From NCBI GenBank assembly GCA_028722305.1, contig JAQYHB010000021.1, positions 1 through 64,000 of the forward strand: a stretch of 64,000 bases of DNA, written 5' to 3'. Positions 1 through 64,000 of the stretch are shown piece by piece (within the stretch, counting starts at the first letter, position 1; each line of letters opens with the position of its first letter). A program made the translations under genes and the position numbers. The stretch comes from Spirochaetales bacterium. Lineage in GTDB: Bacteria; Spirochaetota; Spirochaetia; Sphaerochaetales; Sphaerochaetaceae. The notes beneath the pieces were generated by a model. It did not search any database and was not told the DNA's origin. It saw only the letters and a list, made by a program, of their open reading frames with translations.

Positions 1-2
1 GG

Positions 3-380
3 GAGACGGGGCGGTACATGGAGATCCTCGCCTCGTTCTTTGCCGGCATCCCGTACATGGACGGCAGGAGGAAGGAAGCTGACTACGCCCTGGTGGTTGC
101 GGCGCTGGCGCGGCTGATGCGCAGGCAGGTGGGTGCGGTGGCCGTCGAGGAGCGTACGAGCGAGGGGCGGATTGACCTGTCGGTGGAAGCGGGGGAGCAT
201 GTGTACGTGATGGAGTTCAAGGCGGACAAGAGTGCGGAGACTGCCTTGAGGCAGATCAAGGACAAACACTATGCCGACAAGTTCCGCCTGGAGAGGGGGA
301 AGACGATCCACCTCTTGGGCATCGCCTTCTCCTCCACGGGGCATACCGTTCAGGAGTGGAAGGAAGAGGTGCTGGATTGA
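3..380 (+). CDS. C-terminal part of a PD-(D/E)XK nuclease-domain protein (AAA-ATPase-like family), 5' end outside window
   Basis: The reading frame is open from the window edge, so this is only the C-terminal part of a longer protein; the ATG at 18 is probably internal. The visible part has the layout of the PDDEXK_9 nuclease-like domain that closes the AAA-ATPase-like/DUF1703-type proteins abundant in spirochaetes and Bacteroidetes: a helix ending in RRKEADYALV, then GRIDLSVEAG, a strand with VMEFKADKS (the E-x-K part of the nuclease core), and a C-terminal segment with LLGIAFSS. These proteins normally carry a P-loop domain upstream, which cannot be seen here. No cellular role is established for the family. 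It is convergent with the ATPase at 476-1600. Confidence 0.7.
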   Translation, partial: ETGRYMEILASFFAGIPYMDGRRKEADYALVVAALARLMRRQVGAVAVEERTSEGRIDLSVEAGEHVYVMEFKADKSAETALRQIKDKHYADKFRLERGKTIHLLGIAFSSTGHTVQEWKEEVLD

Positions 381-475
381 GGGGAATGCCGAGTGGTGCC
401 AGACAGACGAAAGAAAATAGAGGCAAGTCTTTCCCTGCCGGATAGCCAAGATTTCTTTATCCTCGTTTGTGTTCC

Positions 476-1600
476 TTATTCCGGGTCAAAAACCCCAGCA
501 TCGAACATGCGCAGGAGATTGTGCTCTTCCCGGATTTCCTTGCCGGCAATCTTGTCGAATGCCTGAATTCGGTTGTTTTTCAAAAAGAAATACGAATCAT
601 GCCTAAGAATTTCATTGTTGATCAACGTATCATTGTGGGTGGTCAGGATAACTTGACCACTGACCCTTTTCTGCAATATTTGCATGAGCTTTTTTGAGAG
701 TTTGATGTGATAGAATGCATCAAACTCATCGATGACGACAAGAGACGGGCTTTGCTTATCCTCGATTTCCACCAACCAACAGAAGAACAACATGAGGGAA
801 CTTTCCCCATTGGACATGGTGGAACTTTGGTAGGGAAGTAAATGGTTGTTTCCAAAATCATAATATGGGAGTATCGTTCCATCAGGCATGCGTCTGGCAA
901 CGATGTGGCGGTCAATACCCATATCTTTGAGGAAATCATTGTAACGGTCGAGATGGTCTTCATTGCAGATGGCGGTGAATAGGTCGGCCCTTCCTGTTTC
1001 ATATCCGACATAGGAGCGGTCTTGCAAACACCAGAAAAGCAACATTCTGTCAACAAATTGGCAGAAAGCCCAAAAGACCTGGTTGTCTTTGTTGCGGGGG
1101 TCGAGAGAAGCATTTGCCATGATGTATTTGTCAGCCGCCAGTGTGGGGTTGGCGATATGGGGGTCAAGGGATTCTGCTCCAGCGAAAGATTGTTGAAATT
1201 TCCCGGTTTGACGATGTAATACAAGCATGGTCTTGCCGTTGGTGGACAATGTTTCCGAAAGCGTGCTTTGCCAGTTTGCCTTCTGATAGGAATATACCAA
1301 TTCATTGCCGCCAAACATGAAACAGTAAGAAAACTCGGCAGGCGTATTCTGGCGGTGGACATTCTGGTAATTCAGGTATTTGCTTGCATCGAACCATTTG
1401 TCCGCTACTGATGCGACGATATCGAACAAAGCCAGCGCAAGGTTTGACTTCCCGCAGGCGTTATACCCATAGATGATTGCATTTTTCAGGATTCCTTTAT
1501 GGTCGTTCTCCTTGTTGAAGGTGCATCGTTCGGAATGCAAATCCAATGCAATCGTATCGGAGAAGTTCTTGAAATTTCTGACAGAGAACTGTTTCAGCAT
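476..1600 (-). CDS. AAA family ATPase (COG1106/AAA_15-like, SMC-style P-loop protein)
   Basis: A 374-residue P-loop ATPase. The start is set at the ATG of MLKQFSVRNFKNF because GGGAGG lies six bases upstream and this N-terminus matches the family; the frame also extends to 1666. Visible motifs are the N-terminal strand typical of RecF/SMC-like ATPases, Walker A GYNACGKS (residues 45-52), a signature-like TMSNGESSLMLFF segment, Walker B SLVVIDEFDAF (around residue 290), and a following ILTTHND switch. Related single-gene ATPases are sometimes part of abortive-infection or restriction-like systems (for example with RloB), but no partner is present. Base composition is more AT-rich than its neighbours, suggesting acquisition. 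Function unassigned. Confidence 0.8.
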   Translation of the reverse strand: MLKQFSVRNFKNFSDTIALDLHSERCTFNKENDHKGILKNAIIYGYNACGKSNLALALFDIVASVADKWFDASKYLNYQNVHRQNTPAEFSYCFMFGGNELVYSYQKANWQSTLSETLSTNGKTMLVLHRQTGKFQQSFAGAESLDPHIANPTLAADKYIMANASLDPRNKDNQVFWAFCQFVDRMLLFWCLQDRSYVGYETGRADLFTAICNEDHLDRYNDFLKDMGIDRHIVARRMPDGTILPYYDFGNNHLLPYQSSTMSNGESSLMLFFCWLVEIEDKQSPSLVVIDEFDAFYHIKLSKKLMQILQKRVSGQVILTTHNDTLINNEILRHDSYFFLKNNRIQAFDKIAGKEIREEHNLLRMFDAGVFDPE

Positions 1601-1691
1601 GGCGGGCCTCCCGCTCAAAACATACTGGTGCCCACCGAACAGAAACGGAAGGATAGTGCATTCCAATGCGATGGCAGTGTAGAATCAAACC

Positions 1692-3068
1692 ATGCATACC
1701 CGTCGAATCTCCTCGTATCTGACCGTATTGGGGACCCTCTCCGTCTTGGTGCTTTTGGGATCCTTCCTTTTTTCTTGGAGAAGCTTGCGGCGCGAGGAAG
1801 CCGTGCAACTCTCCTTCGCCAGCAGGGTGAGTGACGACAGCCAGTTGCTCGTCATCCTCAGCGACATGCAGGAGGTGCTGGCGAGTTACCGGCACGAATG
1901 GAATCCGGAATATCTCGACCGATACCTTGCGCGCAGCAGGGACCTGGACGGGATGGTCGCGCGATGCGAGGCGCACGACGGGCTTGGACCCGACGGGGAA
2001 GGAACGCTTAGACGGCTTTCCTGGTTTAACGAGACACAGCGCGACACGCTCTCGGATACCGTTTCCAAGGCCTCGACTGCAGATTTGTTCCTTTTGACCG
2101 GCTATATCCTGAACGGCCTTGCTGCCCACGCAAGCAGTACCCAGCGGTTTATCCAGAGTGATATTGACAGCTCATCGCGAGACTCGTTTTCCCAGATGCG
2201 GGAGGCGGAGCGGCATCTCAGATGGATGCTCCTTTCGCTGGTGGCCGTCATCACGCTGATTGTCCTCGCCTTCATCCAGCTTGTACGGCATCTGGAACAT
2301 TCGGTTTCCCGTTCCCTGCAAACGCTTTCCCGCCTGTCCCGCCATGACTGGTCGGTATCCGACCTGAAGGGCGCGCGATTTACGGAATTCGCCATGCTGT
2401 TTTCCGCTATCAACCACGTGAAGCAGGAGCTGCACGGATACGTGGACAGGCTCCGCCATCAAGCTGAGACCGAACGGGCCTTGGTGGACGCCCGCATGAG
2501 GGCCTTGCGGGCGCAAGTCAACCCGCATTTCCTTTTCAATGCCTTGCACCAGATTGGGGTTGCCAGCCTGGTGGAAGGAGCCAAGGTGGTGATGAACCTG
2601 GTGGAGGCGACCGGAGGCATTCTCCGGTATTCCCTGGATATGGGCGACGATATGGTCAGCCTGGACGACGAGATTGGCATCGTGCGGAAGTACCTCTACA
2701 TCCAGCGTTCCTGCCACGAGCGGAAGATCGAGGCGGAGTTCGATATTGGATCCACCGGGGCGCTCCCGATCCTGCCCATGAGCATTCAGCCCTTGGTGGA
2801 GAACAGTATGAAGCACGGGTTTACCGAGCAAGGGGAAGGTCCATTCCGGATTGCCATCAAAGCCCGTGTCGAGGGCCATTCCCTCGTGGTCTCCATCCGG
2901 GACAACGGGGTAGGGTTCAAGGACGGCGCTCCCGGGAAAGGCAACGGAATCGGGCTCGACAATATCCGTCAGCGGCTCGGCCTTTTCTATGGGCGTGGCG
3001 ACTTGCTCTCCATCTCCTCCATACCGAATCAATATACCGAAATTGTGGTAACATATCCCCAAGCATGA
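1692..3068 (+). CDS. Sensor histidine kinase, LytS/YesM type
   Basis: A 458-residue membrane kinase. One membrane segment lies at about residues 9-28 and another at about 178-198, bracketing an extracytoplasmic sensor region of roughly 150 residues with no recognisable domain. After a HAMP-like linker comes the His_kinase (PF06580) motif with the phospho-accepting histidine H279 in VNPHFLFNAL, and then an HATPase domain with PLVENSMKHG (N box) and DNGVGF (G1 box). Its stop overlaps the start of the response regulator (ATGA), so the two form a YesM/YesN-like pair. The TRAP transporter genes that follow suggest it senses a transported carboxylate or sugar acid (inference). No good ribosome site precedes the ATG. 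Confidence 0.9.
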   Translation: MHTRRISSYLTVLGTLSVLVLLGSFLFSWRSLRREEAVQLSFASRVSDDSQLLVILSDMQEVLASYRHEWNPEYLDRYLARSRDLDGMVARCEAHDGLGPDGEGTLRRLSWFNETQRDTLSDTVSKASTADLFLLTGYILNGLAAHASSTQRFIQSDIDSSSRDSFSQMREAERHLRWMLLSLVAVITLIVLAFIQLVRHLEHSVSRSLQTLSRLSRHDWSVSDLKGARFTEFAMLFSAINHVKQELHGYVDRLRHQAETERALVDARMRALRAQVNPHFLFNALHQIGVASLVEGAKVVMNLVEATGGILRYSLDMGDDMVSLDDEIGIVRKYLYIQRSCHERKIEAEFDIGSTGALPILPMSIQPLVENSMKHGFTEQGEGPFRIAIKARVEGHSLVVSIRDNGVGFKDGAPGKGNGIGLDNIRQRLGLFYGRGDLLSISSIPNQYTEIVVTYPQA

Positions 3069-3769
3069 AACATGTACTTGTGGTTGAGGACGACAGTCTG
3101 GAAAGGAAGGCGTTGGAGCGGATGTTCGAGCTCTGTTATCATGACGCCTTCAGCGTGGTCAGCGCGGTTGACGGCCGTATGGCCCTCGACCGGTTCCAAA
3201 GCTATCCTTTCGAATTGGTCCTGCTGGACATCAACCTGCCGGACATGAGCGGACTCGAGCTACTAAGGCGGATGAAGGAAATCCGGGGTGATGTTTCGGT
3301 GATCATGGCGACCGCCTACTCGGATTACGAGCATCTCCGGGCGGCCATGAGGGACGGGTCATCCGACTATCTGGTCAAGCCCTATTCCATGGCGACCTTC
3401 AAGGAGGCTGTGGACCGCTACCTTTCCCGGGCTGTGGAGCAGAGGGACCTTTTCGGGGGCGTGAAGAGCGCCTCGATGGTGCGGCAGTATCTGGACGAGC
3501 ACTATGCCGGGAACGTCACGCTGGACGAGCTGGCGCGCCTGGTCAACCGGGACCGCTCCTACGTCGGCAAATTGTTCAAGCGCGAGTATGGCTCGAGCAT
3601 CTTCAGCTATCTGCTTTCCGTGCGCATCCGCCATGCGAAGGAACTGCTTGCCAGTGGTATGAATGTAGGCGAGGTGGCCACACAGGTGGGTTTTTCCGAC
3701 CCTGCGTATTTCGGCAAGTGCTTCAAGCGGGAAGTGGGGACCAGCCCTGCCCAATTCGTCCGTTCCTAA
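3065..3769 (+). CDS. Response regulator with AraC-type DNA-binding domain (YesN-like)
   Basis: A 234-residue regulator. The N-terminal receiver has the acidic pair E8-D9-D10, phospho-acceptor D55 in LVLLDINLPDMSG, and the conserved lysine in YLVKPYS. The C-terminal half is an AraC/XylS double helix-turn-helix: the first helix-turn-helix around LARLVNRDRSYVGKLFK and the second around VATQVGFSDPAYFGKCFKR. It starts inside the stop codon of the kinase gene (4-base overlap). The gene immediately downstream is the TRAP binding protein, whose promoter region contains TTGACG but no clear -10, consistent with an activator-dependent promoter. That makes the TRAP-sulfatase operon the probable target (inference). 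Confidence 0.9.
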   Translation: MKHVLVVEDDSLERKALERMFELCYHDAFSVVSAVDGRMALDRFQSYPFELVLLDINLPDMSGLELLRRMKEIRGDVSVIMATAYSDYEHLRAAMRDGSSDYLVKPYSMATFKEAVDRYLSRAVEQRDLFGGVKSASMVRQYLDEHYAGNVTLDELARLVNRDRSYVGKLFKREYGSSIFSYLLSVRIRHAKELLASGMNVGEVATQVGFSDPAYFGKCFKREVGTSPAQFVRS

Positions 3770-3857
3770 TGTCCGATATCTTCCAGATTCTTGACGATTT
3801 TTTTCCTAACTCCTTGTTCTCCGAGACGGTAAGGTTGTGATAAAGGAGTATCGCGCA

Positions 3858-4868
3858 ATGAAGAAATTGTTGTTGGTTGTCTCTGCCCTGGCTCTTGCCG
3901 GTGGATGTCTGTTCGCGAATGGAAATTCCGAGGTTGCTTCCTCGACCCTGAACTCCAAGCCGGTGGTCTTGAAGTTCGCCCTGCAGAATGGGGAGAACCA
4001 TCCGCTTTGCCAGGGAGTGGCGAAGTTCGCCGACCTCGTCAAGGAAAAGAGCGATGGCCGCATCAGCTTCCAGCTGTTCTACAGCGGAGCGCTCGGAAGC
4101 AAGACCGCCACGGTGCAGGGCATGCAGACAGGAACGATCGACGGTGGCATGCTGATGGGTGGCGTCATCGCCGACTATGGTCCGGACAAGCTGAAAGTCT
4201 TCACCTTGCCCTACCTGTTCGACTCGGTCGACCAGGCCCGTGCCTTCGAAAAGAGCGCCGATGGAAGGGCCCTGCTGGACACGGTCCAGTCCTCGGGAAG
4301 CAAGATGGTCTGTATCGGCGTCTACCAGGAGTCCGCCCGTAACTACTTCTTCACCAAGAAGGATGTGAAGAGCCCCGCCGACATGAAGAATCTGATGGTC
4401 CGTTGCCAGGAGGGTTCGGTCTACTATGATGCCGCCGAGGCTCTTGGAGCGAACGTCCAGTCCGTCGCCTTCAGCGAGTTGTACAGCGCCCTGCAGAGCG
4501 GTGTGGTCGACGGCGCGGAGCAGCCCCTGTCCGGCTTTGTCAACAACGCCTTCCAGGAGGTTGCCAAGTACTACGTCCTTGACCAGCACGAGATCAGCCC
4601 GAACCTGATCTTGATGAGCGAAATCACCTGGAACAAGCTTTCCGGCGAGGACCAGGCGCTGATCAAAGAGTGCTTTGACGAGTCGGTTCCCTACTTCGAG
4701 CAGATTTCTGACGCTAAGGACACTACGGATCTCCAGCAGATGAAGGACGCCGGGGTGAAGGTCAACAAGGTCGATGTCAGCGAGTGGCAGAAGGCGTGCG
4801 AGAGCGTCTACGCCAAGTATGACTCCCAGTATGGCGACCTGATCCGCCAGATCAAGGCTTCCAAATAA
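3858..4868 (+). CDS. dctP: TRAP transporter solute-binding protein, DctP family
   Basis: A 336-residue extracytoplasmic binding protein. The start at the ATG of MKKLLLVVSAL is chosen over an upstream in-frame GTG (3837) because AAAGGAG at 3842-3848 is correctly spaced. The signal peptide ends in ALAGGC-LFANG, which could be a spirochaetal lipobox or a signal-peptidase I site. The body shows the DctP pattern FALQNGENHP..., a GALGS segment, and the region NLMVRCQEGSVYYDAAEALGA containing the arginine that typically salts-bridges a ligand carboxylate. It is followed by DctQ and DctM, so the transporter is complete. The ligand is unknown; a sugar acid or other carboxylate is expected from the family. 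Confidence 0.95.
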   Translation: MKKLLLVVSALALAGGCLFANGNSEVASSTLNSKPVVLKFALQNGENHPLCQGVAKFADLVKEKSDGRISFQLFYSGALGSKTATVQGMQTGTIDGGMLMGGVIADYGPDKLKVFTLPYLFDSVDQARAFEKSADGRALLDTVQSSGSKMVCIGVYQESARNYFFTKKDVKSPADMKNLMVRCQEGSVYYDAAEALGANVQSVAFSELYSALQSGVVDGAEQPLSGFVNNAFQEVAKYYVLDQHEISPNLILMSEITWNKLSGEDQALIKECFDESVPYFEQISDAKDTTDLQQMKDAGVKVNKVDVSEWQKACESVYAKYDSQYGDLIRQIKASK

Positions 4869-4930
4869 AGGTCTGTCTTCCGGAAGGGGGGGATTTTCCC
4901 CCCTTCCTGTTCCATTTGCACGAGGTTCTT

Positions 4931-5431
4931 ATGACTTCTACCAAGGATACCCAGGAAACGACTGGGTTCGATATTTTCGCGGACCGCTTCAGCAGACTGA
5001 TGATCGGTTTGTGCGTCTGTATTTTCGCCGTCATGGTATTCTCAGTCTCCTATGGAGTTCTCGGACGGTATCTTCCCTTCGTCCGCGCCCCCCGCTGGAC
5101 GCAGGAACTCGCCATCCTCTGCATGGTCTGGCTTTGCTTCGTCGGCACCGGGGCGGCTGTCAAGGATGGCCGGCACGTGCGCATGACCGTCATCGAGTCG
5201 ATTGTCCCCAAGAGTTGGATACACCCGCTACGCCTTTTCGCCTACGTGGTGCTTTTCGTTGTCAATCTGTTCTGGATCGTTTATGGAATCCAGACGACAG
5301 TCCTGAGCCAAGCCTCAAGGATGTCGGCTACCGGCTGGCCGCTGTCGATCACCTACCTCTCCCTGGTCATTGGTGGCGTCTACGGGGCGATAATGGCGGT
5401 ATACCGCATATACAAGGGGGTCGACCAATGA
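4931..5431 (+). CDS. dctQ: TRAP transporter small membrane subunit, DctQ family
   Basis: A 166-residue protein with four predicted membrane segments, starting near LMIGLCVCIF, WTQELAILCMVWLC, LRLFAYVVLFVV and ITYLSLVIGGVY, the fold of the DctQ subunit. The conserved DctQ stretch at FVGTGAAVKDGRHVRM (second helix and following loop) is clear. The start is placed at ATG 4931 with GAGG just upstream; a TTG-initiated extension to 4916 has no support. The gene ends in a 4-base overlap with dctM, so subunit synthesis is coupled. It forms the membrane complex that accepts ligand from the binding protein at 3858-4868, driven by an ion gradient. Confidence 0.95.
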   Translation: MTSTKDTQETTGFDIFADRFSRLMIGLCVCIFAVMVFSVSYGVLGRYLPFVRAPRWTQELAILCMVWLCFVGTGAAVKDGRHVRMTVIESIVPKSWIHPLRLFAYVVLFVVNLFWIVYGIQTTVLSQASRMSATGWPLSITYLSLVIGGVYGAIMAVYRIYKGVDQ

Positions 5432-6720
5432 ACTTCATGGCCATCCTGATTCTGCTTGGAAGCTTCTTTCTCCTGATTTTCTTTGGGGCGCACATTTCCT
5501 ACTCGATGATTGCCGCCTCGATTCTGACCTTCCTGTATCTGCATCTGTCTCCGGTCCAGATCATCAGCAGCCTGGTCGATGGCGTGGATGGGTTTACCTT
5601 CCTTGCCATTCCGTTCTTCATCCTTTCCGGCGACATCATGAGCGGTGGCGGCATCAGCGACCGCCTGATTCGCTTGGCTGACGCCTGCATCGGATGGATG
5701 CGTGGAGGGCTGGCGATGGTCAACATCCTTGCCAGCGTCTTCTTCGGCGGCATCAGCGGCAGCGCTACTGCCGACACGGCAAGCCTTGGAGCCATTCTGA
5801 TTCCGATGATGGAGAAGCAGGGCTATGACGCCGAGTTCTCCACAGCGGTCACCATGACCAGCAGTGTCCAAGGTATGCTGATTCCTCCCAGCCACAACAT
5901 GATCATCTACGCCATGGCGGCCGGAGGGATTTCTGTCTCCGCCCTGTTCATGGCAGGAATCGTCCCTGGCTTGGTGCTGGCGGCCGCGCTGATGGTCTAC
6001 TCCTACTATCTTTCAGTGAAGCGCAACTATCCAAAGGGCTCTCCCTTCTCTTGGAAATACCTGCTGAAGAGCCTGAAGGAGTCAATCTGGGGGTTGGGCA
6101 CCGTCCTGATCGTCGTCTTTGGCGTCGTCACTGGACGCTTCACCCCGACCGAAAGTGCCGCTATCGCCTGCTTGTACGCGGTCTTCGTTTCGATTTTCGT
6201 GTACCGGGAGATGAAGTGGAAGGATCTGGTGCCGGTTTGCGAGAAAAGCCTGAAGGTGCTGAGCACGGTGCTGGTGCTGATTGCCGCCAGCGGTCCGTTC
6301 GGCTTCTGCATCACCTATCTCGGCATTCCCCAGATGGTGGTGAAGGCGTTGCTCGGGCTGACCTCCAGCAAGTTCCTGATCCTGCTGTTGATCAACCTGA
6401 TTATTCTTCTGCTTGGCATGATTCTCGGCATGGCCTCGATCATCATCATCGTCACCCCGATCCTGATGCCGGTGCTTGCCAGTATCGGTTACAGCCCGAT
6501 CCAGTTCGGTACAGTGCTGATTCTGAACTGCGGTATCGGCCTGATCACCCCGCCGGTCGGTGGTGTGCTCTTTATCGGCAGCGGCCTGTCTGGAGTTCCG
6601 ATCGAGCGGCTTGCCAAGCACTCCCTGCCGTTCCTGCTGGTGATGGTGGTCGTCCTTGTGATGATTACCTATATTCCCGCCCTGTCGCTTGCCCTGCCGC
6701 ACGCGCTCGGCTTGCTGTGA
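5428..6720 (+). CDS. dctM: TRAP transporter large permease subunit, DctM family
   Basis: A 430-residue, highly hydrophobic protein, the transport subunit of a TRAP system. The start is the ATG overlapping the dctQ stop (ATGA), preceded by a G-rich ribosome site. DctM landmarks are FLAIPFFILSGDIM, VFFGGISGSATADTASLGAI, the LIPPSHNMIIYA loop and the C-terminal LNCGIGLITPPVGGVLF motif. About a dozen membrane segments are expected. The following sulfatase begins only eight bases after the stop, so it almost certainly shares the transcript. That placement suggests the transporter brings in a sulfated compound or a product of sulfatase action (inference). Confidence 0.95.
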   Translation: MNFMAILILLGSFFLLIFFGAHISYSMIAASILTFLYLHLSPVQIISSLVDGVDGFTFLAIPFFILSGDIMSGGGISDRLIRLADACIGWMRGGLAMVNILASVFFGGISGSATADTASLGAILIPMMEKQGYDAEFSTAVTMTSSVQGMLIPPSHNMIIYAMAAGGISVSALFMAGIVPGLVLAAALMVYSYYLSVKRNYPKGSPFSWKYLLKSLKESIWGLGTVLIVVFGVVTGRFTPTESAAIACLYAVFVSIFVYREMKWKDLVPVCEKSLKVLSTVLVLIAASGPFGFCITYLGIPQMVVKALLGLTSSKFLILLLINLIILLLGMILGMASIIIIVTPILMPVLASIGYSPIQFGTVLILNCGIGLITPPVGGVLFIGSGLSGVPIERLAKHSLPFLLVMVVVLVMITYIPALSLALPHALGLL

Positions 6721-6728
6721 GGTGAGCT

Positions 6729-8183
6729 ATGGGCAAACCGAATGTGATGGTGGTATGCGTTGACGAATGGGCTGCCAACAAGATGGGCTGCTCTGGCAAT
6801 CCGGATGTGATGACGCCGACTTTGGATTATCTGGCCAAGAATGGCATCAGGTTGGCCAACGCCTATAGTGAGTGTCCGGTCTGCATCCCCGCCCGGCGAA
6901 GCCTGATGACGGGGCTGACTCCCAGAACCCATGGCGACCGGGTCTACTCGGATCGGATGCCGATGCCCCTGGTACCGACGTTGGCCGAATGCTTCCACGA
7001 TGCCGGATACCAGACGATGGCGGTTGGCAAGTTGCATGTCTATCCCCAGAGGAACCGCATCGGCTTCGATGATGTGATTCTGACCGAGGAGGGACGCTAC
7101 GACTTCGGCGTGGTGGACGACTACCAGATTTGGCTGGGGGAGCAAGGCTATGTGGGGCAGGAGTTCATGCACGCGATGGGCAACAATGTCTATTACACCC
7201 GCCCCTGGCACCTTCCGGAGAACACCCACCCGACCAATTGGGTTACGTGGCAGATGGCCAAGCAGATCAAAAGGCGCGACCCGACCCGGCCGTTCTTCTT
7301 CTACTGTTCCTACCAGTTTCCCCATCCTCCTTTGGTGCCGACCCAGACCTACTGGGACATGTATAAGGACCAGAAGCTTGGCGGGGTGCTGACTGACGAC
7401 TGGTACAAGGACCGCTTCATCGACAATGCCTTGGCCGACGCCGCCAATCTGTACAGCGACAGGGAGAAAGACCGGGCGCGCAAGGCCTATTACGCCCAGT
7501 GCACCCATATCGACTACTCGGTCCGGACGCTGATCGGGACGCTACGCGAGAGCGGGCTTTTGGACAACACGATCCTGGTGTTCGTCTCCGACCACGGGGA
7601 CATGCTCTTCGACCATGGCTTTGTCGCCAAGCGCCTCTTCTACGAGAGCAGCGCCAACATCCCGGTGATTTTCAGCGGGAAACCGGTAGAGAAGTATATG
7701 GGCAAGGGGTACGAGCAAAGGCTGTTCTGCCTGGCTGACTTCATGCCGACCCTTCTCGATTTGGCCGGAATCCCCATTCCCGAGACGGTGGAGGGACGGA
7801 GCCTGTTCGGGGAGTCCGAGGCAAGGTTGCTTTTCGGGGAAATCAGCGAGGGCGACAAGGCGACCAGGATGATCCGCACCAAGGACTACAAGCTCATCTA
7901 CTATCCTTGCGGCAATATCGTCCAGCTCTTTGATATGCACGCGGACCGTCAGGAAGCCCATGACCTTGCCGACAACCCAGAATACCGGAGGACGAGAGAG
8001 GTATTGGAAGCGGAACTGGTCAAGCGCATGTATGGTTGCGATATCGCTTGGATCAAGGATGGAAAGCTGGTCGGGTATCCCGACAAGCCCTATATCCCCA
8101 AGCGGGACTTCGCCCTGTACAACCAGCGTGGGTACCATTGGCCAACTCCGGCTGGCTATAGCAATGTAGGGGCGAATGCATGA
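6729..8183 (+). CDS. Type I sulfatase / phosphonate monoester hydrolase family, cytosolic
   Basis: A 484-residue alkaline-phosphatase-superfamily hydrolase. The formylglycine motif C52-I-P-A-R sits in CPVCIPARRSLMTGL, the metal site begins with VCVDEW (residues 9-14), GKLHVYP carries the conserved lysine/histidine pair, and the second metal cluster is SDHGDMLFDHG. It has no signal peptide, so it should act in the cytoplasm on an imported substrate. It follows dctM by eight bases. C-x-P-x-R sulfatases need a formylglycine-generating enzyme or anSME; neither is in the window. Alternatives are choline-sulfatase-like or phosphonate monoester hydrolase activity. Substrate unknown. Confidence 0.88.
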   Translation: MGKPNVMVVCVDEWAANKMGCSGNPDVMTPTLDYLAKNGIRLANAYSECPVCIPARRSLMTGLTPRTHGDRVYSDRMPMPLVPTLAECFHDAGYQTMAVGKLHVYPQRNRIGFDDVILTEEGRYDFGVVDDYQIWLGEQGYVGQEFMHAMGNNVYYTRPWHLPENTHPTNWVTWQMAKQIKRRDPTRPFFFYCSYQFPHPPLVPTQTYWDMYKDQKLGGVLTDDWYKDRFIDNALADAANLYSDREKDRARKAYYAQCTHIDYSVRTLIGTLRESGLLDNTILVFVSDHGDMLFDHGFVAKRLFYESSANIPVIFSGKPVEKYMGKGYEQRLFCLADFMPTLLDLAGIPIPETVEGRSLFGESEARLLFGEISEGDKATRMIRTKDYKLIYYPCGNIVQLFDMHADRQEAHDLADNPEYRRTREVLEAELVKRMYGCDIAWIKDGKLVGYPDKPYIPKRDFALYNQRGYHWPTPAGYSNVGANA

Positions 8184-8294
8184 ACCTGTGACATGAGAAG
8201 ACATGCCATGGCTGTATCGGAACCCAAGAATTTTTCCTTCTATAGGATGAATGGATACAATTTTTGGATTCTACAGTGGTGTTTCTTGTTTTGC

Positions 8295-8323
8295 TTGACG
8301 AAAAGCCGGAATGTATATATGTC
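8295..8323 (+). promoter_or_regulatory. Candidate sigma-70 promoter for the exported protein gene at 8371
   Basis: TTGACG at 8295-8300 is followed by an AT-rich TATATATG stretch at 8314-8321, giving a -35/-10 pair with a 15-base (TATATG) or 17-base (TATGTC) spacer. It lies about 50 bases ahead of the start codon, in the 187-base gap after the sulfatase gene, suggesting separate transcription of the downstream gene. Confidence 0.4.
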
Positions 8324-8370
8324 AGAAGTATCAACCGGTTGCACCCGGTCAAACGAAAAGGAAACAGAGT

Positions 8371-8952
8371 ATGAAAAAAGTTTTTGGTGTGTTTGCAGTC
8401 ATGGCTATGAGTGCGGCTTTGTTCGCCGCCAACGGTCCCGAGAATTACGCCGACAATTCGGTGAAGGGCGCGGGTGTGGCGAGCAATATGTCGCTGGATT
8501 CGACAGCTACCGTCTATTTGACCTCCACCATCGAGTCTTTCCTGAAGTTCGGCTACACCTTGGAGAAGGTTGACACGGTCGCCACGTTCGAGGACGCCTC
8601 GATTTTCAAGGATGGCTCGAACATCGGCGTCGATACGGTTGCCGATAAGGGCTTGTTCTTCGCATGGGAGACCAATGTGGCCACTTCCAAGAACCCGCTC
8701 AAGGTCCGTATCGGGCTGACTCCGTTCTCCAACGCTGAGACGGGGGAGGAGGTTCCCTACTCGATGGATATCGTGGGAACGCAGGTGAAGATTCAATCGG
8801 GAAACGCGGTGAACAACTATACGATTGATGGTGACAAGACCGGTCTGCACGCGAGCAGCCTGCAGTTGAAGTTCGGCGATGCGCCGGATTTCTCGAAGGC
8901 TTCCGCAGGCAGCTACACGGCCAGCGTCGTCACCACGATCCTTGCGATTTGA
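8371..8952 (+). CDS. Small exported protein, probable beta-sandwich, unknown function
   Basis: A 193-residue protein starting MKKVFGVFAVMAMSA; AAAAGGAAAC precedes this ATG, and the longer frame from 8311 is unsupported. A signal peptide ends near LFAANG. The mature part is rich in Ser, Thr, Val and Gly, lacks cysteines, and alternates hydrophobic residues like a beta-strand protein. Its C-terminus (AGSYTASVVTTILAI) resembles the closing strand of fimbrial-type or DUF4402-like beta-sandwich proteins, but I cannot assign a family. It has its own promoter candidate and a strong terminator, so it may be an abundant surface or periplasmic protein (inference). Confidence 0.75.
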   Translation: MKKVFGVFAVMAMSAALFAANGPENYADNSVKGAGVASNMSLDSTATVYLTSTIESFLKFGYTLEKVDTVATFEDASIFKDGSNIGVDTVADKGLFFAWETNVATSKNPLKVRIGLTPFSNAETGEEVPYSMDIVGTQVKIQSGNAVNNYTIDGDKTGLHASSLQLKFGDAPDFSKASAGSYTASVVTTILAI

Positions 8953-8983
8953 ACTTGCTTCCTGGCAAGTAACTGCTGATACT

Positions 8984-9013
8984 GCTCCCTTCCTTTTGGT
9001 GGGGAGCTTTTTT
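8984..9013 (+). terminator. Rho-independent terminator after the exported protein gene
   Basis: GCTCCC (8984-8989) pairs with GGGAGC (9002-9007) and is followed directly by six T residues (9008-9013). It closes the transcription unit of the exported protein. Confidence 0.85.
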
Positions 9014-9026
9014 GTGTCTCCATGAT

Positions 9027-9060
9027 CGAGGGTTGCCTCCTTGTCGGGAAGCAACCCTCG
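9027..9060 (-). terminator. Hairpin at the 3' end of the larA-side operon
   Basis: CGAGGGTTGC (9027-9036) and GCAACCCTCG (9051-9060) form a perfect 10-bp inverted repeat with a 14-base loop, 24 bases beyond the stop of the minus-strand LarA-like gene. There is no T-run right after it on the minus strand, so it may be a weak or factor-assisted terminator or an mRNA-stabilising 3' hairpin. Confidence 0.55.
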
Positions 9061-9083
9061 TCCGATTGTATTGTTTCCTGGGC

Positions 9084-10568
9084 TTATCTGATCACCCGCT
9101 CTTCGGCGTAGTGTCCGTCGCCCTTCGGGTCGTCGGCCATGCACAGGTGCACGCTGGCGCGCTTGAAGGTGAGTGGCAGGGCGAGGATGTTGGGGTTGGG
9201 CCCCACATACTTCTTCTCGGCGTCCGCCAGAGCCTCTTCGAAGGTCGCTCTCGTCTTCAGTCCCATGCCGCGGGCATAGCCTGGCTCTTGGGCGCCTACG
9301 ATGTAGATCGCGCTGGTGTTCATCTCGGCAAGGTGTCCGCATGCCATCATCGAGAAGCCGTGGAAGGGATGGAAGGCGTTGCCATAGCGGTACTGGCGGA
9401 TATACTCCTGGTCGGTGCCGAAGAGCTCCCCATAGCGGTTCATGTCGGGCAGCACGTTCATCTGGTCATGCTGGAACATGTCGTAGAGCTTGCGCAGGTA
9501 CGGCCACAGCTCGTCATGGAAGTATCCGTTGCAGAGGGCGGAGCAGATGATCACGCAGTGGTCGCTCATTACCCTCTTGAAGCGGAGCACCTGCGCGCTG
9601 AGAGCCTGCATCATCATGATCGGGTTGGTGCCCATGCCATTGCCGTAATGGAAGTTCTGGGGCATGCCGAAAACCAGGACGTCGTATTTTTTCTTCGCCC
9701 AATGGACGTAGGTACGCTTGTCGGCGACCTCCCAGCTCTTGGGCATCATCTCCTTGGCATAGCCGCTGAAGATGGCGATCTGGCGGCTCTGCGAGTCAAG
9801 AACGGCATCGCAGCAGAAGAACTTCTTGCCCATCCGTTCCTCCATGTACATGGAGATGTGGTTGAACTTGTCCCGCATCAGGCTGTGTCCGGAGACCGGC
9901 ATGAAGTCCGGCCGGTGCATGACCGCAGGGACATGGTGGCTGGCGATTGAGCGCCAGTGGGTGATGCCGGTGGCACTGTGCTTGTACCCGCCGCTGTAAC
10001 CGCCGTAGGGGTTGCTCTGCACATGCCCGATCAGGATGGGGACGTCAGCCTCGAAGACATACTTGTTCATCAGAACCGGGTCGCCATCATGGTCGAGCCC
10101 GAGATCGACCAAGTGGTCGTAGTCCTCGCTGTCGTGGTTGATGATCTGGCCGGAGGGCCAGAACTCGTTGAACAGCTCGTCGCCCAGGATGCGTCTGATT
10201 TCGTCCTGCTTGTTCTTCGGGTGCAGGCCGTTGGAACAGATCAACAGGATATCCTTCTTCTCGACGCCAGCGGCGTAAAGCTCCTGGATGATCAGCTTGA
10301 TCGAGACCTTGCGGTGACTGGTGGGCTGCTCGCCCCCCTTGACCTTGTCCGGGAAGATGATGACGCACTTGCTTCCCTTGTGGGCAAGCTGGGAAAGCGG
10401 CGGCATGCCGATGGGGTTGCGCAGGCTTTTCAGCGTCTCTTCCTCCAGTTTCTCCTGGGGGATGCAGGGAGGATCCTCGACGGTGATGCCGGGGATGAAC
10501 TCATCGGTAGTGTCAGGGAGATTGGCTCCCATCGTTCCTGCTCCATACTCGAACTCAAAATGCTTCAT
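9084..10568 (-). CDS. LarA-family (nickel-pincer) hydroxyacid racemase/epimerase homologue
   Basis: A 494-residue member of the LarA/DUF2088 family, longer than the roughly 420-residue lactate racemases. The likely counterparts of the catalytic residues are H116 in SNGLHP, H182 in LIGHVQSNPYGG, K196 in SGGYKHSATG and H211. In LarA the lysine anchors the nickel-pincer nucleotide, made by LarB, LarC and LarE; none of these is in the window. Family members racemise or epimerise alpha-hydroxyacids, including malate and gluconate. It is the last gene of the amino-sugar operon and overlaps the TIM-like gene by four bases, so a hydroxyacid related to that pathway is the likely substrate (inference). 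Confidence 0.82.
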   Translation of the reverse strand: MKHFEFEYGAGTMGANLPDTTDEFIPGITVEDPPCIPQEKLEEETLKSLRNPIGMPPLSQLAHKGSKCVIIFPDKVKGGEQPTSHRKVSIKLIIQELYAAGVEKKDILLICSNGLHPKNKQDEIRRILGDELFNEFWPSGQIINHDSEDYDHLVDLGLDHDGDPVLMNKYVFEADVPILIGHVQSNPYGGYSGGYKHSATGITHWRSIASHHVPAVMHRPDFMPVSGHSLMRDKFNHISMYMEERMGKKFFCCDAVLDSQSRQIAIFSGYAKEMMPKSWEVADKRTYVHWAKKKYDVLVFGMPQNFHYGNGMGTNPIMMMQALSAQVLRFKRVMSDHCVIICSALCNGYFHDELWPYLRKLYDMFQHDQMNVLPDMNRYGELFGTDQEYIRQYRYGNAFHPFHGFSMMACGHLAEMNTSAIYIVGAQEPGYARGMGLKTRATFEEALADAEKKYVGPNPNILALPLTFKRASVHLCMADDPKGDGHYAEERVIR

Positions 10569-11410
10569 TTCGTGACTCCTTTTCCCGTCAGATAGCGATG
10601 GACGATGTCCAGGTACTCGTCCGGATAGAACCCGATTTCGCCCGTGAACCTGGTAAGAGCGATCAACCCTCCATCGATCTCGTCAATCGAGGAGAGCATG
10701 GCGGCGTTGTCCTTCTTCAGGCCTCCGCCGTAGACGACATCGATGCCGGGGACCACCTGCTTGACCAGGCGGGCGACCTTGGTGATGTACTCCTTGCCGG
10801 CAGGAGTCTTGCCTGGCCCGATTGACCAGACCGGCTCATAGCCGATGACGACATCTCTGGTGTCGACGCCATCCAAGCCGATTTCCAGCTGCTCGGACAG
10901 CACCGCCTGCCAGTCGTCGACCTCCTCGGCCTTCTCTCCAATGCAGTAGAGGATCTTCATGCCCCGCTTCTGGGCCTGGCGCATCTCTTGGTTGAAAATC
11001 CGGTTGACCAGTTTCCTGTCCTGGTTGCCCCCCATTGCCAAGAGTTCGTTCTTGTCGTTCCGCTCCTCGCAGTGTCCGATGATGGTGATCGAGCACCCAA
11101 GCGCCGCCATCGCCGCCGCTGGGCGGCTGGTGGTGAAAGCCCCGAAATTCCCACCTACGGAAACATCTTTCCGGTAGACACCCTGGCACCCGACCTCGAG
11201 GACTTTGCTGTCCCCAAGGGCAGCGAGCGCTCCCGGAATCTGCGACTCAGGATAGAAGTGGGCGAATTCGACACCCTGATACCGCCCAAGAGCGGGAAGG
11301 ACGGAAGAGACGACCGTCCTTCCATAATCGGATACCGGCGCGAGACGGTTGACGCCCCCCATCTCAGGGGGAACGTCAAAACGCTTGAAATTCACATAGA
11401 TGTGCTGCAT
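10565..11410 (-). CDS. Triosephosphate isomerase family protein
   Basis: A 281-residue TIM-barrel isomerase with the full catalytic set: N7 and K9 in VNFKRF, H113 in IIGHCEER and E192 in GYEPVWSIGPG. The phosphate loop is YGGGL instead of the usual YGGSV, and the protein is about 30 residues longer than housekeeping TpiA. It starts in a TGATG overlap with the aldolase gene and ends in an ATGA overlap with the LarA-like gene. It could isomerise the triose phosphates released by the aldolase. Dedicated TIM paralogues acting on tetrulose phosphates are also known, so the substrate is not settled. Confidence 0.88.
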   Translation of the reverse strand: MQHIYVNFKRFDVPPEMGGVNRLAPVSDYGRTVVSSVLPALGRYQGVEFAHFYPESQIPGALAALGDSKVLEVGCQGVYRKDVSVGGNFGAFTTSRPAAAMAALGCSITIIGHCEERNDKNELLAMGGNQDRKLVNRIFNQEMRQAQKRGMKILYCIGEKAEEVDDWQAVLSEQLEIGLDGVDTRDVVIGYEPVWSIGPGKTPAGKEYITKVARLVKQVVPGIDVVYGGGLKKDNAAMLSSIDEIDGGLIALTRFTGEIGFYPDEYLDIVHRYLTGKGVTK

Positions 11411-12567
11411 CAGATACCTTCCTGCTTGTAGAAGTCAGCCATTTCCTCGAGGCTCCGCACCTTGACCTTGCTGGCCTTGTCTACGGAACCGAACTGGACA
11501 ATCAGGGTGCCGACCGCTTCCTTGACTCCGCGTTTGACCCGTTCCATCAGCTCGGCGACCGCCTCGGTGGGTAGGGTGCCGTACATCATGGTGTCCATAA
11601 GGGGAGTCATGTACTGGCGTGGATCGAAGAACTTGGGATTGGCGCAGAGCAGGTCCCAGACGCCTTTGATCGATGGCTCTTTCTGTCTCGTCGTATCCTC
11701 GAGGAAGAACTCCCGGATGTTGCGGGTCACCGCCAGACGGATGTCGGTGTCGACATTGATCTTGCCGATGCCGAGGTGCGATACCTCGACCAGCTGGTCG
11801 ATGCTGATGCCGCCGGCGTTCTGGATGTCGCCGCCCAGCTTGTTGATCGCCTCCACCACGTTCTGCGGAACGGTGGAGGAGCCATGAGAGACAAGGACCC
11901 CCTGGATTCCCTCGTGGCGCATGCACTCTTTGATGGCGATGGCGATTTCCTTGCGGATTTTGGGGTTCTTCCCCTTGTTCGCCCCGTGCTGGGTGCCATA
12001 GCTGATTGCCAGCGCGTCGACCTTGGTCGCCTTGAGGAAGCGTATGGCGGTCAGCGGGTTGGTGTAGGTGCTGGTCTCGCTGAATACATGGTCCTCGACG
12101 CCGGCAAGCACGCCGAGCTCCCCCTCGACGGTGACCCCGAGAGGATGAGCGCATTTGACCACCTCGCGGGTCAGCGCGATATTGTCTTCCAACGGCATGG
12201 ACGAGCCGTCGATCATGACGCTGGTGTAGCCACCATCGATCGCCGCCTTGACGCTGTCCAGGTTCCGTCCATGGTCAAGGTGCAACGCGACCGGAATGGG
12301 GACATCCTTGGCGAACTGCTTGACCGCGCGGGCGATATTCAGCGCCCCCAGCTTCTTATCCTCGACCGTGGCGTTCTGGAAGTCCTTGCGGCCTCCCATG
12401 AAGCCGTTTGCCAGGTCCGCCCCTTGCAGGATTGCAGGGGAACGGAAGAGGTTGTGGATCTCGATGACCGCCTGGGCTTGCGCGACCGCGTTGACGTTGA
12501 ACGCGCCCTGGGCGTACGAATAGGTGTCTGTGGCGTCCAGGATGGGACGCATCGGAATAAGACTCAT
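11410..12567 (-). CDS. Class II (zinc) ketose-bisphosphate aldolase
   Basis: A 385-residue class II aldolase; the start MSLIPMRPIL is supported by AAGGAG and by a 4-base overlap with nagA. Motifs in order are AFNVN (22-26), the zinc/catalytic HLDHG (D98, H99), VEGELG (E150), YGTQHG (H194), VSHGSS (H228) and NVDTD (271-275). It is about 100 residues longer than GatY/KbaY-type aldolases, owing to a C-terminal extension after NIREFF. It should cleave a ketose-1,6-bisphosphate to dihydroxyacetone phosphate and glyceraldehyde-3-phosphate. Whether the ketose is fructose, tagatose or another epimer cannot be read from the sequence. Confidence 0.9.
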   Translation of the reverse strand: MSLIPMRPILDATDTYSYAQGAFNVNAVAQAQAVIEIHNLFRSPAILQGADLANGFMGGRKDFQNATVEDKKLGALNIARAVKQFAKDVPIPVALHLDHGRNLDSVKAAIDGGYTSVMIDGSSMPLEDNIALTREVVKCAHPLGVTVEGELGVLAGVEDHVFSETSTYTNPLTAIRFLKATKVDALAISYGTQHGANKGKNPKIRKEIAIAIKECMRHEGIQGVLVSHGSSTVPQNVVEAINKLGGDIQNAGGISIDQLVEVSHLGIGKINVDTDIRLAVTRNIREFFLEDTTRQKEPSIKGVWDLLCANPKFFDPRQYMTPLMDTMMYGTLPTEAVAELMERVKRGVKEAVGTLIVQFGSVDKASKVKVRSLEEMADFYKQEGI

Positions 12568-13700
12568 GTGTGCTCCTTGTAGACGATTCGGCCACCGACG
12601 ATGGTGGTCTTGATGTTCGTGTCTCCATCCACCAGCAGCAGGTCGGCGTCCTTGCCTGGCGTGATGGAGCCTTTGGTATTCCATACCCCGATCAGCTTGG
12701 CGGGGTTTTCGGTAAGCAGGGGGATGACCTTTTCCATCGGGGAACTGGTGAATGCCGTGATGTTCCGTAGCGCCTGGATGGTGGTCAGCGTACTGCCGGC
12801 GCGTACCCCGTCCGGGGTCTTCGCGTCGCCGTCCTTGACAATCACTTCGTCCTGCCCGAGCTGGTACTCCCCGTCGGGAAGCCCGGTGGCCATGATGCAG
12901 TCGGTGATGGCGACCACCTTGTCCCAGCCCTTGGTCTTCAGGACCAAGGCGACCGTCGCCGGGTGCAGATGGCGTCCATCGCAGATGATCTCGACGTAGA
13001 TGTCCGAGAGCAGTGCCGCTCCGCTGATCGCCGGCCGGTGCATGTGGAAGAGCCCCATGGCGTTGAACAGGTGGGTGGCGCTGACCGCCCCGGCCCGAAT
13101 CGCCCGCATCGCGGTCTCGAAGTCGGCCCCGCTGTGGCCGATGGCAAAAGGAATCCGGTCATGGAACCGCTCGATCAGGGGAATGGCCCCCTCGACCTCC
13201 GGGGCAATAGTCACATACCGCACATTGCCCTTCGCCCGCTGGAGATACTCCTCCAGCAATCCCGCATCACCCTGTTTCAGGCAGCTCTCCGGCATGGCCC
13301 CCTTGTAGGCGGGGGAGAGGAAGGGACCCTCCAGATGGATGCCGAGCAATGTGGCTCCATCCCGAGGCTTTCCGCTCTCGTCTCCCAGCAAGTCGAGCAG
13401 CTGCAGGGTCTTTTCATGGGTATCGGTCATGACGCTGGCAAGGAACGAGGTGGTGCCCACGCTGGCGAAGAACCGGCAGAGGGTATCCAGTCTTTCCTGG
13501 GTGATATGGTTGACGTCGACATGCATGCCCCCGTGGGTATGGATGTCGATGAAACCAGGAAGCGCCCTCAGGCCATGGGCGTCGATGGCTTCGTCCCCCT
13601 CGAGACCCGGCGCGATCTCCACGATCTTCCCATCCTGCAGGCGGATGTCGCTGTCGATGAACTGGTGGTCCTGGTAGACCTTTGCTCCTTTGATGATCAT
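12564..13700 (-). CDS. nagA: N-acetylglucosamine-6-phosphate deacetylase
   Basis: A 378-residue amidohydrolase. The start is the ATG in the TGATG overlap with the nagB-like gene; longer frames into that gene are artefacts. Metal and catalytic residues are visible: H54-x-H56 in IDIHTHGG, E124 in IHLEGPFLSP, H189 in AIGHSGADF, H210 in THLFNAMG, and the catalytic D267 in AITDCIMATG. It removes the acetyl group from an N-acetylhexosamine-6-phosphate. It lies between the deaminase and aldolase genes, all overlapping, in the order expected for a dedicated catabolic operon. Confidence 0.93.
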   Translation of the reverse strand: MIIKGAKVYQDHQFIDSDIRLQDGKIVEIAPGLEGDEAIDAHGLRALPGFIDIHTHGGMHVDVNHITQERLDTLCRFFASVGTTSFLASVMTDTHEKTLQLLDLLGDESGKPRDGATLLGIHLEGPFLSPAYKGAMPESCLKQGDAGLLEEYLQRAKGNVRYVTIAPEVEGAIPLIERFHDRIPFAIGHSGADFETAMRAIRAGAVSATHLFNAMGLFHMHRPAISGAALLSDIYVEIICDGRHLHPATVALVLKTKGWDKVVAITDCIMATGLPDGEYQLGQDEVIVKDGDAKTPDGVRAGSTLTTIQALRNITAFTSSPMEKVIPLLTENPAKLIGVWNTKGSITPGKDADLLLVDGDTNIKTTIVGGRIVYKEHT

Positions 13701-14512
13701 CAGAACGGTCTCTCCGCGGCGACGTCGTTGGCCATGATCACACTGTTTGGGTGCTTCTGCAGCAGGGTTACCGGGAAGGCGGCGGAGACGGGACCGAAGA
13801 TGGCCTCTCTGAGCACCGCGCGGTGCCAGGTGCGGAAGACCCCCAATACAATCCGCTTCGAGGCGAGGATCTGGCGCATGCCGATGGTCACCGCAAAGCG
13901 GGGCATCTGGTCGATGGCGCCGCCAAGGGAACCGATGGCGTTGGCGACGCGGGTCTCCGTCGTCATGGTGATGATGCGGGTTTCGCGCTTGGCAAAGACA
14001 GCGGCGCTGGTGTGCTCCTCGGCCTCGTTGAAGGCGACGTGGCCGTTGATGCCGATGCCGCCATAGGCGACGTCGACCCCGCCAACCTTGTCGATGGCCC
14101 TCTGCATCTTGCCCAGGTCCTTCGGGTCGGGGAAGATCCACTGGCTGGCGGGAATCCGCAGCTCCTCGTCGATTTTTTCGAAGACATCCCTCCTCATCGC
14201 TCCCCGGAAGGAAAGCGGATCGGATGCCGGAATCCATTCCTGGCTGTCGGTCAGGTACTCGTCCATGTTGAGGAAATGGCACTGCTTCAGGCTGATCCGT
14301 TCCTGATTCACCATGTCGACGAAATAAGGATACTGCCCGACCGGTCCGACCGGGAGGATGAAGGTGGTGGACAATCCCTTGGCGTTGTGTTCCTTGATGG
14401 TGTCGGCCATGTCCCGCGCCATCGCCTTGAAAATCGCCTCGCTGGAGGGAAAGAGCCTGACGGGGATTTTCCCCTTGGTAAGCGCTTCGCCTGTTGCCTG
14501 ATAGTTGATCAT
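13700..14512 (-). CDS. nagB: Glucosamine-6-phosphate deaminase family protein
   Basis: A 270-residue member of the NagB/6-phosphogluconolactonase fold. Visible are LNMDEY (D84, equivalent to catalytic D72 of E. coli) and GGIGINGHVAFNE (H158 and E163; N156 stands where E. coli has D141). The usual LATGSTP phosphate loop is replaced by LPVGPVGQYP, and the later GRKKA-type segment reads FRTWHRAV, so this is a divergent member. It probably deaminates and isomerises an aminosugar-6-phosphate to a ketose-6-phosphate. The ribosome site AAGGAG is strong, and the gap to the phosphofructokinase-like gene is 14 bases. Confidence 0.85.
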   Translation of the reverse strand: MINYQATGEALTKGKIPVRLFPSSEAIFKAMARDMADTIKEHNAKGLSTTFILPVGPVGQYPYFVDMVNQERISLKQCHFLNMDEYLTDSQEWIPASDPLSFRGAMRRDVFEKIDEELRIPASQWIFPDPKDLGKMQRAIDKVGGVDVAYGGIGINGHVAFNEAEEHTSAAVFAKRETRIITMTTETRVANAIGSLGGAIDQMPRFAVTIGMRQILASKRIVLGVFRTWHRAVLREAIFGPVSAAFPVTLLQKHPNSVIMANDVAAERPF

Positions 14513-14526
14513 AGATGACTCCTTGC

Positions 14527-15681
14527 TTATGAGTTGAGAAACGAAATGAAAGACCCGAGGTCGTCCCCTACCAGAGGCTTAAGCCATTTGGTGAAGGCGT
14601 CGCTCACGTCGTAATGCTCGCCATCGAGATAATCCTTGGGGAGCGTCTTCGCCTGCAGGACGGCGTCCTCGATGGGAATCAGGTCGATGCGTGACTGATA
14701 AGGTTCGGTGGAAAGCCTGGTGATCGTGCTCATCCACCCGCTTTTGCCCTCGAGAAGCGCCCCTACCGAAGCCCGGCCACAATCAATCGCCTCCTTGCGG
14801 TCGACATCGCTCGCCCATCGCACCGAGGCGCGGCCGAGGATGCCCGGTTTCTCGCTGCGGCTTTTGATGCCGAGCCGGCGGGTGACCAGCTGGGACAGGT
14901 GGGCTGAGACGTCCCCGAAATAGACGCTGCGTCCGGTCTGGAAGACCGGCTCGACAATCGGCTTGCCGTCTGCATATCGCAGTCCCTCGCTGGCGACGAC
15001 AACCACACCCTTCTTCTCGTCATACAAGTCCTGCACGCGGCTGAGAAACCTTTCTTCCTCGAAGGGGGTCTCCGGACAGAGAATCATGTCGGGCCCGTCG
15101 CCCCTCTCCGTCCGCGCCAAAGCGCTGCTGGCAGTAATCCATCCCGCATCCCGGCCAAAGGCCTCGATGACGACGACATGGATGGCAAGCCCTTTCACAT
15201 CCTGGTCGACCTCGCGGACCGAGCCGGCAAGGTAGCGCGCCGCCGAGCCATAACCGGGGGCGTGGTCGGTTCCCGAAAGGTCGTTGTCCATCGTTTTGGG
15301 GATGCCGTCCACCAGAATTCCGCAGGCCTTTCCGGCTTTTGCCAGCTTGCGCGTCGTATCCATCGTCCCGTTTCCTCCGGTCAGGAGGATGTCGGTCACC
15401 CCCATTTTCTGGAACGTGCCGGCAAGCTTCACGTAACCCTCCTCGTCAATCGGGGTCCTTCCCGTGCCGATTGCCGAGCCAGGGGTGTAGGGCAGCAGGG
15501 CCAGCTTGGTTTCCGGTACTTCGGTCAGGTCGATGAAGGAACCACTGGCGATTCCCCGCCGGCAGGCGAGAATCCGAGAGAAGGCCCCGCTTTCGCGGGC
15601 TTTCTCGATTGCCCCGTAGAGCGAGGCGTTGATGACGGCGGTCGGGCCTCCGCCATGGGCAATCAGAAGCGTGCGTTTCAT
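14527..15681 (-). CDS. Phosphofructokinase family protein (PfkA fold), atypical phosphoryl-donor motif
   Basis: A 384-residue PfkA-fold kinase. The donor site reads TGGNGTMD (residues 101-108), with asparagine 104 where ATP-dependent PfkA has the magnesium-binding aspartate and glycine 105 as in ATP enzymes. The substrate loop reads GIPKTMDND, where lysine 129 is typical of pyrophosphate-dependent enzymes. The donor is therefore uncertain. Other landmarks are AHGGGPTAVIN at the N-terminus and the VIEAFGRDAGW region. It overlaps the LacI-type gene by four bases and precedes the nagB-like gene, so it should make the 1,6-bisphosphate for the aldolase downstream. Confidence 0.85.
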   Translation of the reverse strand: MKRTLLIAHGGGPTAVINASLYGAIEKARESGAFSRILACRRGIASGSFIDLTEVPETKLALLPYTPGSAIGTGRTPIDEEGYVKLAGTFQKMGVTDILLTGGNGTMDTTRKLAKAGKACGILVDGIPKTMDNDLSGTDHAPGYGSAARYLAGSVREVDQDVKGLAIHVVVIEAFGRDAGWITASSALARTERGDGPDMILCPETPFEEERFLSRVQDLYDEKKGVVVVASEGLRYADGKPIVEPVFQTGRSVYFGDVSAHLSQLVTRRLGIKSRSEKPGILGRASVRWASDVDRKEAIDCGRASVGALLEGKSGWMSTITRLSTEPYQSRIDLIPIEDAVLQAKTLPKDYLDGEHYDVSDAFTKWLKPLVGDDLGSFISFLNS

Positions 15682-16703
15682 TGGAAGACCTCCTTGGTGC
15701 TTTCCCTCTCGATTAGTCTGAAGGGTAGCGTGACGGTAATCGGCCAGGAGCGGTGATTCTCAATCGCGTCGAGCAAGAGACGCAACGCATACTGCCCGAT
15801 TTCCCTCTTGGGCACATCCACCGTGCTCAAAGAAGGTGAAAGATAGGCCGAGTCGGGAATATTGTCATAACCGAACAGCGAAATGTCCTCGGGAACGGAG
15901 AGCCCCCGTTTGGCGAGCGCTCTGGTTACCCCGATTGCCAGGTTGTCGTTGCCGCAGATGATGGCGGTGGGTTTTGCGCCGGCATCAAGCAGCTGCATCG
16001 TCGCCCGGTATCCATCGCTTGCCTCCAGATAGGAATCGGCCACCAGCCGTTTGTCCAATGGGATTCCGTGGGATGCCAGAGCATCGACATAGGTCTGGTA
16101 GCGGTATTCGTTGACCAAGGTACCGTCCTGGTCGGTCGGGCCGACATAGGCGATCTTCCTGTGTCCTAACGCGACCAAGCGGTCGGTGACCGCCTTGACG
16201 CCGAAACGGATGTCGCTGACTACGTTGTCGATCCCATCAATCTGGTTCAGTCCGGCGTAGACGAGATGGGGAATCTGCTTTCTCAGGGTCTCGATGGTTT
16301 CCTTGGTGATGCGTCCCAACAGGATCACGCCATCCAGGGAAGGAGAAGAAAGGTCGGACTCCACTCCCGTCACGGTGAGGTTCAGCGTGACAAATGAGAG
16401 GTCATAGCGTCCTGCCAGTTTCTTCACCCCGTCGACCAGACCGTCATGCAGCTCCGAGAAGAAGGGGCTCGCGATGCTCTCATGGTCGGATGCGAAGACG
16501 CAGGCGAGGTGGTAGCTGGGGCGCTCGATGCTCTGATAGGTATTGATCTTCTGGGAAACATAGCCGAGGGAACGGGCACATTCGATGATCTTGCGCTGGG
16601 TCTCGGTGGGATGCACAAGATCCGGGCCCTGGTTCAGGACCCTGCTGACCGTGGAAATGGAGACGCCCGCTTGGCTTGCGATATCTTTCAGAGTGACATC
16701 CAT
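15678..16703 (-). CDS. LacI family transcriptional regulator, local regulator of the amino-sugar operon
   Basis: A 341-residue regulator. The start at MDVTLKDIAS is supported by GGAG upstream; the longer frame to 16772 runs through AT-rich promoter sequence. The N-terminal LacI helix-turn-helix is clear (VTLKDIASQAGVSISTVSRVL), followed by a periplasmic-binding-protein-like effector domain with the typical ICGNDNLAIG and DISLFGYDN segments. It is the first gene of the operon and overlaps the phosphofructokinase-like gene (ATGA), implying autoregulation, with an operator somewhere in the 219-base gap shared with pgi. Its effector is presumably a phosphorylated sugar of the pathway (inference). 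Confidence 0.92.
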   Translation of the reverse strand: MDVTLKDIASQAGVSISTVSRVLNQGPDLVHPTETQRKIIECARSLGYVSQKINTYQSIERPSYHLACVFASDHESIASPFFSELHDGLVDGVKKLAGRYDLSFVTLNLTVTGVESDLSSPSLDGVILLGRITKETIETLRKQIPHLVYAGLNQIDGIDNVVSDIRFGVKAVTDRLVALGHRKIAYVGPTDQDGTLVNEYRYQTYVDALASHGIPLDKRLVADSYLEASDGYRATMQLLDAGAKPTAIICGNDNLAIGVTRALAKRGLSVPEDISLFGYDNIPDSAYLSPSLSTVDVPKREIGQYALRLLLDAIENHRSWPITVTLPFRLIERESTKEVFQ

Positions 16704-16874
16704 AGAGACTCCTCGTCTGTAGTATACGCTTGTTTTTGGATTTGCAAAGAAAAATTTCTCACAAATATGCAAATAATTTCAAACCAAAGGGGCAAAATGC
16801 CGAATTTGTTGCAATAAATCCATAAGTACCCGGAATCAGTGGGCAAAGTTGGAAAATGGTATGCAAAAATTTTC

Positions 16875-16903
16875 TTGACAACCGACAGGAATGTCATAAA
16901 GAT
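16875..16903 (+). promoter_or_regulatory. Sigma-70 promoter for the short pgi gene
   Basis: TTGACA at 16875-16880 with TAAAGAT at 16897-16903 (16-17 base spacer), about 20 bases ahead of a GGAGG ribosome site. The whole 16704-16922 interval is AT-rich and must also hold the leftward operon promoter. TATGCAAA occurs at 16766-16773 and 16860-16867, but I see no clean LacI-type palindrome. Confidence 0.6.
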
Positions 16904-16922
16904 ACGGCTGACGGAGGACGCC

Positions 16923-18194
16923 ATGCGCAAGCGGATTTCATTCACGATTGTCGACCATTCTTCCACCCTCGGCGAGAACAAGGTGGCAAGGGAGTGCGAG
17001 AAGCAGCAGCTCCTGCTGGAACGTGTTCTTGCTGAAGAGAAGCGGTACGAGGGCGTGCTTGGCTGGTATCATCCCGAGGTGTTCGCCAGTGATGGCCGGA
17101 TAGACCGGATCCTTCGTCTTGCCGGCGACCTGCGGGAAAAGGTGGATACGCTGGTGGTCATCGGCATCGGGGGTTCCAACCAAGGGGCCCGCGGTGCCAT
17201 CGAGGCGCTCAAGCCTGAGGGCGGCATTCCCATCGTCTGGGCGGGAAATACCCTTTCTTCCTTCGAGAGCGCCCGCGTTCTCTCTTCTCTTGAGGGGCAT
17301 ACCTTCGCCATCGACGTGATTGCCAAGAACTTCGAGACCTTGGAGCCGGGACTTGCCTTCCGCCTGTTCCGGGGTGAACTGGAGCGCCGCTATGGCGCTG
17401 GCGCGAGCCGGTACATCTACGTGACCGGGACGCCTGGTTCCCATCTGGAGGACTTGGCCAGGACGCAGGGGTACACCTTTCTCGAGTTCCCCGCTTCTGT
17501 GGGAGGCCGGTATTCGATATTCACCGATGTCGGGCTGTTGCCGATGGCATCGAGCGGGATTGACGTGCGGACGATGGTGGAAGGGGCCAGGGATATGGCG
17601 GGTTGGCTGCAGAACGACCACAGCACGGACAACCTCGCCCTGCGCTACGCGGTGGCGCGCAACTTGCTTTCCCAGCAAGGCTTCGATCTGGAGATGCTTA
17701 CCTTCTTCGAACCCCGTTTCGATTACTTCGCCCGGTGGTGGCGGCAGTTGCTTGCCGAGAGCGAGGGAAAGGAAGGGAAGGGCCTCTTTCCTGTCGCTTC
17801 CAGCGACTCAGAGGACCTGCACTCGATCGGACAGTACGTCCAGGAAGGAAAGAAGATTCTCTTCGAGACTTTCCTGCGCCTTGGGGCGTGTGGCGGTCCC
17901 GAGTTGCGATTGGTCCCGGACGGGGTGGATGACCGGTTCGGGTATTTGGATGGAAAGACCGTCAGCGAGGTGAACAAGGCGAGCGAGGCGGCGACGCTGA
18001 AAGCCCACAGCGCGAAATTCCCCTGTCTGGTCTTTGACGTGCCTGAGCTGGATTCCTACCAGTACGGGGCGCTTTCCTATTTCTTCCTTTTCGCCACCTA
18101 TCTTTCCGGCTCGATACTCGGCATCAATCCCTTCGACCAGGAAGGAGTGGAAGCGTACAAGCGCTGGATGTTCCAGGCGCTTGGCAAGTACTAG
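16923..18194 (+). CDS. pgi: Glucose-6-phosphate isomerase, short form
   Basis: A 423-residue phosphoglucose isomerase; the start is set by GGAGG six bases before the ATG. Visible are the phosphate-binding IGIGGSNQGARG, PGI signature 1 around PASVGGRYSIFTDVG, and the C-terminal ILGINPFDQEGVEAYK signature with the catalytic lysine region. It is of the shorter bacterial/Thermotoga-like form and differs strongly from the 525-residue isomerase at 31520-33097. It is divergent from the amino-sugar operon and may be coregulated with it. Its stop codon overlaps that of the convergent response-regulator gene. Substrate specificity beyond Glc6P/Fru6P is open, given the second isomerase. Confidence 0.93.
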   Translation: MRKRISFTIVDHSSTLGENKVARECEKQQLLLERVLAEEKRYEGVLGWYHPEVFASDGRIDRILRLAGDLREKVDTLVVIGIGGSNQGARGAIEALKPEGGIPIVWAGNTLSSFESARVLSSLEGHTFAIDVIAKNFETLEPGLAFRLFRGELERRYGAGASRYIYVTGTPGSHLEDLARTQGYTFLEFPASVGGRYSIFTDVGLLPMASSGIDVRTMVEGARDMAGWLQNDHSTDNLALRYAVARNLLSQQGFDLEMLTFFEPRFDYFARWWRQLLAESEGKEGKGLFPVASSDSEDLHSIGQYVQEGKKILFETFLRLGACGGPELRLVPDGVDDRFGYLDGKTVSEVNKASEAATLKAHSAKFPCLVFDVPELDSYQYGALSYFFLFATYLSGSILGINPFDQEGVEAYKRWMFQALGKY

Positions 18195-18865
18195 AACAGG
18201 TTGCTGAGTCCGAGTTGCTCGATCAGGCGGACTACCTCGGCTGTCCGCTTGCATTGGAATTTGACCAGCAGGCTGTGGATCTGGGTCTTGATGGTGACCA
18301 CCTCGACGTGGCGATCCTCGGCGATCTGCTTGATCTTGTAGCCGTCCAGCAGGTATCGGACCAGTTCCCGTTCGGTCGGGGTAAGGGTGCCGGTCTTGGT
18401 GATGAACCAGACCAGTCCCTGCTCGCTTTTGCGTAGCCGCTTGTACTCCCGCATGACAATCCCTTGGATTTTGGCGTCCAGGTTCTGCGTTCCGTTTCTT
18501 ACCCCGCGTAGATGCTCGAGCATATGGGCGTCCGTGCACCCTTTGACCAGGTAGTCGACCGCCCCGGTCGCCATCGAGGTGATGATGGTCTGTTCGGTCT
18601 CGTGGGCTGTCAGGTAGACCACCTTGACCTGGGGGTGACGGGAGAGGATTGTCTCGGTGGCCCGGATGCCTGCGGTGGCGTCCTCCATCTCGATATCCAT
18701 CAGGATGATGTCGACGGGAATCGCGTCGCAGATGGCCGTCGCCTCGGCTCCGCTGGAGACCTTTGCCGCAATGGTGAACGAAGGGTCGCTGGAAACGACG
18801 GCCGCATAGTGCTCCCTGAGGATTTCCATATCTTCAGCAATCAGGACGGCGCTTTTCTTACACAC
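18191..18865 (-). CDS. Response regulator with LuxR-type DNA-binding domain (NarL/FixJ)
   Basis: A 224-residue regulator. I place the start at the GTG at 18863-18865 because GAGGAGGA lies just upstream; the TTG at 18883 would bury that ribosome site. The receiver shows AVLIAED near the start, phospho-acceptor in ILMDIEMED, and YLTAHE and YLVKG. The C-terminus is a LuxR helix-turn-helix with LTPTERELVRYLLDGYKIKQIAEDRHVEVVTIKTQI. It overlaps the kinase gene upstream by eight bases, so the two form one two-component system. Divergence from the ABC transporter at 20467 makes that operon the likely target (inference). Confidence 0.9.
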   Translation of the reverse strand: MCKKSAVLIAEDMEILREHYAAVVSSDPSFTIAAKVSSGAEATAICDAIPVDIILMDIEMEDATAGIRATETILSRHPQVKVVYLTAHETEQTIITSMATGAVDYLVKGCTDAHMLEHLRGVRNGTQNLDAKIQGIVMREYKRLRKSEQGLVWFITKTGTLTPTERELVRYLLDGYKIKQIAEDRHVEVVTIKTQIHSLLVKFQCKRTAEVVRLIEQLGLSNLF

Positions 18866-20342
18866 GGGCTTTCCTCCTCGCAATGGGCAGCAGGATCAGA
18901 AACGAGGTTCCCTTAGGGGAGGAGTCGAACCGGATGCTTCCCAGATGGTTCTTGATGACTTGATGGGTGAAGTACATGCCGAAACCCCAGTTGGTGGCGC
19001 TGTTCTTGCTGGTGTAGAAGGGTTCGTAGATGTGCTTGCCGACATTCTTGGTGATTCCGTTCCCGTTGTCGGAGATGGTCACCGATACCCACAGGCGTTC
19101 TTGGTTGAGCTTGACGGCCACCGGGGTGGTTCGCCCAGCCTGCAAGGTCGCCTCCCAGCCGTTTTCCATGATGTTGGCGAAGGCTTCGGAAAGGTATTCC
19201 TTGTCGGCCAGAATCTGGCCGGTCCGGCTGGCAAGATGCACGTCGACCAGTCCTTGGGGGTACTTCGCCAGGAATTTTTCCCTGGCCAGCCCGATGACCG
19301 GCTCAATCGACATGGGTACCAGGTGGATGGTGCTCTGGCGGCTGAAGGTGTAAAGCTTCTCGATGCGCTGCAGCATCAGCTGGTTGTTCGTCCTGAGCGA
19401 GGAGACCAGCCGTTTCTGCGAAGGGATGTTCTGCTCTGCGATCTTCTCGATGACGATCTGGTTCGCCAGAAGTTGGTTCTTCAGCCCATGGGTGAAGATG
19501 TTGATGCCGGGTTGCACCGCGTTGCCCTTCCGCTCGAGCAACGCCTGCTCGTGCTGCTCGTTCCAGGTGATGTGGGCGGTGCTTACCAGGCTCAGAAGGC
19601 TGATGACGCAGGAAAGGGCGGTGAAGACCCAGACGAGGCTGTAGAGCATCGGACGGAACCCCTTGTTCAGGTACCAGAGGCCGAGCATCCACATGTAGTC
19701 GTTGCGGTAGAACAGGTAGATCTGCGCAGGGTCCTGCTTGCAGTACATGGCGTACAGCAGGGTGGTGCTGGCATAGAAGGCGAGGTTCTGCAGGAAGCGG
19801 CTCCGGAAGAACCGGACGGTGATGGAGAAGGTTTCCTTCAGCAGGCATGCCCAGCCGATGAGCAGGTATGCGATGATCCAGGAATAGGAAAGGCTGACGC
19901 TGAGCCGCAAGCGGGCTTCACTTGGCTCGATGAACGTCTCGAAGATCGAAGGGACGTAGATGATTAGCGAAACAATGGGAAGGAGGGAAGCGGCGAGGTA
20001 GTACCACTTCAGGTGCTCCGTCGGGATGAAATTCGAGGCGTGCAGGGCGACCAGCATGAACAGGAAGGGAAAGAGGTACCTGCCGATGGCGACGGTGTAG
20101 CCCAGTTGCCCGAGGGTGAGCCTGAGATATTGGAGTTTTCTGTAGACGACGTTGCCTCCGTAAAGAATCGGGATGAACTCCTTGCCATAGCCGCCTTTTT
20201 TGGCGATGTAGGTCAGGATCCCGAACCAGAAGACGACGAGGGAAAGGGTGAAGAGCATGCGTAGCAGCTCCCCGCTATCGCGTTTGAGCGCATATAGCGA
20301 GATGGTGTAGATCGTTATCACCGCGAGTAGCGCGAGCAGCAC
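18858..20342 (-). CDS. Sensor histidine kinase with polytopic membrane sensor region
   Basis: A 494-residue kinase that begins with a GTG preceded by GGGAGG. The N-terminal half contains about seven hydrophobic segments (for example near TIYTISLYAL, FTLSLVVFWFGI, LFPFLFMLVALH, LLPIVSLIIYV, WIIAYLLIGWACL, LVWVFTALSCVI), so sensing probably occurs within the membrane. The kinase core has the histidine in NIFTHGLKNQLL, N box AFANIMENGWEA, G1 box ISDNGNGI and the F/G2 boxes in PFYTSKNSATNWGFGMYF. It is encoded just ahead of its LuxR-type regulator and divergent from a NitT/TauT-type ABC transporter. The signal is unknown. Confidence 0.9.
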   Translation of the reverse strand: MLLALLAVITIYTISLYALKRDSGELLRMLFTLSLVVFWFGILTYIAKKGGYGKEFIPILYGGNVVYRKLQYLRLTLGQLGYTVAIGRYLFPFLFMLVALHASNFIPTEHLKWYYLAASLLPIVSLIIYVPSIFETFIEPSEARLRLSVSLSYSWIIAYLLIGWACLLKETFSITVRFFRSRFLQNLAFYASTTLLYAMYCKQDPAQIYLFYRNDYMWMLGLWYLNKGFRPMLYSLVWVFTALSCVISLLSLVSTAHITWNEQHEQALLERKGNAVQPGINIFTHGLKNQLLANQIVIEKIAEQNIPSQKRLVSSLRTNNQLMLQRIEKLYTFSRQSTIHLVPMSIEPVIGLAREKFLAKYPQGLVDVHLASRTGQILADKEYLSEAFANIMENGWEATLQAGRTTPVAVKLNQERLWVSVTISDNGNGITKNVGKHIYEPFYTSKNSATNWGFGMYFTHQVIKNHLGSIRFDSSPKGTSFLILLPIARRKARV

Positions 20343-20466
20343 GGTTCCGTTTCCTCCCTTTTCCCTTCCAGTATACGGCTTCCGTATGGGAAATGGGTAT
20401 GAAGAAATTTCAGACTTTGCAGTTCACAATTCAATGAGAAAATGAGACCACAAGGATGGCTAACAA

Positions 20467-21243
20467 ATGAAAAAAGGATTGTCGGCAAAGGCATCGAGAC
20501 GGCTTTGGCTACTTCTTTCAGTGGCTTCCGCCATCGTGCTTTGGACCATATTGTCCGTGCTCCCAAGCACTTCCCGGAGCTTCCCGAACATCATCAAGAC
20601 CTTCTCGCAGATCAAGGTGATGATTGCTCGCAAGGTGTTGTTCAAGGATATCGCTTCCTCTCTGATCAGTGTCGTCAGCGGATACGCGTTGGGCTTCGTC
20701 ATCGCGCTTCCCATCGCCATACTGATGGCGTGGTACCGGCCTTTCCGCTACATCGTGGAACCATGGATCAACTTCATCCGGAACATTCCGCCTCTGGCCT
20801 ATGTCCCGCTGATCGTGATCGCCGCGGGTGTCGGGCGGAAGCCGCAGATCATTGTCATCACCTTGGCGACCTTCCTGACCATGTGCATCACGATGTACCA
20901 GGGCATCATCAATATCGATGAGACGCTGATCAAGGCAGCCAAGATCCTTGGGGCCTCAGACCGGCAGATCTTCTTCAGGGTGCTTGCCCCCGCTTCGCTG
21001 CCCTTCATCATGACGGCCATCAGGCTCGGTTCCTCGGTCGCGCTCACCACGCTGATCGCCGCCGAATCGACCGGAGCGTTCGCCGGCCTGGGCATGAGGA
21101 TCCGCTCGTTGAACAACAACTTCGAGACCGCCCCCATGTTGCTGTACATCATCATCATCGGTTGTATCGGTGTGATTGTCGAGAAAGTAATCAAGTTCAC
21201 GGAACAGAGGCTGACAGGATGGCAGGAGAAACGCGAAATATAA
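20467..21243 (+). CDS. ABC transporter permease, NitT/TauT (SsuC-like) family
   Basis: A 258-residue permease with about six membrane segments. The BPD_transp_1 signature (EAA-like loop) is in DETLIKAAKILGASDRQIFFRVLAPASLPFI. The N-terminus (WLLLSVASAIVLWTILSVLP) and the FIRNIPPLAYVPLIVI segment are typical of SsuC/TauC proteins. A ribosome site around AAGGATGG precedes the ATG. The ATPase gene overlaps its end by 25 bases. Family substrates include sulfonates, nitrate, thiamine precursors and phthalate; nothing in this subunit decides between them. Confidence 0.92.
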   Translation: MKKGLSAKASRRLWLLLSVASAIVLWTILSVLPSTSRSFPNIIKTFSQIKVMIARKVLFKDIASSLISVVSGYALGFVIALPIAILMAWYRPFRYIVEPWINFIRNIPPLAYVPLIVIAAGVGRKPQIIVITLATFLTMCITMYQGIINIDETLIKAAKILGASDRQIFFRVLAPASLPFIMTAIRLGSSVALTTLIAAESTGAFAGLGMRIRSLNNNFETAPMLLYIIIIGCIGVIVEKVIKFTEQRLTGWQEKREI

Positions 21244-22010
21244 AACTCTCGATCCAGAACGTGAAGAAGTCCTACATGGGGCGCAACGGCGAGGTCGTCG
21301 CTCTGAACGGGGTTTCGCTGGATATCGCTGAGAACGAATTCATTACGGTTGTCGGCCCTTCGGGGTGTGGCAAGTCGACTCTCCTGAACATCATCGCGGG
21401 CCTGCTTGACGCTACGAGCGGCAAGGTCCTGTGCGACGGGAAGGAGGTAAAGGGTACCGGTCCGGAACGTGGTGTCGTCTTCCAGCAGTACGCATTGTTC
21501 CCTTGGCTTACCGTGGAGAAAAACGTACGATTCCCGCTGGATATGAAGGGTGTCAAAGGAGCCGAGGCTGACGCGATTGTCGACAAGTATATCCATATGG
21601 TGGGCCTGGAGAACTTCAGGAACCACTATCCGAAAGAGTTGTCCGGTGGCATGAAGCAGCGGGTCGCCATAGCCAGGGCCTATGCGGGAAACCCCGAGGT
21701 GCTCTTGATGGACGAACCTTTCGGAGCTTTGGACGCACAGACCAGGACCCAGCTGCAGCAGGAGTTGCTGGACATGTGGGAAAAGGAACGCAAGACCTGC
21801 TTCTTCATCACCCATGATGTCGACGAGGCTTTGATCCTTGGTCAGCGGGTGGTGATCATGAGCGCCCGCCCCGGTCGCATCAAGAGCATCCTTCCGGTGG
21901 ATATCCCTTATCCGCGCGACCAGAGGACCAAGATGAGCGAACGGTACCTGGAGTTGAAAAACCACATCTGGGAACAGGTGTATCAGGAATATCTTGAAGT
22001 ACGAAAGTAA
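21219..22010 (+). CDS. ABC transporter ATP-binding protein, NitT/TauT (SsuB-like) family
   Basis: A 263-residue ATPase. The start MAGETRNIKL is chosen because it has a GAGG site inside the end of the permease gene; the longer frame from 21162 lies fully within the permease. Motifs: Walker A GPSGCGKST, Q-loop VFQQYALFPW, signature LSGGMKQR, Walker B VLLMDEPFGALD and the switch histidine in FITHDVDEA. It energises uptake by the permease at 20467-21243, with ligand from the binding protein at 22034-23038. A 24-base gap separates it from that gene. Confidence 0.95.
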   Translation: MAGETRNIKLSIQNVKKSYMGRNGEVVALNGVSLDIAENEFITVVGPSGCGKSTLLNIIAGLLDATSGKVLCDGKEVKGTGPERGVVFQQYALFPWLTVEKNVRFPLDMKGVKGAEADAIVDKYIHMVGLENFRNHYPKELSGGMKQRVAIARAYAGNPEVLLMDEPFGALDAQTRTQLQQELLDMWEKERKTCFFITHDVDEALILGQRVVIMSARPGRIKSILPVDIPYPRDQRTKMSERYLELKNHIWEQVYQEYLEVRK

Positions 22011-22033
22011 TGAGAAATCGAAGGAGGATTCTA

Positions 22034-23038
22034 ATGAAAAAAAGAGTATTGGTTGGATTGCTGGCATCCCTCGCGCTGGCTGCTGTTGGCGCCCAGGGCA
22101 CGAAAGAGGGCGCTGCGTCCGGTTCTGCCGAGCAGAAGCTGCAGACCTTGAATGTCGCTTACATGCCCAACTACGCGTCGCTGTACAACGTGGTAGCCGC
22201 TGACCGTATGGGCTACTTCGCCGAAGAAGGCATCAAGGTCAATTTGGTGCAGTTCGCTGACGGCCCGACCGAGATTTCCGCCATGGAGAGCGGCTCGATC
22301 GATGTGGCTTATATAGGACCGGGAGCCCACAAGCTCTGCATCAATGGTCGCGCGAAGGTGTTCTTGTTCGACCACCTCGGCTCTGCCGATGAGGTCATCG
22401 TCCGCCCGAGCCGCGGTATCAAGACCGCGAAGGACCTGAAGGGCAAGACCGTCGGTTATGCTTCCGGCACGAGTAGCGAGATGGTGCTCCGCATGGCTCT
22501 CGGCGATGCCGGCCTGACCATGGATGACATCGTCGCCATGGAGATGGATGCCTCTGGCTTGGTTTCCGCCATGACCAGCGGTTCCTTGGACGCATGCGCC
22601 ACCTGGTCTCCCAGCACCGCCACGATCAAGAGCGCGCTGGGCAGCGATGCCGTGATGCTCTGCAACAACGCCACCTTCAGCGACCGCAGTGCTGCCAACG
22701 CTTCCTGGATCTGCATGTCCAAGTATGCCGAGACGCACAAGGACACGCTGGTCAAGGTCGCCCGCGCCCTGATCAAGGGCATGGACTATCAGAAGACCCA
22801 TCAGGAAGATGTCTGCAAGTGGGTTGCCGAGCTGATCGCCTCTGACTATGACACCATCTACAATCAGCGCTTTGACGGTGCATGGCTGACCGGAGCCGAG
22901 TTGAAGAAGCTGGTCGAGAACGGGGATGTCGAGAAATACTACGAAATCCAGAAGAAAGGATTCGGACAGCAGGTCAACCAGGATGCGAAAGTCTCCGATT
23001 ACGTGCTCTTCGATATCATGAAGGAAGCGCTGAACTGA
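22034..23038 (+). CDS. ABC transporter substrate-binding protein, NitT/TauT (SsuA/NMT1-like) family
   Basis: A 334-residue exported binding protein. The start MKKRVLVG is set by the strong AAGGAGG site. The signal peptide ends near AAVGAQG. The NMT1-like domain starts at LNVAYMPNYAS and contains DRMGYFAEEGIKVNLVQF, an IGPGAHK loop and LKGKTVGYASGTSSEMVL, the pattern of sulfonate/nitrate/thiamine-precursor binding proteins. It is the third gene of the ABC operon and is followed by a strong terminator. The ligand is unknown; DACATWSP is a typical family motif but is not diagnostic. Confidence 0.92.
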   Translation: MKKRVLVGLLASLALAAVGAQGTKEGAASGSAEQKLQTLNVAYMPNYASLYNVVAADRMGYFAEEGIKVNLVQFADGPTEISAMESGSIDVAYIGPGAHKLCINGRAKVFLFDHLGSADEVIVRPSRGIKTAKDLKGKTVGYASGTSSEMVLRMALGDAGLTMDDIVAMEMDASGLVSAMTSGSLDACATWSPSTATIKSALGSDAVMLCNNATFSDRSAANASWICMSKYAETHKDTLVKVARALIKGMDYQKTHQEDVCKWVAELIASDYDTIYNQRFDGAWLTGAELKKLVENGDVEKYYEIQKKGFGQQVNQDAKVSDYVLFDIMKEALN

Positions 23039-23058
23039 CATCAGCCATATCTCCCTTA

Positions 23059-23086
23059 GGCGGGCCGGTCGTCCGGTCCGCCTTTT
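23059..23086 (+). terminator. Rho-independent terminator of the NitT/TauT-type ABC operon
   Basis: GGCGGGCCGG (23059-23068) pairs with CCGGTCCGCC (23073-23082) around a 4-base TCGT loop, with one G-T pair, followed by TTTT. It lies 20 bases after the binding-protein stop codon. Confidence 0.85.
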
Positions 23087-23437
23087 GTCATTCTGCGAAA
23101 GAAATGATTTGTCGCCGGGCTCCCCGGCCTGGATTATCCGTAGCGCCATGGTGATCCGGGTCTTGCCTGCACCTTTTCCAATCCCCCTGTTCTCAATCTT
23201 GCCCAACACCTCGCACCTGCTTGCATGGAACAGGAAGCCGCCCATGATGTCCTTTTCGTCCATCCTTCTTCCTCTGCGCCAAAGGTGCCGCACTTCCTTT
23301 GTCCTTCAGTTCCATCAAGAAGGAAAACAAGCCCCACGAGCGAGGGAATGGAATACATGCATGTTGGAAAACCAACATACTCTTCCCATCGCTTCATGGT
23401 ATGCATTGGCTACAAAGCAACGAGAAGGAGACGCAAT
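23087..23437 (+). other. 351-base interval without an assigned gene
   Basis: No convincing gene is seen. A minus-strand reading starting at about 23263 (MDEKDIMGGFLFHAS...) has a purine-rich GAGGAAG ribosome-like site and gene-like composition for about 60 codons, but it runs on without a stop through the terminator and antisense to the binding-protein gene, so it is not called. The right end must hold the promoter for the DUF1858 gene. A short inverted repeat ATGTTGG/CCAACAT occurs at about 23361-23378. Confidence 0.4.
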
Positions 23438-23647
23438 ATGGCGATTACTGGAGATATTTTGGTTGGAAGATTGGTGGCGGAACACCCGGAAGTGGTGGAT
23501 ACACTGCTGGAGAGCGGCATGCATTGCCTTGGTTGCCCCTCGAGCCAAATGGAGTCGCTGGCAGATGCCTGCTACGTACATGGACTCAACCCGGAAGAGG
23601 TCGTTTCGAGGGTCAACGCCCAAATCAACCAGGGGGCGCGGGCATGA
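23438..23647 (+). CDS. DUF1858 small redox protein (hybrid-cluster-protein-associated disulfide domain)
   Basis: A 69-residue protein starting MAITGDILVGRLVAEHP, with AAGGAG seven bases upstream. DUF1858 proteins have a helix-turn around HPEVVDTLLESGMHCLGCPSSQMESL and two cysteines in the C-x-x-C arrangement, seen here as CLGC (residues 30-33), thought to be redox-active. Genes for this domain are often next to hybrid cluster protein or hemerythrin genes, consistent with nitrosative or oxygen stress. It overlaps the next gene by four bases (ATGA), forming a three-gene unit ending in a hemerythrin. Confidence 0.85.
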   Translation: MAITGDILVGRLVAEHPEVVDTLLESGMHCLGCPSSQMESLADACYVHGLNPEEVVSRVNAQINQGARA

Positions 23648-24240
23648 GCAAGTTCCTTGGCCCGATCCACTACTGGCTGTATGGCAAAATCCAACTGCAG
23701 GATGCCCTGGTCGCAGAGATTGCGGACTACGCATCCCGCAGAGGGTGGAGGTACGACCCTGAGCTTGTGACGAGCGATCTTCGCCCCTTGGAGAGCCTGA
23801 TCGACACCGCCAACATCCATGGTTGGTTACAGGGTCGTATCGCTTCCAGCGAGAGCCGCTACGCCAAGCTGGTCTCTTGCCTCGTGGAAGAGGACGAGGG
23901 ACGTTTAGCGGAATTGGAACAGGTGGCCTATTCCTTCGGGGAGCATCACAAGGTGCAGGCTGACGCCAACTGTAACGACGCCTACCACCAGTTCGACGAG
24001 GTGCTTCTGAACGGCATGCCCTGCGACCGGGTCAACCAGGTTGTCGAGGGGGATGTCGACCGGTTCGTCTGGAGGCAGACCCAGAACTTGCACGGCCATT
24101 TCTGGGTTGAGGCGGGCGGCAAGGGGCAGTGGTACGACCGGCTCCGCATGCGTGAGATGGAGGGAATGCTTTCCGGAACCAGCATGCAGCTCACCAAGGA
24201 AGACGATGATGTGTTCGTGATTGAGAAAAAGGTTGCCTGA
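23644..24240 (+). CDS. Conserved hypothetical protein between DUF1858 and hemerythrin genes
   Basis: A 198-residue soluble protein starting MSKFLGPIHYWLYGKIQLQ, in an ATGA overlap with the DUF1858 gene. It has no signal peptide or membrane segment. It is rich in His, Trp and acidic residues, with notable segments IHGWLQGRI, LLNGMPCDRVNQVV, and HGHFWVEAGGKGQWYDRLR. The single conserved-looking cysteine in GMPCDRV and several histidines could bind metal or a cofactor, but I recognise no family. Its position between a redox-disulfide protein and a di-iron protein suggests a role in the same oxygen or nitric oxide response (inference). Confidence 0.8.
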   Translation: MSKFLGPIHYWLYGKIQLQDALVAEIADYASRRGWRYDPELVTSDLRPLESLIDTANIHGWLQGRIASSESRYAKLVSCLVEEDEGRLAELEQVAYSFGEHHKVQADANCNDAYHQFDEVLLNGMPCDRVNQVVEGDVDRFVWRQTQNLHGHFWVEAGGKGQWYDRLRMREMEGMLSGTSMQLTKEDDDVFVIEKKVA

Positions 24241-24241
24241 G

Positions 24242-24796
24242 ATGCACTGGACCACTGAATGCATGATGGAGGAGCATGCCAACATCAATCGCATGCTGGA
24301 TGTCGTCGAGCGTGAGTGCGTCGCCGTCTTGGACGGAAAGGCGATCGATCCCTCGTTTTGGGAACAAGCGATTGCCTTCATCCGTTTATACAGCGACAAG
24401 CACCACCATGGAAAGGAGGAACAATTCCTGTTCCCCGTCATGGTGCGGAAGCTAGGTAGAGTGGGGGAGACGATGGTGACCCACGGCATGTTGGTTGAGC
24501 ATGACTTGGGGCGAAGCCACGTGAAAGACCTTGAGGCATCACTGAACCAATGGAAGGAGAAGCCGACCACGCTGGCCAAGTTGGGGATTCTTGCCAATGC
24601 CATGGCCTACGTGAAGTTGCTCAGGCTGCATACCGCCAAGGAAAACAATGTAGTCTACACGTTCGCCGAACGAATGCTGGACGCGGAAAGCTGGAAGGAA
24701 ATCGACGCTGCCGCCAAGGCGTTTGAGACGGACCCGAAGAACTTGCAAGTCAAGGAGACGTATCTCGCTTTGCTTGCCAGGTTCGAAGGCCAATAA
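24242..24796 (+). CDS. Hemerythrin domain protein
   Basis: A 184-residue cytosolic hemerythrin-like protein. The start is the ATG of MHWTTECMMEEHANI, one base after the preceding stop. Histidine and glutamate ligands fit the helical di-iron motif: EEHANI (helix 1), SDKHHHGKEEQFLFP (helix 2), HGMLVEHDLG (helix 3) and RLHTAKENNVVY (helix 4). Proteins of this type bind oxygen or nitric oxide, or protect iron-sulfur clusters. It ends the three-gene unit started by the DUF1858 gene and is followed by a hairpin shared with the convergent gene. An anaerobe could use it for oxygen scavenging or sensing (inference). Confidence 0.88.
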   Translation: MHWTTECMMEEHANINRMLDVVERECVAVLDGKAIDPSFWEQAIAFIRLYSDKHHHGKEEQFLFPVMVRKLGRVGETMVTHGMLVEHDLGRSHVKDLEASLNQWKEKPTTLAKLGILANAMAYVKLLRLHTAKENNVVYTFAERMLDAESWKEIDAAAKAFETDPKNLQVKETYLALLARFEGQ

Positions 24797-24835
24797 AAAA
24801 TAAAGGCGCCTGGTCTCTCTTGCGACCGGGTGCCT
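24794..24835 (-). terminator. Terminator of the small exported OB-like protein gene (probably bidirectional)
   Basis: A GC-rich imperfect inverted repeat, AGGCGCCTGGTC (24804-24815) with GACCGGGTGCCT (24824-24835), sits between convergent genes. On the minus strand it is followed by a T-rich tract (complement of 24794-24803), as in a classic terminator. On the plus strand the tract after it is only weakly T-rich. Confidence 0.75.
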
Positions 24836-24837
24836 GG

Positions 24838-25137
24838 TTATTTGATGACCATGTAGGACTTCACGTAGAAGGAACCATCCTCCAGGTCTGTCTGCGGGTT
24901 TTGGCCTTTCTTTTGCTTTTTGCCTTTCAGTTTCAATGGCACCCCCTGCTGGTTGAACAACTCTTCCCGAAGAATGGTACCGGTGATGATGCCATATCGC
25001 TTTCCATCGCTGGTCTCGATGCCGAGCGAAGTCTTGGGTTCGGTGCCAAACACCTTGATGGTGCCCCTCAACGTTTTCGCGGAAAGGGGAAGAGCGATTG
25101 CAATGCCGATGAGAGAGACCAAAAGAAAACGCTTCAT
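24838..25137 (-). CDS. Small exported protein of unknown function
   Basis: A 99-residue protein with a clear signal peptide (MKRFLLVSLIGIAIALPLSA, cut before KTLRG). The mature part of about 79 residues is beta-rich and basic: GTIKVFGTEPKTSLGIETSDGKRYGI, then a lysine-rich patch LKGKKQKKGQ and a final strand SFYVKSYMVIK. The pattern resembles small OB-fold-like exported proteins, but I recognise no family. It stands alone between the hemerythrin unit and the iron/phosphonate-type ABC operon, with its own terminator. Confidence 0.75.
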   Translation of the reverse strand: MKRFLLVSLIGIAIALPLSAKTLRGTIKVFGTEPKTSLGIETSDGKRYGIITGTILREELFNQQGVPLKLKGKKQKKGQNPQTDLEDGSFYVKSYMVIK

Positions 25138-25227
25138 GGTTTGTATTGTACCGAACTATATCGTTTCGCTCAATAGAAAAATCCTCGCTGATTCAGGGGA
25201 AGCGGTACTATCATGGAAGCCGATGGG

Positions 25228-26331
25228 TCAACCGGCTACTACGAGCGCCGCCTCGTTGTCGAAGCGAAGCCTGACAGCATCTCCTTCTTTCCAAACCGTC
25301 TCTTCCGGTTTGGAAGGAACAGAGGCGTTGACCACTTTGTCGATTCCTTCAATGGCAAGTTCGTACTCGATATGGCTGCCGACGAAGATCGCGCTGACCA
25401 CTTTGGCCGGGATTCCCTCCTCGCTTGCCGCGAGGACATCGATATTCTCCGGCCGGATGACCAGAATGGCCGGGTCTCCCGCATCGGGGGTTCCTGAAAA
25501 GCCCGAACCCTTGCGTGTGGTGAAGGGGTGACCCTTGGCTGGCTCGACCGTGACCGTATTCTCGTCCGCCTTTACGACCTGCAGGGGCAAGATGTTGGCT
25601 TGGCCGATAAAATCGGCAACGAACGCGTTCGCTGGGTTGTGGTAGATTTCCCTTGGGGAACCTACCTGCTGGACGACGCCTTTCCGGATAACGACAATCT
25701 TGTCCGCTACAGTCAGAGCTTCGCTCTGGTCATGGGTGACGTACAGGCAAGTAATGCCCAGCTTCTTCTGCAGGTGACGGATTTCCGTCCTCATGTGGAT
25801 GCGTAGCTTCGCATCCAGATTGGAAAGCGGTTCGTCCATCAACAACAAGCTCGGCTCCATGACCAGGACACGGGCCAGCGCGACACGTTGCTGCTCGCCT
25901 CCGGATAACTCGCTCGGATACCGTTCGGCAACATTGGGAAGTCCGACCAGTTCGAGCGCCTCTTGTGTCTTCTTGGCGATAGTCACAGGGTCAAAGTGCC
26001 TGGTCTTCAGGCCATAGGCGATATTGTTCGCGACCGACATATGGGGGAACAGGGCATAGTTCTGGAAGACAAAGCCGATGCCTCGCTTGTTGACAGGGAC
26101 GTTGGTCACGTTCTTGCCTTTGATGGTGATCATGCCGCTTGTGAGAGTCTCGAATCCCGCGACCATGCGGAGCGTAGTAGTCTTGCCACAACCGGAGGGC
26201 CCCAGGAAACAAACCATTTCTCCCTCCTCGATATCCAGATTGATGTTGTCGACGGCCCGGACCGTCTTTCCTCCCTTGGTAAACTCTTTGACGACGTTCC
26301 TCAACTGCAGGGCGATAGCGCGTTCTTTCAT
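25228..26331 (-). CDS. ABC transporter ATP-binding protein, iron/2-aminoethylphosphonate/polyamine type
   Basis: A 367-residue ATPase of the FbpC/PotA/PhnT group. Motifs: Walker A GPSGCGKTT, Q-loop FVFQNYALFPHM, signature LSGGEQQR, Walker B LLLMDEPLSNLDAK and switch YVTHDQSEA. The C-terminal TOBE-like regulatory region (FIGQANILPLQV, LVIRPENIDVL, VSAIFVGSHIEYELAIEG) is present, as usual for this group. It overlaps the permease gene by four bases and is last in its operon. The CHO-like lipid or polyamine subgroup markers are not decisive, so the substrate remains open. Confidence 0.93.
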   Translation of the reverse strand: MKERAIALQLRNVVKEFTKGGKTVRAVDNINLDIEEGEMVCFLGPSGCGKTTTLRMVAGFETLTSGMITIKGKNVTNVPVNKRGIGFVFQNYALFPHMSVANNIAYGLKTRHFDPVTIAKKTQEALELVGLPNVAERYPSELSGGEQQRVALARVLVMEPSLLLMDEPLSNLDAKLRIHMRTEIRHLQKKLGITCLYVTHDQSEALTVADKIVVIRKGVVQQVGSPREIYHNPANAFVADFIGQANILPLQVVKADENTVTVEPAKGHPFTTRKGSGFSGTPDAGDPAILVIRPENIDVLAASEEGIPAKVVSAIFVGSHIEYELAIEGIDKVVNASVPSKPEETVWKEGDAVRLRFDNEAALVVAG

Positions 26332-28016
26332 TTGGTTGCCTCCTTGGTTTTCAGGAAATGCACGGAATACATATGCAAGGCCCAGGTCATCAGACCGTCG
26401 GCGATGAACACGATGATGATCAGTATGATGGAGAAGGCGCAGGCCTGCGTGAACTGCAACTCGGTCATGCTCTCAAGGATCCTGCTGGTCAGGAGCGTCC
26501 AACGGACGCTGACTAAGAAGATGGTGGCACTGATGGCCGTCATCGAATGGATGAATAAGTACCGCAAACCGGTCAGTACCGCGGGAATGACCAACGGTAC
26601 CGTGACATGCAGGAAGGTTCCTGCCGTGCTGGCTCCTAGACTCTCGGAAGCCTCTTCCAACGTTTTGTCAATTTGCTCCAGGCTTGCCATGACGCTACGT
26701 ATCGAGGTGGCATAGTAGCGAAAGACATAGGCTGCCACCAGAATGGCCATGGTGCTGGTCAACAAGAATGGTTTCTTGTTGAAGGCGATGATGTAGGCGA
26801 TGCCGACCACGGTGCCAGGCAACGCGTAGTTCAGCATGCTTCCTATTTCCAGAAGGCGATGGCCGATGAACTGCTTGCGCTGGAGGATGAAACCGATGAC
26901 CACGCCAAGGATCGAGCCGAGAATTGTAGAGACAAAGGCTATCTTCAACGTATCGGTGATTGCCTTCTTGCCGAACTTGAATGCGTACTGGTAATTTGCC
27001 ATGGTCGGGGTGTTGGTGACGCCCCAGGTCTTGACGAAAGACCCGACCAAAATGATCCCGTACAGGTAGAGCACGAAGGCCAACACCAAGGCACATACCA
27101 TGGAGATGATTACTTTCGCGACAATCGGCAAGGGGCTGAAAGCGCTTTGCGCACCACTTTTGCCGGTGACGGTGACGTAGTTCTTGTCGCCGACGACCAT
27201 GCGCTGCAACCAGAAGACAATCAGGGTCGGGACGAGCAGCATGAGGGACAGCGACGCGCCACTATGCAGGTCGAACATGCCGGTGATTTCCAGATATGCC
27301 TGGGTCGGCAGTACCGGAAACTGATGTCCTCCGAGAATCAGCGGAGTAGCGAAGTCGGCAAGACTCGACCCGAACAGCAACAGGAAGGAGTTGGCGATAC
27401 CAGGCATGGACAGGGGAATTGTCACGGTTCGCAGGATTCTTCCCGAGGAGGCTCCCAGCGACATGGCCGCATCATCCAAATTGGCGCTCATTGTTTCCAG
27501 TACCGCGCTGATGACCATGTATGCGACGGGAAAGTAGGTGAGTGTCTCGCTCAGCCAGGTTCCGAGGAACCCATAGATTTGGAAATCCGGGATATGGAAA
27601 AGCCTGAGCAGGTATCCGTTCGGGCCTAACGCCAACGAGAGGCTGATCGAGCTGGTGAAGGGCGGGGAGATGAGCGGTAGCAACGTGACCGCGCTGAAGA
27701 GTGCCTTGCAGACCTTTGGCATCGCCGTACGGGTGACGAGCAGGGCGAAGAGGTACCCGAGAATCGTACCTGTGACCGACACGGCCAACGCCAGCCAGAG
27801 GCTGTTGCCGAGTGCCTTGACCGTGTAGGTGTCCTGAAATGCTTCTCTCAGGGAGACAATGGAAAAGTGTCCGTCGGGCATGAATGCCATACCGACCAAC
27901 CGGACGACCGGATAGAGGATGAAAATGCCGAGGGCAATCCAGATGGCCAAAAGCGCCCAAAACAGGCCTGGATCCTTCTGAATCATCCGTGTTTTCTCCC
28001 TGCGAAGATCAGCCAT
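26328..28016 (-). CDS. ABC transporter permease with two fused transmembrane domains (FbpB/ThiP-like)
   Basis: A 562-residue protein with about 12 membrane segments in two halves, the fused arrangement of iron(III), thiamine and phosphonate permeases. Each half has an EAA-type loop: LDDAAMSLGASSGRILRTVTIPLSMPGI in the first and LEEASESLGASTAGTFLHVTVPLVIPA in the second. AGGAG precedes the ATG. It lies between the binding-protein gene and the ATPase gene, separated from the former by a stable hairpin. It should form the channel of the importer. Confidence 0.93.
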   Translation of the reverse strand: MADLRREKTRMIQKDPGLFWALLAIWIALGIFILYPVVRLVGMAFMPDGHFSIVSLREAFQDTYTVKALGNSLWLALAVSVTGTILGYLFALLVTRTAMPKVCKALFSAVTLLPLISPPFTSSISLSLALGPNGYLLRLFHIPDFQIYGFLGTWLSETLTYFPVAYMVISAVLETMSANLDDAAMSLGASSGRILRTVTIPLSMPGIANSFLLLFGSSLADFATPLILGGHQFPVLPTQAYLEITGMFDLHSGASLSLMLLVPTLIVFWLQRMVVGDKNYVTVTGKSGAQSAFSPLPIVAKVIISMVCALVLAFVLYLYGIILVGSFVKTWGVTNTPTMANYQYAFKFGKKAITDTLKIAFVSTILGSILGVVIGFILQRKQFIGHRLLEIGSMLNYALPGTVVGIAYIIAFNKKPFLLTSTMAILVAAYVFRYYATSIRSVMASLEQIDKTLEEASESLGASTAGTFLHVTVPLVIPAVLTGLRYLFIHSMTAISATIFLVSVRWTLLTSRILESMTELQFTQACAFSIILIIIVFIADGLMTWALHMYSVHFLKTKEATK

Positions 28017-28032
28017 ACAAATCTCCTACAAA

Positions 28033-28063
28033 GCATCGTCCGAATCGGGAATCCGGACGATGC
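28033..28063 (-). repeat. Intercistronic hairpin between binding-protein and permease genes
   Basis: GCATCGTCCG (28033-28042) and CGGACGATGC (28054-28063) form a perfect 10-bp stem with an 11-base loop and no T-run. Such hairpins between a binding-protein gene and its permease gene commonly protect the upstream message and set the high binding-protein to permease ratio. Confidence 0.7.
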
Positions 28064-28092
28064 GCATGTGTCGAATGTCGGAAGGCAACGTC

Positions 28093-29130
28093 TTAGTTGC
28101 CTTCGATGACCTCTTTGACCCAACGGTCGATGAGTCTCTGGCGATTCTCACCCTTCCAGGTGCTCTCTGCCTCGACCAGTGGAATCTTGGAAAGATCCAT
28201 GGCCGGGTTGGAAATCTGGATGTCCGGTCTCGTCGGGACATAGCAGATCTTGTTGTCGTTCATGACGGTGCCAAGCTTCGTGCTGGAAGCCCAATCCATC
28301 AACGCCTTGGCGGCTTCGGGGTGCTTGCAACCCTGCAAAATGCCGCTGCCCTCGACCCCATAGGTGACGCCCTCTTTCGGGTAGGTGATGGAAAGGGGAT
28401 AGCCCTGCTGCTGGATGTCCAAGGCGTCGACCAGGTAGAAGATGCCTCCGGCTGCCTGTCCGGTTGCGGTCGGCATGGCTCCGCCGGCCCCGCTCTTGGT
28501 ATACAGCTGGACGCTCTTGTTGAGTTTCTTCTGGTAGGCGAAGGCTTCGTCCTCGCCCATGACCTTGACCAGAGAGTAGATGCGTTCGGTGGCAGTGCCG
28601 CTGGTACGTGCGTCCGCCATCTGCAACTGTTTCTCGTACTTGGGGTCGAGCAGGTCCTGCCAGGAAGTCGGGGCTTTCAGCCCGTTCTTCTGCAGGAAGT
28701 TGTTGTTGGTCAGGAAGCAGAGCGGGATGATGCCGATGCCGGTCCAGTATCCGTCGGCAGAACGAAGGTTCGCCGGAATCTTGTCCGCCTCTTTCGGCAC
28801 ATACTGTGCGAAGACGCCTTCCTTGACGCCTGCGTCATAGGTGTCCGATGGACCGCCCCAAAGGGCGTCGACCTGCGGGTTGTCCTTTTCCGCGAGGATG
28901 CGGCTCAGCGCTTCTCCCGAGGAAAGCCGGACGAAATTGACCTTGATACCCGTGTCCTTGGTGAACGCGTCAAAAATAACGGTGGCGTATTTCTCCGGCA
29001 TGATCGAGTAGACATCCAGCGTCTGCTCCTTTGCCGATGCGGCAGTGCCGCTTTCCTTTCCTCCCTGCGCGAGCACGGGAGCCACCAGCACAGCCGCCAG
29101 TGCGGCCAGAGCCAACAGTTTCTTCCTCAT
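28093..29130 (-). CDS. ABC transporter substrate-binding protein, iron(III)/phosphonate-type
   Basis: A 345-residue exported protein with a signal peptide ending near APVLAQGG, preceded by an AGGAGG-like site. The mature protein begins TLDVYSIMPEKYATVIFDAFTKDTGI and has the FbpA/FutA/PhnS layout, including SSGEALSRILAEKDNPQVDALWGG and the hinge SITYPKEGVTYGVEGSGIL. The two adjacent tyrosines that bind ferric iron in classic FbpA proteins are not obvious, so 2-aminoethylphosphonate, sugar phosphate or another ligand is possible. It is the first gene of the ABC operon. Confidence 0.9.
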   Translation of the reverse strand: MRKKLLALAALAAVLVAPVLAQGGKESGTAASAKEQTLDVYSIMPEKYATVIFDAFTKDTGIKVNFVRLSSGEALSRILAEKDNPQVDALWGGPSDTYDAGVKEGVFAQYVPKEADKIPANLRSADGYWTGIGIIPLCFLTNNNFLQKNGLKAPTSWQDLLDPKYEKQLQMADARTSGTATERIYSLVKVMGEDEAFAYQKKLNKSVQLYTKSGAGGAMPTATGQAAGGIFYLVDALDIQQQGYPLSITYPKEGVTYGVEGSGILQGCKHPEAAKALMDWASSTKLGTVMNDNKICYVPTRPDIQISNPAMDLSKIPLVEAESTWKGENRQRLIDRWVKEVIEGN

Positions 29131-29171
29131 TGATAGTTACCTCCTTTAGGCTTGTTCTTGCGAACACCTGT

Positions 29172-29201
29172 ATTGTGTGCACCAAATGAATCGATTGTCA
29201 A
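29172..29201 (-). promoter_or_regulatory. Candidate promoter of the iron/phosphonate-type ABC operon
   Basis: On the minus strand TTGACA (29201-29196) and CACAAT (29177-29172) are separated by 18 bases, about 40 bases ahead of the binding-protein start. The region between the two divergent genes (29131-29305) is strikingly AT-rich. Confidence 0.5.
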
Positions 29202-29305
29202 ATTTTGGATAATTTTTACATTTATATAACAAAAAATTGATATTTTGGAATAAAAATGAAAAATTTGCCAAGCTATGATTGAAGATTGCTGGTATAGTCA
29301 GAGAC

Positions 29306-29911
29306 ATGGCAATCAAGTGCGTGATGTTCGATATGGGTGGCGTGTGTGTCACCCATGTGCAGATCGGGGGCGCGATCGCGCGTCGCTATGGCATCGATTC
29401 CCAGGCGCTCCTTGAGGATTACCTCGGATACGACAGGCCGATCATGGAAGGGCTCATCCAGCCGAAGGAGTGGTGGAGCCACGTGGCCGAGAAGTTCCAC
29501 GTCGACCCGGATGCTGATCCGATTTGCGAGATGTTCCATCCGCAGGTCAACCAGCCGGTAATCGACCTCATCCGTGACCTGAAAGCCCGAGGCGATGTCC
29601 GTCTTCTGCTTGGTTCGAATACCTGTCGCTACCACTGGCAGGTCATCAACTCCATGGTTCCGCTTTCCTCGTTGATGGACCAATGCTACCTTTCCTGCGA
29701 CATGCGCCTTTCCAAGCCCGATCCGGAATTTTTCCTCTCGATTACCGATAAGGAGCGCTTGGATCCGTCGGAATGCCTGTTCGTCGACGACCTGCAGGTG
29801 AACGTCGAGGGGGCGGCAAAAGCGGGGCTGAAGACCTTCCTTTTCCAAGACACGCCGCTGTGGCCCGCCGACTGGGCGCTATGCGACTTGCTTGGACTTC
29901 CATTGCGATGA
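29306..29911 (+). CDS. HAD-superfamily hydrolase (YihX-like phosphatase)
   Basis: A 201-residue HAD hydrolase starting MAIKCVMFDMGGVCVTH; a longer TTG-initiated frame from 29279 is not supported. The nucleophile aspartate is in MFDMGGV, followed by a four-helix cap, motif II in LLLGSNTC, the lysine in RLSKPDPEFF, and the acidic motif FVDDLQVNVEGA. The second aspartate of motif I is replaced by glycine, as in the YihX-like subgroup. It lies 46 bases ahead of a GH105 hydrolase gene in the same direction. It may dephosphorylate a sugar phosphate, but the substrate cannot be inferred. Confidence 0.88.
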   Translation: MAIKCVMFDMGGVCVTHVQIGGAIARRYGIDSQALLEDYLGYDRPIMEGLIQPKEWWSHVAEKFHVDPDADPICEMFHPQVNQPVIDLIRDLKARGDVRLLLGSNTCRYHWQVINSMVPLSSLMDQCYLSCDMRLSKPDPEFFLSITDKERLDPSECLFVDDLQVNVEGAAKAGLKTFLFQDTPLWPADWALCDLLGLPLR

Positions 29912-29957
29912 TTGCTGGAACTGTGATGTAATAGACCTGACCGATGAGGGAGGAACT

Positions 29958-31076
29958 ATGACCGAGAACCAGAAACTGGCCGAAAAGATGGCTCTCTCGC
30001 TGATGGCGAGGGCTGACAAGGAATTGAACCAGTACAACTATCGCCTTGGCATCGCCATGGAGTTCATCTGGCGTACCAGCGCGACGCTGCGCCACCCTGA
30101 GTGGAAGGACTGGGTTTCCAAATGGATGGAGCAGTTCGTGATGCCCGACGGCACCGTGCCCGGGTATGACCAGAGCGCCTACAGCTGGGATCTGCTTGCT
30201 CCCGGCAAGAACTTCTTCGACCTGTACGACTATACCCATGACGAGCGCTACAAGAAGGCGATGGACTACATGTGGCAGGAATTCAAGGACCATCCCCGTA
30301 CGCCCAGTGGCGGCTACTGGCACAAGAAGATCTACACCGACCAGGTCTGGCTTGACGGACTGTATATGTACGGCACCTTCCTGATCAAGTACGCCAAACG
30401 CTGGGGCGACCTGAAGGCGGCCGCGAAGGAGATGCTTTTCCAGTTCAACCTGACCTACGAGCACACCTTGGATCCTCGTAGCGGCTTGCTGTTCCACGCC
30501 TGGAACGAGACCAAGCGGATGGCGTGGGCGGACCAGACGACGGGTTGCTCCTCCTACATCTGGGGACGCGCCCTCGGCTGGTTCACCATGGCTCTCGTCG
30601 AGGTCTGCGACCTGCTTCCCTCCACTAAGGAGTTCTTCGCCTACCGCGCCCGTCTGATCGAGCTCTCCAACCACCTCGCCCAAGCGCTTGTCCGCGCCGC
30701 CGACAAAGAGACCGGCATGTGGTGGCAGATTGTCGACCAGCCTGGCCGCACATACAACTATCTGGAGACCAGCTGTACCAGCATGTACATCTATTTCCTC
30801 TCCCATATGGTCAGACAGGGCTATGCGTATGACCCGGCCCTCTACCGGAAAGTGACCAGGCGCGCCTTTGCCAGCATGGTGAGTCTCGACGTGTATGAGA
30901 GTGAGGACGGCCAGCTCCACCTGAAGGATATCTGCAAGAGCGCCGGTCTTGGGCAAGCCTCTGAGGACAGCCCGTACCGTGACGGCTCCTATGAGTACTA
31001 CACTCGCCAGGAGCCTAGGCTGACCGACAATACCCACGGCACACCCGCTTTCCTGCTGGCGGCCGCGGAACTTTGA
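29958..31076 (+). CDS. Glycoside hydrolase family 105 (unsaturated glucuronyl/rhamnogalacturonyl hydrolase)
   Basis: A 372-residue (alpha/alpha)6-barrel protein without a signal peptide; the start has GGGAGGA upstream. The catalytic aspartate matches D133 in DQVWLDGLYMYGTF, the equivalent of D143 in Bacillus YteR, and the later FHAWNETKRMAWADQTTG and WGRALGWFTMALVE segments are GH105/GH88 hallmarks. These enzymes release 4,5-unsaturated uronates from lyase-cleaved pectin or glycosaminoglycan oligosaccharides in the cytosol. The released sugar would feed a KDG route; a KDG-kinase-like gene lies at 57283-58356. No polysaccharide lyase is in the window. Confidence 0.92.
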   Translation: MTENQKLAEKMALSLMARADKELNQYNYRLGIAMEFIWRTSATLRHPEWKDWVSKWMEQFVMPDGTVPGYDQSAYSWDLLAPGKNFFDLYDYTHDERYKKAMDYMWQEFKDHPRTPSGGYWHKKIYTDQVWLDGLYMYGTFLIKYAKRWGDLKAAAKEMLFQFNLTYEHTLDPRSGLLFHAWNETKRMAWADQTTGCSSYIWGRALGWFTMALVEVCDLLPSTKEFFAYRARLIELSNHLAQALVRAADKETGMWWQIVDQPGRTYNYLETSCTSMYIYFLSHMVRQGYAYDPALYRKVTRRAFASMVSLDVYESEDGQLHLKDICKSAGLGQASEDSPYRDGSYEYYTRQEPRLTDNTHGTPAFLLAAAEL

Positions 31077-31207
31077 CAAAAGGCAATTCCCCATAAAAAT
31101 GCGGGAAATCAGGGGATGGTGCTCTTCACAAATGGAACGAGGGATGCCATCGTAACAATCGAAATGTTCCCCGTGAACGGGTAAGGCATTTCTTCTTTTC
31201 TGATATT

Positions 31208-31257
31208 GGTGCCACACACGCAGCGTACCCTCGTATGTGTGTGGCACCGTTTTCTTT
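31208..31257 (+). terminator. Terminator after the GH105 gene
   Basis: GGTGCCACACAC (31208-31219) and GTGTGTGGCACC (31237-31248) form a perfect 12-bp stem, followed by GTTTTCTTT. The loop is 17 bases long. It lies about 130 bases after the GH105 stop codon. Confidence 0.7.
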
Positions 31258-31444
31258 CCTGCTTGCCAGATGAGAAACTCGCAATAAAGAGGGAAATCAA
31301 GGCTTCACAAACGGGAAAAGCTGGGAGATACTGGAGATGGAAGCGGATCGCGATACCCGCTCTCCTCTGATACTCTCCCTATGTGTTGCCATGTTGCCAT
31401 AGAGAGAAACACTTTCTCCCCTCCAAGCATGTCTCCTTGGAGCT

Positions 31445-31468
31445 GCCTCCCGCAAGGGAGGCTGTTTT
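31445..31468 (+). terminator. Terminator-like hairpin in the interval before pgi
   Basis: GCCTCCC-GCAA-GGGAGGC (31445-31462) followed on the plus strand by TGTTTT. It may be a second, downstream terminator for transcription from the left. Confidence 0.5.
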
Positions 31469-31478
31469 CTCTGCAACA

Positions 31479-31500
31479 AGGCGGCCCCGAAGGACCGCCT
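31479..31500 (-). terminator. Terminator-like hairpin of the argR-pgi operon
   Basis: AGGCGG (31479-31484) pairs with CCGCCT (31495-31500) around a C/G-rich apex, 19 bases beyond the pgi stop on the minus strand; the following minus-strand bases TTGTTG are only weakly U-rich. Confidence 0.5.
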
Positions 31501-31519
31501 AACACCACAATCACCTGTG

Positions 31520-33097
31520 TTACAGCAAATCGCTGAACGCCTTGAGCACCGGATCGCCCGGGCAACCTGCGAGCACCTGCTTGGCAAGGACCTTGCCCAG
31601 TTGCACGCCTTCCTGGTCGAAGGAGTTCAGGTTCCAGAGGAAGCCCTGGAACATCACCTTGTTCTCGTAGTGGGCGAGAAGGGCTCCGAGCACCGCCGGC
31701 GTCAGCTCCTTGGCTACCAACAGGCTGCTGACCCTGTTTCCAGCAAACTGCTTGTTGGGGTTCTCGTCGTCCTTGCCGCGGGCAAAGGCGACAATCTGGG
31801 CCGCCAGGTTGGCGCAAAGCTTCTGCTGGCTGGTTGAGCCCTGGATCACGATATCCTTGCCACGCTGGTTCTGTTTGAAGCCGACGAACTGGAGCGGGAT
31901 GATGTCGGTGCCTTGGTGGAGAAGCTGGTAGAAGGAATGCTGGCCGTTGGTTCCCGGCTCACCGAAGATTACCGGGCCGGTCGCGTAGGAGACCGGCTTC
32001 CCGTCGCGGTTGACGTGTTTTCCGTTGCTTTCCATGTCCAGTTGCTGGAGATGGGCAGGGAAACGGGAAAGAGCCTGCGAGTAGGGAAGGATTGCCGTGG
32101 ATGGGTAGCCGAGCACATTGCGGTTGTAGACACCAATCAGCGCGTCGAGCAGGGAAGCGTTCTTCCGGATATTGGGTTCCAGAGCGGCGATATCCGCCTG
32201 ATGGGCGCCGTCAAGCAACGCTTGGAAGACATCATAGCCGAAGGCCAGGGAAAGGACGACACCGCCCACCGCGCAGGAAGAGCTGTAGCGTCCGCCAATG
32301 TAATCGTCAAAGAAGAAGGCCTCTCTGACATCCTTGCTCTTGGCCAGAGGGCTGGTCTTGCTGGTCACGGCCACCATATGCTTGGCCGGATCGATACCCT
32401 TGATGCCGCTTTCCTTGATCGCGTCAATCACTAGGTCGCGGTTGGTCAGGGTCTCCAGTGTCGTGCCGCTCTTGCTGACCAGGACGAACAGCGTGCGTTC
32501 CATGTCGAGCGTGTCGATTACCTGGGCCGCGTCGTCCGGGTCGACGTTGCTGATGAACTTGCCCTCGAGCTGTTTGATGCCCTTGCCTTGGGCGTAACCC
32601 TGCAGGGCGAGATACAATGCGCGTGGACCGAGGTCGCTGCCGCCGATGCCTATCTGGCAGACGGTGGTGAAGCTCTTGCCCGTCGAGCCAATCAGTTTGC
32701 CGCTACGTACCTGCTCGCTGAATTCCTTGATTCTCTCCAGCTGGCTCTTGTAGAACTTGCCCTTGTCCTCGCCGTCGGCAATCACCGGGGTGGGGAGCAC
32801 CTGGCCACGGGAGAGCTGGTGGAGCACCAGCCGCTTTTCGCCGGTGTTCATCACCCCGCCACCCAGCAGGGCCTTGTATTTGGCAATCAGCTCTTGCTCG
32901 TCGCTGAGCTTCTGCAGGTCGTCCAGGATCTGATCGTCGACCGGCATGGTCGCATAATGATAGGAGAGAAGCCCCCCGGCTTCCTGGGTCTGGTATTTCG
33001 CGACGCGTTCGGTCGTCAATGCCTCGCGCACGGATACTTTTTTGTCTTTCTGGAGGGCTGCAAGCGCCTTCGTTTGGTCAAGATTCTTGAATTCCAT
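31520..33097 (-). CDS. pgi: Glucose-6-phosphate isomerase, long form
   Basis: A 525-residue phosphoglucose isomerase of the long (proteobacterial/eukaryotic-like) form. The start is the ATG in the TGATG overlap with argR. Visible are QIGIGGSDLGPRAL, the SKSGTTLETL phosphate-binding loop, PGI signature 1 FFFDDYIGGRYSSSCAVGG, HQGTDIIP, and the catalytic-lysine region WNLNSFDQEGVQLGKVLA. It is unrelated at close range to the 423-residue isomerase at 16923-18194. Translational coupling to the arginine repressor gene is unusual for a glycolytic enzyme. Confidence 0.95.
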   Translation of the reverse strand: MEFKNLDQTKALAALQKDKKVSVREALTTERVAKYQTQEAGGLLSYHYATMPVDDQILDDLQKLSDEQELIAKYKALLGGGVMNTGEKRLVLHQLSRGQVLPTPVIADGEDKGKFYKSQLERIKEFSEQVRSGKLIGSTGKSFTTVCQIGIGGSDLGPRALYLALQGYAQGKGIKQLEGKFISNVDPDDAAQVIDTLDMERTLFVLVSKSGTTLETLTNRDLVIDAIKESGIKGIDPAKHMVAVTSKTSPLAKSKDVREAFFFDDYIGGRYSSSCAVGGVVLSLAFGYDVFQALLDGAHQADIAALEPNIRKNASLLDALIGVYNRNVLGYPSTAILPYSQALSRFPAHLQQLDMESNGKHVNRDGKPVSYATGPVIFGEPGTNGQHSFYQLLHQGTDIIPLQFVGFKQNQRGKDIVIQGSTSQQKLCANLAAQIVAFARGKDDENPNKQFAGNRVSSLLVAKELTPAVLGALLAHYENKVMFQGFLWNLNSFDQEGVQLGKVLAKQVLAGCPGDPVLKAFSDLL

Positions 33098-33567
33098 CAA
33101 TCTGTCACCTCGGGGATACGTGTTTTGAAACTTTCGAGCAGGTCCTCTTTCGTCATCCCTTCACGAAGGATGATGAAGATCGTGTCATCTCCCGCCACAG
33201 TCCCGAGAATTTCCGGAAGCGCCAGGATATCCAGGGCGATGCCAACGCTGTTGGCGTGGCCTGGACGGGTCTTGACGACTCCGATATTTCCGGAGAACTC
33301 GATGGAAAGGATGCCACGACGGACATCCTGGATGTAGCTCTTCTCGCTTTCGCTGACCATGTCGTTTTCCGGCAGGGCGTAGTAATACCCGGACCAGCCA
33401 TCGGAGATTTTCCCGACTTTGAGCATTTTCAGGTCACGGCTCAGCGTCGCCTGCGTCACGTGGTATCCTTCATGTTTCAACATGTCCAGCAGCGTGTCCT
33501 GGTTGTCGATGCGGTTGTTCTTGATCAGTTCCTTGACTACCGCAAGGCGGTTGCTTCTCTCGCGCAT
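33097..33567 (-). CDS. argR: Arginine repressor
   Basis: A 156-residue ArgR protein; GAGGAG precedes the ATG. The N-terminal winged helix has the family helix-turn-helix YHVTQATLSRDLKMLKV, and the C-terminal hexamerisation/arginine-binding domain has GHANSVGIALDIL and GTVAGDDTIFIIL. ArgR proteins usually repress arginine biosynthesis and activate catabolism with arginine as co-repressor. Here the only coupled gene is pgi, which starts inside the argR stop codon. An ARG-box candidate lies over its promoter. Confidence 0.95.
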   Translation of the reverse strand: MRERSNRLAVVKELIKNNRIDNQDTLLDMLKHEGYHVTQATLSRDLKMLKVGKISDGWSGYYYALPENDMVSESEKSYIQDVRRGILSIEFSGNIGVVKTRPGHANSVGIALDILALPEILGTVAGDDTIFIILREGMTKEDLLESFKTRIPEVTD

Positions 33568-33603
33568 GATGTCTCCTCAAAACCGAATGCAAATATTTTT
33601 CCT

Positions 33604-33638
33604 TGCATAAATATACAATACTCTTCCATCAAACGCAA
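33604..33638 (-). promoter_or_regulatory. Promoter of argR-pgi with overlapping ARG-box candidate
   Basis: On the minus strand TTGCGT (33638-33633) and TATATT (33615-33610) are separated by 17 bases. The -10 lies inside TGTATATTTATGCA (33617-33604), which by my count matches the ARG-box consensus TGAATAATTATTCA at most positions when read on the plus strand. A second short palindrome, GAATAATTC, is at 33658-33666. The arrangement suggests ArgR autorepression. Confidence 0.6.
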
Positions 33639-33678
33639 ACATTGTGAGGGCGATATTGAATAATTCTGTAAAGAGAGT

Positions 33679-33707
33679 TTGACTCAGGATGGAAAGTAGG
33701 GAAGAAT
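33679..33707 (+). promoter_or_regulatory. Candidate promoter for lemA
   Basis: TTGACT (33679-33684), a 17-base spacer and AAGAAT (33702-33707), just ahead of the CAGGAGA ribosome site of lemA. The predicted start point would leave a very short leader. Confidence 0.35.
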
Positions 33708-33725
33708 GGCAGTCAGGAGAAGAGT

Positions 33726-34277
33726 ATGAGCGCATTGCTGATCCTTATTGCCGTAATCGTCTGTTTCGGTCTTTTTTACGCCAGTACCTACAACAAGCTG
33801 GTGCGCGCCAAGAACCAGATTGAAGAAGCGGGAGCCGCCATCGATACCGAGCTGAAGAAGCGCTACGACCTGGTTCCCAACCTGGTGGAGACGGTCAAGG
33901 GCTACGCGGCCCATGAGAAGGGGACGCTGGAAGCGGTCATCCAGGCCCGCAACAGCGCTGTCTCCGCCACCACGAGGGACGAGAAGGAGGAAGCCAGCAA
34001 GGGCTTCACCACCGCGCTGAGAAGCCTGTTCGCGCTGAGTGAAGCCTATCCAGACCTGAAGGCGAACACCTCGTTCATCGATTTGCAGCGGCAGTTGTCC
34101 TCGATCGAGGAGGACCTGAAACAGTCCCGCAAGTACTATAACGCCAACGTCAAGTTGATGAACAACCTTGTGCAGAGCTTCCCCACCAACATCGTTGCCG
34201 GCATGGCCCACTACGAAACCTACAAGTACCTTGCCATCGAGGAAGAGGCGAAGCAACGGGTCGAGGTGAAATTCTGA
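33726..34277 (+). CDS. lemA: LemA family protein
   Basis: A 183-residue protein with one N-terminal membrane segment (residues 2-20) and a helical cytosolic or periplasmic domain. The LemA pattern is clear: YNKLVRAKNQIEEAGAAIDTELKKRYDLVPNLVETVKGY, then RNSAVSATT, and the C-terminal SRKYYNANVKLMNNLVQSFPTNIVAG. AGGAGA precedes the ATG. The DUF2207 gene begins three bases after its stop. LemA/DUF2207 pairs are widespread in bacteria, but their biochemical role is unknown. Confidence 0.95.
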   Translation: MSALLILIAVIVCFGLFYASTYNKLVRAKNQIEEAGAAIDTELKKRYDLVPNLVETVKGYAAHEKGTLEAVIQARNSAVSATTRDEKEEASKGFTTALRSLFALSEAYPDLKANTSFIDLQRQLSSIEEDLKQSRKYYNANVKLMNNLVQSFPTNIVAGMAHYETYKYLAIEEEAKQRVEVKF

Positions 34278-34279
34278 CG

Positions 34280-36148
34280 ATGAAGCGGTTGTTCGCGCTC
34301 CTAGGCGCGCTGTTCCTGGCGGGGCAGCTCTTCGCCGCGGATTTCCTGATCGACTCCTTCCATTTGGATGTCCAGGTCGACCGCGCCAACAGCTACCAGA
34401 TCACCCAAGCCTTGGACATCGATTTCCTCCAGCCTCGCCATGGCTTCGTGCAGGATATCCCGCTCCGGTTCGGGCGCAAGCAGGCGCACATCACCGACAT
34501 CCGTTCCTCCGAGCCGCTTCAGGTCGATCTTTCCGACCCGGCGTGGGCCGAGCTGCGCGTCGGTGACGCCTCCACGCTGGTTTCCGGGGAGAAGAGGTAC
34601 CTTCTTTCCTATACATATACGGTGGGGAGCGATGGACATGACGACTACGACGAGGTCTATCTGAACCTGATTGGTACCGACTGGGACGCGCCGATTCTCC
34701 AAGGATCCTTCTCCTTGACCCTTCCCAAGGATCCGGGAGGCGAACCAAAGGCGTGGCTGACCTACGGCAGCTCAGGTTCCACCGCCCAGGCCCCGCTTTC
34801 CTATGACCCATCGAGCTACACGTTTACCGGCGCGGTCAAGAACCTCGGACAGGGCAGGGGCATGACGATCCGTATCGAGCTTCCCGAGGGATACTTCGAC
34901 GAGGTTGTCCCGGATTCCGATACCGGCTCGAAGGTGCTTCTCGCCGCTTTCGTACTCGCCGTTCTCCTTTGCGGGCTCGCTTTCCTGCTTTGGGACCGGT
35001 ACGGGAGGGACGATTTGACAGCTCCTGTCGTCGACTGGCATGCACCGGACGGGCTGAGCCCATTGGAAGTCGGCTATCTGTACGATGGCGTGGTTGACGG
35101 CAGGGACCTGACCGGCATGTTCTTTTACTGGGCGGACCAAGGGTGCTTGTCGATGAAAGAGCTGCACAAGGGCCTCTGGCAATTGACCAAGCTGAAGGAA
35201 CCAGAGGGAGAGCGTGCCTTCGAGCGCGAGTTCTTCGGCGCCTTGTTCAAGGAAGGGGACGGGAGCACGGTCACCACGCGGGATATCCAGACCGAGAGCT
35301 TCGCCATGGCATGCCAGAAGGTAAGGCAGGAGACGAAACGCTACTTCCGCGGGGAACGGGCCTTGAAGGACCAAGTCGCGGAAGGAAAAAAGCTTTCCAT
35401 CCAGCTCTTCCTGCTGGTCCCGATCTTTCTGGGCGCGGTCGGCGCTACCTGGGGATACCCCGATGCCTCGTTGGTTTTCCTGTTTGCCGTCGGACTGCTT
35501 GGCGAGCTGCTGGTCGCGAAAGTGGTCCATGGATACCTGCTCAAGGCGGACGAGGCGGGATTCGTCGGAAAGCTGGTGCGGCTGCTATGGGCTTTGGTCC
35601 TTGTCGGTCTCGGATCGGCAATCAACTTCGCCATCGCCACAGGCTACCAGTACCTATCGTCATGGCAAGGGATTCTGGTCGCCCTTTCCACGGTGGTGTT
35701 GCCATCGCTGATGAGCGCGATTGCCCAGGCGACGGAACGACGGAGTGCCTATGCGAGCCGGTTGCACTCCCGCGTCCTTGGGTTCCGTGACTTCATCGAC
35801 AAGGTGGAAATGGACAAGCTTCGCATGCTGGTAGCCCAGACACCTGAGCTCTTTTTCCATATCCTCGGATACGCGATGGCCATGGACCTTGACGACAAGT
35901 GGGCCCGCACCTTCGAGCGCTTGGGCGAGCGGATGCTCAGCCCAGGATGGCTTGAGACCTCCAGTCCTATCGGTAGCTATCTGGTTTTCGCCGCGATTGG
36001 CCGGCAGATGATGTCGCCGGTGCGGGCCGGCATGGTCTACCGCGAGCCTCCCCATAGCAGTGGCCCTTCGGCTCCCGTGCACTCGTTTGGAGGATATAGC
36101 GGACACGTCGGAGGCGGCTTCGGGGGTGGTGGAGGAAGGTCTTGGTAG
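34280..36148 (+). CDS. DUF2207 membrane protein (YciQ-like)
   Basis: A 622-residue protein with a signal peptide (cut near LFAADF), an extracytoplasmic beta-rich region of about 190 residues (FHLDVQVDRANSYQITQALDIDF...), a membrane segment at about 214-235, a cytosolic domain beginning DLTAPVVDWHAPDGLSP, then about three further membrane segments, another soluble domain, and a glycine-rich C-terminus (HVGGGFGGGGGRSW). This is the DUF2207 layout, usually 550-650 residues. The WHAPDGLSPLEVGYLYDG segment is the family hallmark. It is cotranscribed with lemA. The function is unknown; a role in the envelope is inferred. Confidence 0.92.
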   Translation: MKRLFALLGALFLAGQLFAADFLIDSFHLDVQVDRANSYQITQALDIDFLQPRHGFVQDIPLRFGRKQAHITDIRSSEPLQVDLSDPAWAELRVGDASTLVSGEKRYLLSYTYTVGSDGHDDYDEVYLNLIGTDWDAPILQGSFSLTLPKDPGGEPKAWLTYGSSGSTAQAPLSYDPSSYTFTGAVKNLGQGRGMTIRIELPEGYFDEVVPDSDTGSKVLLAAFVLAVLLCGLAFLLWDRYGRDDLTAPVVDWHAPDGLSPLEVGYLYDGVVDGRDLTGMFFYWADQGCLSMKELHKGLWQLTKLKEPEGERAFEREFFGALFKEGDGSTVTTRDIQTESFAMACQKVRQETKRYFRGERALKDQVAEGKKLSIQLFLLVPIFLGAVGATWGYPDASLVFLFAVGLLGELLVAKVVHGYLLKADEAGFVGKLVRLLWALVLVGLGSAINFAIATGYQYLSSWQGILVALSTVVLPSLMSAIAQATERRSAYASRLHSRVLGFRDFIDKVEMDKLRMLVAQTPELFFHILGYAMAMDLDDKWARTFERLGERMLSPGWLETSSPIGSYLVFAAIGRQMMSPVRAGMVYREPPHSSGPSAPVHSFGGYSGHVGGGFGGGGGRSW

Positions 36149-36149
36149 C

Positions 36150-36166
36150 TATGCCTTTTAGGCATA
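36150..36166 (+). terminator. Small hairpin after the lemA operon
   Basis: TATGCCT (36150-36156) and AGGCATA (36160-36166) form a perfect 7-bp stem with a TTT loop directly after the DUF2207 stop codon. The T-rich part (CTTTCTTTTCC) starts about ten bases later, so termination strength is uncertain. Confidence 0.45.
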
Positions 36167-36196
36167 AAGTCTGGGTCTTTCTTTTCCTTGAATTTT

Positions 36197-36222
36197 CCTT
36201 CATGGTTGTCTCACCGTGAAGG
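36197..36222 (+). promoter_or_regulatory. Hairpin covering the ribosome binding site of the flavin reductase gene
   Basis: CCTTCATGG (36197-36205) can pair with CCGTGAAGG (36214-36222), with one G-T pair and an 8-base loop. The right arm contains the GAAGGAG Shine-Dalgarno sequence of the gene starting at 36232. If formed, it would hide the ribosome site, a layout seen in translational control or RNA thermometers. Confidence 0.45.
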
Positions 36223-36231
36223 AGTACATGA

Positions 36232-36780
36232 ATGCGTACAATCTTGTTAATCGTCTCTTCCAGTGTAGGGCAGGGAAACACTGAGCGGCTTGCCGATGCG
36301 TTCGCAACCGGGGCTACTGAAGCGGGGCACACCCTGACCAAAGTCTTTATGGACGGCAAACGTCTTGAAGACTGCCGCGGATGCGGGTTCTGCCAGATGG
36401 ACGGGCACAAGTGCGTGATCCAGGACTCCATGCAGGACATCTACGAGCTTTTCGCCGAATGCGATACTTTGATGTTCGCTTCTCCGCTCTACTTCGGTTC
36501 CGTCAACGGGAAGATGAAGAATATCATCGACCGGCTGTACGCCATCTCGGAAAATGACAAGTATCCGCACAAAGACGCGGGGTTGCTGATGACCGCGGAT
36601 GCCGATGGGGAGGCTGTCTTCGACCAGGCCCGTTCCTATTTCGATTACCTGGTCAAGTCCCTGGGATGGACCAACCTCGGATTCTATGGGGCGGGGGGAT
36701 GCCACGGGGGCGCGGGAACGCGCTCGATCAGCGAGGAGCATTTGATGGAAGCCTATCGCCGCGGACGGATGATGGAATAA
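36232..36780 (+). CDS. NADPH-dependent FMN reductase / flavodoxin-fold oxidoreductase
   Basis: A 182-residue flavodoxin-fold protein. The FMN phosphate loop is SSSVGQGNTERLA near the N-terminus, the iron-sulfur-flavoprotein-like cysteine cluster is CRGCGFCQMDGHKCVIQD (four cysteines at about residues 49-62), and the flavin ring segment is ASPLYFGSVNGKMKNIIDRLY. Such proteins are NAD(P)H:quinone or FMN reductases, or iron-sulfur flavoproteins. The C-x2-C-x2-C-x7-C-type spacing leaves open that it binds a [4Fe-4S] cluster. It stands alone, behind a hairpin that covers its ribosome site. Confidence 0.85.
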   Translation: MRTILLIVSSSVGQGNTERLADAFATGATEAGHTLTKVFMDGKRLEDCRGCGFCQMDGHKCVIQDSMQDIYELFAECDTLMFASPLYFGSVNGKMKNIIDRLYAISENDKYPHKDAGLLMTADADGEAVFDQARSYFDYLVKSLGWTNLGFYGAGGCHGGAGTRSISEEHLMEAYRRGRMME

Positions 36781-36786
36781 ACAGAC

Positions 36787-36815
36787 AAAAAAGGGGGCCG
36801 CCTTTCGGCAGTCCC
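36787..36815 (-). terminator. Terminator of the RRM protein gene
   Basis: On the minus strand an imperfect GC-rich hairpin (GGGACTGCC-GAAA-GGCGGCCCC) is followed by TTTTTTGT (complement of 36785-36792). It lies about 40 bases after the RRM gene stop codon, convergent with the flavin reductase gene. Confidence 0.8.
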
Positions 36816-36854
36816 TTCCGTCACTGAATCATTTGAAATCTGAAAATATATTGG

Positions 36855-37127
36855 TTAGTTGAATCTGCGAGCCGGGCGCGGCTTGTTGATGGCTTCGTTC
36901 ACGCGAAGGTTGCGGCCACCAAACTCCTTGCCGTCAAGCTGGGAAATCGCGGCGTCAGCGGCGGCATCCTCAGCCATCTCCACGAAACCAAACCCTTTGG
37001 GCCTGTGGGTTTCGTGATCGACAATGATGGTAGCGCTGTTCACGGTACCGAACTGTGCGAACAGTCCACGCAACTCCTCTTCGGTAGTCGCGTAGGACAT
37101 GTTGCCTACATAAATCTTCTTTGCCAT
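36855..37127 (-). CDS. Single-RRM RNA-binding protein
   Basis: A 90-residue protein consisting of one RNA-recognition motif with RNP2 IYVGNMSY (residues 5-12) and RNP1 KGFGFVEM (about residues 44-51), plus a short basic tail (NKPRPARRFN). Glycine-rich-tail and short-tail RRM proteins like this are common in cyanobacteria and spirochaetes and are often cold-induced. AAAGGA is the ribosome site, preceded by a stable hairpin at 37142-37160. It probably acts as an RNA chaperone. Confidence 0.95.
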   Translation of the reverse strand: MAKKIYVGNMSYATTEEELRGLFAQFGTVNSATIIVDHETHRPKGFGFVEMAEDAAADAAISQLDGKEFGGRNLRVNEAINKPRPARRFN

Positions 37128-37141
37128 AAAAAAGCATCCTT

Positions 37142-37160
37142 TGCTGGCAACTGACCAGCA
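37142..37160 (-). promoter_or_regulatory. Hairpin in the 5' leader of the RRM gene
   Basis: TGCTGG (37142-37147) and CCAGCA (37155-37160) form a 6-bp stem with a 7-base loop, ending immediately before the AAAGGA ribosome site on the minus strand. In a cold-inducible RRM gene such a leader structure could influence mRNA stability or translation. Confidence 0.35.
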
Positions 37161-37413
37161 TCTTACAATATCGCTTCTCTATTGGCGCAGTTACCTTTGT
37201 AACCTGATTCCGAAGATCGACCCAGTGACAGGCTCGGCAAATTCAAGATAACAGAATCGCTGCAACACAAAACAAGAAAGCAATTTGAAAGTAGCACTGC
37301 TAAACCTTGTTGTCAATGGGAAATGCGGCGAATTCCTCCGGCTTTCTCCACACCTTTGCGCCGTCTCTAGCCAGAGGAAAGAAAAACCGGTATCCTGCGA
37401 GAGAGGTGTTTGC

Positions 37414-38439
37414 ATGCAGTATTGGGCGAGCGACTATCAGGAAGGATGCGCCCCGGAGATTCTCCGGAGACTGGAAAAAACCAATTTTGAACAACATCCG
37501 GGCTATGGCACGGATGCGGTTTGTGAACAGGCGAAGGCAAAAATCAGGAAGGCCTGCGGCCGCGAGGACGTGGATGTCTGGTTCCTTGTCGGCGGCACCC
37601 AGACCAACGCGACGGTCATCAGCGCGGCTCTGCCCCCTTGGCAGGGAGTCCTCTGCGCCACGAGCGGGCATATCAACTGCCACGAGGCGGGAGCCCCCGA
37701 GTACTGCGGGGTCAAGGTGCTTGTCGTGCCTGGCCATGATGGCGGCAAGATCAGTGCGGCGCAGGTGGAGGAAGCGATCCGGATCCACGACGACGATGAG
37801 TCTGCCGACCACATCATCGGACCCGGGATGGTCTACATCAGCCACCCGACCGAGTACGGCACGCTCTACTCTCTGGACGAGCTGAAGGCTTTGCACGAGG
37901 TCTGCCGGAACCATCGGATTCCTCTGTTCCTTGACGGAGCCCGCCTTGGGTACGCGCTGGCGGTGAAGGGCAGCCCCTCGTTGCAGGAGATTGCCGGCAA
38001 CACCGATGTCTTTTACATCGGCGGGACGAAGGTCGGCGCGCTGTTCGGCGAGGCGGTTGTCGCCCGCAAGGGTCTGTTGCCCCATTTCTTCACCCAGATC
38101 AAGCAACATGGCGCGCTGCTCGCCAAGGGCTGGCTGCTCGGCATCCAGTTCGACGAGCTTTTCTCCAATGACTTGTATCTGCGCCTTGGCAGGAACGCCA
38201 TCGAGATGAGCGACTTGTTGAAACAACGGTTCCAGGAGAAGGGCTATGCCATGCACCCTGCCACCCCGACCAACCAGACCTTCGTGGTGCTGGAGAACGG
38301 GAAGATGGAGGAGTTGCGCAAGGAAGGCGTGGTCTTCAGCAAATGGGAGAAGCTGGACGAGACCCATACGGTCTGCCGCTTCGCCACCAGCTGGTCGACG
38401 ACGAAGGAACAGGTGGAGGCCTTGGTAAACCTTTTATGA
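37414..38439 (+). CDS. PLP-dependent beta-eliminating lyase / low-specificity threonine aldolase
   Basis: A 341-residue fold-type I PLP enzyme starting MQYWASDYQEGCAPEIL, with GAGAGG upstream; the longer frame from 37285 lies in the AT-rich region. The conserved N-terminal NFEQHPGYGTDAV, the cofactor-histidine region GHINCHEAGAPE, LFLDGARLGYAL (aspartate and arginine), and the PLP lysine in YIGGTKVGALFGEA are all visible. It should cleave L-threonine or allo-threonine, or a related 3-hydroxyamino acid, to glycine and an aldehyde. Its stop overlaps the start of the next gene (ATGA), an unexpected partnership with prenol-kinase-like proteins. Confidence 0.9.
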   Translation: MQYWASDYQEGCAPEILRRLEKTNFEQHPGYGTDAVCEQAKAKIRKACGREDVDVWFLVGGTQTNATVISAALPPWQGVLCATSGHINCHEAGAPEYCGVKVLVVPGHDGGKISAAQVEEAIRIHDDDESADHIIGPGMVYISHPTEYGTLYSLDELKALHEVCRNHRIPLFLDGARLGYALAVKGSPSLQEIAGNTDVFYIGGTKVGALFGEAVVARKGLLPHFFTQIKQHGALLAKGWLLGIQFDELFSNDLYLRLGRNAIEMSDLLKQRFQEKGYAMHPATPTNQTFVVLENGKMEELRKEGVVFSKWEKLDETHTVCRFATSWSTTKEQVEALVNLL

Positions 38440-39053
38440 AAGGAATTCTGTACAGTTATCTGCTGATTCTGGTGGTGCTGGCAATCGGCCTGGGGGCCCG
38501 GAAACTGCACGCCTCTCCGATGGTCAGCCGGAAAATCATCCACATGGGAGTGGGCAATTGGTGGTTCGTGGAGATGGCGATGCTTCCCACCCTGCAACTC
38601 GCCTTGGTTCCCCCGATTACCTTTATCTTCCTGAATACCTTGGCGGTGGTCCTGCACAAAGGCGAGAGCGAGGAGAAGCGAAACTATGGCCTGATCTATT
38701 ATCCGGTCGCGCTGGTCGTCCTGGTCCTGCTCCAGTTCAAGGCAGGCGTTTCCAGCCGGGCATGCCTGTGGGGCGTGCTGGTCATGGCCTACGGCGACAG
38801 CTTTGCTGCGATTTTCGGCTCCTGGTATAAGGACTCCAGGCATTTGCCCGGTTACATGCGCGACAAGACGCTGGTGGGAAGCCTGGTGATGCTGGTGGTA
38901 AGCGTTGCGGTGGGCTTGGGTGTCACCCATAGCTTCCCGATGGCCCTTTTGGTCGGCTTGGTCGCCACGGTCGCCGAGGCCGCCACTCCGTTCGGCCTGG
39001 ACAATCTGTCCGTGCCCATCCTGGCGACACTGGTCGCCGGGCAATTGGTATGA
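38436..39053 (+). CDS. Phytol/dolichol-kinase-like membrane protein (VTE5/SEC59 type)
   Basis: A 205-residue integral membrane protein with about six or seven hydrophobic segments. The motifs RKIIHMGVGNWWF near the N-terminus, YYPVALVVLVLL, VMAYGDSFAAIFGSWY (the CTP-binding-type G-D-S/A motif) and RDKTLVGSLVML match the phytol kinase/dolichol kinase group (CTP-dependent). The start is in the stop codon of the aldolase-like gene and the end overlaps the DUF92 gene by four bases. VTE5 phosphorylates phytol to phytyl phosphate in plants; here a bacterial isoprenoid alcohol is the likely substrate (inference). Confidence 0.85.
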   Translation: MKGILYSYLLILVVLAIGLGARKLHASPMVSRKIIHMGVGNWWFVEMAMLPTLQLALVPPITFIFLNTLAVVLHKGESEEKRNYGLIYYPVALVVLVLLQFKAGVSSRACLWGVLVMAYGDSFAAIFGSWYKDSRHLPGYMRDKTLVGSLVMLVVSVAVGLGVTHSFPMALLVGLVATVAEAATPFGLDNLSVPILATLVAGQLV

Positions 39054-39925
39054 GCCGATTCGCAAACCTGGTCCCGCCCTGCGGTTCCTTCGCTTCCTGG
39101 CTTGACGGGCGCTTTTTCCCGTTGCCGTTTTCCTTTTGGATCTTGACCGCCCTCATGCTGGCCATCTGCCTGCTTTCCTACAAGAGCCATCAGTTGACCA
39201 GAAGCGGCATTGTCTTGGAGTTCCTGGTCGGCATGGGGATTACCTGGCCCCTCGGTTTCGGAGGGCTTTCTGTCATCCTCTATTTCTTCATCATGGCTGC
39301 GGTGACAGGACGTTACTCGAAGCGCATGCGCTCGGGGATCGCCGGTATGGAAAAGAAGGGAAGTTGCCGTGACGGGGCGCAGGTCTTCGCCAACGGGGGG
39401 CTCGCCTTGGTCTTCTCCCTTTGCTACGCCTGGCAGCAGAATCCCGCTTTCCTTGTGATGTTCGGCGCCTCGATCGCCGAGGCCTCTGCGGACACCACTG
39501 CCGGCGATATCGGCGTGCTCTCGGCCCAGACTCCCGTCTCGATCCTGACGGGGAAACCGATGCCCAAGGGGCAGAGTGGGGCGGTCACGTTGCAGGGGCT
39601 CCTCGCCTCGCTTTTCGCCTCGTTCCTTGTTGCTCTGGTCTGGCAGTCCTGTTTCCTGTTTCCAAGTGCCGACGAGCTGCGACAGCTTGCCATCGTCACC
39701 GCTTGCGGTTTCGTGGGCGCCGCGTTCGACTCCTTTCTCGGGGCTTCATGCCAGGTAATCTACTTCGACCCGGAAAAGGGAGCCTTGACCGAGCACGATC
39801 GGGACAGCCAGGGGCGTCCCCTGGAGCGTGTGCGGGGCATCCCGTGGATGGACAACGACATGGTCAATTTCCTTTCCGGGCTTTTCGCCTCGTTGCTGGC
39901 CGGATTGGTTTTTTCGCTTTTATAG
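39050..39925 (+). CDS. DUF92 membrane protein (VTE6-like phytyl-phosphate kinase family)
   Basis: A 291-residue membrane protein of the DUF92/VTE6 family, with hydrophobic segments at about FWILTALMLAICLL, VLEFLVGMGITWPLG, LVFSLCYAWQ and the C-terminus. The family stretch ASIAEASADTTAGDIGVLSA, GQSGAVTLQGLLAS and the C-terminal WMDNDMVNFLSGLFASLL is clear. In plants VTE6 turns phytyl phosphate into phytyl diphosphate. Paired with a VTE5-like gene by a 4-base overlap, it could convert a prenyl phosphate to a diphosphate, a two-step salvage route (inference). Confidence 0.88.
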   Translation: MSRFANLVPPCGSFASWLDGRFFPLPFSFWILTALMLAICLLSYKSHQLTRSGIVLEFLVGMGITWPLGFGGLSVILYFFIMAAVTGRYSKRMRSGIAGMEKKGSCRDGAQVFANGGLALVFSLCYAWQQNPAFLVMFGASIAEASADTTAGDIGVLSAQTPVSILTGKPMPKGQSGAVTLQGLLASLFASFLVALVWQSCFLFPSADELRQLAIVTACGFVGAAFDSFLGASCQVIYFDPEKGALTEHDRDSQGRPLERVRGIPWMDNDMVNFLSGLFASLLAGLVFSLL

Positions 39926-40003
39926 CGCTTTCCCTTGCCGATGCAAAAAAATTTGAGTATGTTACTGAACGGTTGAGATTTTTGACCCTAAAATTTCGTT
40001 TGA

Positions 40004-41662
<1,659 letters not shown>

Positions 41663-41692
41663 TCTGAGTCCTCCTCAGATGTATTCCCGGGG

Positions 41693-41720
41693 CCGGCTCC
41701 AGAAATGGGGCCGGTCTTTT
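41693..41720 (+). terminator. Terminator of groEL
   Basis: CCGGCTCC (41693-41700) pairs with GGGGCCGG (41707-41714, one T-G pair) across a 6-base loop, followed by TCTTTTCG, 30 bases after the groEL stop codon. Confidence 0.8.
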
Positions 41721-41768
41721 CGTTTTTCGGGAACTTACCGTTGGGAACCTTGTCAAAAGCATGCAAAC

Positions 41769-41798
41769 TTGACTGGAGTACTTTACTCGTGGTACTTT
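41769..41798 (+). promoter_or_regulatory. Candidate promoter of yajC-secD-secF
   Basis: TTGACT (41769-41774) and TACTTT (41793-41798) with an 18-base spacer, about 70 bases ahead of yajC. The region between groEL and yajC holds no gene. Confidence 0.35.
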
Positions 41799-41869
41799 GT
41801 TCGTTACTTGGAAAATAGGGCGTAGTGGGCAAATTGTGTCCGTTTCGTCCATCTGAGAAAGAGGAAAAA

Positions 41870-42286
41870 ATGCTGAACTTTATGATGAGTGCCGACGCGG
41901 CTGGTTCTTCCACTGGAAGCATGGCCACCACGATGATCACATTCGTGCTGATCATTCTGATTTTCTACTTCCTGATGATTCGTCCCCAGAGAAAGCGTGA
42001 CAAAGAGACTCAGGCGATGCTGAGCGCCATGAAGAAGGGCGACAAGGTCGTCTCCATCGGGGGAATCCATGGAACCGTCGTCGCGGTCAAGGAATCCAGC
42101 GTCATCGTCAAGGTCGACGACAACACCCGCATCGAGTTCTCCAAGAATGCGATCAGCCAGGTCCTGAATAAGAAAGAGGTCGCTTCCAACCCGAAGGCCG
42201 AGAAGAAAGCCGGTCAGAAGGCTGAGGAGAAGAGCGAGCCGAAGACCGAAGAGTCCGCCGCTGAAGAGCCCAAGAAAGAAAACTAA
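41870..42286 (+). CDS. yajC: Preprotein translocase subunit YajC
   Basis: A 138-residue protein with one membrane segment (ITFVLIILIFYFLMI, about residues 23-37), the YajC hallmark RPQRKRDKE, and the cytosolic domain MKKGDKVVSIGGIHGTVVAVK...IEFSKNAISQVL. A lysine- and glutamate-rich tail of about 35 residues follows. The start is MLNFMMSADA, with GAGG five bases upstream. It is the first gene of the yajC-secD-secF unit and assists the SecDF complex in protein export. Confidence 0.96.
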   Translation: MLNFMMSADAAGSSTGSMATTMITFVLIILIFYFLMIRPQRKRDKETQAMLSAMKKGDKVVSIGGIHGTVVAVKESSVIVKVDDNTRIEFSKNAISQVLNKKEVASNPKAEKKAGQKAEEKSEPKTEESAAEEPKKEN

Positions 42287-42318
42287 CTCGTCTGTTTTAC
42301 AGACAATCGGAGAGTATC

Positions 42319-44049
42319 ATGAAAAAACGGAATCGTCTGATCATCGTACTACTCGTGGTTGTCCTGTGCGGCATCTTCCTGTATCCCACTGTGAAGTGGT
42401 ACGGGTTTGTGCCCCAGACAACCAACGATCTTGCAACAGGATCCAACGTACAGATCAGAGAGTATGCACGCGGCCAGGCTTCCCGCGACGCGCGCGCGTT
42501 GTTGGACCTCGTGAAGGGCAATCCGGATGCGGATGTTCCGAGCGAGTTCGGATATCTGAAGGGCGCCGCGAAGGCGAACTACAAGGCAAGCAAGGAGAGC
42601 GTGCCGTCGAAGTGGACCGTTTCCGCGCTGCTGCGTGGCTTCTACACCGAGAAGAACCTGCTGAATGCCATCGAGGACCACTACCGCAGCGAACTGACCG
42701 GCCTGAAGAAGCTCAGCGGCAAGGCGCTCCAGCTTGGCCTGGACCTCCAGGGTGGCATGAGCGTCCTGCTTGACGCCGACATCGAGGGGTATACCGAGAG
42801 GACCGGCATCACTCCTTCGTCCTCCCAGGTGACCAGCCTGGTCAACGAGGATATCGAGATCCTGAAAACCCGTATCGACCAGTTCGGTGTCAGCGAGCCG
42901 GAAATCCGGTTGCAGGGTAGCGACCAGATCGCGATTGAGGTCCCCGGAGCTTCCGATCCGGAGCGTATCAATTCCTTCCTCCGTGGAAAGGGTTCCTTGA
43001 CCTTCCAGATGGTGGATACCGACCTGACCACCCAGCTGCAGCAGTATTACGCCGAGCATCCGACCGAAGCCTTCAACGATGATGGTTCGATTCGTCAGCC
43101 CAGTTTCCTGCCTGCCGGCAAGGTGGCCACCGGTTACTATGTCAATGACGAGTATGGCATCGACGAGTTGCAGCGCTTCGTCGTGCTGAACGCGGAAGTG
43201 GCGTTGGATGGCGAGCACCTTGAGAGCGCGACCACCAGCACCGACGGCATCACCGGTCGCCCGGTGGTCAACTTCCAGCTTGACAGCACGGGCGGCGACC
43301 TGTTCTACAAGCTCACCAGCGCCAACGTCGGCAACACCTTGGCGGTCGTCATGGACGGCAACGTCAAGGCTATGGCGACAATCAACGAGGCCATCCGGTC
43401 GTCCGTCCAGATCAGCGGTTTCAGCCAGAAAGAGGCTGACGACCTGGCCATCGTCCTGAAGACTGCCGCGCTTCCGATCAACCTGACCGTAGCAAGCCAG
43501 CAGAGCGTGGGCGCCACTCTTGGCGACGACGCGGTCCATGCGGCCATGTACGCCCTGCTCATCGGCATCGGCCTGATCATTCTATTCATGATTGTCGAGT
43601 ACAAGGTTTCCGGTTTGGTCGCCGATCTTGCTCTGGTCTTCAACCTAGTGATCATGTTCGCCCTGCTTACCTCGTTCGGATTCACTGTGACGCTCTCCAG
43701 CGTCGCCGGTCTGGTCCTGACCCTCGGCATGGCGGTTGACTCGAACGTCATCATCAACGAGCGTATCAAGGAAGAGCTTCGCGCCGGAAAGAGCGACAAA
43801 GCCGCTGTGAATGCCGGTTATGGAAAGGCATTCTGGACCATCATGGACGCGAACGTCACCACGATTATCGCAGGTCTCGTTCTTTCCTTCCTCGGTTCTT
43901 CTGCCGTGAAGGGATTCGCCAACACGCTTTGCGTCGGTATCATCAGCAGTGTATTCACCTCGTTGTTCGTGACACACCTGATCATGGACGCCGCCGTGAC
44001 GGATAACCCGAAGGGCAAGCTGAACATCAGCTGGAGGAAGATCAAATGA
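42319..44049 (+). CDS. secD: Protein translocase subunit SecD
   Basis: A 576-residue membrane protein. An N-terminal membrane segment (IIVLLVVVLCGIFLYPTV) is followed by the large periplasmic P1 region, with the SecD signature LGLDLQGGMSVLLD and VSEPEIRLQGSDQIAIEVPGA, then five further membrane segments with VGATLGDDAVHAAMYALLIGI, TLGMAVDSNVIINERIKEEL and GFANTLCVGIISSVFTSLF. It overlaps secF by four bases. It uses the proton or sodium gradient to pull exported proteins through SecYEG. Confidence 0.97.
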   Translation: MKKRNRLIIVLLVVVLCGIFLYPTVKWYGFVPQTTNDLATGSNVQIREYARGQASRDARALLDLVKGNPDADVPSEFGYLKGAAKANYKASKESVPSKWTVSALLRGFYTEKNLLNAIEDHYRSELTGLKKLSGKALQLGLDLQGGMSVLLDADIEGYTERTGITPSSSQVTSLVNEDIEILKTRIDQFGVSEPEIRLQGSDQIAIEVPGASDPERINSFLRGKGSLTFQMVDTDLTTQLQQYYAEHPTEAFNDDGSIRQPSFLPAGKVATGYYVNDEYGIDELQRFVVLNAEVALDGEHLESATTSTDGITGRPVVNFQLDSTGGDLFYKLTSANVGNTLAVVMDGNVKAMATINEAIRSSVQISGFSQKEADDLAIVLKTAALPINLTVASQQSVGATLGDDAVHAAMYALLIGIGLIILFMIVEYKVSGLVADLALVFNLVIMFALLTSFGFTVTLSSVAGLVLTLGMAVDSNVIINERIKEELRAGKSDKAAVNAGYGKAFWTIMDANVTTIIAGLVLSFLGSSAVKGFANTLCVGIISSVFTSLFVTHLIMDAAVTDNPKGKLNISWRKIK

Positions 44050-45242
44050 AGACTATTCAGGTGTATAAGAATCGCAAGCGGAGCTGTGCTCTGGCCTGCG
44101 TCTGTCTTGCCATCGGCATCATCAGCATGGTCGTCTTCCATGGTTTCAACCGCGGTATCGACTTCGAGAGTGGTCTTGGACTTCGTGTCCAGGTTGCCCC
44201 GAGCGGACTGGCTGTCGCTTACACTGGTGGCAAGACCGCACGGCTTTCCGTCGTTGGCGGGAACCTCTCGCTCGAGTTGCGGGGGGATGATGGCGTGAAA
44301 ACCATTACGTACCCTGCCACCCAGTATCCGACCGTGCAGGACCTCGCCGCCGCGATGAACCAGACCGAGGGTGTCTCCACCCAGGTGTTCGATGGTTCGC
44401 TGGCGACTGCCGCCGTCCTTTCCGGGTACGGATTCCCTGCTACCCTGACCGAGGAGCCGACTGTCGTCAACTTCGCCAAGGGGAGCAACATCACCATCGA
44501 GCAGGTTCGTCAGGCTCTGAACGGGATGCCTGGTGTGAGAATCCAGACCGTTGGCGCCGCCGCCGACCAGGTCTTCCAGATTCGCACGGCTTTGAGCGGT
44601 GACGAGACCCAGCAGAGCAAGACGGGCGAGATCAGCGATGCGCTCGATGCCGCGTTCGGCAAGAACAATGTCGTTGTGTTGCAGAGCGATTTCGTCGGAC
44701 CGAAGTATTCCTCTTCTTTGATTCGCGGCTCTGTGCTTTCCGTGCTTGCCGCATTGGTCTTGATTCTCTGCTATATTTGGATCCGGTTCCGTTTCGCCTA
44801 TGCGCTCAGTTCCATCCTGGCCCTGTGCCACGACGTGCTGTTGATGCTAAGCTTCATCGCGCTGATGCGCTTTGAGGTTTCCAGCACCACAGTCGCCGCG
44901 GTCCTGACCCTGATTGGATATTCTCTGAACAACACGATCGTTATTTTCGACCGTGTCCGTGAGAATGTGAATCTGTATCCGGAGAATTCGCTTGAGGTCC
45001 AGATCGACAATTCCGTGACGCAGAGTTGGACTCGTACATTGTTCAGCACGGTCACGACCCTGATTGCCATCGCCCCTCTCGCCATCTTGGCGACGGGAGA
45101 CATCAAGCTTTTCGCCATCGAGATGATCTTCGGCCTGGTTGTCGGTACTTTCAGCAGCAACATGCTGGCACCGGTCTTCCTGGTCTGGATCACCAGAGCA
45201 CAGGAGAAGAAAGCCGCCAAGAAGGCTGCTTCCGCCCAGTAA
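44046..45242 (+). CDS. secF: Protein translocase subunit SecF
   Basis: A 398-residue membrane protein, somewhat longer than the roughly 310 residues of typical SecF because its extracytoplasmic region between the first two membrane segments is extended. The SecF signature GFNRGIDFESGLGLRV, the VGPKYSSSLIRGSVLSVLAALVLILCYIWIRFRF segment and TLIGYSLNNTIVIFDRVREN are clear. It begins in a 4-base overlap with secD and is followed by a strong terminator. Confidence 0.97.
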   Translation: MKTIQVYKNRKRSCALACVCLAIGIISMVVFHGFNRGIDFESGLGLRVQVAPSGLAVAYTGGKTARLSVVGGNLSLELRGDDGVKTITYPATQYPTVQDLAAAMNQTEGVSTQVFDGSLATAAVLSGYGFPATLTEEPTVVNFAKGSNITIEQVRQALNGMPGVRIQTVGAAADQVFQIRTALSGDETQQSKTGEISDALDAAFGKNNVVVLQSDFVGPKYSSSLIRGSVLSVLAALVLILCYIWIRFRFAYALSSILALCHDVLLMLSFIALMRFEVSSTTVAAVLTLIGYSLNNTIVIFDRVRENVNLYPENSLEVQIDNSVTQSWTRTLFSTVTTLIAIAPLAILATGDIKLFAIEMIFGLVVGTFSSNMLAPVFLVWITRAQEKKAAKKAASAQ

Positions 45243-45261
45243 GCTTCTGTATTCGCACGTG

Positions 45262-45289
45262 CCGCCCGGATGTGTTCCGGGCGGTTTTT
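45262..45289 (+). terminator. Terminator of the yajC-secDF operon
   Basis: CCGCCCGG (45262-45269) and CCGGGCGG (45277-45284) form a perfect 8-bp stem with a 7-base loop, followed by five T residues, 20 bases after the secF stop codon. Confidence 0.9.
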
Positions 45290-45390
45290 GTGTGCCAAGC
45301 CGGCAGTCCTTGTTTGTCGATACTGAAGATTTATGCCATTTATGTCGGAAGTTTGCAATGAATGGAACCAAGCAAAACGTCGAGCCGATA

Positions 45391-46354
45391 TTACAGGATT
45401 TCCAGCCAGCGTTTGTCCAACAGAAAGTCCAGAATGCCGACCACCAGAATGCCTTCTTCGGTCCTCCAGGGTTTTGTCTGGCCCTCTACGACAATCAGTT
45501 TGGGAAAGTTATCCACGATACGGGAGTAGGGACGGGATTCCTGCAACGTTTTTTCCCGGGTCTCAGGGCGTAGGGCGGATTGGATATACAGTCTGTCATT
45601 TCCCTTGTTGCAGACAAAATCAACTTCGGTCTGCATCCGTTTTTTCATCCCGAACCTCTACAATCCCCACATCAACCTGGTATCCCCTGATCCGAAGTTC
45701 GTTATAGAGGATGTTCTCCATCAAATGAGTTGGTTCCAGTTGTCGGAAATGAAGAAAGGCATTTCTCAGACCGACGTCCATGAAGTAGTATTTTTGGTGA
45801 CTGGCGAGGTATCTTCTGCCATTGATGTCATATCGCTGGGTTTTCTCGGCAAGGAAAGCATCCTCCAGATAAGAGAGATAGGCATGGATGGTATTCATCG
45901 ACAGTTTTTTCTCTCCATTGCTCCGGAATGTGTCATAGATGCGCTTTGCATTGGTCAACGACCCGACAGAGGAGGCAAGCAGACAGGTTATTTCCTCCAG
46001 TTGGTGAGTGTAGACGACATGGTTTCGATCGACGATATCCCGCAGATAGGTTTGCGCGCACAGGTTTTGCAAGTATTCGTCTTTGTCTTCCTTCTGTTGG
46101 GAGAAGAGAGAGGGCATGCCCCCGTGGGTGATGTGTTCCTGCCATCCATTGGCAGGAGTCCCGCCATACGCAGACATGAATTCTGCAAAGGACAAAGGCC
46201 ATACGTGGATTTGGTCTCCGCGGCCTCTGAATTCAGTCACAATGTCGGACGAGAGGAATTTCGAATTGCTGCCGGTGACGTAAATGTCCAGGTTTTTCTC
46301 ATAAAGAAGCTCTGTCTTCGAAAAATGACTTTGTGTTCCGACCGTATCTCCAAT
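45391..46354 (-). pseudogene. Remnant of a DUF4143-type AAA ATPase, N-terminally truncated and frameshifted
   Basis: Two reading frames on the minus strand belong to one ATPase of the AAA_14/DUF4143 family. The upstream part (from about 46320) starts inside the domain after Walker B, at LDIYVTGSNSKFLSSDIVTEFRGRG, and contains VWPLSFAEF, TYLRDIV and NAKRIYDTFRSNG...YFMDVGLRNAF. It shifts frame at a run of six A residues on the minus strand (45640-45645); with five A residues the frame would read on through KKRMQTEVDFVCNKG to the C-terminal end at 45391. The P-loop half is absent: an in-frame stop lies at 46355-46357 and ispH begins at 46396 on the other strand. The gene is therefore non-functional by two independent lesions. 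Confidence 0.85.
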
Positions 46355-46395
46355 CTATAGTGGTTCTTCCCGCTGATTCCCGGTAGAATGAACAC

Positions 46396-47226
46396 ATGCA
46401 AATCATCCTTTCTTCTGTGCTTGAGTATTGTGGAGGGGTAAAGCGCGCCCTGAGGATGGCAGATGAACAGCTGGACTCTGTCCACGACCGCCCAGTCTAT
46501 AGCCTCGGCCAGTTGATCCACAACAGGATTGTGACTGACGAGTTCGAGAGGCGTGGCCTTGTCGCCATCAATGCTCCCTCTGAAGGGGAAGGGGGCGTGC
46601 TGGTTGTCCGAGCCCATGGCATGACCGACGCGGAGAAAAGGGACTTCCTTTCGGCGGGATATTCCCTGGTAGACGCTACCTGTCCGGTGGTGACCCACAA
46701 CCTTGCCATGATCCGGAAATATGCGTCAGACCACCAGATCCTTGTCATCGGAGAGAAGGGACACGCCGAGGTCAATTCGATGATGGGAATCGACGGTTCT
46801 TGCCCGACTCTGCTTTCCTCGCCAGCAGACGTGGCTTTGCTTGCAAGGGATGGTTCCTATGCCGCCTTTGTCCAGACGACTTTCGAGGAGGAGAAGTGGC
46901 AGGAAATCCGGAAGGCGTTGCAACCTTTCCGGGTGGTGTTCGTCAACCATATCTGCCCCGCTTCGACAGCCCGCCGGAAGGCGGTGGTGGAGCTGGCGGA
47001 AAAGTGTGACGCCCTGATAGTCATCGGCGGCCGCAACTCGGCAAACACCCAAGCGCTCGCTTCCTTGGCCAAACAGACAAAACCCTCTCTGGTTGTCTAC
47101 TCCATCGAGAGCGAGAAGGACGTGACTGACGAGATGCGCCGTTTCCCGAGGGTGGGGCTTGCTACCGGAGCAAGCACCGCTCATGAAACCTTGCTCGCCG
47201 TACGTGATGCCCTGTCGCATTCTTGA
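46396..47226 (+). CDS. ispH: 4-hydroxy-3-methylbut-2-enyl diphosphate reductase
   Basis: A 276-residue enzyme, the last step of the MEP isoprenoid pathway. The three cysteines for the [4Fe-4S] cluster are C12 (YCGGVKRAL), C96 (VDATCPVV) and C187 (NHICPAS), and the substrate-binding histidines appear in QLIHN, VVRAHGM and EKGHAEV. It is slightly short but complete. It is divergent from the decayed ATPase. Its product, isopentenyl/dimethylallyl diphosphate, feeds the prenol pathway that the kinase pair at 38436-39925 might salvage. Confidence 0.95.
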   Translation: MQIILSSVLEYCGGVKRALRMADEQLDSVHDRPVYSLGQLIHNRIVTDEFERRGLVAINAPSEGEGGVLVVRAHGMTDAEKRDFLSAGYSLVDATCPVVTHNLAMIRKYASDHQILVIGEKGHAEVNSMMGIDGSCPTLLSSPADVALLARDGSYAAFVQTTFEEEKWQEIRKALQPFRVVFVNHICPASTARRKAVVELAEKCDALIVIGGRNSANTQALASLAKQTKPSLVVYSIESEKDVTDEMRRFPRVGLATGASTAHETLLAVRDALSHS

Positions 47227-47394
47227 ATCTTTCCTGTTCTGGCGAATGGTCTCTTCGGGTACGGTAATGAGAACTTTGGGCAGTTTATGTCCCTATGGAA
47301 ATCAATAAAATACTACGAAACATATTAACAGTAGGCCTGTGAGTTTTTATTGCCGCTCAATGTGCAGGACGATGGAATAATTCCTTCATATAAT

Positions 47395-47423
47395 TTGACT
47401 TGTCTCGCCGCGAGGTGTATCTT
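47395..47423 (+). promoter_or_regulatory. Promoter of the hydrogenase-like operon
   Basis: TTGACT (47395-47400) and TATCTT (47418-47423) with a 17-base spacer, 23 bases ahead of the first start codon. The ispH end to this gene is a 219-base gap with no other feature seen. Confidence 0.6.
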
Positions 47424-47445
47424 ATTCCATACAAAAGGAAGGAAT

Positions 47446-47706
47446 ATGGATAAGATTAAGGTAGAGCTCTGCATGGGAAGTTCTTGCTTCGCAAGGGGGA
47501 ACTCGCAGGCTCTGATGAACTTGGAGTCATATATTCAGGAACACCACCTGGAGGATGAGGTGGAGTTCGAGGGCCATTTGTGCCTGAACGCTTGCTCGGA
47601 CGGGCCGAACTTGTCGATTGACGGCGTGCGGTATCAGCATGTCGACAGCAACGTGGTCACCGACCTGCTTGAGAAGGCGCTTGCCAAGAGGAGAGGGGAG
47701 GCGTGA
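47446..47706 (+). CDS. Thioredoxin-like [2Fe-2S] ferredoxin (NuoE/HymA-like), first copy
   Basis: An 86-residue protein with the four-cysteine pattern C9-x4-C14 and C46-x3-C50 (VELCMGSSCFARG; HLCLNACSDGP), the fold of the NuoE C-terminal domain. The ribosome site is AAGGAAGG. Its stop overlaps the GTG start of the H-cluster/PAS protein (GTGA). A second copy of the same kind is at 50713-51003. It probably carries electrons to or from the neighbouring H-cluster protein. Confidence 0.88.
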   Translation: MDKIKVELCMGSSCFARGNSQALMNLESYIQEHHLEDEVEFEGHLCLNACSDGPNLSIDGVRYQHVDSNVVTDLLEKALAKRRGEA

Positions 47707-49523
47707 TTTACCCAATCTATACGGAGCTGACCGAGTGCAGGGATTGCTACAAGTGTGTACGTGGCTGCCCGGTCAAGGCGATCCAGGTGAACGAAGGCTC
47801 CGCGGTCGTGCTGAAGGACCGTTGCATTTTCTGCGGCAAGTGCGTGGGCGTGTGTCCTTCCCATGCGAAGAAGGTCCGCAATGACGTCGCTCGCGTCAAA
47901 CAGTTCATGAAGGACAAGAGCCGCGTGATTGTCGCGCTTGCCCCTTCGTTTGTCTCCGAGTTTCCTGGCAAGGGAGACCAGCTGCTGTGCGCGTTGATGC
48001 AGCTGGGGTTCTGCGGGGTCAGCGAGACCGCCATCGGGGCGGCGTTGGTCAACGCTTCTGTCGAGGAAATCACCAAGGCTCATGGTGGCAGTTGCCCCTA
48101 TATCTCCACCGCTTGTCCATCGGTGGTCCAGCTTGTGCACAAGTACTTTCCCAATGACGTGAAACGCCTTCTTCCGATTCCCTCGCCACTTCAGTGCCAG
48201 AGTGCCTACCTGAGGCATCTGTATGGGAACGACATCGGCATCGTCTTCATCGGTCCCTGCATCGCCAAGAAGGTCGAGGCCGACCAGAGCCCGGGGTATC
48301 CGGACTTTGCCTTGACCTTCGGCGAGCTTCGCCAGTGGCTGGGCGAGGAGGGCATCAGCCTGGACAAGGTCGAGGTGAAGGACGTGCCTCCCTTCATGCC
48401 CTGCAAGGCAGGGGCGAGTACCTTCTATCCGGTCGAAGGCGGCATGATCGCCAGTCTTTCCTGGGGCAGGGACCCGATGCAGACAAAGGGCGTGGCTCTT
48501 TCCGGAGCCGACCAGGTCCTTGGCGCCCTGCGCCATCTGGATGAGGGAGGGCCGGGAAGCAAGACCTTCCTTGAATTGCTGACCTGCGAAGGGGGTTGCG
48601 TCAACGGACCGGGGGCACGCAAGGATTGCTCGCCCGCCGACCGCAAGGGTGCGATGCAGCAGTTCAGCGCGGGACGGGTCGCCGATGGCAAGACCTTCGT
48701 CCCGCCCGAGGATTTCGTCCAGCTGCTGCTCAAGCAGGGCTATGGCGCTTTGGATTCAGTCGGCCGTGTCCATGAGGAAGAGATGGTCGACGTCGCGCCG
48801 GTCTACGAGACCCACAGCGAGGAGGAGATTCTCCGCGCGCTGAAGGAACTGGGCAAGAAGAGCAAGGCTGACGAGTTGAACTGTGGAGGTTGCGGCTACA
48901 ACAGCTGCAGGGAGATGGCGATTGCCTACTTGAACGGGATGGCCGAGCCGGAAATGTGCGTGACCAACATGCGCAAGGCGGCCCAGAGCAAGATGGACGT
49001 GTTGCTCCGTACCATTCCCATGGGTGTTGTCATCGTCGACGACTCGCTGAAGATCCACGACTGCAATGCCGGTTTCCTCGACTTGTTCGGCGAGCTTGGC
49101 TTCGAGCCGGACGAACAGGCGCTGAATATGATGAAGGGGCTTCCGTTGGAGCAGTTCGTCCCGTTCCATGAGAAGTTTGTCGAGCAGTTCGACGCGGAAG
49201 GGAAGACCAACCAATACCGCCTGCACTACAAGGACAAGTTCCTTCGGGTGACCTTCTTCACGGTCAGCAGCCAGCAGCTGGTTGGCGCGCTGTTCGAGGA
49301 TGTGACGAGCCCAACCGTGCGCAGGGAGACGGTGGTCAAGAAGGCGGAGGACGTCATCCAGAAAAGCCTGAACACCGTCCAGCAGATCGCCAGCTTGCTT
49401 GGTGAGAACGCCGCGGACACCGAGATCATGCTCAACAGCCTGATTGACGCGTTCAAGGTCCCTTCCACGCAGAATGATGACGCCAACGGTTTCTCGAAGG
49501 ATGACGGACAGGACCTGACATGA
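47703..49523 (+). CDS. H-cluster ([FeFe]-hydrogenase-like) sensory protein with PAS region (HydS/group C-like)
   Basis: A 606-residue protein, GTG start. Order: a two-cluster ferredoxin part (CRDCYKCVRGC and CIFCGKCVGVC, residues 12-52), the Fe-hydrogenase large-subunit domain with L1 ISTACPSVV, L2 GPCIAKKVEA and L3 TCEGGCVNGPG, then a Fer4-like cysteine patch NCGGCGYNSCREMA, and a PAS-like region from about residue 430 (LRTIPMGVVIVDDSLKIHDCN). L1 has alanine where catalytic enzymes have the proton-transfer cysteine (STAC versus TSCC). This is the signature of the sensory group C enzymes such as HydS of Thermotoga. The maturases HydEFG are not in the window. Confidence 0.85.
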   Translation: MIYPIYTELTECRDCYKCVRGCPVKAIQVNEGSAVVLKDRCIFCGKCVGVCPSHAKKVRNDVARVKQFMKDKSRVIVALAPSFVSEFPGKGDQLLCALMQLGFCGVSETAIGAALVNASVEEITKAHGGSCPYISTACPSVVQLVHKYFPNDVKRLLPIPSPLQCQSAYLRHLYGNDIGIVFIGPCIAKKVEADQSPGYPDFALTFGELRQWLGEEGISLDKVEVKDVPPFMPCKAGASTFYPVEGGMIASLSWGRDPMQTKGVALSGADQVLGALRHLDEGGPGSKTFLELLTCEGGCVNGPGARKDCSPADRKGAMQQFSAGRVADGKTFVPPEDFVQLLLKQGYGALDSVGRVHEEEMVDVAPVYETHSEEEILRALKELGKKSKADELNCGGCGYNSCREMAIAYLNGMAEPEMCVTNMRKAAQSKMDVLLRTIPMGVVIVDDSLKIHDCNAGFLDLFGELGFEPDEQALNMMKGLPLEQFVPFHEKFVEQFDAEGKTNQYRLHYKDKFLRVTFFTVSSQQLVGALFEDVTSPTVRRETVVKKAEDVIQKSLNTVQQIASLLGENAADTEIMLNSLIDAFKVPSTQNDDANGFSKDDGQDLT

Positions 49524-50713
49524 ACGATATCTTCATTGATGTTGACTATTATCAGATCTACAAGCACGACCAGAAGATTGGTGGCGACGTCTTCCTGCTT
49601 TCCAAAAATCCCGCGAGCCACCAGATTGTCGCTACGTTGAGCGATGGCCTGGGCAGCGGGGTGAAGGCCAACGTGCTCGCATCCTTGACCGCCCATATGG
49701 CCCACAAGCTTTCCTTTAGCGGCATGGACCTGAACAACAGTGCCAAGATCATCATGAACACGCTGCCGGTCTGCAAGGAACGGAAGATCAGCTATTCGAC
49801 CTTTACGATCGCCGACATCCATTTCCCGTCCATGAAGGACATCCAGGTCTCTCTCGTCGAGTACGACAACCCCAGCGCCTTGCGCTTTCACGGAAGCGAG
49901 GAGATAGCCTGGGACCGGGAGAACATCGACTTGAAGCGGCCGGGTGCTTTCAAGCAGGAGATTGTCAAGCGGTCCTCGTTCTCGATGGACTTTGGGGACC
50001 GTCTGATCATGTTCAGCGACGGGGTGACGCAGAGCGGCATGGGCAGTGCCCTTCCGCTAGGCTGGAGGCTGTCGGGAGTGCGGGCCTTCGCCAAGGAGCA
50101 GATTGCCAAGGATCCCGATATCGCCAGCCATGACTTGGCGAAATCGATTGTGCAGCACGCCTACAACCTTGACGGACTGTCGTCAAAGGATGATATAACG
50201 TGCGCGGTGGTCTACGTGCGCAAGCCGAGACGGACCCTGGTGGTGACCGGACCCCCGTTCAGCAAGGAGAGCGACGAGATCCTGGGAGAGAAGATCCGTT
50301 CCTTCCAAGGAAAGAAGATCGTCAGTGGCGGTACCACCGCCCTGATTGTCAGCCGGCTTTTCCACGCGCCGCTGAAAGTTGACATGACTCACTGGAGCAA
50401 GGATGTCCCCCCTATGAGTTCGATGGAGGGTGTTGACTTGGTGACTGAAGGTATGTTGACTTTGAGCAAGGTGGCGAAGGTGTTGGAACAGCGGACGCCG
50501 AGGGACCAGCTTCCCGACGACGCCGTCAAGCGGTTCGTACGCCTGTTGCTGGACAGCGACCAGGTTTCGTTCATCGTCGGCACGAAGATCAACGAGGCCC
50601 ACCAGGACCCGAACATTCCGGCGGAAATCGGAATCAGGCGGACGATGGTTGCCAGAATCCGCAAGGATTTGGAAGATATGTATTTGAAGGAAACCTCGTT
50701 GGAGTATATCTGA
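49520..50713 (+). CDS. SpoIIE-type (PP2C-like) serine/threonine phosphatase
   Basis: A 397-residue cytosolic phosphatase. The PPM/SpoIIE motifs are IVATLSDGLGSGVKANVLA (first aspartate), RLIMFSDGVTQSG and LSSKDDITCAVVYV (last aspartates). The roughly 130-residue C-terminal extension (from GPPFSKESDEILGEK) is a separate unrecognised domain. It overlaps the H-cluster/PAS gene by four bases. In known group C hydrogenase operons such phosphatases lie next to the sensor, so the H-cluster protein may control its activity (inference). No cognate anti-sigma or kinase partner is in the window. Confidence 0.88.
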   Translation: MNDIFIDVDYYQIYKHDQKIGGDVFLLSKNPASHQIVATLSDGLGSGVKANVLASLTAHMAHKLSFSGMDLNNSAKIIMNTLPVCKERKISYSTFTIADIHFPSMKDIQVSLVEYDNPSALRFHGSEEIAWDRENIDLKRPGAFKQEIVKRSSFSMDFGDRLIMFSDGVTQSGMGSALPLGWRLSGVRAFAKEQIAKDPDIASHDLAKSIVQHAYNLDGLSSKDDITCAVVYVRKPRRTLVVTGPPFSKESDEILGEKIRSFQGKKIVSGGTTALIVSRLFHAPLKVDMTHWSKDVPPMSSMEGVDLVTEGMLTLSKVAKVLEQRTPRDQLPDDAVKRFVRLLLDSDQVSFIVGTKINEAHQDPNIPAEIGIRRTMVARIRKDLEDMYLKETSLEYI

Positions 50714-51003
50714 TGGGGAAAGGAAAGATGGCTATGCAGAAAAAGAAAGTGGACGTGAGGATTTGCGTCGGGACTGCCTGTTTCGTGCAGGGGGGAGCGG
50801 ATTTGTTGTTGTACAATGACTTCCTCGACCCTGAGATTGTCGAGCACTGTGAGATTGAGGGTTCTTCCTGTCTGGACGTGTGCAAGCACGCCGCCGAAGG
50901 CGAGAACAACAAGCCCCCGTATGTTTCCATTGACGGCAAGGTATACGGCAACGTGACGCAAGAACGTTTCATCAAGTTGCTGTCGGAGGCCGTGAATGCT
51001 TGA
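50713..51003 (+). CDS. Thioredoxin-like [2Fe-2S] ferredoxin, second copy
   Basis: A 96-residue protein of the same family as 47446-47706, with cysteines C18-x4-C23 (RICVGTACFVQ) and C53-x3-C57 (SSCLDVCKHA), but with clearly different flanking sequence, so the two are diverged paralogues. It starts in the stop codon of the phosphatase gene (TGATG) and overlaps the following H-cluster gene by eight bases. It may be the electron partner of that second H-cluster protein. Confidence 0.88.
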   Translation: MGKGKMAMQKKKVDVRICVGTACFVQGGADLLLYNDFLDPEIVEHCEIEGSSCLDVCKHAAEGENNKPPYVSIDGKVYGNVTQERFIKLLSEAVNA

Positions 51004-52444
51004 AATCAACAACCAGTTCACGTTCATGAAACGCAGGCTTGAGACCGAGGTCATCAAGTCGTTCTTCAAGGGTACGCTTGCCGAGGATGTCGACAAGATT
51101 CCCATTGTCATCATTCCCAAGGACCGCGTTCCGAACCGCTGTTGCATCTACAAGGAACGGGCCATGCTCCGCTACCGCATCATGGCGATGATGGGCATCG
51201 ACATCGAGCGCTTCGATGACGAGATGAAACCCCTTTCCGCCTATGTGAAGGAGGTGATGGAGAAGGACCAGCCCGCCGCCCCGATGTTGACCACCATCAG
51301 CACCGGTTGCTACGGATGCCCTCCGGAACAGTACCGGGTCACCGACCAGTGTCGTGGCTGTTTCGCCCGTCCCTGCACTGCCAACTGCCCGCGTGACGCG
51401 ATTGATTTCACCACCGGCAAAGCCCACATCAACACGGACCGGTGCGTCCGTTGCGGCAAGTGCAAGGAAGTCTGCCCGTATACCGCAATCATCCATATCC
51501 CTGTCCCCTGCGAGGCTGCCTGTCCCGTCGGTTGCGTGAAGAAAAACGAGAAAGGGTACGTGGAGATCGACCACAAGCACTGCATTTCCTGCGGTCGTTG
51601 CGCCACTTCCTGCCCGTTCGGCGCCATCGTCGAGCGCAGTGGCTTGTTCCCTGTCCTGAAGAAGCTTGCCAGCGACCAGCCGGTTGTCGCCATGATCGCT
51701 CCCGCGATCGAGGGACAGTTCCCGGGTACATTGGCCCAGATTGTCGCCGCCTTGCTGAAGGTCGGGTTCTCCCGTGTCGTCGAGGTTTCCCGCGGGGCGG
51801 AGGTGACCAGTATCAACGAGGCCAAGGAGCTTGAGGAACGGAAGGCGAAGGGCGAGTGGATGACCACCAGCTGTTGTTCCGCCTACCTGGAAATCGGCAA
51901 CAAGCTGCTGCCCTACATGCGTGGCAGACGGAGTGACGCGAAGACTCCGATGGCATACACCGGTGAAATCGTCCGCAAGGAGAATCCCGGTGCCTTCTCG
52001 GTCTTCATCGGTCCCTGCTTCGCCAAGAAGATCGAGGCAGCTAGGGATCCAAACGTTGACGGCGTGATCACCTTCAGCGAGCTTGCGGCCATCTTCATGG
52101 CTAAGGACATCGATGTCCGCGAGATGCAGCCGGCAGATTTGGGCGACGACAAGACGTTCAGCGACTGTCGAGGATTCGCCGTTTCCAATGGTGTCATCTC
52201 CAGCGTCATGCGCCGGTACCATGGCCCCGAGCCGAAGGTGATGGACCTCAACGGTGTGGACAAGAAGGTCTACACATTGATGAAGGTCTGGGAAAAGCGC
52301 AAGCCGGATGCCGACATCATCGAGGTGATGTGCTGCGAGGGCGGCTGTATCGGTGGTCCTGGCTGTATCGTCAAGCCGCAGGTCGCCCTTAGGCTGCGTG
52401 GCGGCAACAAGGCCGCGACTCCGGTCAAGTCGATGACGAAATGA
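50996..52444 (+). CDS. [FeFe]-hydrogenase-like protein, group B1/B3 type
   Basis: A 482-residue protein. The N-terminal region with IIPKDRVPNRCCIYKERAMLRYRIMA is the hallmark of the group B1/B3 subfamily, followed by three ferredoxin-type cysteine clusters (CYGCPPEQY, CRGCFARPCTANCP, CVRCGKCKEVCP and CISCGRCATSCP). The H-cluster motifs are L1 MTTSCCSAYL (both cysteines present), L2 GPCFAKKIEA and L3 MCCEGGCIGGPG. Unlike its upstream relative it keeps the proton-transfer cysteine and might be catalytically active. Group B physiology is largely unknown. The gene sits between the second [2Fe-2S] gene and the GAF gene, overlapping both. Confidence 0.88.
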   Translation: MLEINNQFTFMKRRLETEVIKSFFKGTLAEDVDKIPIVIIPKDRVPNRCCIYKERAMLRYRIMAMMGIDIERFDDEMKPLSAYVKEVMEKDQPAAPMLTTISTGCYGCPPEQYRVTDQCRGCFARPCTANCPRDAIDFTTGKAHINTDRCVRCGKCKEVCPYTAIIHIPVPCEAACPVGCVKKNEKGYVEIDHKHCISCGRCATSCPFGAIVERSGLFPVLKKLASDQPVVAMIAPAIEGQFPGTLAQIVAALLKVGFSRVVEVSRGAEVTSINEAKELEERKAKGEWMTTSCCSAYLEIGNKLLPYMRGRRSDAKTPMAYTGEIVRKENPGAFSVFIGPCFAKKIEAARDPNVDGVITFSELAAIFMAKDIDVREMQPADLGDDKTFSDCRGFAVSNGVISSVMRRYHGPEPKVMDLNGVDKKVYTLMKVWEKRKPDADIIEVMCCEGGCIGGPGCIVKPQVALRLRGGNKAATPVKSMTK

Positions 52445-52902
52445 CCGATCGTGACTCGTTTATCGCAGGTCTCTCTTCCTTGCTTTCGGGCGGGGAGGGA
52501 GACCCGTTTCGTATGATGACGGTGCTGGCCAACGCCAGCGCCTACCTTTTCGAGAGGTTGCCAGACGTCAGTTGGGCAGGCTTCTACCTGCGCAGGGGAG
52601 GATACCTCTATCTGGGTCCGTTTCAAGGCAAGGTCGCCTGCACGAAAATCGCCTTGGGCAAGGGTGTCTGCGGAACAGCGGCCATCCAGGAGCGGACGAT
52701 CGTGGTGCCTGACGTACACCAGTTTCCCGGCCACATCGCCTGCGACTCGGCCAGCCGGAGCGAGATTGTCGTCCCCCTGCTGGTGGATGGAACCCTGATC
52801 GGGGTCCTGGATCTGGACTCGACCAGCCTTGGCCGCTTCACTGGAGAGGATGCCTCTCTGCTGGAAAAGGCGGCCCAGGTGGTCACCGCCCATCTTTCCT
52901 GA
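52441..52902 (+). CDS. Free methionine-(R)-sulfoxide reductase (GAF domain, fRMsr)
   Basis: A 153-residue GAF protein with the three catalytic cysteines in the right spacing: C67 (KVACTKI), C77 (GKGVCGTA) and C101 (HIACDSASRSEIV), 10 and 24 residues apart as in E. coli YebR. The typical DVHQFPGHIACD and VLDLDS segments are present. It reduces free methionine-R-sulfoxide with thioredoxin. It overlaps the hydrogenase-like gene by four bases, so its expression is tied to the redox-sensing operon, consistent with oxidative stress. Confidence 0.93.
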   Translation: MTDRDSFIAGLSSLLSGGEGDPFRMMTVLANASAYLFERLPDVSWAGFYLRRGGYLYLGPFQGKVACTKIALGKGVCGTAAIQERTIVVPDVHQFPGHIACDSASRSEIVVPLLVDGTLIGVLDLDSTSLGRFTGEDASLLEKAAQVVTAHLS

Positions 52903-52940
52903 AGCTTTTTGCTTGTGATGCAAGGACCTGGTAGTCCCCC

Positions 52941-52969
52941 TTGACTTATTCGGGAAACAAGTGCATTGT
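52941..52969 (+). promoter_or_regulatory. Promoter of the thrS leader
   Basis: TTGACT (52941-52946), a 17-base spacer and CATTGT (52964-52969), just upstream of the T-box leader. It could also be read through by the hydrogenase-like operon, since no terminator is seen between. Confidence 0.5.
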
Positions 52970-52975
52970 TCAGAC

Positions 52976-53243
52976 AACGACTGCGACGAAGACGAGTAAT
53001 CGGATGTGCCACCACAGAGAGGAGCCCCACTGGCTGAGAGGGCTTCGGCGGGTATCCGGTGAAAACCCCTTCCGAGTCATCCTTCGAACGGAAACCAGTA
53101 GTTGGATCGAGACGACCTGCGCAGTGGCCAGACATGAGTGCTCTCCCAGAGAGAAGCAGGGTGGAACCGCGGAAGCCTTGATGCTTTCGTCCTTGCAATA
53201 AGGCTGAGGCCTGTTGCAGAGGCGCAGGCATGAAGGCTTTTTT
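52976..53243 (+). ncRNA. T-box riboswitch controlling thrS
   Basis: The canonical T-box sequence AGGGTGGAACCGCGG is at 53158-53172, with the matching antiterminator 3' part CGTCCTT at 53188-53194. Stem I elements are visible: AGTA (52995-52998) for the S-turn with GAA (53061-53063) opposite, and the AGAGAGGAG...GCTGAGAGGG distal part (53016-53043). Right after GAA is the likely threonine specifier ACC (53065-53067). The competing terminator is AAGCCTT (53173-53179) with AAGGCTT (53233-53239) followed by T residues. Uncharged threonine tRNA would bind and allow read-through into thrS. Confidence 0.9.
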
Positions 53244-53264
53244 GATGCATGAAGGAGACGCAAA

Positions 53265-55043
53265 ATGGATAAAGAAGCGTATTTGCAGGTATACCGCCAT
53301 TCATTGTCCCACGTGATGGCGAAGGCCGTGATGGAGCTTTTCGGACGCGATCACGTCCAAATTGCCATCGGACCCCAGATTGATGATGGATTCTACTATG
53401 ATTTCCAGCTACCCCGTCCTGTGACCACCGATGACTTCAAGGCCATCGAGGACAAGATGCACGAGATTCTCAAGCGCAAGGAGAACTGGACGCGCAAGGT
53501 CGTCACCAAGGATGAGGCGCTGAAGATTTTCGCCGACCAGAAATACAAGGTCGAGCTGATCAAGGACCTTCCTGCGGACGAGACGATTTCCGTCTACTAT
53601 ACGGGGGACGATTTCGTCGACCTTTGCAGGGGACCGCATGTCTCCAACAGCCAGGAACTGCTCGGTGCCGCTTTCAAGATCAAGAGCGTTGCCGGCGCCT
53701 ACTGGAGGGGCGATGAGAAGAACGACCAGTTGCAGAGGATCTACTGCTACGCCTTCCCTGACCAGAAACAGCTGAAGGACCATCTGAACCTTATCCGCGA
53801 GGCTATGGAGCGCGACCACAAGAAGATCGGGCCCGAGCTCGGCATCTTCATGTTTGACGAGACCGCTCCGGGCATGCCCTATTTCCTGCCCCGCGGCCTG
53901 AAGAGCTACAACGCCCTGCTGGACTTCTGGAGACGCATCCACGAGCAGCACGGATATAACGAGATTTCCGCTCCAATCCTCAACTCCAAGCAGCTGTGGG
54001 AGACCAGCGGCCACTGGGCTCACTACAAGGACAACATGTTCCTGGTCGAGGAGGACAAGAACAACATCTACGGCCTGAAGCCGATGAACTGCCCCAACGC
54101 GATCAAGGTCTACATGCGCTCGCTGCGCTCGTACAAGGAGTTGCCGCTTCGGATCAGCCAGGTCGACCCGGTGCATCGAAAGGAGAAGAGCGGTACCCTC
54201 AACGGCCTGTTCCGCGTGCAGATGTTCCATCAGGACGATGCCCACATCCTGCTGACCGAGGAGCAGATTGGTGACGAGATCAGCGACATCATGGATATCG
54301 CCGAGCAGATCTACGGCACGTTCGGCCTGACCTACAAGGCGGAGCTTTCCACCAGACCTGCCGACTACATGGGCGACATCAAGGTCTGGGACCAGGCGGA
54401 GAAGGACCTGAAGGCGATTCTCGCCAAGAAGTACGGCGAGGGCAACTTCGAGATCAACGAGGGTGATGGCGCCTTCTATGGGCCGAAGATCGATTTGAAG
54501 ATGCGCGACTGCCTCGGCCGCGAGTGGCAGATGGGCACGATCCAGCTGGACTTCCAGCTTCCGCTGAACTTCAACATGAAGTACGTGGCCAAGGATGGAA
54601 GCCAGAAGATGCCGGTCATGATCCACCGCGCCATCTTCGGGTCCCTGGAGCGTTTCATCGGCATCCTGATCGAGAACTTCAAGGGAGATTTCCCCTTCTG
54701 GCTCAACCCGCTGCAGGTTGGCCTGGTGCCGATCCGTCCGGAGCACAACGCCTACGCCAAGGAGGTCTATGACCTGCTGTGGAAGAACCGCATCCGTGTC
54801 GAGGCCGATTACACCGACCGCAACATGAAGGAGAAGATCAAGCAGTTCAAGACGATGAAGGACCCGTATACGGTCGTCATCGGCGACCAGGAGGTGCAGA
54901 ACCGCACCGTCAGCGTCAACATCCGTGGTTCGCAGAAGCGCATGCAGAACCTGCCGCTGGATACCTTCCTCAAGATCTGCAAGAAGATGAACGAGGAGTA
55001 TTCGCTCAACCTGATCGACGAGGTTCCTGCGGACTTGCAGTAA
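53265..55043 (+). CDS. thrS: Threonyl-tRNA synthetase lacking the TGS domain
   Basis: A 592-residue class II synthetase with AAGGAG before the ATG. It begins directly with the editing domain (YRHSLSHVMAKAVMELFG, then DLCRGPHVSN), lacking the roughly 60-residue N-terminal TGS domain of E. coli ThrS. The catalytic core is complete: LPRGLKSYNALLDFWR, MNCPNAIKVY (zinc cysteine), DPVHRKEKSGTLNGLFRVQMFHQDDAHI and motif 3 HRAIFGSLERFIGILIEN, then the anticodon domain. The T-box immediately upstream ties expression to threonine supply. Confidence 0.97.
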   Translation: MDKEAYLQVYRHSLSHVMAKAVMELFGRDHVQIAIGPQIDDGFYYDFQLPRPVTTDDFKAIEDKMHEILKRKENWTRKVVTKDEALKIFADQKYKVELIKDLPADETISVYYTGDDFVDLCRGPHVSNSQELLGAAFKIKSVAGAYWRGDEKNDQLQRIYCYAFPDQKQLKDHLNLIREAMERDHKKIGPELGIFMFDETAPGMPYFLPRGLKSYNALLDFWRRIHEQHGYNEISAPILNSKQLWETSGHWAHYKDNMFLVEEDKNNIYGLKPMNCPNAIKVYMRSLRSYKELPLRISQVDPVHRKEKSGTLNGLFRVQMFHQDDAHILLTEEQIGDEISDIMDIAEQIYGTFGLTYKAELSTRPADYMGDIKVWDQAEKDLKAILAKKYGEGNFEINEGDGAFYGPKIDLKMRDCLGREWQMGTIQLDFQLPLNFNMKYVAKDGSQKMPVMIHRAIFGSLERFIGILIENFKGDFPFWLNPLQVGLVPIRPEHNAYAKEVYDLLWKNRIRVEADYTDRNMKEKIKQFKTMKDPYTVVIGDQEVQNRTVSVNIRGSQKRMQNLPLDTFLKICKKMNEEYSLNLIDEVPADLQ

Positions 55044-55068
55044 CCTGCTCCATAAGCGAGTGAAGCAG

Positions 55069-55101
55069 CCACCCTGTGCCTCACGGCATGGGGTGGTTTT
55101 T
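55069..55101 (+). terminator. Terminator of thrS
   Basis: CCACCC (55069-55074) pairs with GGGTGG (55091-55096), with further pairing of the inner GTGC/GGCAT region, followed by five T residues (55097-55101). Confidence 0.85.
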
Positions 55102-55164
55102 CTTTAGGACTTCGCTTGGATACTTTTGCTCTAGGGGTATTCCTCCGGCACGTAACCGCCTACA

Positions 55165-56676
55165 ATGGGGGATATGCGGAAAGAAGATGCGTACAGACAG
55201 ATTGAGGCGGTTGATCGGGAGATAACCCTGCTCGGCCATATCTGCGCCATATTGGAATGGGACCAGGAGCTCTATGCTCCGGCCAAGGCGAGTGACGAGC
55301 GTGGCCGGCAGATGGGATACATCGAGAGCCGGATGCACGAGCTGGCAACCTCGCCCTTGATGGGGGAGATGCTGGAGACGGTGGGGGCGAGCGAGGCCAA
55401 TCCTGGGGGAGATGCTTCGGATTCGTTTCTGCGTGCGCTCGTCCGCCTGCGAGGCCGGGAGTACCGCAAGGCCCATGTAGTCCCTTCCTCCCTCATCGCT
55501 GCCATCAGCGAGGAGACCACCAGGGGGTATACGGTTTGGCTTGAGGCCCGCAGCAAGAAGGATTGGAAGCTTTTCGCTCCGACGTTCCAGCGTATCCTCG
55601 ACTTGGAGAAGGAACGCGCCTCCTGCTGCCGGAAACCGGGACAGGGGTTGTACGACGTTCTTCTGGACGACTATGAGGAGGGAGCGAGTGAGGCTTGGGT
55701 CGACTCCCTGTTCGCTCCGTTGCTGGAGCCTGTCCGCAGTATCATCGCCCATGCTCCAGCCATTGATGATTCCTTTCTTCGAAAGTCCTATCCCGTCGAG
55801 GCGCAGAAGGCCCTGCAGCAGGAGGTGATGGAGAGAATGGGGTTCGACTTCAGCCGTGGCTTGGTGGGGACGAGCGCCCATCCCTTTACCTCGACCCTCG
55901 GGGAGGAGGATGTGCGCATCACCACCCGGTATACGGATCCCAGTGTCATGGACTCCTTCTACAGCACGGTCCACGAAAGCGGTCATGCGCTGTATGAACA
56001 GTGGGCTTCGAACGGCAGGCAGAAGGGAACCACCATCGCCGGTGGTGCCAGCTACGCGCTACACGAAAGCCAGTCCCGGCTTTGGGAGAACATCATCGGA
56101 CGTAGCCGTCCCTTCCTTCTTGCCGTGTGGCCCTTGTTCCAGAAGCGGTTCGTCTCGCAACTCGAGGGAATCAGTTTCGACCAGTTCTACCGTGCGGTCA
56201 ACAAGGTGCAGCCGGGCTGTATCCGCACCAACAGCGACGAGGTCTGCTATGTGCTGCATATCATGCTGCGCTACGAAATCGAAAAGCAGCTGGTGAAGGG
56301 GAGCCTTGTCGTGGACGACGTGCCAGAGGCCTGGAACACGCTCAGCGAGCAGCTGCTCGGCATTCGTCCCGATGACGACGCCCTGGGGTGTTTGCAGGAT
56401 GTCCATTGGGCAGGTGGTTCCATCGGCTATTTTCCCTCTTACGCTCTGGGCAACCTGTATGGCGCGCAGATCTGGGATGTGCTCCGGGGGGAACTCGACA
56501 CCGACCGTATCCTGGAAAGCGGACAGTGGCTGCCGATTGTCCAGTGGCTGGGCGAGCATGTATGGCAGTACGGCATGAGCTTCGACCCCGCCACGCTGAT
56601 CAAGAGGGTGAGTGGAAAAGCGCTTGACGCTACCAGCTTCACCCGATACCTTGAAACCAAGTACAAGGAGATGTGA
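55165..56676 (+). CDS. Carboxypeptidase Taq (M32) family metallopeptidase
   Basis: A 503-residue cytosolic M32 metallopeptidase. The zinc motif HESGH is in FYSTVHESGHALYEQW, with the third ligand region SQSRLWENIIGRS (E as in M32 HExxH...E). Other family segments are LLGHICAILEWDQELYAP, HPFTSTLGEEDVRITTRY and RTNSDEVCYVLHIMLRYEIEKQL. The start may be the ATG at 55165 or, better supplied by GGGGA, the one at 55174. It removes C-terminal amino acids from peptides. The phosphatidyltransferase gene follows within three bases. Confidence 0.93.
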   Translation: MGDMRKEDAYRQIEAVDREITLLGHICAILEWDQELYAPAKASDERGRQMGYIESRMHELATSPLMGEMLETVGASEANPGGDASDSFLRALVRLRGREYRKAHVVPSSLIAAISEETTRGYTVWLEARSKKDWKLFAPTFQRILDLEKERASCCRKPGQGLYDVLLDDYEEGASEAWVDSLFAPLLEPVRSIIAHAPAIDDSFLRKSYPVEAQKALQQEVMERMGFDFSRGLVGTSAHPFTSTLGEEDVRITTRYTDPSVMDSFYSTVHESGHALYEQWASNGRQKGTTIAGGASYALHESQSRLWENIIGRSRPFLLAVWPLFQKRFVSQLEGISFDQFYRAVNKVQPGCIRTNSDEVCYVLHIMLRYEIEKQLVKGSLVVDDVPEAWNTLSEQLLGIRPDDDALGCLQDVHWAGGSIGYFPSYALGNLYGAQIWDVLRGELDTDRILESGQWLPIVQWLGEHVWQYGMSFDPATLIKRVSGKALDATSFTRYLETKYKEM

Positions 56677-56678
56677 TT

Positions 56679-57272
56679 ATGACGCTCCCCAATAAACTGA
56701 CGGTAGGCCGCCTGGTCATGGCGCCCCTGTTCTTCATCATGTTCAACCTGCGCTATTGGGTGGGGTCTCAGGTCACAATGCTCTCCAGCATCGTCTGTCT
56801 CGTCCTGTTCGTGGCGATTGAGATGACCGACCTGCTGGACGGGAAGATCGCCAGGCACTATCACCTGGTCACCGACCTGGGAAAGGTGATGGATCCGTTT
56901 GGGGACACCCTTTCCCACCTGACCTATTTCGTCTGTTTCATGATCAGCGGCATCATGCCCAGCTGGGTTTTCGTCGTAATCATGTACCGCGAGTTCGCGA
57001 TTCTCTTCATCCGGCTGCTGATGGTCAGCCAGGGCCATGTGATGCCGGCCAACATGTGGGGCAAAAGCAAGACGGTCACCTACGCGGTGGGCGGTGTGCT
57101 CGGCATTTTCTACCTGCTTCTGGCGAGCATGATGGAGGCGGGCCAGCTCTCGGCCTTCTACACCTGCATGCAGGTGGTGTTCGCGCTCTCCGCCATCGCC
57201 AGCGTTGTTTCTTTCCTGAACTATATCCGTCTCATTATCCGTGACGGGAGTCTTTCTCAGATGACGAGGTGA
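56679..57272 (+). CDS. pgsA: CDP-alcohol phosphatidyltransferase (PgsA-like)
   Basis: A 197-residue membrane enzyme with about five or six membrane segments. The catalytic CDP-OH motif D-x2-D-G-x2-A-R-x8-G-x3-D-x3-D is complete: DLLDGKIARHYHLVTDLGKVMDPFGD. NKLTVGRLVMAPLFF at the N-terminus is typical of phosphatidylglycerophosphate synthase, which makes PGP from CDP-diacylglycerol and glycerol-3-phosphate; other CDP-alcohol specificities cannot be excluded. The ATG at 56679 is chosen because AAGGAG (56665-56670) is correctly spaced; a GTG two codons earlier is not. Confidence 0.88.
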   Translation: MTLPNKLTVGRLVMAPLFFIMFNLRYWVGSQVTMLSSIVCLVLFVAIEMTDLLDGKIARHYHLVTDLGKVMDPFGDTLSHLTYFVCFMISGIMPSWVFVVIMYREFAILFIRLLMVSQGHVMPANMWGKSKTVTYAVGGVLGIFYLLLASMMEAGQLSAFYTCMQVVFALSAIASVVSFLNYIRLIIRDGSLSQMTR

Positions 57273-57282
57273 AATTACTACA

Positions 57283-58356
57283 ATGAAATATACGGTTTCT
57301 TTTGGCGAAATCATGGTCCGCATCACAACCCCCGGAGTTCAGAAAATCCGCCAGTCATGGCCGGGTGACGCTACAATCACGTTCGCGGGAAGCGAAAGCA
57401 ACGTTGCCGAGTCTCTCGCCCTGCAGGGTTGCCCGTCGAAATTTGTCACGAAGCTTCCGAAGAACGACGTGGCGGAGTGCTGCCTGTCCATGCTGCGCGG
57501 CATTGGTGTCGACGACAGCGAGGTCGTCCGTTCGGAACGTGGCCGTATGGGCGCGTACTACGTCGAGGGTGGCGCCGACCAGCGCGCCAGCAAGGTGATT
57601 TATGACCGCGAGGACTCGGTGTTCAGCCACTCCAAGCCCAGCGACTACGACTGGGAGGAAATCCTGAAGGACGCCGACTGGTTCCATTGTTCCGGCATCT
57701 CCCCGGCTATCACGCAGGATACCGCCGAGGTGACCATTGACGCCGTCAAGCGGGCCAAGAGGATGGGACTGACCGTTTCCTTCGACATGAACTACCGCCA
57801 GAAACTCTGGCTATGGGATCCCTCAAAGAGCCAGAAGCAACTTGCCCAGGAGGTCTGTGCCCAGATCCTGCCCTATACCGATGTGCTGATCGGCAATATC
57901 GAGGACTCGGATACCGTCGGTGTCTACACCAACGACTCGATCGAGCACAACCCCGATTTCTGCAAGACGATGGTCGGACGGTACCCGAACCTGAAGCTGA
58001 TCGCCACGATCCTTCGTGACATGCCGTCGGCCAACATCGATACCTGGGGAGGCATCCTGTACGACGTCAAGAACGACAAGCAATATGTCGGACCGCTGGT
58101 GGACGGCACATACGCGCCTTGGCACATCAACGACATCGTCGATCCGATTGGTGTCGGGGACGCGTTCAGCGCTGGCCTTGTCTATGCGCTGAAGGACCCG
58201 GAGATCAAGGATGACCTGCAATACGTGCTTGAGTACACGCTCGCCTGCTCCTGCCTTGCCCACACCATCAAAGGCGACTGCAACTACACGACCAAGGACG
58301 AAGTGCTCGCTTTGCTGAAGAAGGGGCCGCGCGGAAGCGGACGGGTTCTGCGCTAA
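57283..58356 (+). CDS. kdgK: PfkB-family sugar kinase, probably 2-keto-3-deoxygluconate kinase
   Basis: A 357-residue ribokinase-family enzyme. The N-terminus (VSFGEIMVRITTP) and the SESNVAESLALQG motif, RMGAYYVEGGADQRASKVIYDRE, and SFDMNYRQKLWLWDP are typical of KDG kinases. The ATP/anion-hole motif is DPIGVGDAFSAGLVYAL, with GVGD instead of GAGD. It would phosphorylate 2-keto-3-deoxygluconate, the product of the uronate pathway fed by GH105 (29958-31076). No aldolase or KDG isomerase genes are next to it, so the assignment is by sequence alone. Confidence 0.85.
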   Translation: MKYTVSFGEIMVRITTPGVQKIRQSWPGDATITFAGSESNVAESLALQGCPSKFVTKLPKNDVAECCLSMLRGIGVDDSEVVRSERGRMGAYYVEGGADQRASKVIYDREDSVFSHSKPSDYDWEEILKDADWFHCSGISPAITQDTAEVTIDAVKRAKRMGLTVSFDMNYRQKLWLWDPSKSQKQLAQEVCAQILPYTDVLIGNIEDSDTVGVYTNDSIEHNPDFCKTMVGRYPNLKLIATILRDMPSANIDTWGGILYDVKNDKQYVGPLVDGTYAPWHINDIVDPIGVGDAFSAGLVYALKDPEIKDDLQYVLEYTLACSCLAHTIKGDCNYTTKDEVLALLKKGPRGSGRVLR

Positions 58357-58650
58357 GAGGCGAGTCCTCTGCTCCCAACCAATCCATCGTTTTCCTTTTA
58401 TGCCTCCTGGGGTGCTGTTGCCCTCATAGGCCTCCTTCCCAGGGGGGTATTGATGCCTGTCTGATGGACTTGTTTGTGGCGACTGCGGGCAGGTTCCATC
58501 CATTTTGGGGAAAACGATGCCTTGCAGAGGCAGATGCTGTGTGGAACGGGGTTTCCCTGTCTTTTGGGCTTAACCTGTATTCTTGTTTTTGAATTTCTGA
58601 CTTTATAAGATTCATTTTTTTGCTATATCCATCTTCATGGAGGTAACCCC
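58357..58650 (+). other. 294-base interval without a gene; composition boundary
   Basis: No gene is supported. An AGAGG-CGAGT-CCTCT hairpin lies directly after the kinase stop codon at about 58356-58370. From about 58,560 the sequence becomes visibly richer in A and T, with TTTGAATTTCTGACTTTATAAGATTC just before the decayed ATPase, whose ATGGAGGTAACCCCATG start region gives a good GGAGG ribosome site. Confidence 0.5.
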
Positions 58651-59833
58651 ATGAACGAGTATATCATGCGGTATGTGGATATCGACCGGATCCTTGGAAG
58701 AAAGTCGGTTTTCCTTATCGGACCGAGAATGTGTGGAAAGACCATGTTTGCAAAGAAAGAGGTAAGAAATCCGGTGCTTTACTGGAATCTTCTTTCAAAC
58801 ACCTTATACTACCGCATTGTCCGAAATCCTGCCTTGTTGGAGGAAACTCTTAAGGCACAAGGCCTTACAGAAGGTCTTGTCGTCATTGACGAGATTCAGC
58901 GCGCTCCCCAGCTTCTTTATACCGTTCATCAATTCATAGAGGATACCAATCTCGTGTTCCTGATGACAGGGTCAAGTGTAAGAAAGCTGAAATCTGGAGG
59001 AGTGAATCTTCTTGGGGGCCGAGCTCTTGAGAAAAAACTCCATCCTCTCTGCTATCCGGAAATAAAAACGAGAAAGGACTTTACGCTTGAGCATGTATTC
59101 GCTACAGGTCTTCTCCCGGAAATGTATCTTCATCCCGAGGATGCTGATGAAGCACTTGAAGCCTATGAAGGCCTCTATCTTGAATCGGAAATACAGCTGG
59201 AGAATGAATTGCATGATCTTCCCGGATTCATACATTTTCTTGAGAAAACGCTCTTTCAAATGGACAGCAGATAACTTTTCATCATTTGCATCCGATGTAG
59301 GGGTAAGCCGCCAAGCTGTAAAGGCTTGGTACAAAATCCTTCTTGATATATTGATGGTGAAGGAAATCAGGCCTTATGGAAAGACGAAGAAAAGGAAAGA
59401 GACGTCTTTCTCCCGTTTCTACTTCTTTGACGTGGGTGTTGTGAGGAGCGTTGCCCGCATGACTGTTCCTACCGAAACGATGGCTGAGTTTGGTGTTCTG
59501 TTTGAGACCTATATTGTAATGGAGTTGACTGCGTATATCGACTATTGTAGGCATTCTGACACAGAGATCACGTATTATCGGACTAGCGATGGGAAAAGAG
59601 GGGTCGATTTCATACTTGGAGATGATGTCGCCATAGAGGTGAAAAGCACCAAATCTATCACCGATAAACACCTCGCCAATCTTCGGGAACTCAGGGAAGA
59701 AGGAATCTTCTCGAGCTATATTGTCGTGTCAAGGGAAGAAAGTCTACGCATGGTTGATGATGGAATCCTGATTCTTCTTTGGAAAGAATTTCTCGGAAGG
59801 CTTTGGGATGGCAGAATCATCAAGAAGCAGTAA
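58651..59833 (+). pseudogene. DUF4143-type AAA ATPase broken by two one-base deletions
   Basis: The first 200 codons encode a normal AAA_14 domain: Walker A GPRMCGKTMF, Walker B VVIDEIQRAP, LMTGSSVRKL, GRALEKKLHPLCYPE, ending at LENELHDLPGFIHFLEK. The family then expects an ALSNGQ..NFSS..D..VS region. It is present but split across three frames: NALSNGQQI in one frame and NFSSFASDVGVSRQ in another, followed by YFFDVGVVRSVARM and the nuclease-like DFILGDDVAIEVKS. One A missing from the run at 59245-59248 and one from the pair at 59273-59274 would restore a single 393-codon frame. Composition is AT-rich. Sequencing error in homopolymers is the alternative. Confidence 0.85.
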
Positions 59834-59990
59834 AGATAACCTTATCAGAAGTGAAAATCTTTTCATTAACCCCATTTATTTGTAGTTATTGACAAGTTTT
59901 GGGAGCACGGTCTGAGCACAGATTATGGCGTAGTGTAGGAGGGTGTAACCCTTGTCGGATCAGGTTCACTCAAATCTCCAGAGAAATAAG

Positions 59991-60018
59991 TTGACATCTG
60001 AGTTCAAAGTGGTATCCT
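59991..60018 (+). promoter_or_regulatory. Promoter of the BMP-type ABC operon
   Basis: TTGACA (59991-59996), a 16-base spacer and TATCCT (60013-60018), about 50 bases ahead of the start codon. Confidence 0.65.
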
Positions 60019-60028
60019 TTTTACAAGA

Positions 60029-60040
60029 TTAAACGTTTAA
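60029..60040 (+). promoter_or_regulatory. LacI-family-type operator
   Basis: TTAAACGTTTAA is a perfect 12-base palindrome with the central CG step typical of LacI-family operators, just downstream of the -10 element, where a bound repressor would block transcription. No LacI gene lies in the visible neighbourhood; the only one in the window is at 15678-16703. Confidence 0.55.
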
Positions 60041-60066
60041 CTTGCAAAAATCAAAGGAGCCTTAAA

Positions 60067-61131
60067 ATGGAAAAACGGAACTTCGGATGTTTCATTGCTG
60101 TGCTGTTAACATGTGTCGTTTGTGTTTTCGCTGCTGGCAATCAAGAAAAAAGCCAGACGATTTCTAACGCTCCGGCTACCACTTCATCCAAAGTCAAACT
60201 TGGCATGGTATCGCAGGTTTTCGGCACTCAGAGTTTCCAAGATGATGTGCTTGATGGCATCAGACAAGCCGCGAGTAAGTACGATTTGGAATATGTATCT
60301 CTTGAAGTTCCTGACATTGGAGACACGGCAAATGGCTTGAGGACATTGATTGCACAAGGAGCTAATTTTATCATTATTAGCAATTCGGCTTACCTTGATG
60401 CAATGGAAGAAGTAGCCAGTGAATATCCGGATGTGAAGTTCTTCTACACCGAAGGAAACCACACAGGAACACCAAACATCATGGGAAGTCAGTATGCAGA
60501 GAATGAGGGCGCCTATCTTTTGGGTGCTCTTGCCGCAATGCTTTCCAAGAGTGGCAATGTGGGGACTGTTGCAGCTGTCAAAGGAGAAAAGGTTCAGGAA
60601 AGGTTTACGTGGGGATTTGCTGCAGGAGCCAAAACTATCAATCCCAATATAGTGGTGCAAAGAGCATATACTAACAGCTATGCTGACGTGAACAAAGGCA
60701 ATGAAGTCGCTTCTGTCATGTACCAAAAAGGAGCAGATATCGTTTCAACGTATGCGGGAGCTTGCAACCTTGGCGTTTTCAATGCTGCTAAACTGGCTGG
60801 AGATGGAAAATACTGCTTCGGTGCCGCGAAAGGGCAGTTCGACAAGATGCCAGACAAGATTATTGCTTCGCTCGTGAAGCCGATAGATCTTACAATCCTT
60901 TCTGTCATTTCCGACTATATCGATACAAGTGTATTTGACTCTGAAATTAGCCTTACTCTGGGAGTCGGCAATAATGGCGTCATCTGCCGGTATACAGACA
61001 TGAATGATTCGCTCAGGGCTATGGTGTTGCCCGAACATGATGCGAAGATTCAGGAACTGAAAGAAAAAATCATTTCAGGTGAGATTGTTCCTCCTTCCAC
61101 GGAAGGTGAATATAATTCCTTTACTTTCTGA
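60067..61131 (+). CDS. BMP/PnrA-family (nucleoside-type) ABC substrate-binding protein
   Basis: A 354-residue exported protein with AAAGGAG upstream. The signal peptide ends near CVFAAGN; there is a cysteine (VVCVFAAG) but no clear lipobox. The mature part follows the BMP (PF02608) pattern: KLGMVSQVFGTQSFQDDVLDGI, LIAQGANFIIISNSAYLDAMEEVA, FFYTEGNHTGTPNIMGSQYAENEGAYLLGALA and GADIVSTYAGACNLGVF. PnrA of Treponema pallidum, of this family, binds purine nucleosides. It leads a full BMP-ATPase-permease-permease operon. Confidence 0.9.
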   Translation: MEKRNFGCFIAVLLTCVVCVFAAGNQEKSQTISNAPATTSSKVKLGMVSQVFGTQSFQDDVLDGIRQAASKYDLEYVSLEVPDIGDTANGLRTLIAQGANFIIISNSAYLDAMEEVASEYPDVKFFYTEGNHTGTPNIMGSQYAENEGAYLLGALAAMLSKSGNVGTVAAVKGEKVQERFTWGFAAGAKTINPNIVVQRAYTNSYADVNKGNEVASVMYQKGADIVSTYAGACNLGVFNAAKLAGDGKYCFGAAKGQFDKMPDKIIASLVKPIDLTILSVISDYIDTSVFDSEISLTLGVGNNGVICRYTDMNDSLRAMVLPEHDAKIQELKEKIISGEIVPPSTEGEYNSFTF

Positions 61132-61138
61132 GTCTTGT

Positions 61139-62656
61139 ATGAATGCGATTGAATTCAAGAATGTGACCAAGCGCTTTGGCCACGTGGTAGCCAATGACCA
61201 CATTTCTTTTGGAATAGAAGAAGGCGAGATTCATGCGTTGGCCGGTGAAAACGGGGCGGGGAAGTCAACGTTGATGAACATGCTCTTTGGCCTTTTGACA
61301 CCAGATGAAGGGTCCATCCTTGTTCGAGAGAAAGAAATGCATTTTGCCAGTCCTCGCGAAGCGAATAGGAACGGTATCGGCATGGTTCATCAACATTTCA
61401 TGTTAATTCCCAAAATGCCGGTATATGAGAATGTCATCGTGGGTGTGGAACCTTGCAGAAGGAATTTGATAAATCGAAAGGAAGCCATAGATAAAGTCCA
61501 ACAGATTTCTGACCAATATCAGCTTTCGATTGATTGTTCGCGTCCCGTTGGAGACCTTACGGTTCCGGAACAACAACGGGTGGAAATTATCAAGATTCTT
61601 TACAGGAAAGCGAACATCCTGATTTTCGACGAACCGACAGCAGTTCTTGGACCTCAGCAAATCGATGAATTCTGTGAGATTCTGTTAAATCTAAAAAGAC
61701 TGGGAAAAACCATCATATTCATCAGTCACAAATTGCCAGAAGTCATGCGCGTAGCCGATCGAGTCACCGTCATCCGACGTGGCAAGGTGGTAGGAACAAG
61801 ACCAATCAGGGACATAAACACTGAAATCTTGACTACGATGATGGTCGGGCACAAGGTGAATACGGGAAGGAAACCAAGGAAACCCGTAAACCTAGGTGGG
61901 AATGCGCTTGAATTGAACAATTTATGGATGAAAGACCACTATGGCATTGAAAAGCTGAAAGGCCTTTCTTTGGTAGTCAGAAATGGCGAAATTCTGGGAA
62001 TCGCCGGTGTAGATGGCAACGGACAGGACGAATTGGACAAATGTATCTTAGGTGTCTACACACCTGATTCTGGGACTATTTGCATGAATGGAATGGATGT
62101 GACACATACTTCCATCAAGCAACGAAGAGACATGGGGCTTGGATATGTAGCAAGCGATCGACAGAAAGAGAGTCTTATTCTCTCTTACTCGGTGGCTGAC
62201 AACCTGATTCTGGGTCAACAACGAAAATCCCGTTTTATTCGAGACAAATTTCTTATGGATAGAGAGGCCATTTGGAAAAATGCCGAAACAATTAGAAAGC
62301 GCTATGACATACGTTGTGCATCTGTTTCTGTTGCAGCCAGGACGTTATCCGGCGGCAACCAGCAAAAAATAGTTGTTGCCCGAGAGGCGGAAAGCAATCC
62401 GAACATCTATGTGGCAATACAACCAACAAGGGGATTGGATATAGGGGCGGCTGATGACGTGCTGAACACATTGATGGATATGCGCAATGCAGGTAAAGGT
62501 GTCCTTTTCGTTTCCATGGAACTTGATGAGTTGCTTTCGGTTTCCGATCGGATTGCTGTCATATTCGAGGGACACATCGTCGATATCGTCAATCCGGAAG
62601 AGGTGAGTCGAGAAGATATTGGAAAACTCATGCTGGGAGTAAAAGGAAGGATTTGA
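61139..62656 (+). CDS. ABC transporter ATP-binding protein with two ATPase domains (nucleoside/ribose type)
   Basis: A 505-residue duplicated ATPase; the start MNAIEFKNVTKRFG follows the binding-protein stop by seven bases. The first domain has Walker A GENGAGKST, Q-loop MVHQHFMLIP, a partial signature LTVPEQQRVEI and Walker B ILIFDEPTAVLGP. The second has the degenerate P-loop VDGNGQDELDKC, signature LSGGNQQKIVV and IQPTRGLDIGA, the usual pattern of the RbsA/YufO group. Gene order and partners (BMP protein, two permeases) fit a nucleoside importer. Confidence 0.93.
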   Translation: MNAIEFKNVTKRFGHVVANDHISFGIEEGEIHALAGENGAGKSTLMNMLFGLLTPDEGSILVREKEMHFASPREANRNGIGMVHQHFMLIPKMPVYENVIVGVEPCRRNLINRKEAIDKVQQISDQYQLSIDCSRPVGDLTVPEQQRVEIIKILYRKANILIFDEPTAVLGPQQIDEFCEILLNLKRLGKTIIFISHKLPEVMRVADRVTVIRRGKVVGTRPIRDINTEILTTMMVGHKVNTGRKPRKPVNLGGNALELNNLWMKDHYGIEKLKGLSLVVRNGEILGIAGVDGNGQDELDKCILGVYTPDSGTICMNGMDVTHTSIKQRRDMGLGYVASDRQKESLILSYSVADNLILGQQRKSRFIRDKFLMDREAIWKNAETIRKRYDIRCASVSVAARTLSGGNQQKIVVAREAESNPNIYVAIQPTRGLDIGAADDVLNTLMDMRNAGKGVLFVSMELDELLSVSDRIAVIFEGHIVDIVNPEEVSREDIGKLMLGVKGRI

Positions 62657-62657
62657 T

Positions 62658-63704
62658 ATGAAAAAAAATCTCACTGGCGTCTGGGAAGAGGTTTCGCTTT
62701 CCTTTCTTTCCGTAGCACTCTCGCTTCTCGTTGGTGCAATCATTATTTCCGTACTTGGTTATAGCCCAATTGCAGCGTATGGTGCATTGCTTCGTGGAGC
62801 TATGGGTTCTCCGGTTGCCTTCACTGCAATGATCAAAAAGGCGGTACCTCTCATCTTATCAGGCTTGGCGGTTGCGGTTGGATTCCGTTGTTCTGCATTC
62901 AATATTGGTGTGGAAGGCCAGTTAATGGTGGGAGCGCTTTGTGCCGCCCTAGCAGGCATCTACCTCAGCCTTCCTCCCGTTATCCACCTTGTTGTGGTTC
63001 TCCTAGCAGGTATTGTAGGAGGTATGCTCTTTGCCTTTGTTCCCGCATTGCTCAAGTTGAAGTGCAACGTGAATGTGACAATCAGTACAATCATACTTAA
63101 TTATGTTGCCCAGTTTTTCGTGCAATTCTGCGTGATGGGACCATTCCATGGATATTCAGCCATGGAAGCGACGGACAAACTTGCTCCGTCCGCCCAAATG
63201 CCGTCTTTGCTTCCGAAGCCATATCAACTCAACCTCGGTGTTGTCATCATGATACTGACAGTGTTTTTCGTTTACTATCTGTTCAATAAAACAGTGCAGG
63301 GATACGAAATGACAGCTGTTGGTCTTAATCAGACAGCATCACAATTTCAAGGAATTTCCGTTGATAAAATGGCTTTTCTTGCGCTGTTGATTTCAGGGGG
63401 AATAGCAGGCCTTTCGGGTTCAATTGAAGTAAGTGGGACCCTGAACCGATACGTCAATGGGTTCTCAACGGGGTATGGTTTTTCTGGTATTCCGATTGCA
63501 CTTATGGCACAGAACAATCCTTTCGCCATCATTCTTACCGGATTATTCTTTGGACTTATGAAAAGCGGATCGTTCATGATGCAATCCACCGTAGGTGTAT
63601 CAGCTGATCTCGTAAACATTATTCAAGGACTTGTAGTTGTATTTCTCTGCTTTGAAAATTTTTTCCGCTACTACCTCGCCAAATGGAAGGTGCAACATGT
63701 TTGA
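62658..63704 (+). CDS. ABC transporter permease, nucleoside/branched-chain type (YufP-like)
   Basis: A 348-residue permease with about ten membrane segments starting MKKNLTGVWEEVSL. The BPD_transp_2 pattern is clear: GFRCSAFNIGVEGQLMVGAL, MLFAFVPALLKLKCNVNVTISTIILNY and LIQSGGIAGLSGSIEVSGTLNRYV-like segments. GGAAGGA precedes the ATG, two bases after the ATPase stop. It overlaps the second permease by eight bases. Composition is AT-rich like its neighbours. Confidence 0.92.
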   Translation: MKKNLTGVWEEVSLSFLSVALSLLVGAIIISVLGYSPIAAYGALLRGAMGSPVAFTAMIKKAVPLILSGLAVAVGFRCSAFNIGVEGQLMVGALCAALAGIYLSLPPVIHLVVVLLAGIVGGMLFAFVPALLKLKCNVNVTISTIILNYVAQFFVQFCVMGPFHGYSAMEATDKLAPSAQMPSLLPKPYQLNLGVVIMILTVFFVYYLFNKTVQGYEMTAVGLNQTASQFQGISVDKMAFLALLISGGIAGLSGSIEVSGTLNRYVNGFSTGYGFSGIPIALMAQNNPFAIILTGLFFGLMKSGSFMMQSTVGVSADLVNIIQGLVVVFLCFENFFRYYLAKWKVQHV

Positions 63705-64000
63705 TTTTCTTGCATATATCATTCCCACTACGTTACGTATGGGCACCCCGATTGCCTTCACCGCGCTTGGTGGTGTCATGTCAGAGCGATCAGGCGTCAA
63801 CAACATTGGAATGGAAGGCATTATGGTCGCTGGAGCCTTCATGGCAGTCGTCGGCTCTTACTTCACAGGATCTCCAATAATGGGAATTCTGCTTGCCATG
63901 CTGGTCGGCATATTGATTTCAGCCATCCACTCGCTTTTGACCATTACCTTTGGAGCAAAACAGGCAGTGTCTTCCATGGCATTGGTGCTCCTTGCTGACG
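63697..64000 (+). CDS. Second ABC permease (YufQ-like), 3' end outside window
   Basis: The first 101 codons of a BPD_transp_2 permease starting MFDFLAYIIPTTLRMGTPIAFTALG, with MSERSGVNNIGMEGIMVAGAFMAVVGSYF matching the family. It starts inside the first permease gene (8-base overlap) and continues past the window edge without a stop. Confidence 0.9.
   Translation, partial: MFDFLAYIIPTTLRMGTPIAFTALGGVMSERSGVNNIGMEGIMVAGAFMAVVGSYFTGSPIMGILLAMLVGILISAIHSLLTITFGAKQAVSSMALVLLAD

Follow-up and report, generated by a model that had tools for sequence, protein, structure and literature searches.

A spirochaete form of the hfs/hydS-hydA2 operon and a gap in H-cluster maturase genes

Does a run of six overlapping genes in a rumen spirochaete link an H-cluster sensor to protein dephosphorylation, is its pairing of that sensor with a second, group B hydrogenase new, and does the genome encode the enzymes that would build the H-cluster? 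The genes lie in a 64,000-nucleotide stretch (the window; contig JAQYHB010000021.1, GCA_028722305.1) of a 2.71-Mb draft genome in 56 contigs that is 95% complete. The operon is a spirochaete form of the already known hfs/hydS-hydA2 operon. What was not expected is that maturases are missing, and this deserves more attention than the operon: the gap concerns a whole family, includes one-contig genomes and coincides with strongly conserved ligands, making the question testable.

Gene content of the operon

All six genes are on the forward strand, span positions 47446-52902 and overlap successively by 4, 4, 1, 8 and 4 bases, in agreement with a sequence-only reading of this DNA, whose gene assignments are all supported by Pfam and NCBIfam. 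In gene order, the Pfam domains are 2Fe-2S_thioredx; Fe_hyd_lg_C, FeS and PAS_8; SpoIIE; 2Fe-2S_thioredx; Fe_hyd_lg_C and Fer4; and GAF. A weak promoter-like site lies 5' of the operon (47395-47423, forward strand; TTGACT-17-TATCTT, 9/12 consensus), but this match is no better than chance, with 2 such sites observed in the region versus 2.6 expected from shuffling.

The first gene (47446-47706; 86 aa, ATG start) encodes a thioredoxin-like [2Fe-2S] ferredoxin, the partner of HydS (PF01257, 35.1 bits; cut-off, 24.8), with conserved CX4C and CX3C motifs whose four cysteines are invariant in 12 aligned genomes. HydS (47703-49523; 606 aa, GTG start) is a PAS-bearing H-cluster protein that scores 129 bits on PF02906, 35 bits on FeS and 23.8 bits on PAS_8 (residues 434-489; cut-off, 21.8), with Fer4_10 also matched. 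Two N-terminal [4Fe-4S] motifs (Cys12/15/18/22 and Cys41/44/47/51) precede the H-cluster domain, and a C-terminal CX2CX4CX16C motif (Cys394/397/402/419) precedes the PAS domain, both being features of group C (M2f/HydS) proteins; these cysteines are invariant in an alignment of relatives, as are those at residues 138, 186, 295 and 299. All cluster cysteines and the GPCxAKK lysine are retained, and in the STAC motif Ala137 precedes the ligand Cys138, so that alanine replaces the proton-transfer cysteine of group A enzymes (Cys299 in CpI numbering). The C-terminal CX2CX4CX16C motif, the PAS domain and the lack of a proton-transfer cysteine are features of groups C and D (PMC8163306). On the NCBIfam model for group B1 (TIGR04105), HydS reaches just 164 bits against a cut-off of 450, and in a tree it forms one clade with Ruminococcus albus HydS (support 97/95). 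The hallmark of HydDB group C3, the 'phosphatase-linked (putative)' [FeFe]-hydrogenases (PMC5037454), is a neighbouring Ser/Thr phosphatase gene, and here as there an H-cluster and PAS sensor adjoins one, the PP2C gene overlapping hydS by 4 bases. HydS is thus predicted to be of group C3 type, an assignment made from architecture, the neighbouring phosphatase gene and the clade shared with R. albus HydS.

The third gene (49520-50713; 397 aa) encodes a SpoIIE/RsbU-type PP2C Ser/Thr phosphatase (PF07228, 45.8 bits) in which the metal-binding residues D23, D42, D167, D224 and D225 are all invariant. Its AF2 model (pLDDT 88) resembles the SpoIIE and RsbU phosphatase domains (Foldseek, 5mqh, 1.7e-13). 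The earlier label of SpoIIE-type phosphatase holds for the PP2C fold, which is all that the protein has in common with SpoIIE; SpoIIE itself was ruled out (TIGR02865, 36.7 bits; cut-off, 490.8). That label also passed over an additional, confidently modelled C-terminal beta/alpha domain of ~160 aa (approximately residues 238-397; window 50231-50713), which has 25 invariant columns in 15 sequences and no matching Pfam family. The phosphatases of R. albus and Monoglobus also bear this domain, which therefore belongs to phosphatases of this type in general and could plausibly serve in docking or regulation. A Foldseek search with the domain gave no match at E <= 0.001, and by VIA the best matches were FhcB (Z 9.8) and NuoG (Z 9.1), with FwdB also marginal; the layout appears Rossmann-like, and the matches are too weak to name the fold. 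STAS proteins are the usual substrates of SpoIIE-type phosphatases. Profile searches of the window genome found none at E <= 0.001, leaving no candidate phosphatase target and ruling out a classic SpoIIAA-type one, and HATPase_c_2 gave two weak matches, both distant from the operon. No phosphatase relatives were found in the viral contigs searched.

A second thioredoxin-like [2Fe-2S] ferredoxin (50713-51003; 96 aa) scores 25.7 bits on PF01257 (cut-off, 24.8) and conserves Cys18/23/53/57. It is followed by a group B monomeric [FeFe] hydrogenase of HfsD/HydA2 type (50996-52444; 482 aa), which lies above the curated group B1 cut-off (TIGR04105, 476 bits; cut-off, 450), keeps the TTSCC, GPCxAKK and CCEGGC motifs and, in the same tree as HydS, forms one clade with R. 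albus HydA2 (support 93/93). The last gene (52441-52902; 153 aa) encodes a GAF-domain free methionine-R-sulfoxide reductase (PF01590, 51 bits) with Cys67, Cys77 and Cys101, the three-cysteine spacing of such reductases, as in the E. coli enzyme.

Known counterparts and conservation among relatives

The sequence-only reading had presented the coupling of two H-cluster proteins, one of sensor type and one of group B, as new, a claim overturned by modules in R. albus, Monoglobus and Thermoanaerobacterium. On plasmid pRUMAL01 of R. albus 7 (NC_014824.1), the locus order is rex-adhE-phosphotransferase-[2Fe-2S]-[2Fe-2S]-HydS-PP2C-HydA2, matching the window operon in the order of HydS, SpoIIE-type PP2C and group B hydrogenase, in having two [2Fe-2S] genes and in an overlap of hydS with the phosphatase gene, here of 8 bases. 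R. albus HydA2 and its Monoglobus counterpart score 577 and 562 bits on the group B1 model, both above the cut-off; elsewhere the R. albus enzyme has been classed as A1 (PMC6776011). The R. albus and window proteins are 29-36% identical, and the two phosphatases align over their full length, C-terminal domain included. In R. albus, both [2Fe-2S] genes lie 5' of hydS whereas one lies between the phosphatase and group B genes in the window, and rex, adhE and the phosphotransferase gene stand ahead of a module that has no methionine-sulfoxide reductase; the window operon has the reductase and no adhE. What sets the spirochaete form apart is thus that one [2Fe-2S] gene separates the phosphatase gene from that of the group B enzyme, and that a sulfoxide reductase is added.

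In Thermoanaerobacterium saccharolyticum, the hfsABCD operon encodes a PAS-bearing FeFe protein (HfsB), a serine phosphatase (HfsC) and a HydA2-like FeFe hydrogenase (HfsD) (PMC11837493, PMC5707799). The likeness rests on these published descriptions, which give a single extra gene, hfsA, in place of two [2Fe-2S] genes and mention no free methionine-R-sulfoxide reductase. Among spirochaetes, group A1/B, A3, C1 and C3 enzymes were reported for Rectinema cohabitans in 2018 (PMC6052044), a likeness to the window in the presence of group B and C3 enzymes. The hallmark of the hfs/hydS-hydA2 operon, HydS, PP2C and a second FeFe hydrogenase together, is present here with genes orthologous to those of R. 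albus. The analysis thus shows directly what the genes are, that their metal ligands and phosphatase residues are intact, that their order is conserved and that they are orthologous to the R. albus module, and the operon adds rumen spirochaetes to the bacteria with this known module of fermentation control.

Of 41 related genomes, 17 keep the full order [2Fe-2S], HydS, PP2C, [2Fe-2S], group B; the five-gene core is divided between two loci in one further relative (G014) and partly visible at a contig end in another (G015). This recurrence, together with dN/dS of 0.02-0.18 across the six operon genes when the window genome is compared with that of its sister, rules out a chance gene arrangement and bears out the expectation that co-occurrence in relatives would show the pairing not to be incidental. 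Sensor, phosphatase, group B enzyme and both [2Fe-2S] proteins have been inherited together across a class, and the phosphatase gene adjoins hydS in all mappable HydS-bearing genomes (19/19). Of the 17 core-bearing relatives, 10, all in the window's own family, have the methionine-sulfoxide reductase gene at the end of the operon. Upstream ispH (window 46396-47226) and downstream thrS (53265-55043) are kept in most family members, indicating that the position of the locus is old. A near-identical locus occurs in 'uncultured Spirochaetaceae bacterium RUG023' (HydS identity, 97%), and this was the sole match in a HydS-only scan of the genome collection.

The maturase gap

In the bacterial H-clusters characterised so far, CO and CN- are products of HydG. 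The genome criterion for a functional [FeFe]-hydrogenase is the joint presence of HydE, HydF and HydG, whose absence, on the sequence-only reading, would argue against a functional H-cluster. The outcome is divided: the window genome encodes three H-cluster proteins and HydF (G000:C9:47825-48976, loci L004/L070; 536 bits), and profile searches of this 95%-complete draft found neither HydE nor HydG. It also encodes a HydABC-type group A hydrogenase (L077:6857-12677, contig G000:C2) near a rex-like regulator gene. Among 81 family genomes, each at least 90% complete, PF02906 proteins (E <= 1e-25) are present in all 81 and HydG in 17, so that 64 have H-cluster proteins without HydG. No HydG was found in the three drafts of the window's genus or in seven one-contig genomes (G004, G023, G024, G082, G084, G091 and G093); in two of the latter, G004 and G024, the operon is complete and none of HydE, HydF or HydG scores above its own cut-off. 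A 2011 paper remarked on 'a few species' whose hydrogenase genes are unaccompanied by maturase genes (PMC3226654); we found no paper on the gap in this spirochaete family in a literature search that was thin on subscription journals.

Either a complete H-cluster is made by another route, or the proteins operate without a complete one. We regard it as possible, if rather doubtful, that in most of the family H-cluster proteins of groups A, B and C are conserved and set out as an H2-responsive operon in genomes that lack HydG and mostly have neither HydE nor HydF, with CO and CN- supplied by an undescribed route or with a non-standard cluster. The hydrogenases have not decayed since maturases were lost: dN/dS of ~0.06 for HydS, phosphatase and group B enzyme between the one-contig, HydG-less G004 and G024, a rough value with synonymous sites near saturation, points to purifying selection, and the cluster ligands are intact.

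If the second branch applied, the H-cluster proteins of this lineage would hold [4Fe-4S] only, or a non-standard diiron site without full CO/CN-, and the operon would sense ferredoxin redox state, not H2. HydG in 17 versus PF02906 in 81 of the 81 family genomes, and the full operon of G004 and G024 without any maturase, point in this direction. Yet the diiron-site ligands, including the bridging cysteine and the lysine by which known enzymes hold a cyanide, are conserved in HydG-less genomes. In the window genome, the group A enzyme is fully canonical (TSCCP, MPCTAK and ACRGGC) and HydF is kept in the window genus, and we judge this explanation unlikely.

Less likely again is that a normal H-cluster is made with HydE and HydG encoded in the unassembled 5% of the draft. 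An assembly of 56 contigs at 95% completeness leaves room for them, HydF is present at 536 bits and a congener has a frameshifted HydE, but neither the three drafts of the genus nor the seven one-contig relatives have HydG. With scores of 420-940 bits, HydG is detected by the same search in 17 relatives, which makes a search artefact unlikely, though a highly divergent maturase may have escaped detection. In the congener (G001), the locus with the frameshifted HydE (L080:1188-9993, contig G001:C4) has HydF read into an ammonia-lyase frame and adjoins two NifH-like genes and NifDK-like genes. Such nitrogenase-like genes beside HydE/HydF, a possible alternative route, occur at this one locus only.

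A putative phosphatase switch

On a modest balance of probability, the operon encodes a hydrogen- or redox-responsive phosphatase switch together with a co-expressed ferredoxin-type hydrogenase. The H-domain of HydS would read H2 or the redox state of ferredoxin, supplied by its own [2Fe-2S] protein, and the C-terminal [4Fe-4S]/PAS segment would relay its state to the PP2C phosphatase encoded next to it. The phosphatase in turn may alter the phosphorylation of some Ser/Thr-phosphorylated fermentation regulator. The group B enzyme and the second [2Fe-2S] protein would act as a ferredoxin-linked hydrogenase passing electrons to protons or back, and the terminal methionine-sulfoxide reductase would be an accessory oxidative-repair gene of the window's family. 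The circuit from H-cluster to dephosphorylation suggested by the sequence-only reading is right in joining a sensor to a phosphatase; the signalling itself we infer from related systems, as we do its direction, the HydS-phosphatase contact, the substrate and the completeness of the H-cluster.

Those systems fit a regulatory role. The R. albus gene cluster is 111-fold lower in co-culture, at low H2 (PMC6776011). The hfsABCD operon has been deleted gene by gene (PMC5707799, PMC11837493): loss of hfsA or hfsB raised ethanol yield and adhE transcripts, and loss of hfsC or hfsD moved flux to lactate (PMC5707799). Deletion of hfsB alone gave higher hydrogenase activity and altered adhE transcripts (PMC5707799), which makes HfsB a regulator. 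That the operon is instead chiefly metabolic, with HydS and the group B enzyme as electron-transfer or hydrogenase subunits alongside two [2Fe-2S] proteins and a phosphatase with an unrelated target, is improbable: the two [2Fe-2S] partners, two FeS-rich enzymes and the reduced H2 production and hydrogenase activity after deletion of the whole hfs operon in Thermoanaerobacterium (PMC5707799) are consistent with it, but the effects of losing hfsB alone, the alanine in place of the proton-transfer cysteine, the PAS domain of HydS and the phosphatase next to HydS in 19 of 19 mapped genomes argue against it.

Several points count against the phosphatase-switch reading. Searches of the window genome turned up neither HydE nor HydG, so the H-cluster may be incomplete; the lack of any STAS match at E <= 0.001 leaves the phosphatase without a candidate target; the window operon has no adhE, unlike that of R. 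albus; and in the related group D protein TamHydS the C-terminal [4Fe-4S] cluster is unresponsive to H2 (PMC13104023), which argues against that cluster as the relay and suggests that the relay may be conformational.

A further H-cluster-like protein of 432-445 aa is encoded in G004 (L078:8297-10053) and at loci L076, L073 and L079. It has two 4Fe-4S motifs, an H-domain and a C-terminal FeS motif without PAS, and forms a separate clade (support 100/99). In G004, its gene adjoins one resembling an RsbW-type ATPase.
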